Source: Mesaphorura yosii (lineage: Eukaryota; Arthropoda; Collembola; Poduromorpha; Tullbergiidae). From it: a stretch of DNA of 64,000 nucleotides. Under the pieces are notes generated by a model. The model did no database searches and was not told the origin of the DNA. It saw only the letters and a program-made list of their open reading frames with translations. Every line of letters starts with the position of its first letter. The first letter of the stretch is position 1. Below, one piece after another: positions 1-64,000 of the stretch. The DNA lies in contig WIXG01000018.1 of assembly GCA_009869945.1 (NCBI GenBank), forward strand, positions 248,001 through 312,000, written 5' to 3'. Position numbers and translations under genes: made by a program.

Positions 1-3000
1 TCTTCCCCAATCCTATTTGATACACGAGTTTTGACAAGACTGGACGCTGGGCACATTGTGATGAGATTTTGACAAATGATTTATGCTTTCCGTCGTCTGC
101 TTCAGTCCTTCCTCTTAAGTGACGCTGAATTCACCGTACCGAAACCATTCAATTTATTCCCTTTATTTGTCGAGGTGTGCCGCTCTTGGCTGAACAATAG
201 GGAATAATTTTAATAGAGTCACTGTGTACGGTAGTGGCGAATCTGCAAAGCATCCCCGAAGTGTGAAAATGAGACAGCCACCTCGGCTGGGAATTCCTCT
301 TGCAAACGCAAGCCTGTGACAAACACGGGGCACGTTTTTGTCAGAGTGGAACACCAAATCATGTACACTGCCGCCGTCTTTTATTGTTCGAGATCTTTAG
401 CGCAACATTCCAGACTGATGGTGCTCAAATGCACTGCCAAACACGACACTCAAGAACCATCTGATCCGAAGCCCCTTTCTTTCACGTAGAAATCATAAAA
501 CTTGTGGAGGAAAGTGAAGGAGGGGAGGACGAGAGCAAAAATACTTCCAGTTTATTTATTCTTTCTTTATGAATTTTTCCTTTTTTTAGACTCAGCAATG
601 CGAAAAATTCTCATCTTCTCATATTGCAACGATATTGTCGTGATGGAGTTCTTGGTCCTGTCTTTGTTCACACGAGCCACTCGTACACGTAGTGCATCCA
701 GAAAATGATCGAAACCTGCTATTGGAGAAAGCAATGCGAACGCTGTCAGAGAAATAATTCTGTCGATGATCGAAGGCATAACAATGTTAAGTTCCACGTT
801 CCAACCAAGCAAGTCATTGCAATGGTTCATTATACATACAGTTCATACTCATGAGAATGCTTAGTTCTTCATATCGAGCCCTTGATCGCCAATCAGCAGT
901 ATCGTGAAGAAGATGGGCACAGTTTGTCATCATAATTATATCTCAAGTACAACGTAATGACTGTACTCCAACTGCAGTACTTTGAACTTTCCTAATCTTA
1001 ATCTCACCACACAAGCAATCATTTCCCATAAACTTCATCATTGCTGCAAGCTTGGTCGGGTACAACCGTGGCAGTATTCCGGTATTTCAATACTTGTAAT
1101 TCGACTAATAACACCATGCACAACATGCGATCGTACTAACCTGTCCAAACGGAGGCCGGCTTCCCTAACTATCTAAATTTCGTTTCATCCACAGAAACCA
1201 TTCACTATTCTGCATACATGTAAATGTTAAGACACGGCAGAGTTATTTTGTTTTTCGCTTAACCTGTTCAGCTCGACACCGAATCGAAATCGAGCACATG
1301 AGACACGAAAGACTTAATTTTAGGTTCAATACAAAACTTTCGGTTTGTTATTTTTATAAATGCCAGAAACGAATATCGTACTTTTCGTTTGTAGAACTTG
1401 TTCAATGCATTGCATGCTGATCACAAAGAGTGGCGTTCTCGGAAGGTGCAGTGAGTTGAAGTTGTGCACGAGTTGAACACTAATGCCCTCCATGCACAAC
1501 ACGAATCCGGATTGCAAGCTCATTGACGTGTGGACAGACTTTTGACCTCTTGTTTCGTTTGGACTCGTTCATGTTATGTTGAATGTTGATGAAATGTATT
1601 AAATTCAAATCGCCAATACTCTTTCATTAAGAGTTGCATTGAATTTATGCAACTCATGTCCACGAATGATGTCGTCCTCGTGGACATGAACTGAAGTCTT
1701 CATCGTCGTCATCACGGAGCATAAAGTAATGCCAAGTTCGTCGTGGAGAAAATAATGAGTAATCAACTCATGCGAGAAATCGGTCCAGATGTCAACTCTG
1801 TGACAGTTTAAGTTCTTATTTTGAATCAAATAGCAACACTCGGGACTGTTCGCCTGATTTAACCGTCATGTTGCTCCCCATTTTCATTAGGGGCAGTATA
1901 GGTGGAAGACTCCAACATGCAGAGTTCAGTTGGTCGCGGCAAGCTGACGCACTGCAAGGAAAAAACTTATAATTTTCTGGCAAAACAAGACGAAAAAAGT
2001 TGAAACCGGTTTCAAATTGTTGGCACTCATTGAGGAAACCCTTTGAAACAACCCCAGGAGTATTAAGTCATGCACATATTTTCTAATTTTACGTTACCGG
2101 TGACATGGAGTAAGCTCACTGAGATCCCTTTTTGACGACAAAGATAAAAAGAACACTTCGTGGGATTAAAATCGAATGAAAATCACACCCTTTCCGCGCT
2201 CCCATTGCATATGCAGTCTATTTTTCCTGGAGCAAAGTATTTGCTTCTTCATTACATTTTAACGACCTTCGCGATCTAATCCTCTTTGATTGCATTGCTG
2301 GCGCACGTTGCTATTCATTCATTCATGCCATTGTCGAGAGTACCGCGCGTAAGGCATAGATGCATGGTACAGTACATCTCGATAGTTTTAATTTTTATGA
2401 CACGCAACGACGAGACGGAAAATAGAAGAGCAAGCGCATGAAATACTGCCGCCGTTTCTGAGGTTGAGAGTTCGTTTTCACCAAGTTTGGCTGCACGGAA
2501 CCACGACCAGCGCGACACCTGAAGCCTGGAAATCAAAAGTTTGAAGCTGGAACCGGGTTGTGAAATGGTGAAAGTAGAAAGTACAAGTCCCACCGGTAGA
2601 GACTACCCAAAGGTCCGGAGCCAGAAACCGCGGGGCCTGGTCGTCTTGATAGATTGTACGGTCATCATTGTCCCTAAACTGTTTCCTGGCTTGAATTTAA
2701 ACTAATTCGGCGACTAGAAAGAATTCTCAGGTAGTCAGTTCAAAGATTTTCTGGTTCATAGATGCTTGTGCGTTTTAAGTAAAGTTAGACAAGAGTTTCA
2801 CAGTTATTTATTGTTAATTTCTTGGTTCGATTTGATTTTCTTACAATTTGTGCTTACTTAATTCACTTATATTGTGTAGTTACACATTCCATTAATGAAG
2901 TATTTGAGTTTCGAGTGATTATCTTAAACCTTAGCACAGTGTTTTATCCTATTTCATTACACTAACGCAGTAAAAACTTACTTTGTGTCTCCCACGCTTA

Positions 3001-5619
3001 CTTTGTATAAATAGCTCTGAATGGTAGCAAAAGTCAAGCTCAAAGATGTCTGATATCTTAGCAGAATATCACTAAAGGGACATAATTCGTATGCAAGGAT
3101 AGAAAGGGCCTGAAGCTGGACAAGGTTCTTACACGATAGCCAGAGGAAGCAACAAAGACACTCTTCTGCCTCTTCGGCGAAGTAAAAAACTAAAGCTCGC
3201 CTAATCCGTGAGTGTGAGAAGAACTATTTCACAGTTAAGTGGCCTTGAGTTTCACAACTGCGTGAAGTGAAGAAAATTTCGATGTAAATATGCTTGAGCC
3301 TGTACTCTAATTTTTGGTTAAGTTTGCAGTATCAAAATGTTGACGACAGTCGTGTCTGTGCTTCATTTCTCTGATTGTCCCTGCCCTAATTAATTTACAT
3401 AAGCGTTTATTTCCTAACACCACCCAAATTAATTGAGTTTCATGAACAGCCAGCTGTTCAGACTAACTTCTTCACATTTTAATTGTATGCAGCATCATTC
3501 GATTTGCCATTCCACAAAATTGTGGCATTCCAAATAAAAAACGCATCCTTACAAACTTATCAACTAAACTACGAGGATAATTAACTTAAATGCTGCACTC
3601 ATTTCAATTCACGGTGTTCGGTTGACTTAGCATAAATGCATGCATTGCTCGAGCACCGTTTAGTATTACAATGTACAGTGAGCTAAGACTATGCTTAACT
3701 AGCTATTATTAACATCCAGGTTGCTTTGAGCTAGGTTTTAAAGCGACACTGACGTTTGTTATAATACTTGCCGTTTTTCAAAATTATATCCATTCACCTT
3801 CACCGCGAGTATTCTAAAGCCGAGCGTATTTGAACACTAATGGAACTGAAATTTCGGCGAAATATATGCTAAAAACTAAAACCTGAGCCACTTAATTTGT
3901 AACAGTGGTATTAGTCCAACCAATCACGACAGGAGGGAGAAAGTCTCTCAAAAGCAACTGATTTTTGAAGTGACTGGCAGACAAATGAGGACTAAACAAT
4001 GGAAGGGCTTCGCTTACATAATCAAACAAAAAAGGTACCGTCGTTCAGATAAAATCTGAATGCTACTTTTGTTGTATACTAGCCATCAAGAAATATTCGT
4101 TCGCCCTACGATGCCTGTAATGAAAGCCTATCCTGAACAATTATCAAGTAAAAGAGTCATCAGGCTTAACGCAAAAGTAGTAGCGAAAACAGCTTCTAAT
4201 CACTTTCGTAGTGACTCTTGAAACTTTACACTTCCATTCAGATGATTTGCTTTACTACAATGAAAATATTTCATCATGTTACATGGCATTCCGTGAACGG
4301 TATAGTAAAAGGTGCACGGAACCAGCAGACGGAAAATGGGCGTGCTGGATTCAAAGTCGAATCGTGTTTGTGCAGACTGTCATTTTGGCAGAACAACATT
4401 TTACCGGAGAAAGTTAATAAAGAGAATAGAGTGTAATTTGAAACAGTGCGGTGGAGAAGAGTTTCAAATTTGATTTGGAAACGTAATAATAAACATTACA
4501 ATGGGACGACGGCCTAATGAGAAGCCAAAGCTAAAATAAAAGCAGACTCTCCCTGGTTGACTCTGACAATAATGAAATAAGTTTAAACTTAACCCTTTGG
4601 CTGGGTTCGTTCGCGGCATGAATAAGCGAAATTGTCTTTCAAGAAGAGAAAGTTTTCGGAAATATTATTTAAGAACTTTGGAAGCCCTTTCAAGAAGATA
4701 TTTGTCGCTTTCTACAGACCGGGAACTAAAGCACGTAGATGAGAAATTCGATTCTACCTTTCACCACACTCAAACTCATCGCTCGATTCGCAAAATATAT
4801 GCGGAATTGGATCCATGAATTGAACACAATTTAATGAGCTTGGGCATGTGAGACATGAGTTACCCGCACTCGTGTAATCATTACCGTCGTTATAATAATA
4901 AGCTTTGTTTGAACACAGTATTTAAAGTGTAATGAATCTCAGCTTCTAGCAAGACCTGTCCTAATTAGAGAGGATAGCGCAGTCACCATTACTGATGCTG
5001 AGCACTCGCTATTGCCTCCACTTTCCGAAGGAAGTTCTAGTGATTCTGTTGATTTCCAACGTCAAGTTACCGTAATAGTCTAATTAATGTAATTAAAGCA
5101 GCAAGTAGCTTTATGGCTAATGTTGCCCTTCACAATACCCATGTAAGCTTATAATTATACCTTCGAGTTGTAATAGCACGGAATTCCAGTACCATTTAAT
5201 TACAGTAGCTATGTTCACATAACACAGTACGTTCTTAATTTCATATCGTAACCAAGCTAGATTTCATAAATAGTCTTTTACAATTTCTATGATTGTTTGT
5301 TCCTCCAGCACAGTTTCCTCGTACGAGACGAAGTTACAAAATAGAATAGAGCGTCGACTGGTTCTTGTCCAATTAAAGAACGATGTGGTTTAATTATCGT
5401 CTGATTGTTTCCTCCGATGTGGCTGAGTCGCAATTAACCTATAATGTTCATAGTCTCAAACCAATTTTGACCAGGTTTACGCCGCGGAGAAAGTTCACTC
5501 CCGCTCGAGGCTTTCCCCTCGCACTCTCCCTTGAAACTGATCGTCAGGCAGGCGATAGAAGAGTTTGGAAGTAGTTTGAAATCAATTCACTAGAGTGAAG
5601 TTGAAATCAAATGTAGAGT
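1..5619. other. 3' UTR of the receptor plus intergenic sequence
   Basis: Apart from an undefined length of receptor 3' UTR just below 5620, I see only short frames without recognisable domains. The plus-strand frame at 4597-4818 (basic, with RKYYLRTLEALSRRYLSLST) is the most protein-like in composition but matches nothing I know. Confidence 0.6.
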
Positions 5620-5624
5620 TCAGA
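5620..5624 (-). CDS. nAChR terminal exon: five coding bases, stop
   Basis: After acceptor CTCTGATGCAG, the bases TCTGA join the G left by the previous exon to give Val-stop, so the protein ends SAPHIIV, as relatives do. The intron is 94 nt (5625-5718). The exon continues as 3' UTR, whose end is not visible. On the minus strand the nearest poly(A)-signal-like hexamer is ATTAAA at 5394-5389, about 230 nt after the stop, and is only suggestive. Confidence 0.78.
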
Positions 5625-8600
5625 CTGCATCAGAGAATTCGGTAAAATACCGAACAACATTTCATTACATTACAGACAGCACAACTACCACGTGTATACA
5701 CAGATACGGATACCTTACCTATAATGTGTGGAGCAGAGAACAGGACTGCGAAAATTGCAAAATAGACATGAATTATAAACCACCCTCGAGGCAAGCAGTA
5801 AAATATGGCGGGTAATTGAGGGACCTCCTACCTGCCACGGTCGCAATTATCGTGAATGATGTAAAAACATAAAGACATATTCGGTCCACCACCATTGCAG
5901 CAAATTTCCAGTCGCCAACGACCTCGGCGTCTTCTTCAGCTTTCTTCATCCGCGCAGTAATAAAACGAAGTTCACGTAAAATAGATTGAATATCTTTTTG
6001 AGCTAGTGCACAGGATGATGATACGTCGGTTGGTGGCGGAGGTTGGTCCATTCGAAGGTAAGAAGAACTCATGCGAATATCATCGTCCATATCTGCGATA
6101 ATTATTATATTGATGAAAATAAATTTATTGCTAAATGTTGTTTATTGCTTAATAAACATGCTCTTTGCTTGCTGTTATGTTTGTATATTTGTTTGTTTCT
6201 AACAGATCATTTATCCATTCTCGAGCGTCTATCAACCAGGTGTGCAATCAACAAGTATTACTTTATGCTTAATCAGTGTAAACATGGCGAATGAAGCTAA
6301 CAAGAAAGTTTTGGACAGAATTTTCTCATTCATAAGCGACGGTGAGAGCGAAGGGGTGGACGCAACTGCAAGTGCAACAAAGAGAGAGGAGCAAGTTCAA
6401 ACTGACGAGGCTGTAATCATCACCCGCGCAACAACATCTGAAGAGTTCAAGCGAGCTCTGCTTTTACTTAAACACCCGAGAGGAGAAAACACACAGAGGA
6501 AATTCTCCTTAGTGCCAAGAACTCAAAGAAACCCAAGATTTTACAAGATAATTCGCAAGTGCCTGACCCGAGAATCGCGAGAGCTTGGCAGTGGGATCCA
6601 GTTCCCAGTTCTCGAGAATCCCGACAAACGAAAGTGGCATCTGATAACAATAGCTGTACAAAACAGTAGCTGTGCATGAACAAAGTCACAATTGAACAGG
6701 GAGGTCAACTTTTTATGTAGAATGGGAAAGATTCGTTCCAGCAACATTTGCCTCGTCCAAGAAAGTCAACTTCGAGTTAAATTCTACTGAATTGAGTATC
6801 CTGCAAAGGTTCATGAATGGAATGCGAAGTAATCAGCAGGAGTTCACAGTCCCAATTAAAGGAATGGGGAACGCAGCTGCTCTTCCGGAGGTGAAGTTGC
6901 TGAGAAGAATTCTGGCTACAGATTTAAAGAAAAGCGCCATTGCAAGGCAGCAGGGTGATGGCATTAGACATCTTCATATCAAAAAACTAACCCAGGATTT
7001 ACTCCCATACACCGACTTACCTGGTGGTGAGCCTCCGCTTGGCGCAGCAGGGAGGTTTCATAAAGGTAGTACATTTATAACCAATACTTTTGAAATTCTT
7101 TAAGAGTATCAACTTCCGGGAACCTGAATTGACTTGAAACGAATTTAATGGCAATTGATATCTTTACAGATACTGTCAATATTATAAATAAGAACGCCCT
7201 GTATGGACATTATGGTCATGGGATCTTCTGGTGTCGTCAAGCAACCTGCCAGCTGCGAGACTGCGTCACCGCCTCATTCACCGTTGACTTCGGTTATGAG
7301 AAGGACATCAACGTTACTAAACGTTTTACTTGTGACACCGATAGCCTTGTGTACATGATCCATTGTAACACTTGCAAAGAATTTGGATCATACTCCAATC
7401 ACGTGGGATCTACAAGCCTCTTCCATAGCCGTATGTGCAACCATATGAACCCGGCGTCGTCACAAACATGTCACATGCCAAAAATACTCGCCAAAGTAGA
7501 TTCAAGCTTTCATCACGAGCAGTTCTGACACCAATAAATTCGGACACGACTCACATGTACATTTCGCTTACGAACATGAAAAGAAAGGGAGATAAATTCT
7601 CAAAGTCACAATTTTGAACAAGATTCCGGACAACGCCAATCCCAGACCCATCGAAGATAAGTACTGGTTCGTACGATTACAAAGGTCTCGGAAGAGGAGG
7701 TCTTAACGCATTTGGAGGATAACATCCCAAACCCCGCACGATTGACTTACTCAAGCACAACACTTCTGGTTATTTTCACGTCAAGTATTTAGTTTCTCAG
7801 TACGTTAGTACTCGGTTATTTAGTTTAGTTGAATCGTTCCTGAATTCCTATAATTTCGTACTTGTACAATAACAAGCCAATAAAACATATTTGAATAGAT
7901 TGGGTACTTACCAAGTACATTGGCAAGAAGTGATTTTGATGAACGCTCTTTGATGTCTTTCAATGCTTTCATTTTATGGTCCTTTCGTAAGGTGGAACGT
8001 GTTATTTTCTTTCCTGGACGACTCATGTGCAGAATCCAAGGAAGCCACTGAAGAAACACCGTCTTTACCTATTTCAGAGACACGCAGGGTAATATTCAGA
8101 GAAAATAATCGCATTTGATCTCAGCCTTGCACTCACATTTCGGCAAATTACACTCATAGTCTACGCTCCAAAGAAAGTGTGTCAGACTGTATTTTGGCCA
8201 CCCGAGTGCAGGATTCTCTGGGCAGGCAATAATGCTAAAAGCAATTCTGTCCAGGTTGGCGTTTGCTCGTTAAGGATTGGGAACATGTGTAACTTATTAT
8301 TTCACCCAAATGTAATTGGAAACTGTAACCCAGATAATCCTCATGAATTCAGCATGCTTATGTCACGTCAAGTCCTAATGAGTGCCTAATACATTTTCGC
8401 ATTTACATGCCCGCAGATTGTGAGAATTAGAACAGAAATGACTGATGGTGTACAAATTTAATTATAGCCAAGACAGTGAGCGATGAATAATGTCAGGAAT
8501 ATCGACTGATTAGGAGATTGATGTTCAGGTGTGTGAAATGTGAAGTCTGGTCGGTGTGGATTTGGGACGTAACCGCATCTCTTCGTACTAAAGTGGTCGT

Positions 8601-11600
8601 CTGGAAGAAAGTTGGCACTGGCGTCTAATGATACTTATTCTGGGGTTGTGCGAAGGAAGCTTAGTGCAGGTATTTATTATTTCCGACTCGAATAAATAGG
8701 CACAGGAACAGAGTATTGAGGTTGAGACTCGGATGCCAGACCCTTTAAGCAAATCCAAAAGAGATGTCCTTGGAGTAGGAGCAGGGAAGGCACACTAAAG
8801 TATAAGTATGCAGCAATGAAATTTATCTGATTTGATTTTCAAACTCAGACTCCGGTGGAAAAGGAAGACGAAAAAATCTCCTTCGAAATAATGGGAGCTT
8901 GAAGGTTTCGCTTCAAAGAAAGAACCCGCCTGCACGTTCCACGTCAATGACAATCTAGGCTGCTCCATTCTTATTTCTGGAAATAAAGCCAGGAAACGTT
9001 CTCTCAATTCCTTCTTTGAATTGACAATAACAAAAACAGCTTTAGATTATGTTTTTGTTAGGTCATTGTACGGTACGTTTGGGTGTGCCTAAAGCAGAGC
9101 GGAGCGAGAGAATAACAGAGTCAATCAAATTGAAGGCTCGGTCCAGAACACATGGGATTCATTGAATTTGACGTGAATACGTCTCTGTGAAAAATTGAAC
9201 GACATGGCTGCCCTATGCAGCATGCGTTTCGCTTGCAGAGTATCAGAAGCAACTGCTATTCTTGTCATGTTCAAATGATTTCAAAACAACCTTCATCATT
9301 AAAGAGAAAAAGAAAGTAGGAAATGGCGTGAGATTTTGCTCTGCCATAAGTTACTGAAAGAAATGGAAAAAGCAACACTCATCGAACACACCGCATCTTT
9401 CAGTAAATATGTGCTGCTAATTGCTCATGCGGGTGCCTGAATACTGCTCTGATAATGAGCCGGATTGAAAACTTGGGGTTGCACAAGAAATGGTGGAAAT
9501 ATCAGGTCTGTCTAAAGTTTTCAAAAGAAAGTAAGCGGTTCACAGCGTTGCTCAATGTTCCTTAAATTATTTTACTAAGCCGAGTAAAAGATGTTCATTT
9601 CTTGGAACATATTTGCTTTTTGCAAGAGAAGGGAAAAAAATATCATTGTTACTTCCTGTCGCATTACACAATCGCTTTGTAGCAAGCCTTAGAGCACAGG
9701 AAACAGAAGAAAATCAAAGATGTCTCAGGTTCCAGAAACTTTCTTTTATATAAATGATCTATAATAATAATTCTCCATGAATGTTTGTCCGCCCCTTCCT
9801 TTTTTTATTTATATCGGCCAATGAGTTTGTTAGGGTGTCAACATAGGGAATAAGGATCGGACTCCGCCCCTTCCTGGGCATTTACATTAGCCAATTTCGC
9901 TAATGTGTTTTTCATTCGTTTGCATTTATATCGCTCAATGATTTTGTTTTTGTTGTCGCTCATTGATCATGTTGATGCGTTGTCGTTCCTGTGTATTTGC
10001 ATCGTCCCATGATTTTGTTAGTGTGTTCGTGTATGAATTTGTTAGGAAATCGTGTAAATACCATCTGTTGAGTGCCAGAGAGACTGAATACTGACCTGCT
10101 TTGCCCAGTATCGACTTCATTATTATTGTATTTTACCAGTTCTAGATTTTTAGCAATGAGTATGAAGTGACCGCGCAACTTGGTTGTGTCTACCAGCTAG
10201 TACAAAATATTCATTTTAGGAACGTGAATAATAGATTTACCGAGTTATTTCATATTTCGTTGTGATGAACTCTTCGAAGCATATGCGTACATTCGCTGTT
10301 GCACTTCCTCGCTTTTATCAGTTCGTTAGTCATGAATCACGATGATGTGAACACGGCGACGGGAAATGATTGTGAGCGCGATCTAATAATAAATGAGTGC
10401 TTCATCTCTTCTGATTTTGTGAACAATTTGAAAAATAAATTATTTCTATTATGACTTGTCGCTGCCTCCGATGCGTGACTTCAACCCGTGCGCGAATGCT
10501 TGCCAAATTTTAGTACTTAATTCTGTACCGTTGATTGAAGACTGAAAGGTCAATATTCGCTGATTGAGCAACTTGTTCAGTGATGAGTTACAAAACATTT
10601 AATTTTGGCCTGAATGTGTGTATCTTTTAATGGGGCGTTCCGTTAATTGGATGCCATTAGCACCTATGCCTGTGTACGTAATCGTACGTAATCACGTCGA
10701 AGTTGTGTAAATAATCCCACTTTTATATACAGAACGTAAATGTATAATTAATTACAGTCTCCCAGGTGTACTTGGTATCTCCATCATGTAGCCATGAAAA
10801 AGTGTGCTTGTTTTTCCTTTTCTTTGCTTGAAGTCTTGGTTGCTGCGCTATGGCAAAGTTTACAAGTCTAATCTAAATTACTTTTCTTCTCATTTCGCAT
10901 TTGCTTTCGCACTCGGAAATGGTAATGGATTGCACACACTTGCCTTACCGCAGTTCTAAGTAAATTGCGGGCACAAACAAATATGGCTTGCGGAGTTTCT
11001 TTTATGGTGAAGTTTGTGAAAAATGAGGTAGTTGGCCAGTCTTGTGGGGTTTCATGTCAAATCAAGGCAGCTCAGCGTATGCTTCTCTAATTTACATTTG
11101 AGATCATTAAAACCTGAGCCAGTGACCGTAGCAATGCTCTGAGTCTGTATGAACGCGCACTGGAAATGGTTTGCATCTTCTTGGATGCGGTGTGGAGAAG
11201 TTACACACGAAATCGATCTTTGAGAAAGTCAGACACGAAGGGATTTCTGCTACATTCTTTGCAGAAATTTTTCGTCTAGAAAGATTTGGAAAGTGAAAGA
11301 TGCTCCAAATAACGGGACGAAAGTAACGTGTTGTGCTTTGTGCATGGGTAAACATGGCGAAAGATGGATTCTTGCCATAGTCTAGCGTATGGTGATATAA
11401 AAGAAGAACTTAACCAATCCACCCATCCTGTGCCGCACATCCATCTCAACATCTCTATAAATCCAGACACGGCAAGGAGAGTACTAGACGTATTAAATTA
11501 TTGCGTACACATGCATGCACGGTAAGAAATTCCAAAATATTTTGTGCTTCCTTGCTTGAGTTTAACATTTTCTGAAATGAAAAGATGTCTCATTTTTCTT

Positions 11601-14600
11601 GAATGTAATAATCTCTTCCTTCCTCAATCGATTTATTCACAACGGCAGCGACGAAAGTTGAAGGATGCGAAAGAGGAAGCTCGAAAATTATGGCCTTGAT
11701 TCAGTTACAGTTTCATCTGACTTTTTTGACATGAAATGATATGACAAACTGGAATCCAAGAACAGTATTGAATGGGCATGCACAGTTGGGTAGCTGTACA
11801 GCTGGGAAGAAGTTAGAGTTGAATTTAACTTGTAGGCTATGAGTGCCCGAATTACGATTAGAATGCCACGCGTCAGCTTGATTTAAGAAAGACTTACCCA
11901 AGGAGGCATTTCGTGCATCGTGGCAGTGCGGTGATGATAGTTGAGAACAACCACGGTCAAGACTACACTCGAGGCCACCATAAACATAATGCAGTTGAAA
12001 TATGTACCTGTGAAGACCAGCATCAAAGAATATATTTTGACAAGAACCTTTGACTTCTTCGAAGAGGTGCGAAAGCACATCATACAATAATGCAACGCGT
12101 CTACATGCACACTAGGCAATTCACGCTACATTTAAGCTGTAGACAGATCATTCTCAAGCTTCAACATTTAATATTACCATAAAGCGGATAATGATGAAAG
12201 GAGACTATAAAGCACAGGTTTGTTGCGTAAGTACATTTGGGAAAGGATATATTTTAGTATCACAAAAATTAGTCGGGATACTACAAAAAGCAAGTGAAGG
12301 TCTCAAATTACAAGTCTGAAAATGTTCTAAATTTGTTGAAGTCGTTACAAATTACAAGTAAATATAAACATGTTAATTAGATGAAGGCAAGCGTAAAATC
12401 TCAAGAGATTGAGCTAAATAGGAACTCGGGTGGTATTGTAAGAAACGACTTTATGCCATTTTGCCTAGATTTCGCCTCTCCAAAGGTAAAAAGTGCCATT
12501 AATTGAAGTCCATCTTTAAAATTAGATGTTCGGAAAACTCCCTTCGTTTGGTAAAAGACTCTCCTAAATTCCAAGTTAAACAGCCATTACGCCAAAGTTG
12601 TGAATTTTTCTTGTGACCATTCAACTAGCAATGTGCAGTAGAATTTCTCTGTGCCAGTGTTATTGTGATGTGATATGTCTCACATGCTCAGTTATGTAAT
12701 TACGTGCGTTAAATCATGAAATGAACATGCCAAATTAATAACATCGTCGTGACACGCACACGTCTGCGGCTTTGTCGTAGATAGTCAGACTGTTTGAAAG
12801 CTAACTAAACACCGTTTTACATTACAGAATATTCTTGCATAATGTACTGGCTATAATTTCTCTTTGACAAGAAGATGGCCCACAAATTGGAAACGAGAAT
12901 GAGCCGGAGGTCATATTTGTGTTTTGTTACCACTTTTTGCGCTTACTCGGAGATGGATAAATCCCGCAATGGATTAAGTCGTTTCTTCATTAATTATAAA
13001 CGCTTCCTCTCATGCAGTTGGCCATCTGTAAGACGCACTAATAAGGAACTCAGGTTAGGAATCGCAATCAGGCGGCACTGTCTATTAAATGGCTCAGGTA
13101 TCTACTCAAAGTCGTACTAACGATCGCTCACTTAACTGGACAAGACATTTTTTCAAAAGCAAAGCTCACAAAATCACAAAAATTGCGTGACATTGGTCTG
13201 GACCTCAACACACAAAATGCGATCTAGTGTCCAAAAGTGTATAGCATTCAAAAAGTTTGTCAATGCTAATCGTATGTCGCTTTCTCAAAAATAATGTCCA
13301 ACCATCTTAGTAACGTCCAAATATTCAGTGTGCAAAGTTCAAGATAAAAATTCCCAAAGTGGCAAAATTGCTGGTTGCTCAATCGCAATTGCGAGAACAG
13401 CAGCAGTTCAAAATATTGAATTCGGGGAATTCACCCGTTGGAATTAGTGTAAAAAATTGAACCGGTCGTTCATGAGGATTCCTCATCACTAAAAACAGCA
13501 GAACTGTTAGAATGTTAAAAATTGCTCCCAACTTCACCTTCTCCGGTCTGAAGCGGTGCATGCGGGTAAAGGTAGGCGAAAGGATTACGACGAGCAATCA
13601 CATTTCGTGGAGAAACCGAAAATGGCAATCGGTTCAAAGGAGATAAAAAATTCCAAGCGAGTGATATAAATTGAGTAGTAGCGGCCACCGAAAAAGTTGG
13701 CATTTTCGGATGAAAAGTGGTAAGCGAAAAATTCAAATACGAACTAAATCCAAAATTGCAGGGAATGAAAGATTTGAAGAATAAGAATTGCACAACGAGG
13801 CGGAAATGGAAAGGGATTACAAAAATGCTGATGCTGGGCCAATGATAGTGTATGACAGATTTATTGAATATCGCACATGATTGACAATTTCGGGATAACA
13901 TTGGAAAGGGTTCATTCATGACACGGATCGGAGAAATCAACGGGGAAGCCTAACATTCATTATGCTGGTATTGAGAAAAGCAACGAAATTTTTACGTCAA
14001 AAGAATGGAAGGATGGACACAGTTGAAAACGATTTCATAAAGTTCTTAGAATGAGGTTTTGTTAGAAAGAGGAAGGGACCGGGTGAACACTAGCTGAATT
14101 ACTCGAAAAGTGTAAGTAGGCATCAAAATATAATACTGGAGGATCATTTGAAACGTACAACTGGATTAACTTTAATTAAACTAGTAACGTCGTCCTTGTG
14201 CGGTGTGACACATACCTAGGAGGGGTATTGCGTCCGACACTAGAGGTTGGAGAGTTTAGGAAGAGTAATGACAGCTGTTTAGAACCTTTGCAAAATGCCG
14301 AAAGTACACGTAAAGCAATTCTGATTACCTTGGGGTAGCTTCTCAGCGACCAGATTCAGAAACACAGTTAATGACAGCAATATTGTTACTCCTGAGAGAA
14401 CACACAATATTCAAAGTGAAATTCAAGCATTTTATGGCGAATTCATCCTCCAAACATCAATAAAACTCTGTCGTGAAAAAAAATTTCAAGAATTACAAAA
14501 TTCCCATGATACTTTCAAGAATTTCGACCGTCAGGAGTTTTGTATCTTTTCTTATCTACATTTGAATACATCACCCAGCCTGGGCACGTTCCTGGAATAT

Positions 14601-17600
14601 ACGTTCCTGGAAGACAGATTTTCCCATGAAGAATGTGATTATATGAAATATGTGCCCAATATTAAAAGGCACGGAGGAATTACATCTAAGCGCAGAGACT
14701 TCGTCGCGACTTCCTTTATTAATTTTCATAGTGAAAATTCTAATGTCAACGCTCTTGATGAGAGTATAAAAGCTCGACGTAGGCAGCAAAGGAATTGACA
14801 CGACAAATTAAAATGATTCAGTCAGCAAGTGGCGCTTTCCACATTTACAAAGGCAAGATTGACAAAAATAAGGATCAAATTGCTTCCGACCTACAAGTAA
14901 CACTGGAATGCCTGCTTGCTTGTTTTTACAAAGCCCGGTTTACTGCATGGTGTCTAGTTCGTCTAGTTGGGTGCGGCCTTTTCTCCATTCACTCCATAAG
15001 AAGCTGAGATGTTATTAAATTGTGTCGAAGTCGGGAGCATGTTTTTATGTGGGCTTTGTGAACAGGAAGCAAATGCCATAAAGGACTGGAAGAACGGATC
15101 AAAAGACACATTTCTAATCGCGTCTTTTCCTCGGCTTGTTTCCGAATTGTATCTTTGTCATTAAACAATATACATTAAATAATGAGTTCGGTTAAAATCA
15201 ATTTTCCAACATGAAAGATGTCAAACTGGAAGCTTATCAAGACTTTTCTCTTATCACTATTACCTTCACGTGACTGAGTAATTCAAAGGCAGTATTATTC
15301 ACATGTCATCTTGCTTGAGACTACAATACAATCACAATGCCGTGCGTTATCAAGAGATTCCGCATTAAAAAATTGACGTGCTGCCGGAAGCATCAGCTTC
15401 GGCCTAGATTAGTTAGTAAGGAATATAGTATTTTGTTCCTTTCGAATAACGCGTACCGTCATGTTTAAGTACAGCCGTCGTTAACAATGCACCTTGTCAT
15501 TGCGTCGAGCGTCAGCGGTGCCTTTTGTAAGACCTTCAGTGTCGGTGGTCGAAAAGTCGGTTTCTATTAAGTCGCTTACATTGTCTTGAAATGTCAGACT
15601 GGACGTCAAGTCTTAAACGTCGGAAGTGTTAGAGTCATGCAGTGACAGTCGCGTTTAGCAAGTGTCGAATGTCCACATAGCTAGTGCTAAGTATCCATTA
15701 CAAGACTGACGCGGACGTACGTACAACTTGACAATGCCAAGTGCAGCGAAAGTTCAAAATGTTTACCAATTAAGGGTACCGCATCTGAGGAAGCAGGCAT
15801 CTTCTCGGCAACCATGTTCAGAAACACAGTTAAGGACAGCAATATTGTTACTCCTGAGGGAACACACACAATTGACAGCATTCGTAATGTCCGCGTTGCG
15901 AAAGTCTGTTCATCGGTTACAAAAATTGGACGAGTCATCAAAAACTAAATGTTCACTCTCGAGAAATAGGTCCAGTTTGATGTGGGTGTAAAACTCGGCC
16001 ATTGCTCGCTTCCGGTGAAAGCGTAAGTAACAGAAAGGTGAGAAACTTGTACTGGTAACGTGTAGGGTCAATCCAGCGTAGAAATAATGAAGGAAGCCAT
16101 TGTTCGCTTTATGATTAGTGTTATTTAATTCCATTATTTTATATTTACCAACCCATCTTGGCGAATGTCGGCCGTAAGAGAAGGTATATTTTAAAAATGG
16201 AAGTAAATGAACCACCGCTTTCGTAAATAAAATTTAATTGATCGAAAGAGAGACGCATAAATATAAAAAATGAAATGGGCACATTATTTCTTGTCTTTTT
16301 AACTGTGCTACGCTGGGAGCAAGGCCACGAGCGACGAAGTACGTGCTTTCTCCATGATTCATGTCCCAAATCACATTTATGTACACGGCGCATTAATGTC
16401 TACGCTGGTTAGATTGAAACAGAAAGTGAATTTTATTGGGCTCTCTCTGTACTCATTTTGCTCAGGTCGCCCAATTTTATGGACGAGAGAAAGGAATGGG
16501 TCATTTTGGAATGTTTACGACTTCACGACCAAGTCGAAGCGTCGTGGCCGTGTACTGTATTAGTATCAGTCTGGGGTCGTACACCTACTCACTGCAGATT
16601 TTATGTCTCAGCTACGTCTCTAACTAGAATTAGTTCCTTGGTATTCGCTTCTTGTTCAGTGCTGATGTAATAAATCCATCCTCTCCTCTTCCCGTGTCCC
16701 AACACAAAATATTAGTTTATAACGCTTTCTCTCCTTCACAAAGCAAAGTGCCATTTCTGTACAAATCGTCAACGGACCTGACGAAACTGTGTCTATAGTC
16801 CATTGTGCTCCTTATTAGAATTGTCACGCTTGTCTTTATTTGTCCAGAAACCGCTTTGGATTTCTGTCCCTTTTCGAGGGAAATTTTCGCCTCATTAGCA
16901 CAGTACCTCACATATTCTGTCTCACTCTACGATATGTGAGAGACTAATATATTTTGTGTTATAATGAAAATGCATTATACCGTGAAACAACAGGTTGAAA
17001 TCTCGGAGGTAAATGAATAGAATGAATCGGAAACATCATCGGAGCGAGACTTACCCAGTGTAAGTTTTTCTCCCGAGTCAGGAGGAAGAGTAAAGCCCAG
17101 GAGGGCCATCGAAGAAATTAGAACACATGGGACAATCAAGTTAAAAAAATAGTATAAAGTTCGTCGTCTGATTTGGATGGTATATGTTATGCTGACCTGC
17201 GGACCAAAAATCTGATATCAGAAACGTGCTGTACCTTCATTTAACATACTAAATGAAAGATTCGACTTGCATATGGCTCAGGGCAGCAGACATAGTGAAT
17301 CACGTCTCGGACTCCAGGCATTCCTGCCAAATATAGAGAATTTACATCATATTTCGTAACAAGTCTTCCCAGCACCTCTGTTTTCCCTTATCATAGTACA
17401 TCAGTTCAATATTGGGGTAATAAAGTGAAAAAATATGCAATGGTTGGGCTATGCATCATTTCGTTTCATCTTCACTTGAAATATGAATATGAAAAAGAGA
17501 AAACATTATTATGATCGTTAGATGATGAATAACAACATTATTATTAAAGCAGTGGAAGAATTTGGATAAATTATGTGATTTAGGAGTTCTGATTTCTTCT

Positions 17601-20600
17601 AAATGGTTCTAAAAGATATATCATTTACATCAGGTTTATACTGCACATGGGTTTACTGCCAGAGAAAGTCGACATGGAACTCGAAGGTTGAGAGATAAAA
17701 AGAGTTTTACTACTTTTCTGATTTAGAGCATTCCACATTTTTGTCTGTGTGTGCAATGAATATAAAAGCGAAGAAAGGGTCCAATGGCTGCTGCATGCAA
17801 TTTAATGGGTTGGACAGAAGTGATAACATGGTCAGGACTTAACATAAAAGAGTACAGAAAATAGCCTGAGAATTGATTTAGTTTGTCACTTTTTTATTAG
17901 TCGAGAGAAAGAAGTCTTACGTGTCGGCCATTTCGCACTCTCATTGCACTCACAACTCTCGGCTTAAGATTAAGGACTTGTGCTTTGGTGGACTTAAAGA
18001 AATCAGTGCCTTCTTAAGCCTCAAATTGAAGAACTATAGTTAAATCTCGAAAGAAAACTTCCACTTATGAACTTGTCTTTTACGTGACAGGACGAGAAAA
18101 CAACAGAATAATTTAACTTTATTCAATCGGGTTAACTGTGAGAGAAAGAAGCAGAAATCTACGAATCCTGACTGCAAGGATTATTTATTGCTTTCCCTTA
18201 ATTCAATTTCCTTCTACCTGCTTGCTTGAACTCAAGCCGTCTTACGAGTCAACGACTTCTTTTTGCAAGTCAAACAGAAACTTTGGGTGTTAAGTTGGGG
18301 AAGAAATTGAGGATTTCAAGAGATGTCAAACAATTCATGAGCAAAGTTATCTTTGCATTATGAGATGCAAGCACAGAAAAGTTGACTCACCCAACAATTC
18401 CCATTCTCCGTTGGGTATATAACTAGATAAGTCGCCTCCCGACTCGTCCTTCAAACTCAGATCAACCTGCAGTAAAGTCAAGTTAGAATCGGCCTACAAA
18501 CTTCTGTCGTTGCCGCATCCCATCTCACCTGGAACCCGTCGTACCTACAAGCATTCATAAATTCAATGCAGCAGTTGGACATGGAGAAAGTACGCGCGTA
18601 ACTTACGTCCAGCTTCCGAATTTCATTGTGCACTTCTGATCATCAAAAGGGAACCACGTAATGTCGATTTTGCATGTGCTCTTAAATATTCCCGGTGGCA
18701 CGTAAAGGCAGCTTCCATTGTTTCGGACAACAATATTGGTGGCAAAGGCTCCGTCAAATCCTTCGTCCGCACTACAATCAGCATTGATTAGTTTATCAGC
18801 ATTGGGACAACTTTCTTTTCAGTATGCTGCAGCGTTACATTGCTGTGATTGCCAAAATGAATGTCACTTTATTCAAGCCAACTCGGGTACGCAGCCCCTA
18901 ACTGTTGCATTTGACTTGATGAATGCCAAATATGCCGACTATCGCAAAGGTAGCCAATTTTAGCTCAAAGAAAGCCTGAATGACGCTGTTACAGTTCGCA
19001 TATTGCGCTCATTCATTTTCTGACAGATTATTTATGTAAATTGGAGTTTGTAAAAAGAAAGGAAGAAAGAACTCCAAAGCCCTTTCACTACACTCCATTA
19101 CCTTCCTCTTTATCACTCGAATATTATGCTCTGCCACTGGCGCTGCAAATGCAGTCTATCAATCCATTAACGTCATAGAGAATCTAGCCAGAGAAGCAGT
19201 GCCGTCAATAATACTCAGAGCGTGTAGGTTTAGAGCAGCAGATTCAATTGCTCGCAGCATTCTGTATCAGAAGAGTCGAGGCACGTAACATGTGAAACTG
19301 AAACGGAGAAAGCTACTTCATCTTTCTCGCTCCACTCTTATGAATATTTCCTCTTGTTTCTTCGTATTTTGACGATGATTAATGATGGTTTCGAAGCGAC
19401 CAACCACGTACCACGACTTGTACCATATTTTCAGGCATTATTCACCCCAGTACTTTTAAATTCAATAATTTTATGTTGCCGCATATCTTAATTTAAGTTC
19501 TCAAACCCGGATGAACACGGAATTCCCGAGACAGAGAGAAATTTATAAATGGATCGGATGTTTCATATTTGAGGTTATGATTTCGCATAATTTGGCTTTG
19601 ATTTGCATTTTAAGTGCAGCGGAATCAGCAATACAATGTCTTGGCACAATCCCGCGCAATTATTACTGCGAATCTTATGAGTAGCGGAACGTGTTGAAGC
19701 AAACACAATAAAATTTACATAAAGAAACTATTACGTGATTTCGTGGGTTACGAGTTTCATTCGTCGTGTTTTGATGTAGTGAATCCTTACGTTGAGCATC
19801 AACAACGTAAGTACTCGAGACATTATACCATGCTGCTATTTGGAACACGCATTAAAGTGCCTAAATGCTTGTACAATGTTTTATGCTCGTTTTTCGTTCA
19901 TGTTGTAAACCAAACTTGGTTTATGCTCCGTCCATTTTTATGATAAATTGCTTCACTTGGCAGAACAAAAGGTGCGCTTCATCCGAGCTGCTTGTATTTA
20001 AATTGTTGACCTGAATTTTGCAATGAAAGTTTATGGATTCCGTATTCGAAAGTTATGACAAGATGATTCATTTACTGTTTAACATAAAATGCGAGAGTTT
20101 CTTGCGCTAGCAGAGGACTGGATTGTGGTCTTAAAGTACTCGCCTGTTATACATAAGTACGTCAGGTCTGCCAATAGGAGAGATGTGACAGAGGGTTGAG
20201 AGTATGCCCAGGATCAAGATGGTCAGCATTAAATTAAAGAAAAAGTCATTCAATTTCTCATTCGGAAGCAGGAGGGTCTATAAGGCATGCCTTACCGCCA
20301 TAACTTCTGAGGTGATATCCTTATGTTATCCAACGGCCCATATTTGCTCGTATTCCATACCAGGTTGTAGTCTGTCCACTCCTGTAAATACCATTGTTGA
20401 AAAGTCAAAACTCGGAAGGAACTGAGACTCGTGACTGAAACCAAACGTTAACATACCAGATTCAGCCACACATTTGTCGTTAAAATTTGATCCTTCTCGT
20501 TCTGCATTTGCATAGGATGTCAACGAATTGGTTGAGGTGATAGAAGTGATAATAGAAAGAATAATGAATCCAAATACAATTCATATCGTCATGTTAGGCA

Positions 20601-20767
20601 AGGAAACAGCATTTGACTTACCACGTCGATTATTTGCATGAGCGTTAGGCCGAAACTAACTTGTAACGTTTCGCTTTCATTAGCGACTGGTCTCTCGAGT
20701 AAATTGTAGTTTTTTGGATCCAAAAGATCTTGAAGCAAATTTTTTTCGTGAATACCACCTTCGACAC
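5620..20767 (-). CDS. Nicotinic acetylcholine receptor alpha subunit, insect alpha6/alpha7-like (multi-exon gene, 5' end missing)
   Basis: Subunit of a pentameric acetylcholine-gated cation channel of the plasma membrane, acting at cholinergic synapses. Coding exons on the minus strand: 20767-20622, 20501-20457, 20381-20296, 20167-20144, 18771-18607, 18544-18529, 18466-18391, 17323-17271, 17196-17055, then 15853-15767 or (14391-14329 + 14239-14216), 12007-11898, 8068-7912, 6092-5832, 5745-5719, 5624-5620. All junctions keep frame, and total coding length is 1400 nt (466 residues after the first split codon). Visible hallmarks are the 15-residue Cys-loop with FPFDDQKC, the vicinal cysteines YVCCPEPY that define an alpha subunit, TM1 after RRRTLYYFF, the GEKLTL entry to TM2, TM3 with [10 protein letters not shown], a loop with FLQWLPWIL and [11 protein letters not shown], an MA helix with RFITARM, TM4, and the ending SAPHIIV. 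Family assignment rests on recalled similarity to Drosophila nAChR-alpha6. The signal-peptide exon is not identified. Confidence 0.97.
5719..5745 (-). CDS. nAChR microexon, 27 nt: end of TM4
   Basis: Acceptor GCAATTTTCGCAG, donor ATTATAG|GTAAGG, phase 1 on both sides. It encodes VLFSAPHII, the conserved end of arthropod alpha subunits. If the donor is ignored, translation runs on for 28 residues (Cys-rich, no family resemblance) to a TGA at 5632-5630. The spliced form gives the expected ending and is preferred. Confidence 0.85.
   Translation of the reverse strand, partial: SCSLLHTL
5832..6092 (-). CDS. nAChR exon: variable loop, MA helix and TM4
   Basis: 261 nt. The acceptor is AATTATCGCAG and the donor is GCAG|GTAGGA. 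It begins with the rest of the Asp codon, then [20 protein letters not shown] (variable loop), the amphipathic helix [20 protein letters not shown] and [20 protein letters not shown], and most of TM4 ([14 protein letters not shown]). The loop is shorter than in Drosophila alpha6, which has a longer insertion between the acidic DDD and the MA helix. Confidence 0.96.
6284..6679 (+). CDS. Open frame of 131 codons in receptor intron, unknown
   Basis: An ATG in a fair Kozak context (AAACATGG) opens a charged, helix-prone frame beginning [20 protein letters not shown] and ending in TGA. No family was recognised. It lies antisense within intron 6093-7911, about 470 bases before the Penelope-like remnant. 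It may be part of that insertion (an eroded 5' part), a chance frame, or a small nested gene. A further open stretch at 6792-7103 in another frame ([14 protein letters not shown] onward) is equally anonymous. Confidence 0.2.
   Translation: MANEANKKVLDRIFSFISDGESEGVDATASATKREEQVQTDEAVIITRATTSEEFKRALLLLKHPRGENTQRKFSLVPRTQRNPRFYKIIRKCLTRESRELGSGIQFPVLENPDKRKWHLITIAVQNSSCA
7148..7740 (+). mobile_element. Degenerate Penelope-like element, GIY-YIG endonuclease region
   Basis: Lies in the receptor intron 6093-7911, antisense to the host gene. One frame reads cysteines in [11 protein letters not shown], then [20 protein letters not shown], a VGSTS..L..R..NH segment and a stop at 7526-7528. This matches the order of C-x-x-x-x-VVYLI-x-C-x-x-C, YVGxT, R..H in the GIY-YIG-type domain of Penelope-like retroelements. 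Past the stop, other frames give EDKYWFVRL (about 7650) and [12 protein letters not shown], recalling the family's E-x-x-WI-x-x-L...P-x-GLN ending. Frame breaks and the loss of the reverse transcriptase say it is dead. Confidence 0.6.
7912..8068 (-). CDS. nAChR exon: start of TM3-TM4 cytoplasmic loop
   Basis: 157 nt encoding [20 protein letters not shown], then [20 protein letters not shown] and [12 protein letters not shown] plus one base of Asp. The acceptor is CTGAAATAG and the donor is [23 protein letters not shown] is the membrane-proximal MX helix region. [14 protein letters not shown] is a signature of insect alpha6/7 loops. The preceding intron (8069-11897) is 3.8 kb. Confidence 0.96.
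8069..11897 (-). other. Receptor intron between TM3 and loop exons (3.8 kb)
   Basis: GT-AG intron. Apart from the tandem repeat near 9.8-10.05 kb I see no coding or RNA feature. No second copy of the TM3 or loop exon was noticed on the minus strand. Confidence 0.85.
9784..10050. repeat. Degenerate tandem repeat, about four copies
   Basis: Repeated blocks share the pattern CCTTCCT, then ATTTATATCG or ATTTGCATCG, then CCAATGA or CCCATGA, then TTTTGTTAG(T/G)GTGT. They are seen near 9790, 9868, 9920 and 9985, with irregular spacing of roughly 65-80 bases. It lies in the receptor intron 8069-11897. No coding potential or terminal structure was seen; it is probably an eroded minisatellite or nested repeat. 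Confidence 0.45.
11898..12007 (-). CDS. nAChR exon: TM3
   Basis: 110 nt encoding [20 protein letters not shown] followed by [16 protein letters not shown]. The acceptor is GGTCTTCACAG and the donor is TGG|GTAAGT. It accepts either TM2 version in phase 1, forming a Gly just before TM3. In insect alpha6, a glycine at the top of TM3 is the site of the G275E spinosyn-resistance change; whether it is this glycine needs an alignment. LNYHHRT..MHEMP is strongly conserved in arthropod alpha subunits. Confidence 0.97.
12008..14215 (-). other. Receptor intron after alternative TM2 exon B
   Basis: Non-coding between microexon 14239-14216 and TM3. I looked for a third TM2 copy (insects can have 8c) and for another PLL-G linker, and found none. 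The 141-codon open frame at 13515-13940 on the minus strand shows no recognisable domain and no conserved receptor motif. Confidence 0.75.
14216..14239 (-). CDS. nAChR alternative TM2 exon, version B, second part (24-nt microexon)
   Basis: Between acceptor CCAACCTCTAG and donor CCTAG|GTATGT, phase 1 on both sides. With the base from 14329 it reads VSDAIPLL plus one base of Gly, completing [12 protein letters not shown], the exact linker known from insect alpha6/alpha-type subunits. 63 + 24 = 87 nt, equal to version A. Found by searching for the residues that version B lacked. Confidence 0.9.
   Translation of the reverse strand, partial: CRTQYPS
14329..14391 (-). CDS. nAChR alternative TM2 exon, version B, first part (63 nt)
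   Basis: Encodes [20 protein letters not shown] plus Q and one base of the next codon, between acceptor ATTGTGTGTTCTCTCAG and donor CCAAG|GTAATC. The first 41 coding bases differ from version A at one position, and the 3' splice-site sequence is also similar. On its own it is 24 nt shorter than version A. The missing 24 nt are supplied by the microexon at 14239-14216 after an 89-nt intron. Confidence 0.92.
14392..15766 (-). other. Spacer between the two alternative TM2 versions
   Basis: About 1.4 kb separates exon A from exon B. No other exon was recognised. If splicing is mutually exclusive, pairing or repressor sites governing the choice would be expected here, but none can be called by eye. 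Confidence 0.6.
15767..15853 (-). CDS. nAChR alternative TM2 exon, version A (unsplit, 87 nt)
   Basis: Encodes [18 protein letters not shown], then [11 protein letters not shown] plus one base of Gly. The acceptor is TTGTGTGTGTTCCCTCAG and the donor is ATTG|GTAAAC, phase 1 on both sides. It carries the pore-lining TM2 and the TM2-TM3 linker. It is interchangeable in frame with version B at 14391-14216, and this A/B choice ([11 protein letters not shown] versus [11 protein letters not shown]) parallels the insect alpha6 exon 8 alternatives. Using both would duplicate TM2, so exclusive use is inferred. Confidence 0.94.
15854..17054 (-). other. Receptor intron upstream of the alternative TM2 exons (1.2 kb)
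   Basis: GT-AG intron starting TGG|GTAAGT and ending at the CTCAG of exon A. I found no additional TM2 copy. Confidence 0.8.
17055..17196 (-). CDS. nAChR exon: TM1 and start of TM2
   Basis: 142 nt encoding [38 protein letters not shown] and PDSGEKLTL plus one base of Gly. The acceptor is GGTCCGCAG and the donor is [20 protein letters not shown] opens TM1. GEK is the intracellular selectivity-filter end of TM2, with the glutamate typical of cation channels. The first residues read VSITYTI where relatives have V/P-D-I-T-F-T, so an aspartate is replaced by serine. Confidence 0.97.
17271..17323 (-). CDS. nAChR exon: loop C with vicinal cysteines, GC donor
   Basis: 53 nt encoding [17 protein letters not shown] after a split Gly. 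The adjacent cysteines with flanking tyrosines (Y.CC....Y) form loop C of an alpha-type acetylcholine site. The acceptor is TATTTGGCAG. The donor is TAT|GCAAGT, the second GC-AG intron of this gene (17197-17270, 74 nt). No GT donor in the right phase lies nearby. Confidence 0.94.
17324..18390 (-). other. Receptor intron before the loop C exon (1.07 kb)
   Basis: GT-AG intron starting at GTGAGT. No coding signal or repeat was seen. Confidence 0.8.
18391..18466 (-). CDS. nAChR exon: loop F region, 76 nt
   Basis: Encodes [19 protein letters not shown] followed by GEWELL plus one base of Gly. The acceptor is TTACTGCAG and the donor is TTGG|GTGAGT. GGDLS....NGEW is a hallmark of arthropod alpha6-like subunits, and it lies just before the loop C hairpin. 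Confidence 0.95.
18529..18544 (-). CDS. nAChR microexon, 16 nt
   Basis: One base finishing Thr, then TAC GAC GGG TTC CAG (YDGFQ). It has acceptor AATGCTTGTAG and donor CAG|GTGAGA, flanked by two introns of 62 nt each (18545-18606 and 18467-18528). It restores the conserved SWTYDGFQVDL, which would be broken without it: the upstream exon ends in phase 2 and the downstream exon starts in phase 0, so skipping causes a frameshift. This is unusually small for a constitutive exon. Confidence 0.92.
18607..18771 (-). CDS. nAChR exon: beta strands and Cys-loop
   Basis: 165 nt between acceptor TGATTGTAG and donor AC|GTAAGT. It encodes [20 protein letters not shown], then [12 protein letters not shown] and the Cys-loop [15 protein letters not shown] (two cysteines 13 residues apart), ending MKFGSW plus two bases of Thr. 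ITWFPFD is the loop B region with its key tryptophan. The DGAFATNIV and [14 protein letters not shown] stretches are typical of insect alpha5/6/7 subunits. Confidence 0.97.
18772..20143 (-). other. Receptor GC-AG intron (1.37 kb)
   Basis: Starts GCGAGT at 20143 and ends TGATTGTAG at 18772. No coding signal was seen inside. It is the longer of the gene's two GC-AG introns. Confidence 0.85.
20144..20167 (-). CDS. nAChR microexon, 24 nt, followed by a GC donor
   Basis: Supplies the end of an Arg codon, then PDVLMYN and two bases of Ser, joining KLW to the next exon as [18 protein letters not shown]. This is the loop A motif of the ligand site, conserved as KPD(V/I)LMYNS. The acceptor is ATTGGCAG. 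The downstream intron (18772-20143) begins with GC in AACAG|GCGAGT, not GT. Both phases fit only with this microexon included; skipping it would shift frame across the junction (phase 2 to phase 2 with loss of 8 residues would stay in frame but delete loop A). Confidence 0.93.
20296..20381 (-). CDS. nAChR exon: loop D/A region, 86 nt
   Basis: Encodes [19 protein letters not shown] and IRISPQKLW, then two bases of a split arginine codon, between acceptor ATTTACAG and donor CG|GTAAGG. WTD....W is the conserved loop D aromatic region, and NTS is a sequon. The 86 nt here plus the next 24-nt exon equal 110 nt, the size of the single exon found at this place in vertebrate CHRNA7. An extra intron therefore seems to have split an ancestral exon. 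Confidence 0.95.
20457..20501 (-). CDS. nAChR exon 3 equivalent, 45 nt
   Basis: Exactly 15 codons, [15 protein letters not shown], between acceptor AAATGCAG and donor CTG|GTATGT, phase 0 on both sides. A 45-nt third exon encoding DEKNQ..TTN.WL is an old, conserved feature of nAChR genes. In insect alpha6 genes this exon exists as mutually exclusive copies 3a/3b. I saw no second copy in the flanking introns (20382-20456, 20502-20621). The usual D-E-K-N-Q is N-E-K-D-Q here. Confidence 0.95.
20622..20767 (-). CDS. nAChR exon: mature N-terminus, first helix and beta-1
   Basis: 146 nt. The acceptor is TTTTCCGCAG and the donor is GTG|GTAAGT. The exon enters in phase 1, so the first two bases finish a codon begun in an unseen upstream exon. 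It encodes [17 protein letters not shown], then the conserved [11 protein letters not shown] and [19 protein letters not shown] is the N-terminal alpha helix of nAChR subunits. NES is an N-glycosylation sequon, and VANESE is shared with insect alpha6-type subunits. A signal peptide must be encoded upstream. Confidence 0.95.
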
Positions 20768-23124
20768 CTGCGGAAAACAAAGGAGGAATACACTACAAAT
20801 TGACAAATTCATATAGCTGTTTCAACGTGACAATTTGCTAATTTTAATAGCGTGTCATCGTCATGCAACGTGTAGTGTAATGGTTTAATATATCAATGGA
20901 AGTTGTGAATTTTAAGGTCGAATAAAAGCACACCGTTTTCCCGAGAACATGGAACTAAAAGTAATTTACAGGTAGATTCAGCAAGTTGAGGAAAGATATT
21001 TATCATTTCTATATTTTAAACATTTTTTACAAGTTATACTGTGCAACTCAGCGAGATGTGTGCACAATTTCGCAGGAAATAAAACTAATGCAATAAAGTG
21101 TTCTCGCATCAGTTTTCTTTCGGAATCCCGTATGGAATTGGCCCTAAAATAACGTGCGCATGTTGTTCCTACTCCTCCTTCAATATGATCACAATGAAGC
21201 CGAAAATCGTTCGCTCAGAAGCGTGCAGCAGTATCACTGCGTGTTGCTTATATTGACAGAAATCTCGTTTGGTTCCTGGAGATTCACAACCTTTTCGAGA
21301 AATATTTCACCAGCTTGCATCAGGTAGAACCAACGAATACACTGGCAAGTACATCCTGCATGAAGAGGATGATGGTCTAAATTAAATTCATACAATGCTA
21401 CGAATTGAAATGAGTTGAAATGGTGAAAAGAGCTCTAACAAAATCCACTTCAACATTCATAACAGTATTCATTCGTTAGGCTAAGCCAAAGACAGACAAC
21501 CGACTTTTCTGGCGTGGACTAATTGACACTAAAGCAAGACCAGGGGCCGCGTATTATTGTTGTGTATGTATTTACAGGTTTATACTCGTGACTTTCTATT
21601 TTGAATCTTCCTCCTCTTCTGTTGAGTCTCAGCTCCACGACTCCACTCTCCATTGTGATTTCTGTTTGTACGGTATGCCACAATATTTTTCACCAACTCG
21701 CTGAGCCCTTCCGACTTAAATTATGATTATGGCAGGAATTTTGAGATTGTAGTAATGTAAAGTTATTACGAGATTACATTTGTTTTGACTATTAATACAC
21801 TGTAGTAATTCTAACCTACAAAAGAGCTCAGATTACGATCATAGCACGAAGCTCAGCCGAATAGCAACGAATTTTTATAATTAGTTTTTGTGAAAGCAGG
21901 AGATGGGATATTTTTTGGGTACAACGAGTCTGGGTTTTTACACAATCTATATAATGTAGCATTCCAATGTCTGGGGAAATTGAGTTGCATTTTGTAGTAT
22001 TCGTATTTCGTATTTACAAAGGAAAAGTCGCAATGGTAATATTTCCTTCTTGCGTTGCTGACATTTTTACGCTTTTATTTGCAAAGTTGTATGTATTTTT
22101 CTTGGATACACACTTCAGTCATTTGTTTCGTGCCTGCATTTCTTGCTGTAGCCACTCAGCCCAATTGAAATTCCACCGCAGATGGGACTAAACCCACGGC
22201 GCACGACCAATTCCGATCCGGTTTTGCGTACAAGCAATAAGCTCTTTTTAACCGTTACTTATTCTCCACAACTGGAAATTTTCCTTTAAAGAAGTGTCTG
22301 TGAAGTTATAAGCAACTGGTTAGGATAAACCACCTGCTTCCTCAAGTCAATATTAACGCGATAATGCTTCAAAACTTGGAAGACGTCCATGAACGTAACG
22401 GAAACAGGACCACAAGTTTGAGCTACGGTGTTGGAACTATTGTAAGAGGAAGTGAGTCATGACCATTAGCGGTTTCGGAGAGAATTGTCTCCAGCCTCCA
22501 GTCGCAAGTTTATGGAAAAGTACTTGGAGCAATATTTCCCTCCATTAAACATGTTGGTACATTATATATTTTCACTAGCATGATGCACGCTTCGCTTCTT
22601 CCCTTCTTTATGATGTCTACGTGTAAATGCAAGAGTAATCAATAGTAATTTGTTTCTTCGTCAATAAGTGTGCAGAAAAGCTCCGCGTTGCGACCTAACT
22701 CAAGTGACATAATAAAGACAGTCTGCAGCTCTTGTGCAGCACGAGTCAGACTAGATCGCAGAATACAAACAAGCGCGTGGAAGTCAGGAATAATGAAGGA
22801 GAGGTTCCCACTTTCTATCTAATTCGTTCTTGTTCCCGATCCCAGCAATCCTGGGATTTAGTCATAGCGTAATTGGCATAAGAGATTGAAGCAAGTTCAG
22901 TCTTTAGTGGAATACTCGACATGTGTATTTGGCAAGTTAGTGCAAAAGCGAAGGATTATTTGAAGATATGATTAAATCTCATCCAATAAATTTTGAATTT
23001 GCATATTCCACTCAAAATTTCTCTCGTTTTGGTCATCGCTGCTTTCTCACAGTTTACTTTCCCCTGCCTCATTTCAAGTTGTGAATATAAGCGCTAATTG
23101 GGGTAGAATGAGAGCATTAATTAC
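20768..23124. other. Upstream of receptor exon 2: first intron or 5' flank
   Basis: The sequence before 20767 is a polypyrimidine tract and CAG acceptor, so this is intronic for the receptor. A phase-1 donor belonging to a signal-peptide exon is required somewhere above 20768. None here is convincing (see the rejected list). Confidence 0.6.
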
Positions 23125-23300
23125 CAGCAACCAGATCTCGCGTTTCATACTTAGTCGTGGTGTCATCCACCTTGACAGCTGACTCCTCACAGGAGCAGTG
23201 ACACCTCTGACAGTTCCGAATTTCGATTCCGTCGGTGTCGATGCAACTTTTCTGCCAGCTTCTGGGACAGACGGGCTCAAATACTTTGACACTTTCATAC
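23125..23300 (-). CDS. Cysteine-rich possible exon of an unidentified secreted protein
   Basis: An open frame reads VKVFEPVCPRSWQKSCIDTD, then GIEIRNCQRCHCSCEESAVK and VDDTTTKYETRDLVAG, reaching a plausible donor CTG|GTAATT at 23124. Six cysteines fall within about 28 residues (C-x6-C-x10-C-x2-C-x-C-x-C), and the acidic tail looks like a genuine extracellular module. The exon start is unclear: the frame is open up to 23389, and a pyrimidine-rich stretch with TTCAAG lies just upstream. No family was recognised, and no partner exons were found. It may belong to a gene nested in, or upstream of, the receptor. Confidence 0.35.
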
Positions 23301-23389
23301 CACGCGATACGCGATGGTCGTGAGCGATTTAAATTGAGCCTTCGTGAAAACATATTCACCAAGGACCCATACGTTAACGTAAACAACAC

Positions 23390-26300
23390 TTGAACAATTT
23401 CAGAAAGTAAAAGAAAACAAAAGAATGCTCAGGCTGGATTCCACTGTAGAAGACGAATACCTTTCGTTCTCTTGTTCTCGGCATCGTTCATCTGAAGTGG
23501 AGACAGAATTTTTATTTACCTTCTAATATTTGGTACTTGAGAGCAGGAGCAGAGAACAAGAATGGAAAAACTTTTATTTTTATTTTTAAAGTTTATGGAC
23601 CCATTTTGGAGAAAGAGAAGGGAAGGAAAAAGAATGGGAAGAGGAAGAAACACCATCGTGCGAAGCAAAACTTTATCCAACAAAGACGGGCCGAGTATTG
23701 GAAATATACAAATACCTTTACAGATATACAGCCAGTTTAGGGGATAACTACCGTGCTAAAGAATGTGCAGGGACTCAGCCTCGTGGCACAGGCAGAGCAC
23801 AGCCGAGACCAAATAGTCGAATTAAGATAGATGTGAAGAGGCTTCATTTTTCAGGACTTCCATCTCTCGCCTATCTCTTCACCTTTGTTTTTTGAGAAAC
23901 TTCACAACTGTTGTTTGCTCAAGTGATTCCTTCCTCACTACTTCTACTTCAAGCTTGTAAGCATGTATGCCATTGACGCGTTATTACTGCACAGTATGAT
24001 CTACTGCCATGCTTTCACTTTCCACCTATACCGTCTTGAGCTTCCATTACCAATATGGGCTCTCAAAGTGCCTACTTTACTTGTAATGTCTTAATTTCAG
24101 TTTTCACCACCTATGCACTAAGGAGTTGTATGCGAACTCTTTCTGCAAGTGCGGCAAGTGGACAGGGCTTAGAAAATACACTGCCAATTCCAACATATAC
24201 CTCAACGTAAAATTCTCTGCTCTAATGCTAACTCGGAAGTGAGTGTGAAAACGAAAAGTGTGTTGCCATTTTGCGCTGGCCACTTTTGTCTGTCCAAATT
24301 AAAACAGGTCTAAACCCGTCCTCTCAAAAACTATGAAAGTGTGCCCGTTAAGCCTTCCACCCCGCCTTTGACTGTTAAACCAGCCCTCATTATCAGAATG
24401 ATAGAACAAAGCAAGCAACTTTAATGACTTACTTACTTACCACATGAAAAAATGCCTCCGTAAACCTTTTACTCTGCTCGTCTATTTTATTATTCTCGCT
24501 TTCATCTTTGTTTTCTTTGTTTTGCTTATGCGTTAACTTTTGTTTACGTATCCTCCTAATAATTGAATTTCAGCCTTTGCAGTTTGCCCACTATCAAAGC
24601 GTAATTAGAAATTAGATTAAAGACAGTCAGAAAACGCATCTGATTCATGCACGTTTTAAGCGCTTAATGTTGTCTGAACTTGTCGAAATTCTAATTAAGC
24701 ACTGTGCGCGGTATGCTGAATTAGTTTCGAACGACAAAGACGAGGTCAAAAGCCAAACAACAAAGTAACAGCGACCAAGGCACTCACAGGACGTATGCTG
24801 ATAATGTTGACTCCAAGTCATTGGCATTAACTAGCATGTATGGATTTTCGGATTTGGGTCATTCAAAATCGAGCGAAACTTGGTCACAAAGGCATGTCAT
24901 GATGGAATGAAGTCGCATGGTTGGCCTTCGATTCGATGAAATGTGGTTTTGTTTCCAACCCTTTTCAATTTCCGATTTGTAATAACAAATGTCAATCATT
25001 GAATATCAACACCGTGAGCTCTTCGCTGCAGTCTTCATGAAGATGAAGACTTATTTCATTTACTAAAACTTTGTTAATTTCAGAAGTTTGCTTTTGCTTT
25101 CCCTTTCAAGGCTGAAATAACTTCGTCAACTTTTATCTTAACCTCTTCTCAGAGCCATCGCCATCACTCTCGCTGTCGCCGTCGTTCTCGGAACATAATA
25201 AATTGCTCTCCTCAAAATGAACAATATAGAAATCATCATTGTGCGGGAATTACTTTTCTCTTAAGGGTTCCGTATGTCTTCGCCGCCAAACTTTCTCAAC
25301 AAATAGCCTGACATTTCTAAAGCAAATATTTCATCAATCATGGAGAACCTAACAAAGAGCAAATTGGTTGTGTGGAACTCCAAGAGCAGAAATCGAACGA
25401 AGTTTTACTTCATCCAACCCAGCCAGCACCGGTCATTGCCATTAGTGGTGAAATAAGTGAAAAAACCTTTTCCAATTTCAAAGGAGTTCTTTCCAAGAAA
25501 TCAAGAACAGTTGAAGTTCACGGGATTGAAGAAAGTAGTGTTAGATTTCCAAAGAAGCAGAAGTGAGGATTAAAAGCGGAGAAACCGAATACCGAATCAG
25601 ACACATATGTTGTGGATTGTGGTTTAGAACTTGTTGAATTCACGCTATATCAATTCCAATAAGCGGCTCTAATGAATTTCCGTATAATTAGGACCGCACT
25701 CTCACCAGACAAGCGTAAACGTATGAACACGCTCGAATGAAGCAATATTTCTTCTTCCCAGTGAAGTATTTCTGATCCCGTGCTGATTTGAAATGTGAGC
25801 CAAACATTTTGAGGGCATGGCCGTTTTTCTTCGGTATATCAGATAAAATCCAGTTTGGACTCATAGAAATCAAAATTTTGTAACAAGATTTCACTTTTCG
25901 GCACTATTATATTCATTGAGATTCTTTTTTCTGCTTTTCCAGGCCACGCAACAGAAAATCGTATCAAATATCATCGGCTTCAGTGGAATCACTTTCTTTC
26001 TTCACTTGGCAGAACTTAACCAAAATCCACGTGCAGTGAGAGTATCTTTCCCTCCTTTATGCCTCACACCGAGCAGCCTTCTTCTCTTCCTTCCTTCTCT
26101 GGCCTTTTCACTTGTAGTGATTTATTGGATGGGGCACCCATTGAAAGACGATATCGATTTCATTTACACACATTTTGGTTATTATATGCTTAAATACAAA
26201 GGAAGAATTCCGCGTTGGTTGGCCCGGTGCTCCACTCGTAATAGCGCTGTTAGTCGCACTTTGTAGGTTTCCACGACCAAGAACTGCTCAATATTTCTTA

Positions 26301-27204
26301 TCTCCTTTGTCCCTTGCCCCGCACTGCGTCCTGCCGGAGCAAAAGTTGAGGCCACATTTCTTCATCCTTTTCTCATAATATTGTCTGCTGAATAATACAA
26401 AAGGTTACAAAGACCGACCTTCACGAGAATCTCTCTCGACAAGCAAAAGTTAAAGCGTTACAAATTGGTTTCAGTTCCCGCTGGTCGGTCTTCTTTGTCG
26501 TTCTCTCGTTGCCAAATTCTTGAATTCTTCAAAGCTTCTTGCATCGCTTTCAATTTTTTCATAATTGCAAATTTTTTTAAAAAATTTTCTCGCATCAACT
26601 CAACTGTTTCTAACTTCAAAATGGGGAAGAGGAGAAGTTTTGAATTACAGATCACCCTTTCTCTTTCGTTTCGAGAATACAACAAATCATCCCAAGAGTC
26701 AGGCCGTAACTCAAAGAATTTGAACTTTGAACACAGAGCCATACATTCTTTTCCCTCGAAAGTAAAAGACATAGGAAATTGTAATGCAAGGCTGCGAGCG
26801 CGAGCCGCGGCCAAAGAGCATCCACCAACTTTGCCTTACTTTCTCCGTTGTTCGATTCAGGCTCAGGCGTAGAGGTTTGAAGTTGCATAGATCATAATAT
26901 GGAAATAGGACTCGTTATGACTATAAACCCGACTATGCGATTCGGTATTTGGCAAGCATAGAGTCGTTTGTTCCGTGGAAGTTGAATGCTCCAAGTCACA
27001 CTTGAGTACATTTCATTTCCGTTCTGCTCTACAATTAATTTATGTCGTTTATTGCCAGCGTAAGCGTGAGCCCTGCACGTAGCGTACCAGCGCGCTTGGC
27101 GTGACCTACCAATCCGGCTAGCTAACGAGGACGACGATAAAGCATCCAGAATGGTTTCTCGTGAATTGTCACTTTCACCAATGTGTTGTGCGATGGCTTG
27201 TGAA
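23390..27204. other. No gene recognised
   Basis: Overlapping frames on both strands at 26458-26872 (118 and 135 codons) have no recognisable motif. The minus-strand one is lysine/glutamate-rich at its end. A plus-strand frame at 25372-25566 is also anonymous. Confidence 0.5.
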
Positions 27205-27303
27205 ATCCATATTATTATTGTGCCCAAATCCGCTATTATTCGAATACCGGTTTCGGTTAAAGAAGCCAAATCTTTGGTCGGTCTATGCAGCTACAGCTAC
27301 TAC
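27205..27303 (+). mobile_element. Short Ty3/gypsy reverse-transcriptase relic
   Basis: The frame reads IVPKSAIIRIPVSVKEAKSL then VGLCSYSYY. This fits the end of the Ty3/gypsy reverse transcriptase, where K-I-x-x-I-x-x-(F/I)-P-x-P-x-(S/T)-V-K-E-x-(R/K)-S-F-L-G-L-C-S-Y-Y is conserved. Neighbouring sequence in this frame (to 27603) shows no RNase H or integrase. It is a small, eroded fragment; the assignment rests on about 25 residues. Confidence 0.45.
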
Positions 27304-30300
27304 TTAATATTTCACTGTTTGCTTCTTCGTCTTCTGATAAGGTTGCGTCCCCAGGTGGTCCGCCCATACAGGAGACACGCTGCCTCGTTACCTATTCATA
27401 AACTTTATGCACAAAGCACACTATTCCAGTTAACGAATCAAACTAATACAAGCAAATTTGTAACGGTCACAGGAAACGAGACTGCGACTTGGGATACGCC
27501 GCGAAGACGGAACGACGGTGGAATAAAGAAAGTTACGAGCGACTGGCTGGCTGTCTACGTCGTAAATAATGGAGTCACTCAGACCGACGACTTTATCCGC
27601 TAATTCTGAGAAATGCTACGAGTTAGATTACGATGAAGATTGGAGAAAGCCATTCTTCTCAGATCACTCGCAGTCATGTCAGCTCCGACTCGTGGTCCGG
27701 AATGCCAAAATTTATTACGACTGTTCGTGCTGCCCAAATCCGGCCAAGTGTCGAAGTGTGGGACTGGCGTTTATGAAGCAAAAACGCATTCTGACACCGG
27801 AATAGAAATATATCGACATTGAATCCGCGCGACAGATTTTTATTCAGGCGCAATGAATTCCACGACTGGTCTTTATGATTTTGGCTAGATTTTTGTCACT
27901 ACATTATCACCCTCGGCGTTCTCTTCCAGTACTAGGCCAATGCTCAGAAATGATTTTTATATCAGGAAAATCAAAGTGTGCCAAGTCCTAGCGTCATGGC
28001 GCCTTTTCCCGATTGCAGCACAGCAGGTTAAAGATCGTATCTAAAAATTCAGACAAGTGAGATTAGTTTTCGATGTCCGAAGTTTGTTGCCATCGGTTTA
28101 CCTCCTAGAACCGAGGCTTTCAGTCTTTATCGTTTGAATGCCTGCACAACGATACGAGTAGATTACGTAGATTCTCAACGCCAGTCGAGACTGCTTGCTT
28201 CTGCTTCGTTCTTATTACTTACTTTTTCTTCTCATCTATTTCCAATCCAATTCTACTTCGCGTCCGCGATGCTTTATTTGCACTACCACAAGTCTATACG
28301 TAATATATAAAAAAAAAGTTGATCTAGGAGAGAGCGCAAACACCAAGGCACTAAGTACTGCTGCTGGAAAAGTATTGATAAGTTGCCGAACTTGCAGTAT
28401 TATCCTAGCGTACTATCTTTGAGCCAAGTCGAGAGTCTTTGGGTTAGGAAAAGTAAAGACAATTGTTTCTCGCAAGGTTTGGTGACATTTCCATCAATCT
28501 CTTTCTACGTCTTGTGCCCGGGCCGGCCGGGCTGCAGAAATAAGTCCAGTCCAGTCAGATGTCCAATTACTAACAGGACAACGCCGACTTAAGGTAACGA
28601 AAACGAGCAGATGTAAAGAGCAAACAGCAAGTTCAAAGCAACGGTTAGATCCGCTACGGCTATGAGCGTGAGGGGATCTCAAGCTTGCAGGAAAAGTTGT
28701 GACCCTCTCCAAGATCAATAGATTAGATTAGTTTCGCGTCAAGTCTAACTTTTATTTCCTCGCCACGCGTTGCATATGTACACATACACTGGCAGGCACA
28801 CAAGAAGGACAAAATGAAAGTTTATAAGAGGTCACTTGGGAATAATTAAAAGGGAAAAGAATGACAACGAAAAGATTTTGAAATAGAGGATGTGACAATT
28901 GGTTGGGGCCGGCTTCTATTACCTTGGTATGTCGTGTTGTTGGTGCCATGAATGGACAGGCATGGACCAAATTAAGAATTTCTAATTTAGAGCTGAAGGT
29001 GTGTCACACATTTTAATGATGTTTGACACAAACTCGAACTGTAATGAGAAAATAATCTGAAATTATACTTTGACTGCCTAACTGCGGTCATCTGTCTTGC
29101 GAATGAAGTCAGTAATCAATCATAGTATTTCATAAGGTGGGCAAATGCGAAACGAAATCCAGGTCACATTGCCGCCATTTCGGTCGCGTTCTCCATTTGA
29201 TCTCGGCGGTTACTAAAGGTGGATTTGATATAATATTACAAATGGACAAACTGAAATCTAATTTCAGTTCACGTCGCGTATAATGAAATGCCACAAGACT
29301 CAATCTAATAATACAAGCCGTCGAAGCGAGGCGCGCTACCTTTCCTCGTGGGTAGCATGGCGTAGGTACTTACAATGAGAATGATGGGGACTGAAATGCT
29401 ATATGATGGGTTATTGTCTTTCTCTCGCTCTTCGCCTCCTCAGCAGCCAGACCAGAAGTCATGTTTTATTGAAGTTGACACATCGGAGAAAAAATCAAAC
29501 AAGGGAGAGTCTTGGAGATGTGCTTGTTCTCCACGGAAAGAAAGTAATAATAATCCTCTGTATTCCCAGAAAGCGTGGATACGTGAGGGATACGGGGACG
29601 CACTGCGCTTCAGCAGTTATCTTTTGCAGAAGCTATGCCCGCCCGGGTCAATCCACTTACTCAGTATTTGTACTTTCGCAGAAGCAATGACAAAGACAGG
29701 CTGCAACCGCATCTCACTATTCGTGCTATCTTCGATCAAGCCTGGGTTAATATTTTGGTTGCAATTTTTCTTCACTCGAATCGATACTTTCATACGGCAG
29801 CTAATCAACAATTGTAATGTACGATTAAGGATGAGTAATGATGACTTCTGACATTACTGAGTGAAATATTTACTAATTCTTCACGGCGATGAAGAGAAAT
29901 CATAAATTCCATAAATATGTTAATTTATTATACTTCTTGATTACTTTACTTAGGTTCGTGTGGCTGTCAAACACATCTATAAGCATTTCCAATTGGGACC
30001 AGAACTTTTTCATGGTTCAGAGACGTTGACAAATGCTAATCCACTAACTCACTATACTCAACTGCTTGTATCTTTTAGATCTGATTCGAAAGATAGTTTG
30101 TGCCGTGGACGTGAATTAGCCTCATAAATTACTCGTCGTCGTCCTTTGTCTCGGCCAGAACCTTCACTTGTCACAAACTCCGGCGTGTACATCGCATTTC
30201 TAGGTTGCCAAGTAATGAAGGAATTTACTGCACGACACGTCGAGTCAAAATGTGGCCACTGTCGTAAATTAAGTAAATGACATGAAATGTAACTGACAGC

Positions 30301-33300
30301 TAGTTTAAATCTTGTTTCGACGTGTTTTGGCGCAAACAACTTGAATTTAATTTTGCGACGTTGAGAAAGTGCTTTCACTTTGTGCCCTACATTCAATTTA
30401 TAATTACATCTTTGTGAGCACTTACTTCAACCAAAGACATACGCTTTGCACGAGGTTGTGCTTTTAAGACTGACAATGTGTTTGCAAATAAATAATGAAA
30501 ATAAAGTTGAATTTTGGTTGATGACAACATGAAGGGAAAGAAGCGACAGACTTGTACCACTAATTGACGGACAAATTGTTAAGTGCGAGAGAGAGCGGAG
30601 ATCAGGAGATAAATGTCTCTATTGTTTAATGTCATAGCTCTACAGTTGCTGTTGGTATTTTTCGAGACCCGAGGCTGTCTCCCTGTTTTATGTTTTTGTC
30701 TATGAAAAATGTCTAAACCTCAGTCTTTTTGAATTACGGTCTCGAAGTAGTCCTCGCTGTATGATGAAGAATAACAGCATGAAGCCACAGAACACGCGGA
30801 GTCGTATGAAACCTTAATGATTTAATTTACAAACTCCGCTGGCATACAGCGTACGAAACGTGCTCAGTGTGGTCACGTCAAAATTTTGGAACGAATTCAC
30901 CAGATCGCCCATTCTAAATTCACATCCTGTCAGCTGCAGTGTCCAGTACTTCCGTGTTACGGCAGGCCCTTGAGAGGTTTATTCTTCAGAGCAGAATCCA
31001 ACAGCATCAATGGCATTGTTCCTTTTCTGATGAGTGATGTAACGTAAATTGTCCCGGTCATGATCGAACAGTGTACCTCATCAATTCAACCAAACTTTCC
31101 AATTACTTTCCAATGTTTTCATGTGCTCTCATAACAAAACACGCAACTAGCCTCCTCGCAACACTTTTAATTAATTTTTCACTAGCAAATCGACAGTGGC
31201 TTGGCAAACAAGTCAACAACATAGTTCTCAGTTATTAAGCATCACAGTTATTGTCCTTGCCCGGGCGAAAACTTGGATCAGGAAAAGCTCGTATTTTTTT
31301 CCGCGTATGCCAAGTCTGCAGGCTTCCGCAGCCGTAAAAAAGAAAGAATTGTTAGTATGAATGGGGGAAGAAATTAATGAGAAATTGAGAGAGCAACCCG
31401 ACGGGAGGATGAATCAACAGTCATGCCAGCTAACAATGGAAATGTAGACGGTAACAGCTCTCGTTTCTCATTCTGAGTCTATGCAATCAAAATTCTGCGC
31501 ATCATTCCACGCAGTAAGAAGAGAAAGCGGAGAACGTGGAACTCATCCGAAATGATGAACTTTGAAATTAGCAATCCTGGATGAAGATTGGATTGGATAC
31601 CGTAAGTTACTTGGCTATTTGCTCACGTGTATTAATTGTTTGTGATTGGCTCTTCCTGGTCTTCCCGGCTAGATTTACTTTTAGCCGAATTGATCAGAAA
31701 CGGCCTATGAGAGTTGAATCACTCCTAGAAATGTGGTACAATTAATACCACGAAGCGTGTGCGTTCTCTCGAAGGCAGAAAATTCCCGGAAACCCCACCT
31801 CAAACAAGCAATTAAAGCCGAGGAAGCTGAATAATACCCACTTTCACGAGATTGAATACAATACTGAAGAAAGTTCACTCGAGTTCCTAATTTAGGCCAG
31901 TGAATCAATTTGATATAAGGAATGAGAATGACCGATGAAAATTTCCCTCACTATTAATTCTCTTCTTGTATAAGTAGACGATTGTATTCTTGATTTTCTG
32001 ATGGAATCAACAGAACGATCCTGCTAATTATTTTCCATCCTCAAATCTCCTGTGGATTATGTCATTGGAGAGTTCTCGTCTTGGCAAATTTATTTGACTC
32101 AAATAATGGAATCAACTTACACTGGAGTATTGATTCACCCGCACTAATTTAACACCTGCTTTCTTAGCTTTTCAGAGCATTGAAAGCTTGCGCAAGGTAA
32201 AATTAAACACCAAGACATGAGCTAGTCTAGTAGAACGCAACTTTAAGAAAAGCGAACAGGGATGCAATTAAAAACTTAGCAAATAATGGGGCTCGAGAGA
32301 AAAGTTTCATTCTCCTTTCATCACTTTCTATCGGGAGGTAGGATTTGAATAAAGTTGAGTGGCTTAATCCTAGTATGACGCCCCTTGTCCGAATGAAGTG
32401 AACATGGTGCCAATCGACACATCTCGATGAGTACGTTCAGAAAAATATAGGTTCTGTGTGGGGGAAATGTCTGCATCATATCCAAATCTGAGGTCAAAGC
32501 TCTAAAAACACTAGGAAAGTTCCAGCTGAGTTTATTTGCAGAAAGATCTAAACGTTTTTTCCCGAGGCATGGGTAAAGATGTAGATCCAAATGGCAGAAG
32601 TAAACGACGAACACGGAAGATGCAGCAAATTATGCAGAGTCCAGGCCAGGATTCCAGGCGAGTGAATGCAACCATCATTCGTAAGTCAATGCGCAATTTA
32701 AATATTTCGAACTTTTCTGGAGATAAGCGAAACAACGCGAAACTAACCTCCTGGATCAATATTAAGAGTTCAATAATGAACTTTAGCCAAAGACGAGTTC
32801 ACGAGTTCCGTCCTTCGATTCGAGTAGTGAAGTACAAAGTTAACTTTCACTCTCTCAGCTGGTTGGAATGAAGTGGAACTTTACTTCCAATCGAGTTCAG
32901 CAGATCGCAAGACTCAGATCTAATAATGACGAAGCCATGATTTATATGCACGCTTCGTTGGTCTGCTTTGGGAACGTTTGAACTCATCAATACAGAAGAT
33001 GAACCTAACCGAATAGAATTAGAAAATACCATATTCATGTAGTCGACTATTTGGACAATTTTTAATTCCACCCAAGTTTTTGAAAATGTTGGACTGAACT
33101 AAGAAGGTGCTTCATGATGAGTTATGGCCGGATGGATCTGTAAATCGAAGATGAGTGTGTTCATAGAGCAAAATGATGAGCATTGAGGGAGACAAAATAA
33201 GAATGAAATGTCACTTTTAGGCAATTTCTGCGCGAGAGTAGCTGAAGAAAGAAGTCAGGCCAGAGCAGCGGAAGAGAAACAAGAGGATTTCTGCTGCCAC

Positions 33301-36300
33301 ACTGAGAACTAAAAAGTCTCAAGTATTCAAGAGCTCTTATTATTATTGCTTCACTGGATTTTTACCTTTTCCTTCTTTTACGTTCCACACGACGAAAAGG
33401 CTCAAGATGGAAGGTTGCAATATTAATAATTTTTGAACTTGAAGTTTATTACGAATTCTTGAGGAAGGAACAGTCGAGCAAATAAGGAAGACGTAAAAGG
33501 AAAGATGTGTGACTATAGGATAGATACTAAAGATGAAGAAATTGCTTACTTTGGCATTATAACAACGGTCGTTACACAGGCTACCAGCCACTACGTTGTG
33601 CTTTTTGCTCGTCCTTCTTCATCTCTTTTAATATATTCTGTAGAATCAAAAATTTGTGGGACCACCTCTCCTGACTCTTATCCTCGACTCAACATTTCAC
33701 GGTGCACTTCTTCCTTTGCCAACTGTTCGAAAAGTAGTAATTACAACATAGCAAAAGAATTCCCAGTCCGACGATAGTCGGTCTATATTGCGTTTTGCAT
33801 TTTTAAGTCTTCAATTTTCAGCACAAACGAATTTTGCAGAATTTTGAAAGAAGAAACGGGACGTGTCGATGGCAAAAAGGGCTAATTTTAATAGTCTCCT
33901 TATTCAGGTAGGAGGAAGAAGTCTGTCATTCAGTCAGGGCAATTGGTCGGAATTAATTTGAATTCTTCAGGCTTAGTGAGACGTGAAGAAATTAGCATTA
34001 TTTAACGGGCGCTACTTTATTAGCCATGCGATGATACGGTGGCTCTCTATGCAAATGCAGACGCGAACTTCTCGTGCGCTCCATTCACCGAGTTAATTTA
34101 GCACAGGCATGGAAAGTGTTTTTTGAAAGTAACTTCCGATGAGCATTTGGAAAGCAGGCTGGGCAAGAGATTGGGCAGAAGTTTGAGCGACACGCGATTC
34201 CTTTCCCACTCTTCGCTCTTGCAAACGCAGCAGACTTTTGTATTTCAGCGTGGCTGTGAGTAACTAAGAAAAATCGTGTAGAATGACAGAAACCCATTAG
34301 TCTAAATTAGAGAAGTGTGCAACGTCTCTCCTTTCATCTCAATTTTTTAGAAATTCCATCCTCTCTTGGTGTTATTTTCGCGGAGGCCGCGAAGCAAAGC
34401 AAAGGGAAGCAACAACCACGACGGCCAGTCATAATATGAAAGACGTTAAAATAATTACCCTAAAGATGTTCACGCATGCACAGTTTTCAGATTATTCGAG
34501 GAAACTCTTTTGCCAGGTCGTGAGCAAAGGACGGCTTTACGCGTGGCAGTAGTGTCTCGTAATACGCCACGCCATGCCACACAATGTGCAATTTAATACG
34601 GGGCCAATGGTAGCTGCAATACGGATGGAAAAATTTCGCGGAAGAAACAAAGCAAAAAACTGGGTTCGAAAAACCAAGAAGAAAATTCAGCAGAATGAAA
34701 TGAATGGGTCCTTGGAGTCAGTCGTATTCATTTAAATAGAAAAGGGAGAAAGCCCAAAACAACTGCTACCCATCTCGTATCAGCAACACACGACACAAGA
34801 ATGTATGAAAGTGTTAGAGCCCATGTAATCCCAGCTTGCAAACATTCTTCTTCGCATTCGAACACAGCCAGCAGGATGACTCTTTCTCCGTTCTGTGGAG
34901 AATGTGTCGCGTGTGCCGGACGCAACACGTGACAGCAGCACCGCCTCCTGCAAGGTTTTGTGTTACTTCAGTCTTATGTTGCTCTTCAATTCTGAGCGAT
35001 TAGAATGTAAAGACTTGGATTTCACTTTTCTAAGTCATTAATTCAGCTAGCAAGGTCTTGCCCGGATGTTACCCTGTGCGCTGTAAGACAAATAAAAATA
35101 CGAGCAATCAGCCAGCAAGAAAGTCTGAATTGATTTTCTACTATGTAAACAGAAACTGAATTGAATTCGAATTTAGGACAGATCAAATTATTTAGCAGAT
35201 GGAATGCTCCAGCCAGCACTGAGACCGATCAATTCTCTATTTGCATTCTAATTCGGTTCTGCGAAGACATCTGTCTCGTGTGATGAGGTTTTGAGCAGAT
35301 GCACAAGCAGGTAAGGTGAGCCTTACCTCGGAACGGGTTAAACTCGCCGTTATTTTTGCCCAAAATAAATTAAGGAAGATTGGGCTCAAGCAGAAGAAGA
35401 ATTTAAATCGAGTAAACTACCGCGTTTAGTCCCGAGGCTTGTCCCAAGAGAAATTGAATTTTTCTCTGAAGCGTAATCCACATTCAATGGTCTGCGAAAC
35501 CTATTCAAATTGCAACCGACACCATGCTTCGGCTGCCACCCATACCACGAGGGACTCAGTCAGCCAGATGTCAGTTTCCATGATCTTTCTTGACACATAA
35601 TTGAAATGTGGCATTTCGAGGATAACTTTTGCGCTGAAGGACTAATTTCAAAAAGTTGAGCATTCTAAGAGTTCGCACGCGCATTGTTCACAGTTCACGT
35701 AAGCCTGGATTTGGACATGAAAATTTAGTAGTTGTTGTGAAATCGTAACACAATATGCTCACGTTCCATGGGAAAATGGAGACAGTTGCCCTGCAGCATT
35801 AAAAGTTCAGCCAATTTTCCAGTATTAAACCAAAAAGATTAAACAGTGAATCCGTATCGCATGAGTTCCATTTTGCAAAACATCATTGTGAAGAGAAGGA
35901 AAGAAAATACCAACTTTAGTCGGACCACGCGCAGGCTTCTCGATCGTATTATATATGTGCATGCATTATTCTGTGTGCCCGTACAAAAGAATGGGTAATA
36001 TTATTTTGCCGACAGCCATCCTGCCATTATGAGATGGGTACATGTGGTAAAAAATCTGGTTCCTGGAAATTGTATCTGGTGGCTGTGGCTCTGACCATGG
36101 CCAGGAGACTCGTCTTTCAAATCACTTCACTTTCTCTTTGCTCTCGTTCCAGCTCCAGAGTCTAGCCTGGCCAGTCCTATTTCTTCCGAAACGGAAATAG
36201 CCACTCTTCTCCGGGCTGTCTTCCTTTATCGTGCGCGTCTAATCGGGAACAACGCTCAATGATTTTTGTCGTCAATCTGGCCATAAAGTGGACGAAGTGT

Positions 36301-39300
36301 CTGACAGCTGACACTCAACTGAACTGAAAGACCATCACGATCGTCCCAAACGCCGTCCTCCCGTACACAAGAGCTCTCAACATTAATGCTCACTTAAAAT
36401 TAATTAGCTTTTAGGCGAAATGACTACAATTATCGACGAATCATTATCATTATATTTTCTAAATTTGTAACCCCGGTGTGGATTCAGTGTATTTCTATCA
36501 TGTCATGGAACGCTCTGAACGGAGTGTGGGCGCTGGCTTCCTTGCTGCGTGCTTTCACCGCGCCAGTTAATTAAAGTAAGTTGGTGAAAGCCTCTTAACC
36601 TGAGTAGATTCGTCTATCAAGTCTCTCATAACCGCAGCCGCACGTAACGGGCATAATTTTCCTTTGGTTCCAACAACCACATACACAGGCATACTATGTC
36701 TAACATATTTTTCATTCTTTCAATTTTTTCGATGGACGCATTGAATGGGGCGATCGATACTATACATCTCCGGGCTTCGATAGGTTCACAGGTATCTCAT
36801 TCAGAGCACCATTCCGAGATGCAAGATCGAAAAATGTGGTAACTCAGTAGGGCTGAAGGAGGACTTCTCCATATTTTCCTTATTTATTCATTATTCGTAC
36901 TTGCCATTACTACACATGTACAAAGCCGATGCCGCGCTCACTTTTCTCTCGTCTCACCTACCGAATGATTACTCTGCAGAGACTTCAATCCCTGCTCGTG
37001 CTTTCTCTTCCGTGCCATGAAACTGCATACTTGTTTTAGCATAAAGTTCCTCTCTGCCGCCTATTTCATTCTATTATTATTAGAGTTGTGCAATCTCCTT
37101 TTACTGTCTTCTCGCTGCTTCTTTCATTGAATATAAGTGCAGTAATTCCCTATCACACAAGCCGCACACGGCAACGGAAGCACAGACATTTTATGTCTTC
37201 TATCTGTGCAGTACATATTACCAGACTTTTACACATCGATGATCATAAACTTATCATTCCGCAACTTTCTTCCCAATCCAAGTCCCTAAAATATGGTTCC
37301 AGTTCCGAATCTTTGTTTCATGCCGCCTCAATCTGCCATGATTGTTTGAATTTCGTGATCATACGACTGCAACCAGATGTGGTATTTTTCATAATGGAAA
37401 CCGCGATGGGATTTCTCCGCATGTCATAGCCACAGCACAGCGGACAAGGAAGTGGCACACTCGCAACTCAAGTCGCTTAGAAGTTAGAAGCAACTTTTGT
37501 AGGGCAAAGTTTTTGAAACATCATCAAAGCAAATTGATTTCCAGTACAAAAATGGTAAAGACACAACTCAAGCGAAAGTTGCGGTCTGGCCCTGCCATGT
37601 TGTGTTGGTATGCAACCTCAATCGCCGAGAGGAAGCGAGCTGACTGACTTCGGTAGCGCTGGCTGCATTAGTGTTAGCCCTCGATGGTTGAAGAATTGAG
37701 ACGGCGGAATTCGGGAGACAGATGTTTATCGGAGCTAACCCAAATGGATACTCGGTACAAAAGAAACATAGATCGAAGGAAAGCCGATCTATGCCACTGA
37801 GGCCACAGTGAGGTGAAATTTGGCTAGTTAGTGACAGATTGGATCAGATCTATCAATTAATTACGCCGTTCAGGCAGCGCAGCAGCAGTAGGGCAGGCAA
37901 TGTCTATTCTACGAGACGTAAAGCGAAGCAAGAACCGCATGCAGCGTAGGCAGATTTTGCTAATTGATTTTAAAGTAATCTCTCCTCTTCAACGCGGTTG
38001 ATGAGAGTTGTACTCCTTCTCTTGTATGCACAAAAAGTTGTAGAAATAGAAATCCAGTTCTTGCGCGCATGTATCCAGTTACCAATTAACAGAATGTAGG
38101 TAGCAGACTAGGATTAGCAATTTTAGCAGCAGCATGCCACATTTGATTTGTTCGAAATAGGATAGCAAGAGCGGTGCTACAACTCAGTCGAATAATAAAT
38201 TAATTAAGGCATACGGGACGGAACACCGAGCTTTCTCTTCGCACCACATGTGGGTCTGCGCTTAAAAGCAGCAGCCTGCTATGTAATTTCATGGTTCGTC
38301 CTAGTTAATTGCGGTGACATTATAAATTATTAGCACTAGTAATTAACACACAACTTGAGCGTGGATGTGTGCTGAGATAATAACATATTCGAGTTGGGAT
38401 TCGAAATCCTCACAGAATCGAAGCGCGGACAGTGAAGTGAAGATCAATAAATTCAAACGGAAGTAGATTCCGGAATATCTGGCTAAGTAATGACAGTGCA
38501 AACCATTTCGCAGAAACCTCTGTGTGTTTTGTATTATTATTGTTGTTATTCCAGGTTCCTAAAGTGCGTCACCTCGCATATTTTCCTCTCTTATGTAGAC
38601 AATTGAATAAATATTTGCTCATTGCAGAGACGAGAATGAAATACTTCCTATTTTAGCACCAACAAAGTGTGTTAGCAAGGCAATAAAAGTCTCTCACTTG
38701 TTGTCGGAGTTGTTTTCCCATTCACAACAAACATGGTACAGTTTTGTAAATCTTCGGAGGAGGTCAAACACGATTGTCTACAATTACAGCGGACAGAATG
38801 ACAAACGACAAGAGTGGCTGGATGCGTGTGAGGCTTGAGGCTCAGAATTTGTCACAATCATAATGCAATGGAGCAAACAATTGTGCAGCGCATGGTGGGG
38901 AACGAAATCCTACTCGCCTCACTCTTCTTATATCGCTGTAATAAAAAGTCAACGTGAAACTTTCTCCAGCAATAACAATAAGTGTCAAACTAAGAAAGTG
39001 TAATGCACGCAGACAGAATATGTTCACACAATTACCCTGCCGAGCAAGCGAATACGCAATGTCTGAATCGTCTGAAACTTTTTGTGTAATGTGTCAGATT
39101 CATATTCATATCTGACTCGGAGCAAGCAAACTGCAAGGAGACGGAATTGAAAGACGTTGATCTGGTCAGAAAATCATCGATTAATTCTACGAGTTTTGAG
39201 CTTCACCAAGAGAAGGAAAGTTTGATTCCTTGAAGCGCCCACGAATGCGCCTATCCATTGGCAAAATAGAAGGGCGTCGGTAGACCTTATAGTTTGCCTG

Positions 39301-42300
39301 TCCTTCAAAAATAACTTCCACATCAAACAAAAATTTGCTGAGCTGACACTTTTCAAGTCCAGCAAGAGCATGATGAAAGCGAAGAGAAAGGGATCCGACC
39401 GTGAATAAATTTTATCTGCTCGGTAATGGCGACCCTTTTGTAATACTTTAAAAGAAATCGCCAGCTATAATTTCATTATTCGGTTGTCAATGTCCCCCGC
39501 GCAGGCAAGAAAGTTGTCACCGTATTGTACTCATTCATTCGAGTATGACTTGATGAAAGCATTGCACAAGTTTTCTATTAAAAAGGACTTTTTGCCATCA
39601 AAGGAAAAAGTTTGTCTTTATGTGTGCTCATGATACCTGTTCGTGGCTCAGCGCCCATTCAGCATGCTGTGGGCGCAAAACAATATCTGAACTAGATTCG
39701 AATTCAAAGCAGGTTCGCTCTTGCGGCTCATGCATGCACGCACGTGTTTGCTGAAAAGTAATTGAAGTAAAACCTTCTAAGCAAGGCCCACATACATACA
39801 GCATCATAACCATATCAAAAAGTAACCGACAAGAATCCACCTGGAAATTATGTGCTAAAATACAGCGTGGAGTGGAAGCAAAGTCGGTCCATGGAAATGG
39901 CGGAGTCGCGGAGTTAAAAAATGAGTAGCGTGGCGAAGGAAATGGGTCGGAGTACGCATGCAATAAAAGTAGGCAATCCTCAATTGAAAATTGAATATAC
40001 AGACTGAGTTGCGGAGTCGCGTACTAAATTCAAAATTCGCTGCCATTCCCTCAACTTCGGGACGTGCTCAGAAAACATTTTCTCACTTTCGCTATCGCGA
40101 TTCGCGAAACATGCCTTCGCTCCACTCGATGTGATTACACAACACGTGAATGAATCATGTCTTCTGTGCATTTCTTCACACATGTGAACCCGATTCGTGG
40201 GTGCGAGATTAGCACGGCGCTCTGACCACGTTCACTCTCGCAGTTTACATTCCCGATTCTCTTGAATGATTCATGCGATGTTACAACCGCCACTTATAAA
40301 GCACTTCGAAAATTGAGAGGGAAAGTTCGGAGCACATAATAATTGATGTGATGGGCATGGCAAGACAAATACCGCACACCAGACATCACGGCCAGGTGCA
40401 TCACCTCCGAGGTTCCAACTCCGTGGAATTGAGTGAGTCGTCAGACGGGGCGACAATTCGATTTTTCTTTCGACAGGAAATCATAAATCTGAAAAGGCTG
40501 CCAGGCAGTTTTTAAGTTGGGGAAAGCTAGACTGAGCATCCTATGATTTAGCATTTCATGCTACTCAGCGTTCAAGTGCCAGCATTGTAATTGAGAATTG
40601 AGCAGCCAGAACACTAAACACTTCCTGGCAAGCGTGAAAAAACTCGAACCCCGGGTAATCATATTCCCTACTCGGTCACTCTCTTCTCAAGAATCAACTC
40701 GAAACAATTATGGTGCAGAAATAGTACAACTAATTAGTTTTGTTGTTTGTTTCCAGAAGAACTCAACTTTTGCCCTGTTCAAATGATCTTCCCTCGTTTG
40801 TACATAAATACTCGCAGGAAACGAAATGAGACGCATTCAACATTGCGTACTCGGTTAAATTAAAGTCTGAATGTAAATAGATATGTAGAAAGTTCTGAGC
40901 CTTACTTAAATAAAACTCCGAAATGAGTCTACACGCACGGTGAAAGCACAATTTTCAAGAGGCAGGCAAAGCCTTTGGAGATTATTAAAATGTGATGTGC
41001 GACATTCTCCATCCCTGGAAATTATTATGCGCGCTGCCGTTCCCAAAATGAAATAGTTGTTCATATGAAAGTCTTAAATTTTTAAAGGAAACGGAAACTC
41101 TTGCAATAGATCAGATTTTTGTCGATCCGTTGTTCGGTAAATGTGCACGAGCTTTGATTCCACGATATAATCTCATTATGAGCTCAGGGCCGATTTACCC
41201 TGTACAACTTGTAGTATATGAAGAGCAGTTGAAGAAGCTTTAAAAAATCTTCGAAGCTTTCTTGAGAGATGTAAGTACAGGCTTTAAGTCAAGTCACGAG
41301 TCAAGAGTTATCATAAGGACAAGCGTTGCTAGAATTAATTACGGCACTAGGAATGCGATCTTTGGGTCTGACTGACCCTTGTTCTTCCTGGAAAGTGAAA
41401 ATTCCAAGATCACTAGAAATATGACCAGAGGCATAGTGTAGGATTTCAGCAACACGCACATGTATTTGACGAAATGTGCATTAGAATGGGCTCATTGTTT
41501 AGAGTTCATTTCTTCCATGTTAAGCACAATCAGCAGAAGAATGGAAACAAAATGGAACGTATGAAAGCAGTCATTCGTCAAAAGGGAAGTATGAATGCTA
41601 TCACCCGCTTTTTGTGTGCCCTTGCCGTCTTTCTGAGTACAGTGCCTTTTTTTGCTAAGCAATGAGTTAAGCGGCGCTACGCCTACTGGTCCTCGGTTCC
41701 TCGCGCCTTGGCTTGGCATTGAGGCATTCTTCCAAGAGAAAGAACCCAAATTGAATTAAATTGTACATCAACAAAGCTCATAGTTTTTTCATCGTAGAGT
41801 CATTTGGGCAGCGACAGCAATATATTACTACGGCTCTTGGCGGACAAGACGTGAGAGGCTGACCCAAGAGCAGAAGACGATGACAGCCGTTTTCAGAGGC
41901 GCATTTTCTCCTTTTTAATATTTAATGATGTAATTTACGCCAAATTGAGTAGCCGTTAACACGAGACGTCTTGCAATAATCACATTAGTCGAGTACTTGG
42001 GGATACTCCACTGATCTGATTTTATGGGCAAGCCGGGTACGAGTTGAAATCTATTAAAAGGCCAAGCGAATGCATAATAGAGAGAGTACAAAAGACTTGA
42101 AAAACCTGTCACAGAAAATACAGCATACGTTTTCTAAGCAGAAATGTCTTCCTCCAAACTTTTCAAGAGCCGTGTGCACGCCAATTGTCATGAATGTGGG
42201 CGGATTATTGAGATCGACCAAAGTTTAACGCCTTGATTCGCGATAACGACATTAGGAAGGTAATGTGAGCCATAAGACATTTACTACATAATCACTGGCC

Positions 42301-45300
42301 ATTCCGACTATTAGGAGATAATGGTAAACAATATAAAACAGACGCAATATGGAGACTTCTCAAAGTACGACAATAAAATCCACATATATCCGTACAGGGA
42401 CGGCGAAATGAGTAAATGCTTCCACTAGAGGCAATTATTTTTGGTTCTCTGGGCTGGAAATGGTTGAAATTGCACATGTACACGGAGCGTGAAGGAAAGA
42501 AGATCCGCTGAGTGATAGAAGGCAGTGCAGTGTACGCACGGTATGACAAGAATGCTACGGAATTATATTAGGAGAGCAGCAGTGGCAATGCCACGACAGA
42601 AGATGGAACAAAACTAATAAAGGTTCTGGTCTGGGCTGCCTGGATTCGATGCTGTGCGGTGCGTAGGAAATGAGAGCTTATATTGGACAATAGTCGTGAA
42701 CATTGGTTTTCTCAGGAGACGGGTTCCACGAGAAGGAGATTCACAAGGAAAATGCAATCCGTAATTCCCGAGCCTTGGAGTTCTCGCTGCCTTTAACACT
42801 TTCCCCTTCACGCAGGCAAAAATGCAAATGTCGCCTCCAACACCTTCATGTGTATAATTCATACTTCACACTAGACTAGCCAGTCGCAAGACACTTCCAA
42901 ATTAGCATTAAATAAAAGGAGACACAAAATTTGCTAATAATTCGACCAGCGCAGTGGAGAAAGCCGAGACCTTTCTCCCTAATAGACTCTATATTTCATA
43001 ACTGTTTCGCTTTTCATGGACCCGTGCCAAGTGCACTACACATGTACTACAGAAGTTAGTTGAAGTCTATTCCATTATCTAACGAACCAGAGAACTTGAG
43101 TCGGGGAAAATATTATAGTCGGCCAGAGCAACATGTTACGAGGGAGTGAAGATAGTATCGTTCATGGTTCACATTATCATCATAATCAGGTGTACTGAGC
43201 ATAAGATCCGAATAAAATATATTGTCAAATGATAACACAATAAATGATAAACCCTCGAGCAATTGTCTAATACAGTGCAGGCCATTATGGTACTTTCTGT
43301 CTGCTCTTCCAACTTTCTCTGAACAACGTACTCGGAATCGGATACACGAGACGGGAATAGGGAGAGAAGAGAAAGTCCGTGTGCCATGTCAACTCCAAAC
43401 TATACACTTTGTGCCTGCGAAAATTGATAACTTGGTCTCAGGCCAGGCCTAGCGGCGCGCGTACAGCACATGTCTAACTTGCTCCAGCCACGAGCCTGTT
43501 GTGGTTGTTGAAAGTATTTAATAAAGATACGCACACGCGCGTCAGTCTTCATTATTTGCGCTCTCTGATATTGATTGTATTGAATTATGTACATCGGGCT
43601 TAATGGAAGCGTGGCTATGTGGCACTCCTGTCCTGAGCCGACGACAATAAACACAGTCGTCACTCATGATCATGAGGCGAGACGCGACAGGACTGTGCGT
43701 AGTGCCGTTAAATAACTGGGAGCGGGAGCAGAGACATGTCATGATGTAATTGTCTGTCTGGTAAAAGTATCGGTTGATTGAATTTGAGTGGAGTCGTTCA
43801 CCTGCGCAGATGCGGGTGTTCCGTAGAGTTCGTGGTTCGGGTAACACTTTGTCAGTTCTACCTCTTTAAAAGTCCATTAATCTGTTGATATTGGAATATA
43901 TTTGAGGAGCACAGTTGGATGTACGGAAGGAGCAGACCTTCACGTGCTATGCAAATTAAGTAGAACCTCAGGCACTGGCTGTTCCGTTGCAAAGAAAGCA
44001 GGCAAACTCTCATGTGTGCGGTCGCGTCAAAAGTTGGACTGATAACAGTTGCCAGTTGTTTGGAAATTGAGAAAGTAGTAAACAAAATATTATGGAAGAG
44101 CTTTGCTCCCTGCCTGAGAGTTCCTACGGAGTGAAAAAGTAAATAAACCTTGGCTCTGTTTTTGATTTTGAGCGTTTATCTGGTTGGGTCGTTGGATGAT
44201 GGCAGTCGGTTTAGCTTCGCTTGCATGCCCTCAAGTTTTTCACTATCGTGGGCATAATTCAACTTAACCCGCTGTTGGTGGATGGTATGCAATATTGATT
44301 CAAATATTTCTCATTCCAGCCTTTCATCTGACTACAAACTCAAGCGGTCGGACCAGTCTCAATCTGAATCTTGCTGTTTCCGTCATTTTTTGACACTTGA
44401 AAACCTCAACATCTGGAGTGAAGTTATCATGGACCATGAAAGGTTGATGTCCTACTGAATCACTACTCCGGGGGAAGAGGGAAGGGCATTTTTAACAACC
44501 TAAGTAAGTGTCGCACGTGTGAGTTGACTATAAATGAACGAGTGTAATCGGAAATGAGCTGATGCATGGCACTCCGTGCGCCGGATCATCAACCTGATGG
44601 CGAGACCTCCGCATTTGTGCATGTTTCTCCAATAAGTAATTTAACCAATCTAGCTACTTTTAGGCTGACATCGTAAGTCATTTACAGGAGGGATTACATC
44701 CGAAAAGTTAGCACACTGCTCTGCGTGCAGGGACCACAGCACAGGACGAGAAGTTACTGCTGGAATTCTCTTGCTAGCTGGAGCAGCGAACTGATAGATC
44801 GGACCGACTCCTTTAAATCTGGGTCAAGCCTATTGTGAGTTTGTGAGTGTGACCTGCGAATCTAGCCACACATGTGATCCGTATTGGAAAATTAAGAGCT
44901 CACGTTGGTGGAGTAAGTGAGTGAATAATGCTGTAATGTCAAATTCAAGCTGCAAGTAGGAAATAAAAAAAAATTCTAAGTTTAATCGACGCGTTAAAAA
45001 ATTTGTTTCTAGTGAAGCCTTCGCAAAGCTTCAATATCAATTTGTCTCGTGTTTTGTTCGCAGCTCGGGTAGGAGGAGGGTGAGTGTGTACACGGAGGTA
45101 ATATTGGCTATATTGGACTCTGTCTGGGTCAGGCAACTCCGTTCTCGTCGCAAGTTGTAAACTTTCACCTCCACACCTTCATCTTGTTTCTACCTCGGAA
45201 CTCGGAAGCGTGTTTCTATTTAGGAGGCCAAGAATTTACCGAAGGAACTGGAGTTGAGTTCGTTCTATCAAAAGTTCACAGGACGAAATGGTATCTGGTG

Positions 45301-45505
45301 TCGTAGAGACTTCTAGAGAGTAGAGGTCCATGCACATTTTATAGAATTACATGACATTATGAAGGAGAATTGAAGTGAGAAGAGAGTCTTCCGTGCATTT
45401 CCGTTGCCTTTTTCTTGTTCAGGAATCTCTTAGTAAAATAACATTGAATTTACATTAAACACATTATAGGGCGAAGGAAGAGTCACCACCATTCACCATG
45501 CTCAA
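27304..45505. other. Long stretch without a recognised gene (18 kb)
   Basis: Many short frames on both strands, none with a domain or splice context I can defend. The longest (29375-29851 plus, 30058-30396 minus, 32536-32871 plus, 37088-37429 plus) carry no known motif. It could be receptor intron 1 or intergenic. Confidence 0.5.
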
Positions 45506-45644
45506 ATGTGGAGAAGCTCAAGCTTAGGCAAGGGTGACTTGAATTTCCACTTGATAAACTCCGGTATGTTCCCAGTAAGTGAGTTTAATATTCTAAAACA
45601 TTGTAAAATTGAATTGTAAATTGGATTTTTGTTTCTCTTTTCAG

Positions 45645-45993
45645 TCCAAGCACCTCTTCGCATGCTCTACGACCGATCGTGAGCAAGAAATCTTGATTAC
45701 AGTCAATAAAACGGGATCTTGGATGTTCCGAAATCTAATAAAATCAATGCTCGAGGAGCACGAGCACACACGTGTCCTGAAGTGTGAAAATATACCGGCA
45801 CAATAAACGCTACCACCTTGATGAAATGAAGATTGCGAACAATTTATCTTTATTTAAAGAGCTTTATTCTGCCAGCAATAAACAGAGGCCAATTTTTAGA
45901 GAAGTACTTTCCGAGAAGGCGCGAAAAGAGCGCAGCTCAAAATGGGATTTCATATTCTGTGATAAAGCACAGAAATCGAATAAAAGCACGTAG
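45645..45993 (+). pseudogene. Caspase-like small-subunit (p10) fragment, frame-broken or mis-spliced
   Basis: After a good acceptor (TTTCTCTTTTCAG at 45644) the frame reads SKHLFACSTTDREQEILITV, then NKTGSWMFRNLIKSMLEEHE and a stop at 45804-45806. A-x-S-T....-x-T-G-S-W-x-x-x-x-L-x-x-x-(M/L)-x-x-H recalls the caspase p10 region (substrate-binding GSW). In the +1 frame from about 45784 the text NKRYHLDEMKIANNLSLFKE-LYS resembles the p10 ending NLGF-x-KKLYF. A possible upstream exon ends at 45574 (CCCA|GTAAGT, 70-nt intron, phase 0). No p20 with QACRG was found, so it is a fragment, a pseudogene or a coincidence. Confidence 0.35.
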
Positions 45994-48900
45994 ACTAATA
46001 AGTAGCTTTCAGATTCTTAACGGCGAAGAACCCTCTGCCTCCTGTCGTTATTTCAGCCTGAATGAGCTCGCATTTCGATCCATTCCTTAGTATCATATCA
46101 CGTAAGCCCATATCATCGCTCCGAATCACACAACCTGATGGTGTGGAATTTGGAATTTTCCGTTCTTCGGATAACTGCGGCACTACAGCAATTGAATTAA
46201 ATTTGGATCTCGCGAGTAAGCTCGCAATCGCCAGTCGCGATCGTAATGTATTGTGTTGTGTGCACATCAACAATAACACTGAATTAGAATTAGAATAAAT
46301 GTTTATGATACCAAAGAAGCAGAAGAAAATTTCTTTCTTACATACTTGCCTTATTTTCTAAAATTCCAAAGTGTCTGTGATCCCCTGAACCTATTAGATT
46401 GCTTGACACGAACGCTTTTATCTTCGGCTACAGAGTTCGGAGTCCGCCTTCCATAAATGAATGGAAAGCGAAGAATGGATAATGATAAGCGGGTTCGGCT
46501 GCTCTTTCTTTCGCCTTCGCCATATTCCATCCTGGTAATCGCGTCGTATTGAGTCGGGTGTTGTGTTCCCGCTCACGCTTGTTTTTCTTTATTTTATTCT
46601 TTTATGAAGTATTGTATCATGAGGCAGCGAATAGAATTATTTTTCTCTTTTGCTTACTTTTAGCCTTTTTATTCCGTTCCCGTTCCGCCGGGTTACGGTG
46701 AGATCATCCAATAAACCAAGAGAAAGAGAGGCTCGGAGGAATACAAAAGGCGACGGAGAAAGACTGCCAAGACGGCAGTGACATGTATGAAGCCTGTAAT
46801 CATTAGTCCCATTCTTTTGATCCCACAAAGCTATACTGTCAAAATACGAGAATGGAAAGAAAAGAAATGATACCACAATTGATGTCTACGTGGCTGTCGG
46901 ACTCGGACACTGCCATCGCCCTCGATTTCTTCATTTTACGCGTGCACAAAATGCGTTATTCAAAAAGTGTCGAGGCAGAGTTGCAATTTGTTTTGAGGAA
47001 CTTAAATTAGTTGCAAATTTTTGGCTAATTCCGAATGACACATCACACCAAGACTCACTCTCCGTTTTTCGTTCAAACTTCAGACCTCAACATAACGGTG
47101 CGATGCGTGCGTTCGTAATTGGAACGAATGTTGATGTTTATTACATCACATATTACACGGTGCCTGTACGCGAACAAACTTCAGAAGCAGAAATTCCATT
47201 AAATACGAGCTTGCAGTTGCACGTAGTGAAACAGAAACACAAACACGAAGGCAGCAGCTCGAGTAGGAAATATGCATTGGTTGTGTTCTCGGATCCCGTT
47301 ACTTAAACGTACAAGCTGATTGGAAAACTCCTAAGAAAAATGTAAAACTTTTTCTCCTATTCAGCTTTCCAATTCCTCATACTTTCGACTCGACTTTCAT
47401 TTCGCTGTCGAGCGACGTGCTGCAGACTTGCCGGCACAGTGTTAACAAGAAAGTAAGCATGATACTCACTTTCTGGATTTGCACTTTCTTTCGCCCTCGT
47501 CTTGGACCGTAGATCTTAACTCTCATTTTCACGAAGGCAGAAAGTTGAAATTGAGATGTGACAAAGAAGAAAGAAGGCAAGATAAGACGTTAAAAGTACA
47601 CGCTCTCCTGGCAAGAAAAAATCTCCTGCTTCTCGTCTCGCGTGCACTTACTTATGTACGGTGTGGTGTATATGAAAATGCAACATGCCAATGCGTGACA
47701 CATGTACGTGACACGTAAGACTTCCAGTAACATAGACTGGAGTCTATTATACGGCCTGAGAAGGGTCCAACTGTCAACGTCAGTCTTCCATTCATGTTTT
47801 CTTTGCCCAGCAAGTCATTCAACCTGAGGACTGATTTGTTTGTGCTACAAGCGCAAACAAAACATTAAGCTAGACGCGGACACCAGACAAAATCGCACGC
47901 TTTTGAACAAGGCCTGCGAAAGGTAATATATTCCCGCTAATTACGTACTTCAACAATCTGGTTGTAATTAGCATCAGCATTAGCATGAGAATGGTAAAGG
48001 TGCCACTTTTGCTACGGGAGATAGATCTGAAACAAATATTAAAGAATTTGTTGCAAATTATTGCAAAGGCAGATGGTTGCGCCTTCTTTCTAAAGTTTTA
48101 ATCAAAGGTGCTTGTTCTTGTGCTGATGTTTATATTTATTGAGGCATTAAAAATGGAACCAGGGAAGACGATTGCAAAGGGTGTTGTTCCAACGCGAATA
48201 TCTTTTTAAGATCAAACTTTAGTTCACTGTCTGTCGTTTACGGAAGGCAATAATTTGAAAAAGAAACTGGAAATAAAGTAAGTTTTTGTTGGAAAGTGTC
48301 TTCGCCTGCCTTTTATGTCACTTCCTCGAGCAGACGACAACAAATGCAGCTAGAGCGGAGCAGAGGCCGTGCGTACGCAATTAAAGTCTATCTCTATTCA
48401 GGGAGCGATAAATGAGGACACAAAATAAAGGTCTATCCCGAAATCCTAAATCTCACGCTCATTCACTCTCCCACCTCCTAAAATTGCCAAGAAAAATACG
48501 GGCCGGGAGAAGGAGGTTAAACGAGCGAAAAGAAAGTTCAATTATTTGAAGAGACGCTCCGCGATTTCCCGCTCTACCTTCATTGTTGGCTGGGCTGTCA
48601 TATATATTACACTGGGGAAGGTACAGAAGTAATCCTAACTGTCTTTATATCTTTCATAATAGATTGCCGCTACCAAGTCCAAGGCTAGGCAAGGGTGTTG
48701 CGGCTTTGGCCTCCTCAAAGCGTGGTAGGACAAGGAGGGTATCAGCTATAATATCAGTGGATTATATGGATGATACTTTGAATAAAATTCGCCCGACACA
48801 TGGAACCGGTCTGTTGAAGTTTGTCTGACAGGAAAGATAAATTCCTTGCATAATTTCCAAATCAAATAAATTCGAAAATGGTTTCTCCTGTCACGATATC

Positions 48901-51900
48901 ATTTTAGATCGGTGAAAGATGGATAATAATTTCCTGCTGTTATGCATCTGTGGTCCACTTGAGTATGATACAGCGAACATCTGCCTTGAGAATCAGACGA
49001 ATAAACCAAGATTTTAAAATCTTATCAACACCGAAATGTGGTCTGACATTTTAAATTGTTGAGTACTTTATAACGAATGTGAATCAACTTTTACATCTCA
49101 GATTATGAAGATGAGACGAGTTTTTATTCTACACGGGATTGTAAGTTTATTCGTGTCATTTGTCACATTGTCATTCTTTGGAGTCAAGTTCCATATGAAG
49201 AACGAATGAAGAGAATGCGTTTCATCGCTCACTTTCTTCTTGTCTCGTACTTTCTTTCAGTTTCAGGTATTAATCACTGGAAAATGGACTGCCACTTCAT
49301 GCAGCAGAATGCGACGGTTCATTTTCAAAGAAAGATTGGTTGGCTGGTTCGTCGAGCACAATGGCAAAATTACCATACCTTCGACAACAATTTTCTCTAT
49401 TATCATAAATGCTCAGCGTAAGTTAGATGAAAGGAGCTCGAGGATACTTAAGTTAATGTCGTTGTAATACGAACCTTATTCCTCCTTCGCACTCTGTCGC
49501 GCCAAACACTGTCTGTTTCCTTCTTGGAAGTCTTGACTTCATAAAAGTTTAAGTATACCACTAAACTGAACTTGCTTCCAGTGGAAGGCAGGCCAAGAAG
49601 GAGTGAGTGAGCCAAGTGGAGACGTCTCGCAATATCCCAAGTTGTACGTACGGAACAAGGTAACCCCAAAGGAAGGAAAGGAAAGAAGCGCGAGAAGTTG
49701 ACATGTTGACTAAAGTGGTCAGAGTTGAAGTCGAGGAGACAGCTCCGTTCAGTTAAGCATGGAATTACTTCTGGTTTGGTATGCTGATGGGACCATTCCA
49801 ATTCCAACGAAAATTAAAATCCCGCAACCCAACCAGTCCGTTTCAAGCAGTCAAAGTCATAATGGTAAAGAAACAGTGTGTTTTGTGTGACCGCGTGCAC
49901 CTGCCACCTGCGAGACACGTACAGTCCTCACGTATATTTTGTGCATTGTTCAAAATGATACGCCCACCTTTGAAGTGGTTTACTCATTAAACTTTGCTGT
50001 TTCCAGTTTATCTTTGTCGTTTACTTTCAGTTTCTGTCGGCATGGTGCCCCTGGCTTTTGCGCTGTTTTGTTTTGTGCAGTGACAGCATTTCTCAGGATG
50101 GATGCCTCTTTTGTCGCCTCGCCGGGATGCTTCTTAATGCAATGATTATTTTGCACGAGTCCCTGCTCCAAAATGAACACAAAGAGCTATTTGCTGCCTA
50201 CCTACCGCGCATACATTAAATATTAGGTCGAACCACTTGAATTATTTTGTTTCTGCAACGTTCCTACAGTGCCAGGTCAATCAAACGTAATAGGCATTCA
50301 TTTCGTAACAAGGTTTTAATAATTTCGCGGGAGGTGAGGCTTACTCATTTAAGATTCGTCTATCTTACCAAAACCTGCTACCTTTATAGTAATATTTAAT
50401 AGCTAATGACATTTTGCTGGAGAAAATACTTATTTGCGGATTTTACGGGTAGAAATTGCTTGGCAACCTTGACGAGAGGAGCATCAGCCAGTATTATCCG
50501 GCTCCAGTTCCATGTAAATTCATCCTAGTTACGCGCCCATTAACGTTGCTAGCCATTAAGGAAACTACCTGTCCACTCCCTGCCTACTTATTTGTCACAC
50601 GGTCGTGGTGCGCAAGATCGATGAATCTGAGCATGTGATTGGTGAGCTTTGAATCGTCTAATGGCCGATGTCAGTTTAAACGAGTTGCTTGTTTACTTTC
50701 GCATTTCGCCAGAGCCAGGACTACATTCATTGTGCCTACAGCACTCAGCACGTCGTGCACGATCATCGTTCTGATTGAAATGACGAATACCGAATCAATG
50801 TTCTTTTTAAATGTATGCTCTCAATAAACTCGCCACCGGATGGTCATTATTGGCCGCATCTCGGGTAACAGGCACGCAGATTGTGTTTAGTCAATATGGA
50901 AACTTTCTCCATCCGAGTAACCTGTCACATTGTTAAGTACTTCACCGAATGGCATTTGCAAAGTCAACCTCTGTCTTCCTTCTTTCACATTTACATGTAC
51001 GGTCTAAAATCCAGTACGTCTGTGTGAATGTGGACGGAACGACCTTATTGAAACAAACAAGAAATTTCACTCGTCTCCAAATTTCTCGGAATCTATCTAG
51101 ACCATTACAGAATCATGTGAGCTGGAATCGATACACATTCCATTCCAGCCACCCTTGACACAATATGGACACAATGAACAGAGCAGAAACACTTGCACGC
51201 TGAAGCCTCAATATATTATGACGACACCCTAAAAGCCCATAATGCCGTACTCCAAACCAACGCCAACAAGTGCTCTGGCTGCGGCCCAGTGTTGCGAGTG
51301 CAAGCCAAAGTATCTCGTAAACCTTCCGGAAATCCTGTACAACCTTAACACATGTTTCCTTTTAAAAATTCAATTTCACCTCTTCGTTTCATCATATTTG
51401 TGTATTCCCCCAAGGTTCTTCCTACGCCATACAATGTATTGAAACATTCGCCTGAATTTAGAAAATGCTGGTACATACAGAAAGGCGACTGGGTATCCAG
51501 AATCGACGCGTTTCCTTTAATTTCAGATCTAATAATCGTCATATTCATCCTGCAACCAAACGCAAACGCCGGAAAGCATTGTCAAGAGCTCAAAGGCAAG
51601 AAGACAGACAGTCGAGTCGAGTATTGAATGGCGTACAGGGGAGACGCGCACAATTGGAGAACGTTCACTAAAAATGTAAAACTTAGTTTTAGTACCCATT
51701 TCCCCACTTTTATTTCGACTATTAGACGAACAGGGAACTCAACCTGACGGTGATGCTGACATGAGGACTAAGCCAAAGCTTGGGAATCAGAAATACAACC
51801 CCGAGCACAACGTTTTGAACCCCCATTATTACCTTTCGTAGCCATTAAGCCTCAGTTTCTCCTCCGAAGGATACGTCGAATTGGAAATATGAAAGGAATT

Positions 51901-54900
51901 CTGTCTATGCTGTCAAGAGTGTTACGACGCTCACGCAAAACCAGCATCCATTTCTTCCCATGCCGTTATCTGGTCTGAACTGGAGGAACTTCGGCGTCTG
52001 TATTTGCACTTTCGTTTACCTTTCTCAGTGCTCATCCTTTTCGTTTCTTCACCTTTCTTTCTGTCTCATCGATTTTTATCTTATTTACAAAAAGGCTTCT
52101 GCTCCTCCTGAGTGCGGAGTGGGAAATAATTATCTGATCAACCAGAATGGATCTGGTCCCAGTACGCCGAGTCTCGCAGTGCAACTATTTTTTTGTTTAT
52201 CGTAGACATTCCTCCTGCCAAATGCCACTGCAGATCTTTCACTTACCTGCCGGACTCGTCCACGTAATGGGAACGTGATCTCTCAAAGCCTTCCACGGTA
52301 GCAGGCGCAAATACGACGAGCGACTGAGTTAATGAAATGATACTCCAATCGTTTCCCAATCGTTTCCTATGTCTCTCCTCCACCACCGTAAGGCAGATAT
52401 TCTGCATTCGCATCCAGTACAAGCTTACATGAGCAGCATTCACTCCCGAGGTCATGTTATTCGATAGCAATAAAACAGGCTTTATTTGTTTTTCATTATA
52501 AAATGTTCCATATTTAATCGATGGATGGAAAAATCCCATTTCGAGCACTTTGGCTTAACTGTGCGTGAGGCCACTATAAATTGACTGAATTTGAGGTTCC
52601 TTCATGGCTTCGCATAAGAAGCTATTTGATTCAAGTTTTCAATGATTCGAGGATGGAAGCCTGCAAGATTCCCAACTGATGGAATATTATTTACCATCAC
52701 CATCTCGAATGTCAACAAACAAGCTCGACAGAAAGGTCTCTCACTTCAAGAGTACTGCAACGAACGAGATTTTATTACCGTGTCACTTTGTGCAGTTGAG
52801 GAAGATACTACACCAAAAAATTTGAATGCTTTTTCCACTTCTCATTGGTGAATTGCAACTACTGCCTCCTTTGCCGCTGAAGGCCAATTCTATTCTTCCG
52901 AGTAATGGGGACCCTTGACCCCAATCTTAAATGAGTTCAAAATCCCGAATCTTAAAGCCGGATTCCTGGACTTAAAATCCAAATTCCCTTGAAGTTCAAG
53001 TCGAAGTGTGAAAACGCTCGGGTTCAAAGGCAAGCGGTACGTAGCGCAGCAAATAATAAAATCCAGGAGTAGAAATCTTATTTGTATGTATATTAAGTAC
53101 CGGAGTGGTAGTGTGCATGATGGTAGTGGAGTGGTGCGGTGAAAGCCGTGGAGATGAAACACGCAGGATTTATTTCCGCAAAACTACAAACTAAAATTGC
53201 TTTTGTCTGTTTCGCTTAGATAAGAAAATTTTTTGGGTTTTAATAATACAAAAACTTTCTTCATTTGAATTTCAAAGGTTGCCGGGTGTAAGTAAGGTAT
53301 GGCTTGCAAACGCCTGCTTCTGACAAGCCACAAGGCAGTGCTGGCTTTAGCTTTCACCAGACTTGTCTAAAAATTGAAACAACGCTCAGTGTGATGCAAG
53401 AATTATTCATCCCAGCACATATACATTATGGAACGCTCGCTGAAACTCATTCATAGCTGCACACAAGTTTCAAGCATTAAGTGCGGTCTGGTCTCTCATT
53501 CTGGTTTGTAATAATTTTGGTGTCAACACAAACACGGGCCGCAGGAATGAGCATTCGAGTGCCAACACTCTCGCATTCCTTCCCGTGGCCTGACCCGTGG
53601 CGTAGGCCGCTTAATCATCCTCTGACAGACCAAAGAAAATTTTAATATTAATTGCAAAGATGCTGACTTGACTTTCGTTTCATGTTTCATGCATTCCGGA
53701 GTGCGTGAATTAGTAATGTGTGTTTTGTGCTTGTTGTCTGCAGGCGGTGAGTGTTGTATAAGACTGTAAAATTCGTACTTTATTTACTTACCATAAGAAA
53801 TGAGGAGAACGAGCACAATGAATACAGACTGCTCCTTCATACTACTTGTCGTCCAGTTGATTCCCGACTAGAGGAAAAAATTCGTAATGATGGCAATTAT
53901 TGTTCTGGGCATGAAGGCAACGCACGTGGATTTTATCGATGTCTGCGGCAAATAATCCTCTTGGACGTCGTTTCCAGACTCTTAATTGCGACGCGACGAG
54001 GGCAGAATGAGAATGTCCTTGGTGACGATGCAATTTGTCGTCGTATTTGGCGAATGTGATAATGAACAATAAGACAGTGAAAGTTGGTAATATTTGCGGC
54101 GATTCGGTCGTTACAATAACAGGACGAGCCGAATTCTTTTCTGGTCGATGCACGTCGCTACTTGAGGTTAGGTCTTCTGCTGGTGCGTCGTTTTCTATTC
54201 TATTGTGGTTTTTTCTTTTGAACATTTCCCTCGCCGACTAAATTAAAAGTCATCCAAACAAAAGTCGTTCCTACTCGACGTACTTTCTTCATATTACTTT
54301 CTCATTTCCCTTTTCTTAAAATTCTATCTCAAAACTTGCGAGACAATGTTCATCCATCTACTCACGAGCGTAGTTATGCGTAATATTAAATTGCGATGCT
54401 CCACATTCCAACAAGGTACGACGACGAGAAATCAGATTCAACCTTTGAAGAATAAGCACGACGAAGACGAAGAAAACTTATATATGTCGTCAAAAATGGA
54501 TTCTTCCTTTTCCTTGCAACGAACTCGTGAGCCTGTGTCGCCTATTTTGCTGTGCTCGCTCTTTCTCCTATTATAATTTACCCTTGCCTTGTCACCGTTC
54601 CGCACTTCCCGATTTCGTGCACCGCACAATGCACCTCAGCAGTATTTCACAATTTCAGATTCCTTCGCATTCAATCAATACTTCACAGGTAGCTTGCTTC
54701 ACGAGCTGAGATGTTGCATTATTATAATGCATGAGAGCACGGAGCACGGAGCACGGCAATGAATACGAGAGTTCTGAAAGTTAAGCAGACTTTTATCTAA
54801 TACCAGTTCAATTCGTACGCTTTGAAATGTGAATAAAATTGTTTGGAACAACGAAGAAAACTTGTTGTTTCAGAATTAAAAACGTACTTTATGGTTCAAC

Positions 54901-57900
54901 TCAAGCTTAAATTTTTCTACAATGAAGTGTAAATGCAGTTTGAGATCTTTACGACAACTCACGAATTGCCGGTTATCGCGAATTTTCTGCTACTTGCTTT
55001 AATGGCTTTGTGCTTTCAGTGAAGGCAAGGTGTACGTAGAAAATTACCGTTAAATACAGGCTCAAGCAGCTGCAGTTGTGGCTTCAGATTTTCCAACGAA
55101 CTGATTCTTAAAACGTCCGATTAATACTTTAATATGAGGAAGGGGCTAGTTCAAGTCAAATCAACACGTCGGCTAGTTTCTTGGCTTATTTTCGCTCGGG
55201 AACCTTGTTAATATTTTATTCTTATGTCCACTGTTCGAACAGAGGCGGCGACCATGCGATGCTTGTCTCTTCTTTGCACGTTCTGAATGAGTTGTTGCGG
55301 AGAAACTTGAAAGGACTCCCATGATAAGTGTGAGTTGAATCTTCACCGTCTACGTCCCTCGACTCGCATTACACTTCACACTACACGCTGACAATATCTT
55401 TTACGACCGCTCACCGAAAACGCACATAAATTGTCACCGATGTCGAAATAAAAACCGAAAAGCTCCATCTCATCGCCCTTTCTTGTTCGCAAGGTACCGC
55501 ACTAATTCATAATCAGTCTGAATGAGTCGGGCGGTGTTTAATGGCTTACTTTCACCAAGGTTCGTGTTCGCCGACACTGTCACAAGTACTCTGAGCCAGA
55601 AAATTGAGTTGAATGAAAGAAATTTAATGTTCGAATTTATTGTATTAAGGGCGCAAATGACATTTATATATTGCTTTACTGCTACATTTACTTGCACTTG
55701 CACTCAATAAAGATACACGGCGAGACTGCACACACTTGTGGGATTCTTTGGCACGAGTGCATGCGGAGCGAGTGAGATAAAAGAGCGTGCCAGTCAGAAG
55801 ATACACAAAGAGAAAGCTAGAAAATAAGATTCTCGTTTGGGTGTTCAGTGGATGAGTTTGAGGAAGAAATAAAGTTATAGAGGAAAGAACGACTACAGCT
55901 GCTCTTGCTGCACTGCTTGAGTTCCTCGTCGACGGGCTCACAACAACCAGCACTCTGCTGCCATGTGATGTGTGCTCTTGATTCGAGCCAACTTGTTTCT
56001 ACTTTCTCTCCTCCAGCTCAGCCACGCACTTTCGCTGAAACCAGTTGCCTGATTCTGAAATGATGTACGCAGGTAAGAGAGACTGCGAGCCGAAGCAGAG
56101 CACACATTTTCCAAAAACCTTAATCGATTTCGAGCCAGGGCGCAAGCGTGGGCTTCGTTTTTTGAAGAATCACAACAACAATATAAAAACAATTTTCAAC
56201 TCGATCTCGTCGCGAATTGCCTCCGCGTTTTAACAACCTCTGCTGCAATTCACAGAGACAGAATTTACATGAGTCGATAAGGGCGAGCATGTCACGCTGT
56301 CACTTGGACGTGCTGATGGCACAATGCGAAAGAGTGCAAAACGGTTTTACTGAAGCTGAAAATTACACAACCGCATTGAATTCGAGTTCAAATTACATAA
56401 TCTGAATGACAGATTCGCAGGAACACTTTCATTCAACGAGACGAGAGTTAATATCGCTGTCATGGAATGGTCCCCTCCGTGCGGGCAAGAATCGGGGCTC
56501 GCACATTCTCATAACTCTGGCTTATTAATATGCAGAGTTGGTTGAGCATGCAACCAGGTACACATGAATGCAATTTCTTTAACCAGAAGTGTACCATTAT
56601 CTTCCATTTTGCACTTTCCTGCTGGAGTGTTTGTCTATGCTAAATGAATGCGGCTGGCTTTGGCTGTGGATGTGGTCGTGTGCCACCTAGACTTCATATC
56701 ATATCAGTCGTTTAGTACACCTCAACTTCATTCGAGAACAGGTGCTGGTAATGGTTAATGCATGTGGGGCTTGCCTTCATGCTTGTAAATGCTGATTTCT
56801 GTAGACTATGAAATGAGCACAAAGAAACGACTAGAACGATGAGTTTTATGACGATCTAGAAGTGGTGTCATATTAAGACTGGCGTCGCGTCACTTTCTGG
56901 AGTTTCAAACGGTTGTAATTTTCAGGTGCGACTCATTCTTTCGAAACCAAAGGGCTTGATTTTCAGGTCGCAAAAGTACTGACTTACTGGTCTTCGTTTT
57001 TCTCTTTTAGTTTTGACTTGGGTGGATGAATATAATTGGTTGTTTATTTACTTGTCGCATGTGTACTGAACTTCATTATCGAATTTTAATTAAATTCTAG
57101 CCTGGTGAAGTCTACAAACAGCTACGCACGGACTGAAACAGCTTCGTTTGGCAAACCGAAAGTAAAGTCATTGCAGCCAGTCCTTGAATTACAAAAACCA
57201 TGCAAATGAAGAGTAAATAAACACGCTCTCTACTTGTGAGGTGACAATGGAAATTGAATTTTTAATGTAAAGTACAGGCGAATCAGCGAACAAAGAAGTA
57301 ATCCAGTTTTTGAAGTGCTCGAGTCCATTGAAAACATTTCAATTTAATCCTTCATACAAGGTAAACATAAAGACCTCGGCTGCTTCTGTTTGTTCAATAG
57401 ATTCAATTTCATTACATTAAAAAGAAGATCTGCAGAAGTTCTCTTTGCGCTTGCTTAGAATAATTAAAATAAATAATCGACAATGGTCACAGTGCAGACC
57501 CTTTGATCAAGCCTGAAATTGGAGTCTTGAAACAAACATCCGAGTCCTTGCGGCATGACTTCAATTTGCATACGGAAGAAGTTTGGAAATCACAATTACG
57601 TTCTTCTCAGCCAGAAATTCGAATTGAAAACAGGAATCTTGTCAGACTGCGATTGTACACACGCAACTTCACAACAAAGGAGTGAAATGAAATCCCAAGA
57701 GATAAGATTTTTCACGAATTTTCTGTTGAACCACATTTTCACACTTGCATCAAAGGAACTCGGAGGCCGAACGAGCAGACAGATTTGAAAATAATCATAT
57801 TACGCTGCGTACTTTCGAATTCTGCGCTCTGGAAAAGTGCTGGCGTGTGCAAAATCCCGCACAGCAGTCAGTAGTGGAATCAGTGTGCATGCACTACTCG

Positions 57901-60900
57901 CATGCGAGGTCGGGTGAGTACGGGCACTACATTTTAAATGACCATTGTCAACGATGAATACACAAAGCACAATGGGAGACTCTAACAAATATATTAGAGT
58001 AGTAACAGTCATCTCGTGCGGGTAGCATGCTCTGATGTAATTCTCACCTGCTGGAATTATGTGCCCGTACCATTCGCAGTGGCTGGTCGGCTAAACTAGA
58101 TTCCTGATAGAGATGAAACACGCGAAATGAGGCAGGAGCGCCACGATACTTACATTTAACGCCCTTCTTGCTGTAACAAGGCTTGCACGCACGATAATGC
58201 ATGGGGCAAATTCAGAGTGAGTGCGTTACATGTGAAAAATCTCAATTGTTTTCTTTCCTGCTGGTTTCTCCTGCCACATGAAAGGTTCGGCGTATAATGC
58301 AAAGTAAACCTTCACAGGCCTTCAAGTCACAATTTCTCAGGTGTTCCACTTTCTCAAGCTGAAGGATTTTTGGTTTTTGGCTTCATAATTGAGTGTTTGT
58401 TTATAAAGTTTTCACAGCTCTCACAAATTCATACAACATCCGATTTTTTGACCCGAATATGTGAATGGAATCTCGCTAACGCAATTATTCCGACGTAATT
58501 GCTGGTCAGGGAATATTTTCTCCACCGGGAAGATGCTAGAACCTACCAGTAAAGGCTCGCGTCGAACAAAGCTTTGTGAACAAAGTAGAAGAACTGAATT
58601 ACTTAGTAATAAACTGCAATTTCAAAGTTCGCCAACCGCGCTCAGTCGGGCCGGGTAACTGCGAGCAGGAATCTTAAGGCCGCAGCGTGGAACTCAACTG
58701 CAATTATTAAATTACATAAAGGCATTCTATCCTTTAGCAACAATCCTCTAGAAACAATGTCCCAGAAACAATTCTCAGAGAACCTTTTCACTCGGAAAAT
58801 CGATTTGCCTAAACTTAACTTCTCTTCTGAATGTGTCATATGTGCCAAGTTATTTGCTTCTTTAGTCATTATGGACTGTCATAAAAAAGACGACGGTCGG
58901 TCTGTTCGATTGTGTTTCGGAGAAGAAAATGAACCAGCTTACTGCCCGTTAGCGGAACAAAAAGCAATTGAAAAGGGACAAAATACAAATCAACATTCTC
59001 ACGACACGAGGACCGTTTGGTCTTGACCTGCTCCATTCATACTTTATGATCCTGAGAATGAGTAAGAAAATTTCAGTTGCATGCATTACTTTAATTGTTA
59101 TTGCCCCTTCGAACCCTTATAATTTTAAACTTTACGCCAGAAAAAGTTAAGCCCAAAACGTTATCGTTAAACCTCCGAATAGAATTATATCAAGATTTGA
59201 ACCCAGACTCGAGCTTGCATTCATTCTTCTGACATGAACAAATCGTTCATCGATGTAATCATGGAGTAACAGTTACTGCCAGCCAGAACAGTTCGCTAGT
59301 AAGCACCAAAAAGTTGCGGGAGGAAGACGAGTTTGGAGTTTTGAAGAGGAAGTCTCCTCTATCGGAGTAGAACCGAACCTTTTCGTGCAGCGTTTCTGCT
59401 TTCCTTCCTTTCATATCTTCATCCCGGTTTTTGTTCTATGTGAGCCAGCTCGCTGTGTTCAAGTCAATGTCACAGTATAACTTTCTCCAGCCCGGAGTTT
59501 TTACTGCTATAAACCCTTCAGTTTTAATATGAATCGCACAATCTAGATTTAGAATTCTATTATAAAATAATGGCGGTTAAAATTCATCTGACTGAGCATT
59601 CAAAGCAATGAAGCGAAATGCCAAAACTAAAAATATGGCTGTTGCAAACCTTCAATTGAATCTGGTAATCCGAATCCAATTTAAAAAAAGCAAATTCCAA
59701 ACCAAATTCGGTCTCAGAGAACCTTGTTGATCTCACGTTACTCCAGTGTGCTGAATTACATGAAAACAAGCGAAAGCATTTCCTATTTGTGTATTCCTTT
59801 ACTCGCGCATTGTGTCAACTCAATTCACCACGCCCAAATGTTGTGATTCCGTTTATTGGAGTCGTAAACTAAGCAAGCCCACGTCAATAATTTTGTACTC
59901 AAAACTCCCATCATACACACAATGAAGCATCAGAAGCTTAAAATTATCTGAAAGTCCGTGCTCTGCAGGAATCAAATCAATGCTGTCATGAGACAGGGGA
60001 TATGCGCCTGTCTCCTCTTTCTCACTTTTCAGATGGGCAGATGTAACCCATGTGCACCGAATATTTTGTTCACATTTTGTCCTTATGTTGAGTACGTTGA
60101 TAACGAGTTGTGGTTTTCTAGACTGAGGCTATGCTAACAAGAGCTTGGTGAGATGAATACACATCCGTCTCATTATAATATTATGACTAATGAAAAAAGG
60201 AAGTTCGCCGCTGGGTTGGGATTTGTGATTGGACCGAGTTGGACTGGAATTGGATTGCAAATTAAACTGACACGAGGCTTTATCCTCATTTCATTCCATC
60301 TTGAATTTCCTGCTTCTGGTGTTACAGAAAATGTTGGCAAGTGAAGATACAAAATCGACATGAATTTATTTTCAAGCTAAACCCATGATCCATACATTTC
60401 AATCAGATAGTCATAATTCATTTACTCAGAGGATTCCATGCCGTCCCGTTTGCGAGTGTGATTGGTTGATGCGGTTGTAATCATTCACTAGTGCGATACT
60501 GGTACTGTATTCTCTCACGCATTCGACTTTCCAACGAAATGTGTTCTGTCCAGTTTGCATCTCGAAAGCGCATGCGAGAGGTATAGGTTGGATAGAATTA
60601 TATTCCCCAGAGCATGGCCCGCTACCTTAAATTACTTTTGACAAGCCGGCCCTCTACATTCTCATGTATTATTCAGTCTTACAGAGAGCAGGTACTGGAC
60701 TCAATTGTGTGATGTATAATTTATGGAAGTTTGAATACGTGAAAAAAGCAAGGCTGTTCTAATGCGAAAAACAAACATATCAAATATCAAGCATTCGTTC
60801 AGAGAGCAGCATTTCAATCTGTGCTCAGGGGTTTACAAAATACGATCTGTCAGTTTCATTGCAGAAAAGAACTTTTTCTGAAGAAAAATGACGCGCCAGA

Positions 60901-63900
60901 AAAAGTACTGATGGTGAGACGGAAGCCAAGGTCGATTAAGGCAACTTCGCGATGGAGTGAGTATAACATTGGTCATCGGGTGCTCCTTTTGCTACAACAT
61001 CATTCGCAAAAGCATAAAACTGTTAATCAGAAGCAGCTAGCATCGGCCGATGCAATACGAACTTAATGAATGAAAATGGAAAGCGAGGGCCTCGGCCGAC
61101 TCGGATTCAAATGAGGGTAATTACAAGTAATTATTGCAATGCGCATCCCATGGACATGAAAGTAGCATTTCCCGGGAGAGTGTGAAAGTCGCATCTGCTG
61201 GAATCGAAGGCGGTTTACCCAAATTAATTATACAGCTACACCATGTTCATTTAAGAGATGGGGTACGCTCAGTATTAGTCGGACGCCGAAAAACAAGGCC
61301 ATTTAAAAAGAAATTACTGCAAATTGCTAATCTAAAATGCGGGCGAAATGAGCAAAGCCGTGAGCCGTGCGCAAGTTGTTGTTTCTGAATTTTAATAAAA
61401 CTCAACTCATTAATGCAGCTCTCTTCCACAAAGTTCATAAACTCTGCGATTTGGACCCGACCTTCGAGCATGCCGCCACGGGAATTGCTCGTTTGATCTT
61501 CTTATCTCGAGAAAACATTCAGTTCCATTTTTTATTTCAATTGTCTGCAGGATGTCTATCTTTTTGCCATTTCATTAGAAGGATGTCTCTCGTTCCCCTT
61601 TTAATTTGGCGTTGGCAATGCAAAATGTGAACTTCCTCATCCGCCTCTTGCACGGCTACAGCGTGCTGTGGCTCAGATATATGTTGAACAATTTGACGAA
61701 AGATGGGCACACAACCCGGAATGTGAAATTGCAAAGCTCCGTCCATATCTTTGCAGTACGCGGAAGTACTGTGCAGAGTGTGAAGAGAGAAAGCCAGCAG
61801 TGAAAGCGCACGCACAGACAGCGAGCGTGCTTTTCCCGCATTTCATATGTGTGTGGAAATTGCGAACCCTGCGACTGAGCAAAGGCGGTCGAGTTGTGAG
61901 CTGCTTGCATGCGTTGTGCGGCATAGCAGGAGCAAGCTCGAGGTAGATATAAAAATAAAGAGACGGAAACAGTGAAAAGGAAAACCCAGGACCTGATTTC
62001 TACAAAGGAGAAAGTGGGTGAAATCGAGCTATGCTCGGATTCTTGCTGCTGCACGGCTCTTACGCAGTGTGGCTGCAGAGCGAGCGAAAAGGGGATGAGA
62101 GCGAGCAGTGAAAGGAGAAAGTTTGAGTAATGCGAATGTATGGAGAAAGCGTGCGACTTTCCAAGGGAAAAAAGGATTGGTTTTGGGCGGTGCTACAAAG
62201 CTTAGGATCGATTTTCGGAAAGGGTCACGATATAGGCCGACGTTAGTCGGGCTTCAGACCCCTGGAACAACTGTACAATTGACACACAAAGCGAGAGGAA
62301 GGAGACAGCAAGAGAGCGCACAGCCGAGCGGGCACTTGCCACTTTCCGTCTCACTGACAGCAGAAACGAGCAGCGAGTTGAGACAGAAGAAGGCAAGAAT
62401 TCAAAAATACTGCACGTAAACAAGGTGTGAGTTTCATGTGATAAAATTGAATGTTTTCGTTGCAATTTTTGGCTTAACGTCTCTGTAGCGGTCGTGATTC
62501 ACGTGCGAGCGGTTGAGCATGTGTGAATGCAGGACTTCAGTACGAAAATTGGAATAATGACTTGAGTGTAGCTAATTATGGAAAGTAATTAAAGGTAGGT
62601 GAAACAAATTCCAGATTCGCGTACCAACGAACCGACATTGTGCAAATGAGCAAGGGCACGCACGCATCGCGGAATAGGAACTCGTGTTTTTTACTTCTTT
62701 GCGTGTCGTCGGAGCAAGTGAAGAAGTTTGATCGCGTGAAACGTGCGACGTGCAGCAGTACGAACAAGTGGCTGAGTGTGTGAGTGTGTGACTCAGGTTG
62801 TTCTCGTCGTTCCGTATTCCATCGTGCACAAATACCATTACCGTATAAAACATTATTTGCTCATACAGCGACTGTATTGTAGTGCAAAATTCTGGAAGCC
62901 CGGAGCTTGGTGACTCCTTCCGAAGATTGCCACACTCGCAGCACGAGCGTACACAATAAAAATTCCCGAACATATCAATACGCTAGAAGACAACATGCTT
63001 TAAGCATTTTCACAGTGGCGACGAAAAAGACAGAAAAGATTAAACTTTTACATTGTCTGAACTCGAAAAGCGAAAGTAAAAGACAATATTATTTGGTTGA
63101 ATGCTTAAGAATGAAAAACAACCATTCCGCCAACGCCAATGTAACTTATGCCGCACTCACACAACTGTATTGTAACGTTTCTTTTCTTTTTAACCACTTC
63201 AGACCGACCGTGTAATTTATAACGTAACAAAGTAGCGACGAGTATTTACATTAGTTTGAGTACATATTTGTTCTGATTGGAATCGCAAACAGGCCATTAG
63301 CTAGTTGAACTCGTATGCAAAGCATTCACGTACCGACGTTTGAATCTCATTAATCCAACTCTGCCCACAAAGCCTGTACTCTTTGGAAGTAAAGTGGAAG
63401 ATTATGACGACAAAGACAGAACAGTAAGCCAAACGCTCAAGAAAAACGAAAGCGAAGAGAAGACAAGACAAGAAGACTCGATGCGCTGCAAGCAAGCTCC
63501 TCTGTAAAATCATCAAAATTTCAGCACAAAGAAGCAGCGCAGGGTTGGCTGGAGGAGTGTGCAATGTTGGTAAATTATTTCAGACACAACTGGGTTCGAA
63601 ATGAAACTACAAAAACACTTCTCACACTTTTGGCCTACTTCATTTGTCTTCCAAAAAGTAAGTATTTTCCAAATTCTTAATACCAAATGCAAACAAATTA
63701 TTGAAGAAAAAGCACACGTTCGAATGCAGCGTGCAGACGTGTGTAGAACGGGTGAAAGTAATGTTGAGACGTAATGCAACAGAATTGCTACTTTATCATT
63801 TTGGAGCGGATAAGTATTTCACTGACTGGAATGTTTCATTGCACTTGCAATGGCACTGGCACTACTCAAGCTCATGGTTGCTTGTTAGTAGCTCACGCTC

Positions 63901-64000
63901 GCCAACAAGCGCACCCCAGTGTGGTGATCTATCAATATCTGTCAGCCAAGCCGATTCGCTAAATTGTTATAAATACATTATGGTTTCTTGGCTCATGGTG
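45994..64000. other. Long stretch without a recognised gene (18 kb)
   Basis: Only anonymous short frames. The longest (46890-47306 plus, 53842-54225 minus, 61656-62054 minus, 62572-62973 minus) show no domain. A minus-strand frame 52548-52243 runs into a strong donor-like CAG|GTAAGT at 52245, but no reading frame there is recognisable. A triplicated 8-mer GAGCACGG lies near 54735-54758. Confidence 0.5.

Follow-up and report, generated by a model that had tools for sequence, protein, structure and literature searches.

A springtail nicotinic receptor gene with two apparent alternative exon 8 versions, one of them split into an exon and a microexon

The exon 8 versions of insect nicotinic acetylcholine receptor (nAChR) alpha6 genes are described in passages of PMC1919356 as alternatives, with 8b used most, and in PMC6393475 as mutually exclusive. 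Here we describe a gene with two versions of this exon in the springtail Mesaphorura yosii. It lies on the minus strand of a 64,000-nt stretch of contig WIXG01000018.1 (assembly GCA_009869945.1, positions 248,001 to 312,000), called the window below. An earlier sequence-only reading had proposed an alpha6-type gene with alternative exon 8 versions, of which version B is interrupted by an intron of its own, and our analysis, likewise of sequence, supports that proposal.

Gene identity and the two versions of exon 8

Exons assembled in silico and joined through version B encode a stop-free product of 454 residues, whose best match among solved relatives is human alpha-7 (E = 1.4e-140), with beta-4 as the next kind of subunit (E = 1.4e-110). 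A scan of this version-B product alone returned both Pfam cys-loop domains, PF02931 (2e-68) and PF02932 (2.2e-58). The product contains a C-x13-C Cys loop (15-residue match) and the vicinal CC of loop C (YVCCPEPY), both marks of nicotinic alpha subunits, and exons 4, 7, 8 and 9 total 110, 195, 87 and 110 nt, the canonical lengths of the alpha6/alpha7 group. Judging from these features, the gene is an arthropod nicotinic receptor subunit of that group. Sixty-six Chitin_bind_4 matches fit an arthropod source but narrow it no further, and a search for COX1 gave no match. Outside exon 8, the exons of the receptor gene are as follows.

20622-20767, minus strand: exon 2, 146 nt, N-terminal ligand-binding domain
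20457-20501, minus strand: exon 3, 45 nt, 15 residues
20296-20381, minus strand: exon 4a, 86 nt (86+24 = 110)
20144-20167, minus strand: exon 4b microexon, 24 nt, PDVLMYN, GC donor gcgagt
18607-18771, minus strand: exon 5/6a, 165 nt, Cys loop
18529-18544, minus strand: exon 6b microexon, 16 nt, YDGFQ
18391-18466, minus strand: exon 6c, 76 nt
17271-17323, minus strand: exon 7a, 53 nt, loop C with YVCCPEPY (53+142 = 195)
17055-17196, minus strand: exon 7b (TM1), 142 nt, 5' neighbour of the exon 8 versions
11898-12007, minus strand: exon 9 (TM3), 110 nt
7912-8068, minus strand: cytoplasmic-loop exon, 157 nt
5836-6092, minus strand: exon with the end of the cytoplasmic loop and TM4, 3' end provisional

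The 14 placed introns fall into two size groups, 62-128 nt and 1067-3829 nt; the one 3' of exon 7a (74 nt) is of the GC-AG type (gcaagt). A second version of exon 3 did not stand out in the window. Exon 8 comprises the following elements.

15767-15853, minus strand: version A, unsplit, 87 nt, 29 residues, ctcag/GAG...TTG/gtaaac
14329-14391, minus strand: version B, part 1, 63 nt, 21 residues and the first base of V, ctcag/GAG...AAG/gtaatc
14240-14328, minus strand: extra GT-AG intron inside version B, 89 nt, phase 1, codon 22
14216-14239, minus strand: microexon B', completing version B, 24 nt, VSDAIPLL, ctctag/TGT...TAG/gtatgt

As read earlier from the letters alone, version A is a single 87-nt exon and version B consists of 63 and 24 nt lying 89 nt apart; these boundaries hold to the base. 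Translation gives 29 residues for A and for B+B', with phase 1 at every junction, again as claimed, and retention of the 89-nt intron introduces in-frame stops. The versions had also been said to differ mainly after the pore; indeed, one residue differs in codons 1-18 and five in codons 19-29. A and B are adjacent, homologous and equal in length and phase (87 versus 63+24 nt, phase 1), which is the structure of an exclusive pair. A search of 115 kb for a third version gave only chance-like further matches up to E = 1 (E 0.19-0.69).

The two versions share a conversion-like tract.

14334-14416, minus strand: B side of the tract, 83 nt, 86% identical to 15796-15878
15796-15878, minus strand: A side, partner of 14334-14416

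On the B side the tract covers the acceptor region and the 5' part of the B exon, and it ends before the split point. Its likeness is the probable product of gene conversion between A and B.

A head-to-head paralogue and the origin of the extra introns

A head-to-head paralogue was found, with its exon 8 some 76-80 kb from that of the present gene. Its version A (A') is split into 69+18 nt by an 82-nt intron, and its version B (B'') is whole, at 87 nt. In the aligned exon, the split points of B and A' lie 6 nt apart. Both genes also have exons 4 and 7 in pieces that still add up to 110 and 195 nt; the split sites are particular to each copy, 5 nt apart in exon 4 and within 14 nt of each other in exon 7. 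The exon 5/6a-6b split has no counterpart in the paralogue, which is unsplit there (165+16 = 181). The paralogue also has two versions of exon 3 and two of exon 7, the latter differing by 10 nt and in phase. Eight splits are specific to a single gene or version, with introns of 62-128 nt. The reciprocal split, the conversion-like tract and the division of exons 4, 6 and 7 had gone unnoticed in the sequence-only reading.

343339 and 344342 (outside the window): ends of paralogue exons 9 and 10a, used for donor scoring

Changes between A and A' number 4, 2 and 20 at codon positions 1, 2 and 3, with 3 of 29 residues altered; between B+B' and B'' they number 5, 2 and 17, with 4 of 29 altered. Such a third-position bias is expected if purifying selection acts on both versions. 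That version B is dying or unused, the 89-nt insertion being a sign of decay, is extremely improbable: its first donor is imperfect, but B+B' keeps exactly 87 nt, the phase and the splice dinucleotides, and it agrees with the paralogue's intact version at 25 of 29 residues, with 17 changes at third codon positions.

The same intact version served to score AG-24nt-GT candidates in a chance test of microexon B'. On the minus strand of the window (183 candidates) B' scored 32 and the runner-up 8; the plus strand (223 candidates) reached 20. Within the interval from B to the next exon, the second of 6 candidates scored -12, and 2000 base shuffles of that interval gave a top score of 20. When the splice-site condition was dropped, other 24-mers of the window scored up to 26, including the end of version A at 25. 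Searching for the microexon sequence as a pattern gave a count near that of the control (18 versus 10).

For the origin of the splits, we compared 31 other distinct cys-loop places, 19 picked by long hits and 12 with a broken membrane-domain match. Sixteen were nicotinic-type with a readable exon 8 region, and the others were partial, hitless or, by their signature, of chloride-channel type; among the 12 added places, two were nicotinic-type and ten chloride-channel-like or partial. Exon 8 is uninterrupted at both split points in all 16 nicotinic-type loci, two of which (C627 and C528:500-1300) have an intron elsewhere in TM2, after codon 9. Given these unbroken loci and the 6-nt offset, the exon 8 splits of the two genes are probably separate intron gains. 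After the gene duplication, as the paralogues suggest, one short spliceosomal intron would have been gained in B here and another, 6 nt farther into the aligned exon, in A of the sister gene.

Alternatively, one older exon 8 intron may have slid and been lost from A here and from B in the sister gene. The split points in exons 8, 4 and 7 lie nearer to each other than independent uniform insertion gives (about 5 in 10,000, by a simulation run once the distances were known), and near intron pairs in Drosophila often reflect sliding, according to PMC2891723. We nevertheless regard sliding as unlikely, as it would require two additional losses and an exon 8 intron predating the A/B duplication, whereas such an intron is absent at these points from all 16 other nicotinic-type loci. 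The two loci interrupted after codon 9 indicate that separate gains occur in this region, and the differences between the sister gene's exon 7 versions also speak against sliding.

Introners and repeats were rejected as the source of the extra introns, with no similar copies located elsewhere in the genome: the split B region matched itself and version A only, and the split A' region itself only, in a search that skips simple repeats and very common words. An insertion footprint of short direct repeats at the intron ends was not supported either (6/8 for the B intron, 1-4/8 for the other seven splits, 1-4 for five older introns).

Splicing and choice of the split version

By analogy with insect alpha6, from which mutual exclusion is taken over, A and B look like alternatives. 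We consider it likely that the split B is freed of its intron by intron definition and competes with A as one unit. The 89-nt intron would be recognized across itself and removed by default, and the 24-nt B', too small for exon definition, would be carried along with B. B, intron and B' would then amount to 176 nt (169 nt in the case of the sister gene's split A) and compete as one composite unit with the other version, like the ancestral 87-nt exon. With B and B' joined first across the short intron, the coordinated form of exclusive splicing that had been proposed earlier would not be needed. Intron definition is suggested for C. elegans microexons beside short introns in passages of PMC8378409, whose authors call the model speculative. 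Two features run against a composite unit: B' has a short intron on one side only, and the first donor of B (AAG/gtaatc) lacks G at +5.

The introns around A and B-B' measure 1201, 1375 and 2208 nt, with 1375 nt between A and B and 2208 nt 3' of B'. As for built-in means of exclusion, the exon lengths are divisible by 3, A and B are 1375 nt apart (not <50), and both use GT-AG sites, without a U2/U12 mismatch. Every combination tried stays in frame (A+B, 174 nt; A+B'; B without B', 63 nt; neither), so that frame does not enforce the proposed outcome. With neither reading frame nor spacing nor splice-site class imposing exclusion, a trans-acting regulator should choose between A and B. Frame-shift, steric and U2/U12 mechanisms account for only part of human exclusive-exon clusters, according to passages of PMC5740500, and A and B may hence still belong to such a pair. 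The donor of A (TTG/gtaaac) is the weakest of 14 scored in the gene, matching the consensus at 5 of 9 positions, which agrees with B being the default; we take the 11-residue linker of B to be that of insect 8b, and B presumably corresponds to 8b. No RNA pairing element that might run the choice rose above control: 12008-17054 contains no inverted repeats of at least 16 nt, and of the best duplexes for three intron pairs, one was weaker than all 6 controls and two lay within the control range (first-order Markov, 6 per pair). In the protein, the choice would affect the TM2-TM3 gating linker and, by a Met/Leu difference at 17', the outer end of TM2, and would leave the selectivity ring unchanged.

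It is decidedly unlikely that A and B are not exclusive, with B-B' or A as a cassette, or with both included to give a double-TM2 subunit. Two TM2 helices in one subunit should break the cys-loop topology, which counts against the last form, and the versions of exon 8 in insects are described as alternatives to each other. Yet all combinations tried are in frame, and alpha6 of the adult silkworm includes both exon 3 versions, according to passages of PMC1919356.

The split might instead be regulatory: B' would be a controlled (e.g., neuronal) microexon, B would need a factor of the Srrm234/eMIC or PRP-40 type, lacking which B alone would yield a subunit minus 8 linker residues, and the same control would act on the sister gene's A. 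Pieces of 24 and 18 nt do fall in the microexon range, in a receptor gene and with frame-neutral skipping. Passages of PMC8797185 describe Drosophila eMIC exons as short, with short introns around them and UCUC-rich tracts; the acceptor tract of B' includes CTCT, and the microexon at 18529-18544 of the same gene has TGC at -9, -26 and -29. B' itself, however, lacks both a UGC near its acceptor, the sole TGC within 60 nt upstream being at -53, and a weak 3' splice site, with 15 of 20 pyrimidines as against the weak acceptors that eMIC exons reportedly have. B' is also followed by a long intron. Over the same 60 nt, the paralogue's small piece has its one TGC at -22, and the two exon 4b microexons have none. 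A regulatory split is quite unlikely. Very doubtful is the further idea that reciprocal splitting is functional, in that the restricted pore version (B here, A in the sister gene) was made exon plus microexon, the same microexon control acts on opposite variants, and the intron shields the variant-specific linker from the conversion that keeps the pore helix alike. The composite unit remains our preferred reading.

Comparison with known systems

Searches for alternative exon pairs, and models of them, usually assume single exons of similar length; a version made of exon and microexon would escape such searches and annotation. With their opposite assignment of split and intact versions, the sister genes are a natural test of whether an intron inside an alternative exon shifts version choice, and of how a split exon still gets chosen as one unit. 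The clustered yet non-identical intron positions in the two paralogues bear on the origin of new introns.

In vertebrate CHRNA7, exons 4, 7, 8 and 9 measure 110, 195, 87 and 110 nt, the same totals as here, and exon 8 has the same phase-1 ends. Unlike the present gene, CHRNA7 is known with a single exon 8 and is not known to have internal introns in these exons.

The exon 8a/8b/8c set of insect alpha6 (Drosophila, Tribolium, Apis), as presented in passages of PMC1919356 and PMC2064938, likewise consists of alternative TM2/linker versions in a subunit of the alpha6/alpha7 group, and most of those insects have two exon 3 versions, as does the sister gene. Those passages describe no version as split, whereas here one of the two consists of 63+24 nt and in the sister gene the other one is divided. 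The sequence-only reading knew of no report of a version split by its own intron, and we likewise found none in the CC-licensed PMC literature. The GNAO exon 7-8 pairs, in passages of PMC5896119, share with the present gene a choice between versions, of which one can be made up of two exons; there, however, the pair is duplicated and both versions have two exons, and here only one does. The near intron pairs of Drosophila, in PMC2891723, resemble the present case in that new introns occur within a few nucleotides of each other in related sequences, but here the sequences concerned are alternative versions of an exon and head-to-head paralogues.

An exon 8 version split by its own intron

The 64-kb window is part of contig C18 of a 93-Mb genome, in which 66 Chitin_bind_4 matches point to a probable arthropod. 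On its minus strand we placed 15 exons of a nicotinic receptor gene, from 20767 to 5836 (without the signal-peptide exon and with a provisional 3' end). Exon 8, which covers TM2 and the TM2-TM3 linker, is present in two versions (window coordinates):

15767-15853, minus strand: version A, a single 87-nt exon
14329-14391, minus strand: version B, 63 nt
14216-14239, minus strand: B', a 24-nt microexon that completes version B

An 89-nt intron separates B from B', and every end is in phase 1; this arrangement, proposed in a sequence-only reading, was borne out by exact exon boundaries. The joined version-B product is stop-free, has 454 residues and carries both cys-loop receptor domains. Among solved structures human alpha-7 is nearest (E 1.4e-140), followed among other kinds of subunit by beta-4 (E 1.4e-110). 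Omission of B' from version B would shorten the TM2-TM3 linker by 8 residues, and retention of the 89-nt intron leads into stops.

When scored against the intact version of the sister gene, B' reached 32. The runner-up among 183 AG-24-GT frames of the minus strand scored 8, the highest score among 223 plus-strand frames was 20, and 2,000 shuffles of the B-to-next-exon interval gave at most 20. A chance reading of B' is therefore very unlikely.

Introns in this gene measure either 62-128 nt or more than 1 kb, which places the extra intron in the short class. Two are GC-AG introns (20144/20143, CAG/gcgagt; 17271/17270, TAT/gcaagt), both following pieces of split exons.

A sister gene with the reverse split

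A paralogue lies head to head with this gene on the plus strand of C18, from 329865 to about 345555. It also has both exon 8 versions, with the split reversed. Its alternative exons are as follows (contig coordinates):

340147-340215 and 340298-340315, plus strand: A', split exon 8 version, 69+18 nt with an 82-nt intron
342216-342302, plus strand: B'', unsplit exon 8 version, one 87-nt exon
333868 and 335476, plus strand: two versions of exon 3, 45 nt

With the two versions of a split exon 7 counted as well, free combination would allow as many as 8 products. One donor of the sister gene (339593, ACC/gtttaa) is poor, matching 3/9 consensus positions.

Over the last 11 codons A is nearer to A' and B to B'', with 2 residue changes per orthologous pair versus 4 to 6 across types. 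Differences fall mostly at third positions (4, 2 and 20 at codon positions 1, 2 and 3 for A/A'; 5, 2 and 17 for B/B''), as expected if both versions were kept for their protein sequence.

Other exons are split as well. Exon 4 (110 nt in total) is 86+24 in the window gene and 91+19 in its sister; exon 7 (195 nt) is 53+142 in the former and 39+156 or 49+146 in the two versions of the latter. The canonical lengths are those of CHRNA7, and the agreement of the totals between both genes is independent of them. A 181-nt piece of the sister gene corresponds to 165+16 in the window gene; there the 16-nt microexon (YDGFQ, 18529-18544), which the sister gene has joined to the adjacent exon, is flanked by two 62-nt introns. 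An alpha7-like gene on contig C1060 has exons 4 and 8 whole. Under independent uniform insertion, the joint closeness of the exon 4, 7 and 8 split points has a probability of about 5 in 10,000, a guide only, as distances were picked after seeing the data and the codon-9 intron of two other genes was uncounted. The clustering would reflect either gains favoured at local sites or sliding of some positions.

Origin of the splits and probable conversion between versions

We compared 31 other distinct cys-loop places of this genome, fetched as 19 and then 12 more. The genome holds a larger family: at exon level PF02932, the membrane domain, has 115 matches and PF02931 at least 154, figures that do not count genes. 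Sixteen places (14 of the first 19, 2 of the 12 added) were nicotinic-type with a readable exon 8 region; the remaining 15 gave no match (3), a partial match (2) or chloride-channel-like or partial sequence (10). Because both split points are unbroken in all 16, the unsplit state is most likely ancestral at each, with the 16 being partly non-independent: the TM2 peptide is identical in C167 and one C528 copy, and in C782 and another C528 copy. In C627 and C528:500-1300, which belong to these 16, TM2 contains a separate intron after codon 9, and introns have most likely entered the TM2 region more than once. These two loci (C627:500-1300 and C528:500-1300) are near-identical, and their short intron ([13 protein letters not shown]) is absent from relatives at C528:6k and C782. 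C18 also carries, at 379500-387500, a third nicotinic-type gene, with its TM2-TM3 region in one open frame.

In the window gene A and B differ at 5/54 bases over codons 1-18 and at 17/33 over codons 19-29 (Fisher p 2e-5). No such break is seen in the A'/B'' pair (23/54 vs 12/33, p 0.65). A and B share a tract of 83 nt with 86% identity, which extends into the acceptor region, stops before the intron and probably reflects conversion between them. Since it covers the acceptor region, the two acceptors are nearly alike and probably do not settle the choice between A and B on their own. The donors are unlike, matching 5/9 (A), 7 (B) and 7 (B') consensus positions.

Choice between versions and known systems

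We infer the splicing and function of the exon 8 versions. Short introns are thought to be removed by intron definition; the 89-nt intron would be handled in this way. B and B' would most likely be joined early and then compete with A as one unit, as expected from the short class of the extra intron and the behaviour of a C. elegans microexon, which no longer needs the factor PRP-40 if given a very short upstream intron; the authors of that work call their model speculative (PMC8378409). Alternative TM2 exons of alpha6 are already known, and work on insect alpha6 describes exon 8 versions as alternatives (PMC1919356; PMC2064938) or as mutually exclusive (PMC6393475); carried over from there, A and B would be mutually exclusive. 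Neither frame, distance nor splice-site type forces exclusion in the window gene, and no RNA pairing for the choice was found in the searched introns around A and B.

In line with the sequence-only reading, searches of CC-licensed PMC papers brought up no case in which a single member of an alternative exon pair is interrupted by an intron; they also brought up none in which sister genes are split in opposite ways. In GNAO two exons are known to serve together as one alternative, which resembles the present case; the difference is that both GNAO versions are pairs (PMC5896119).
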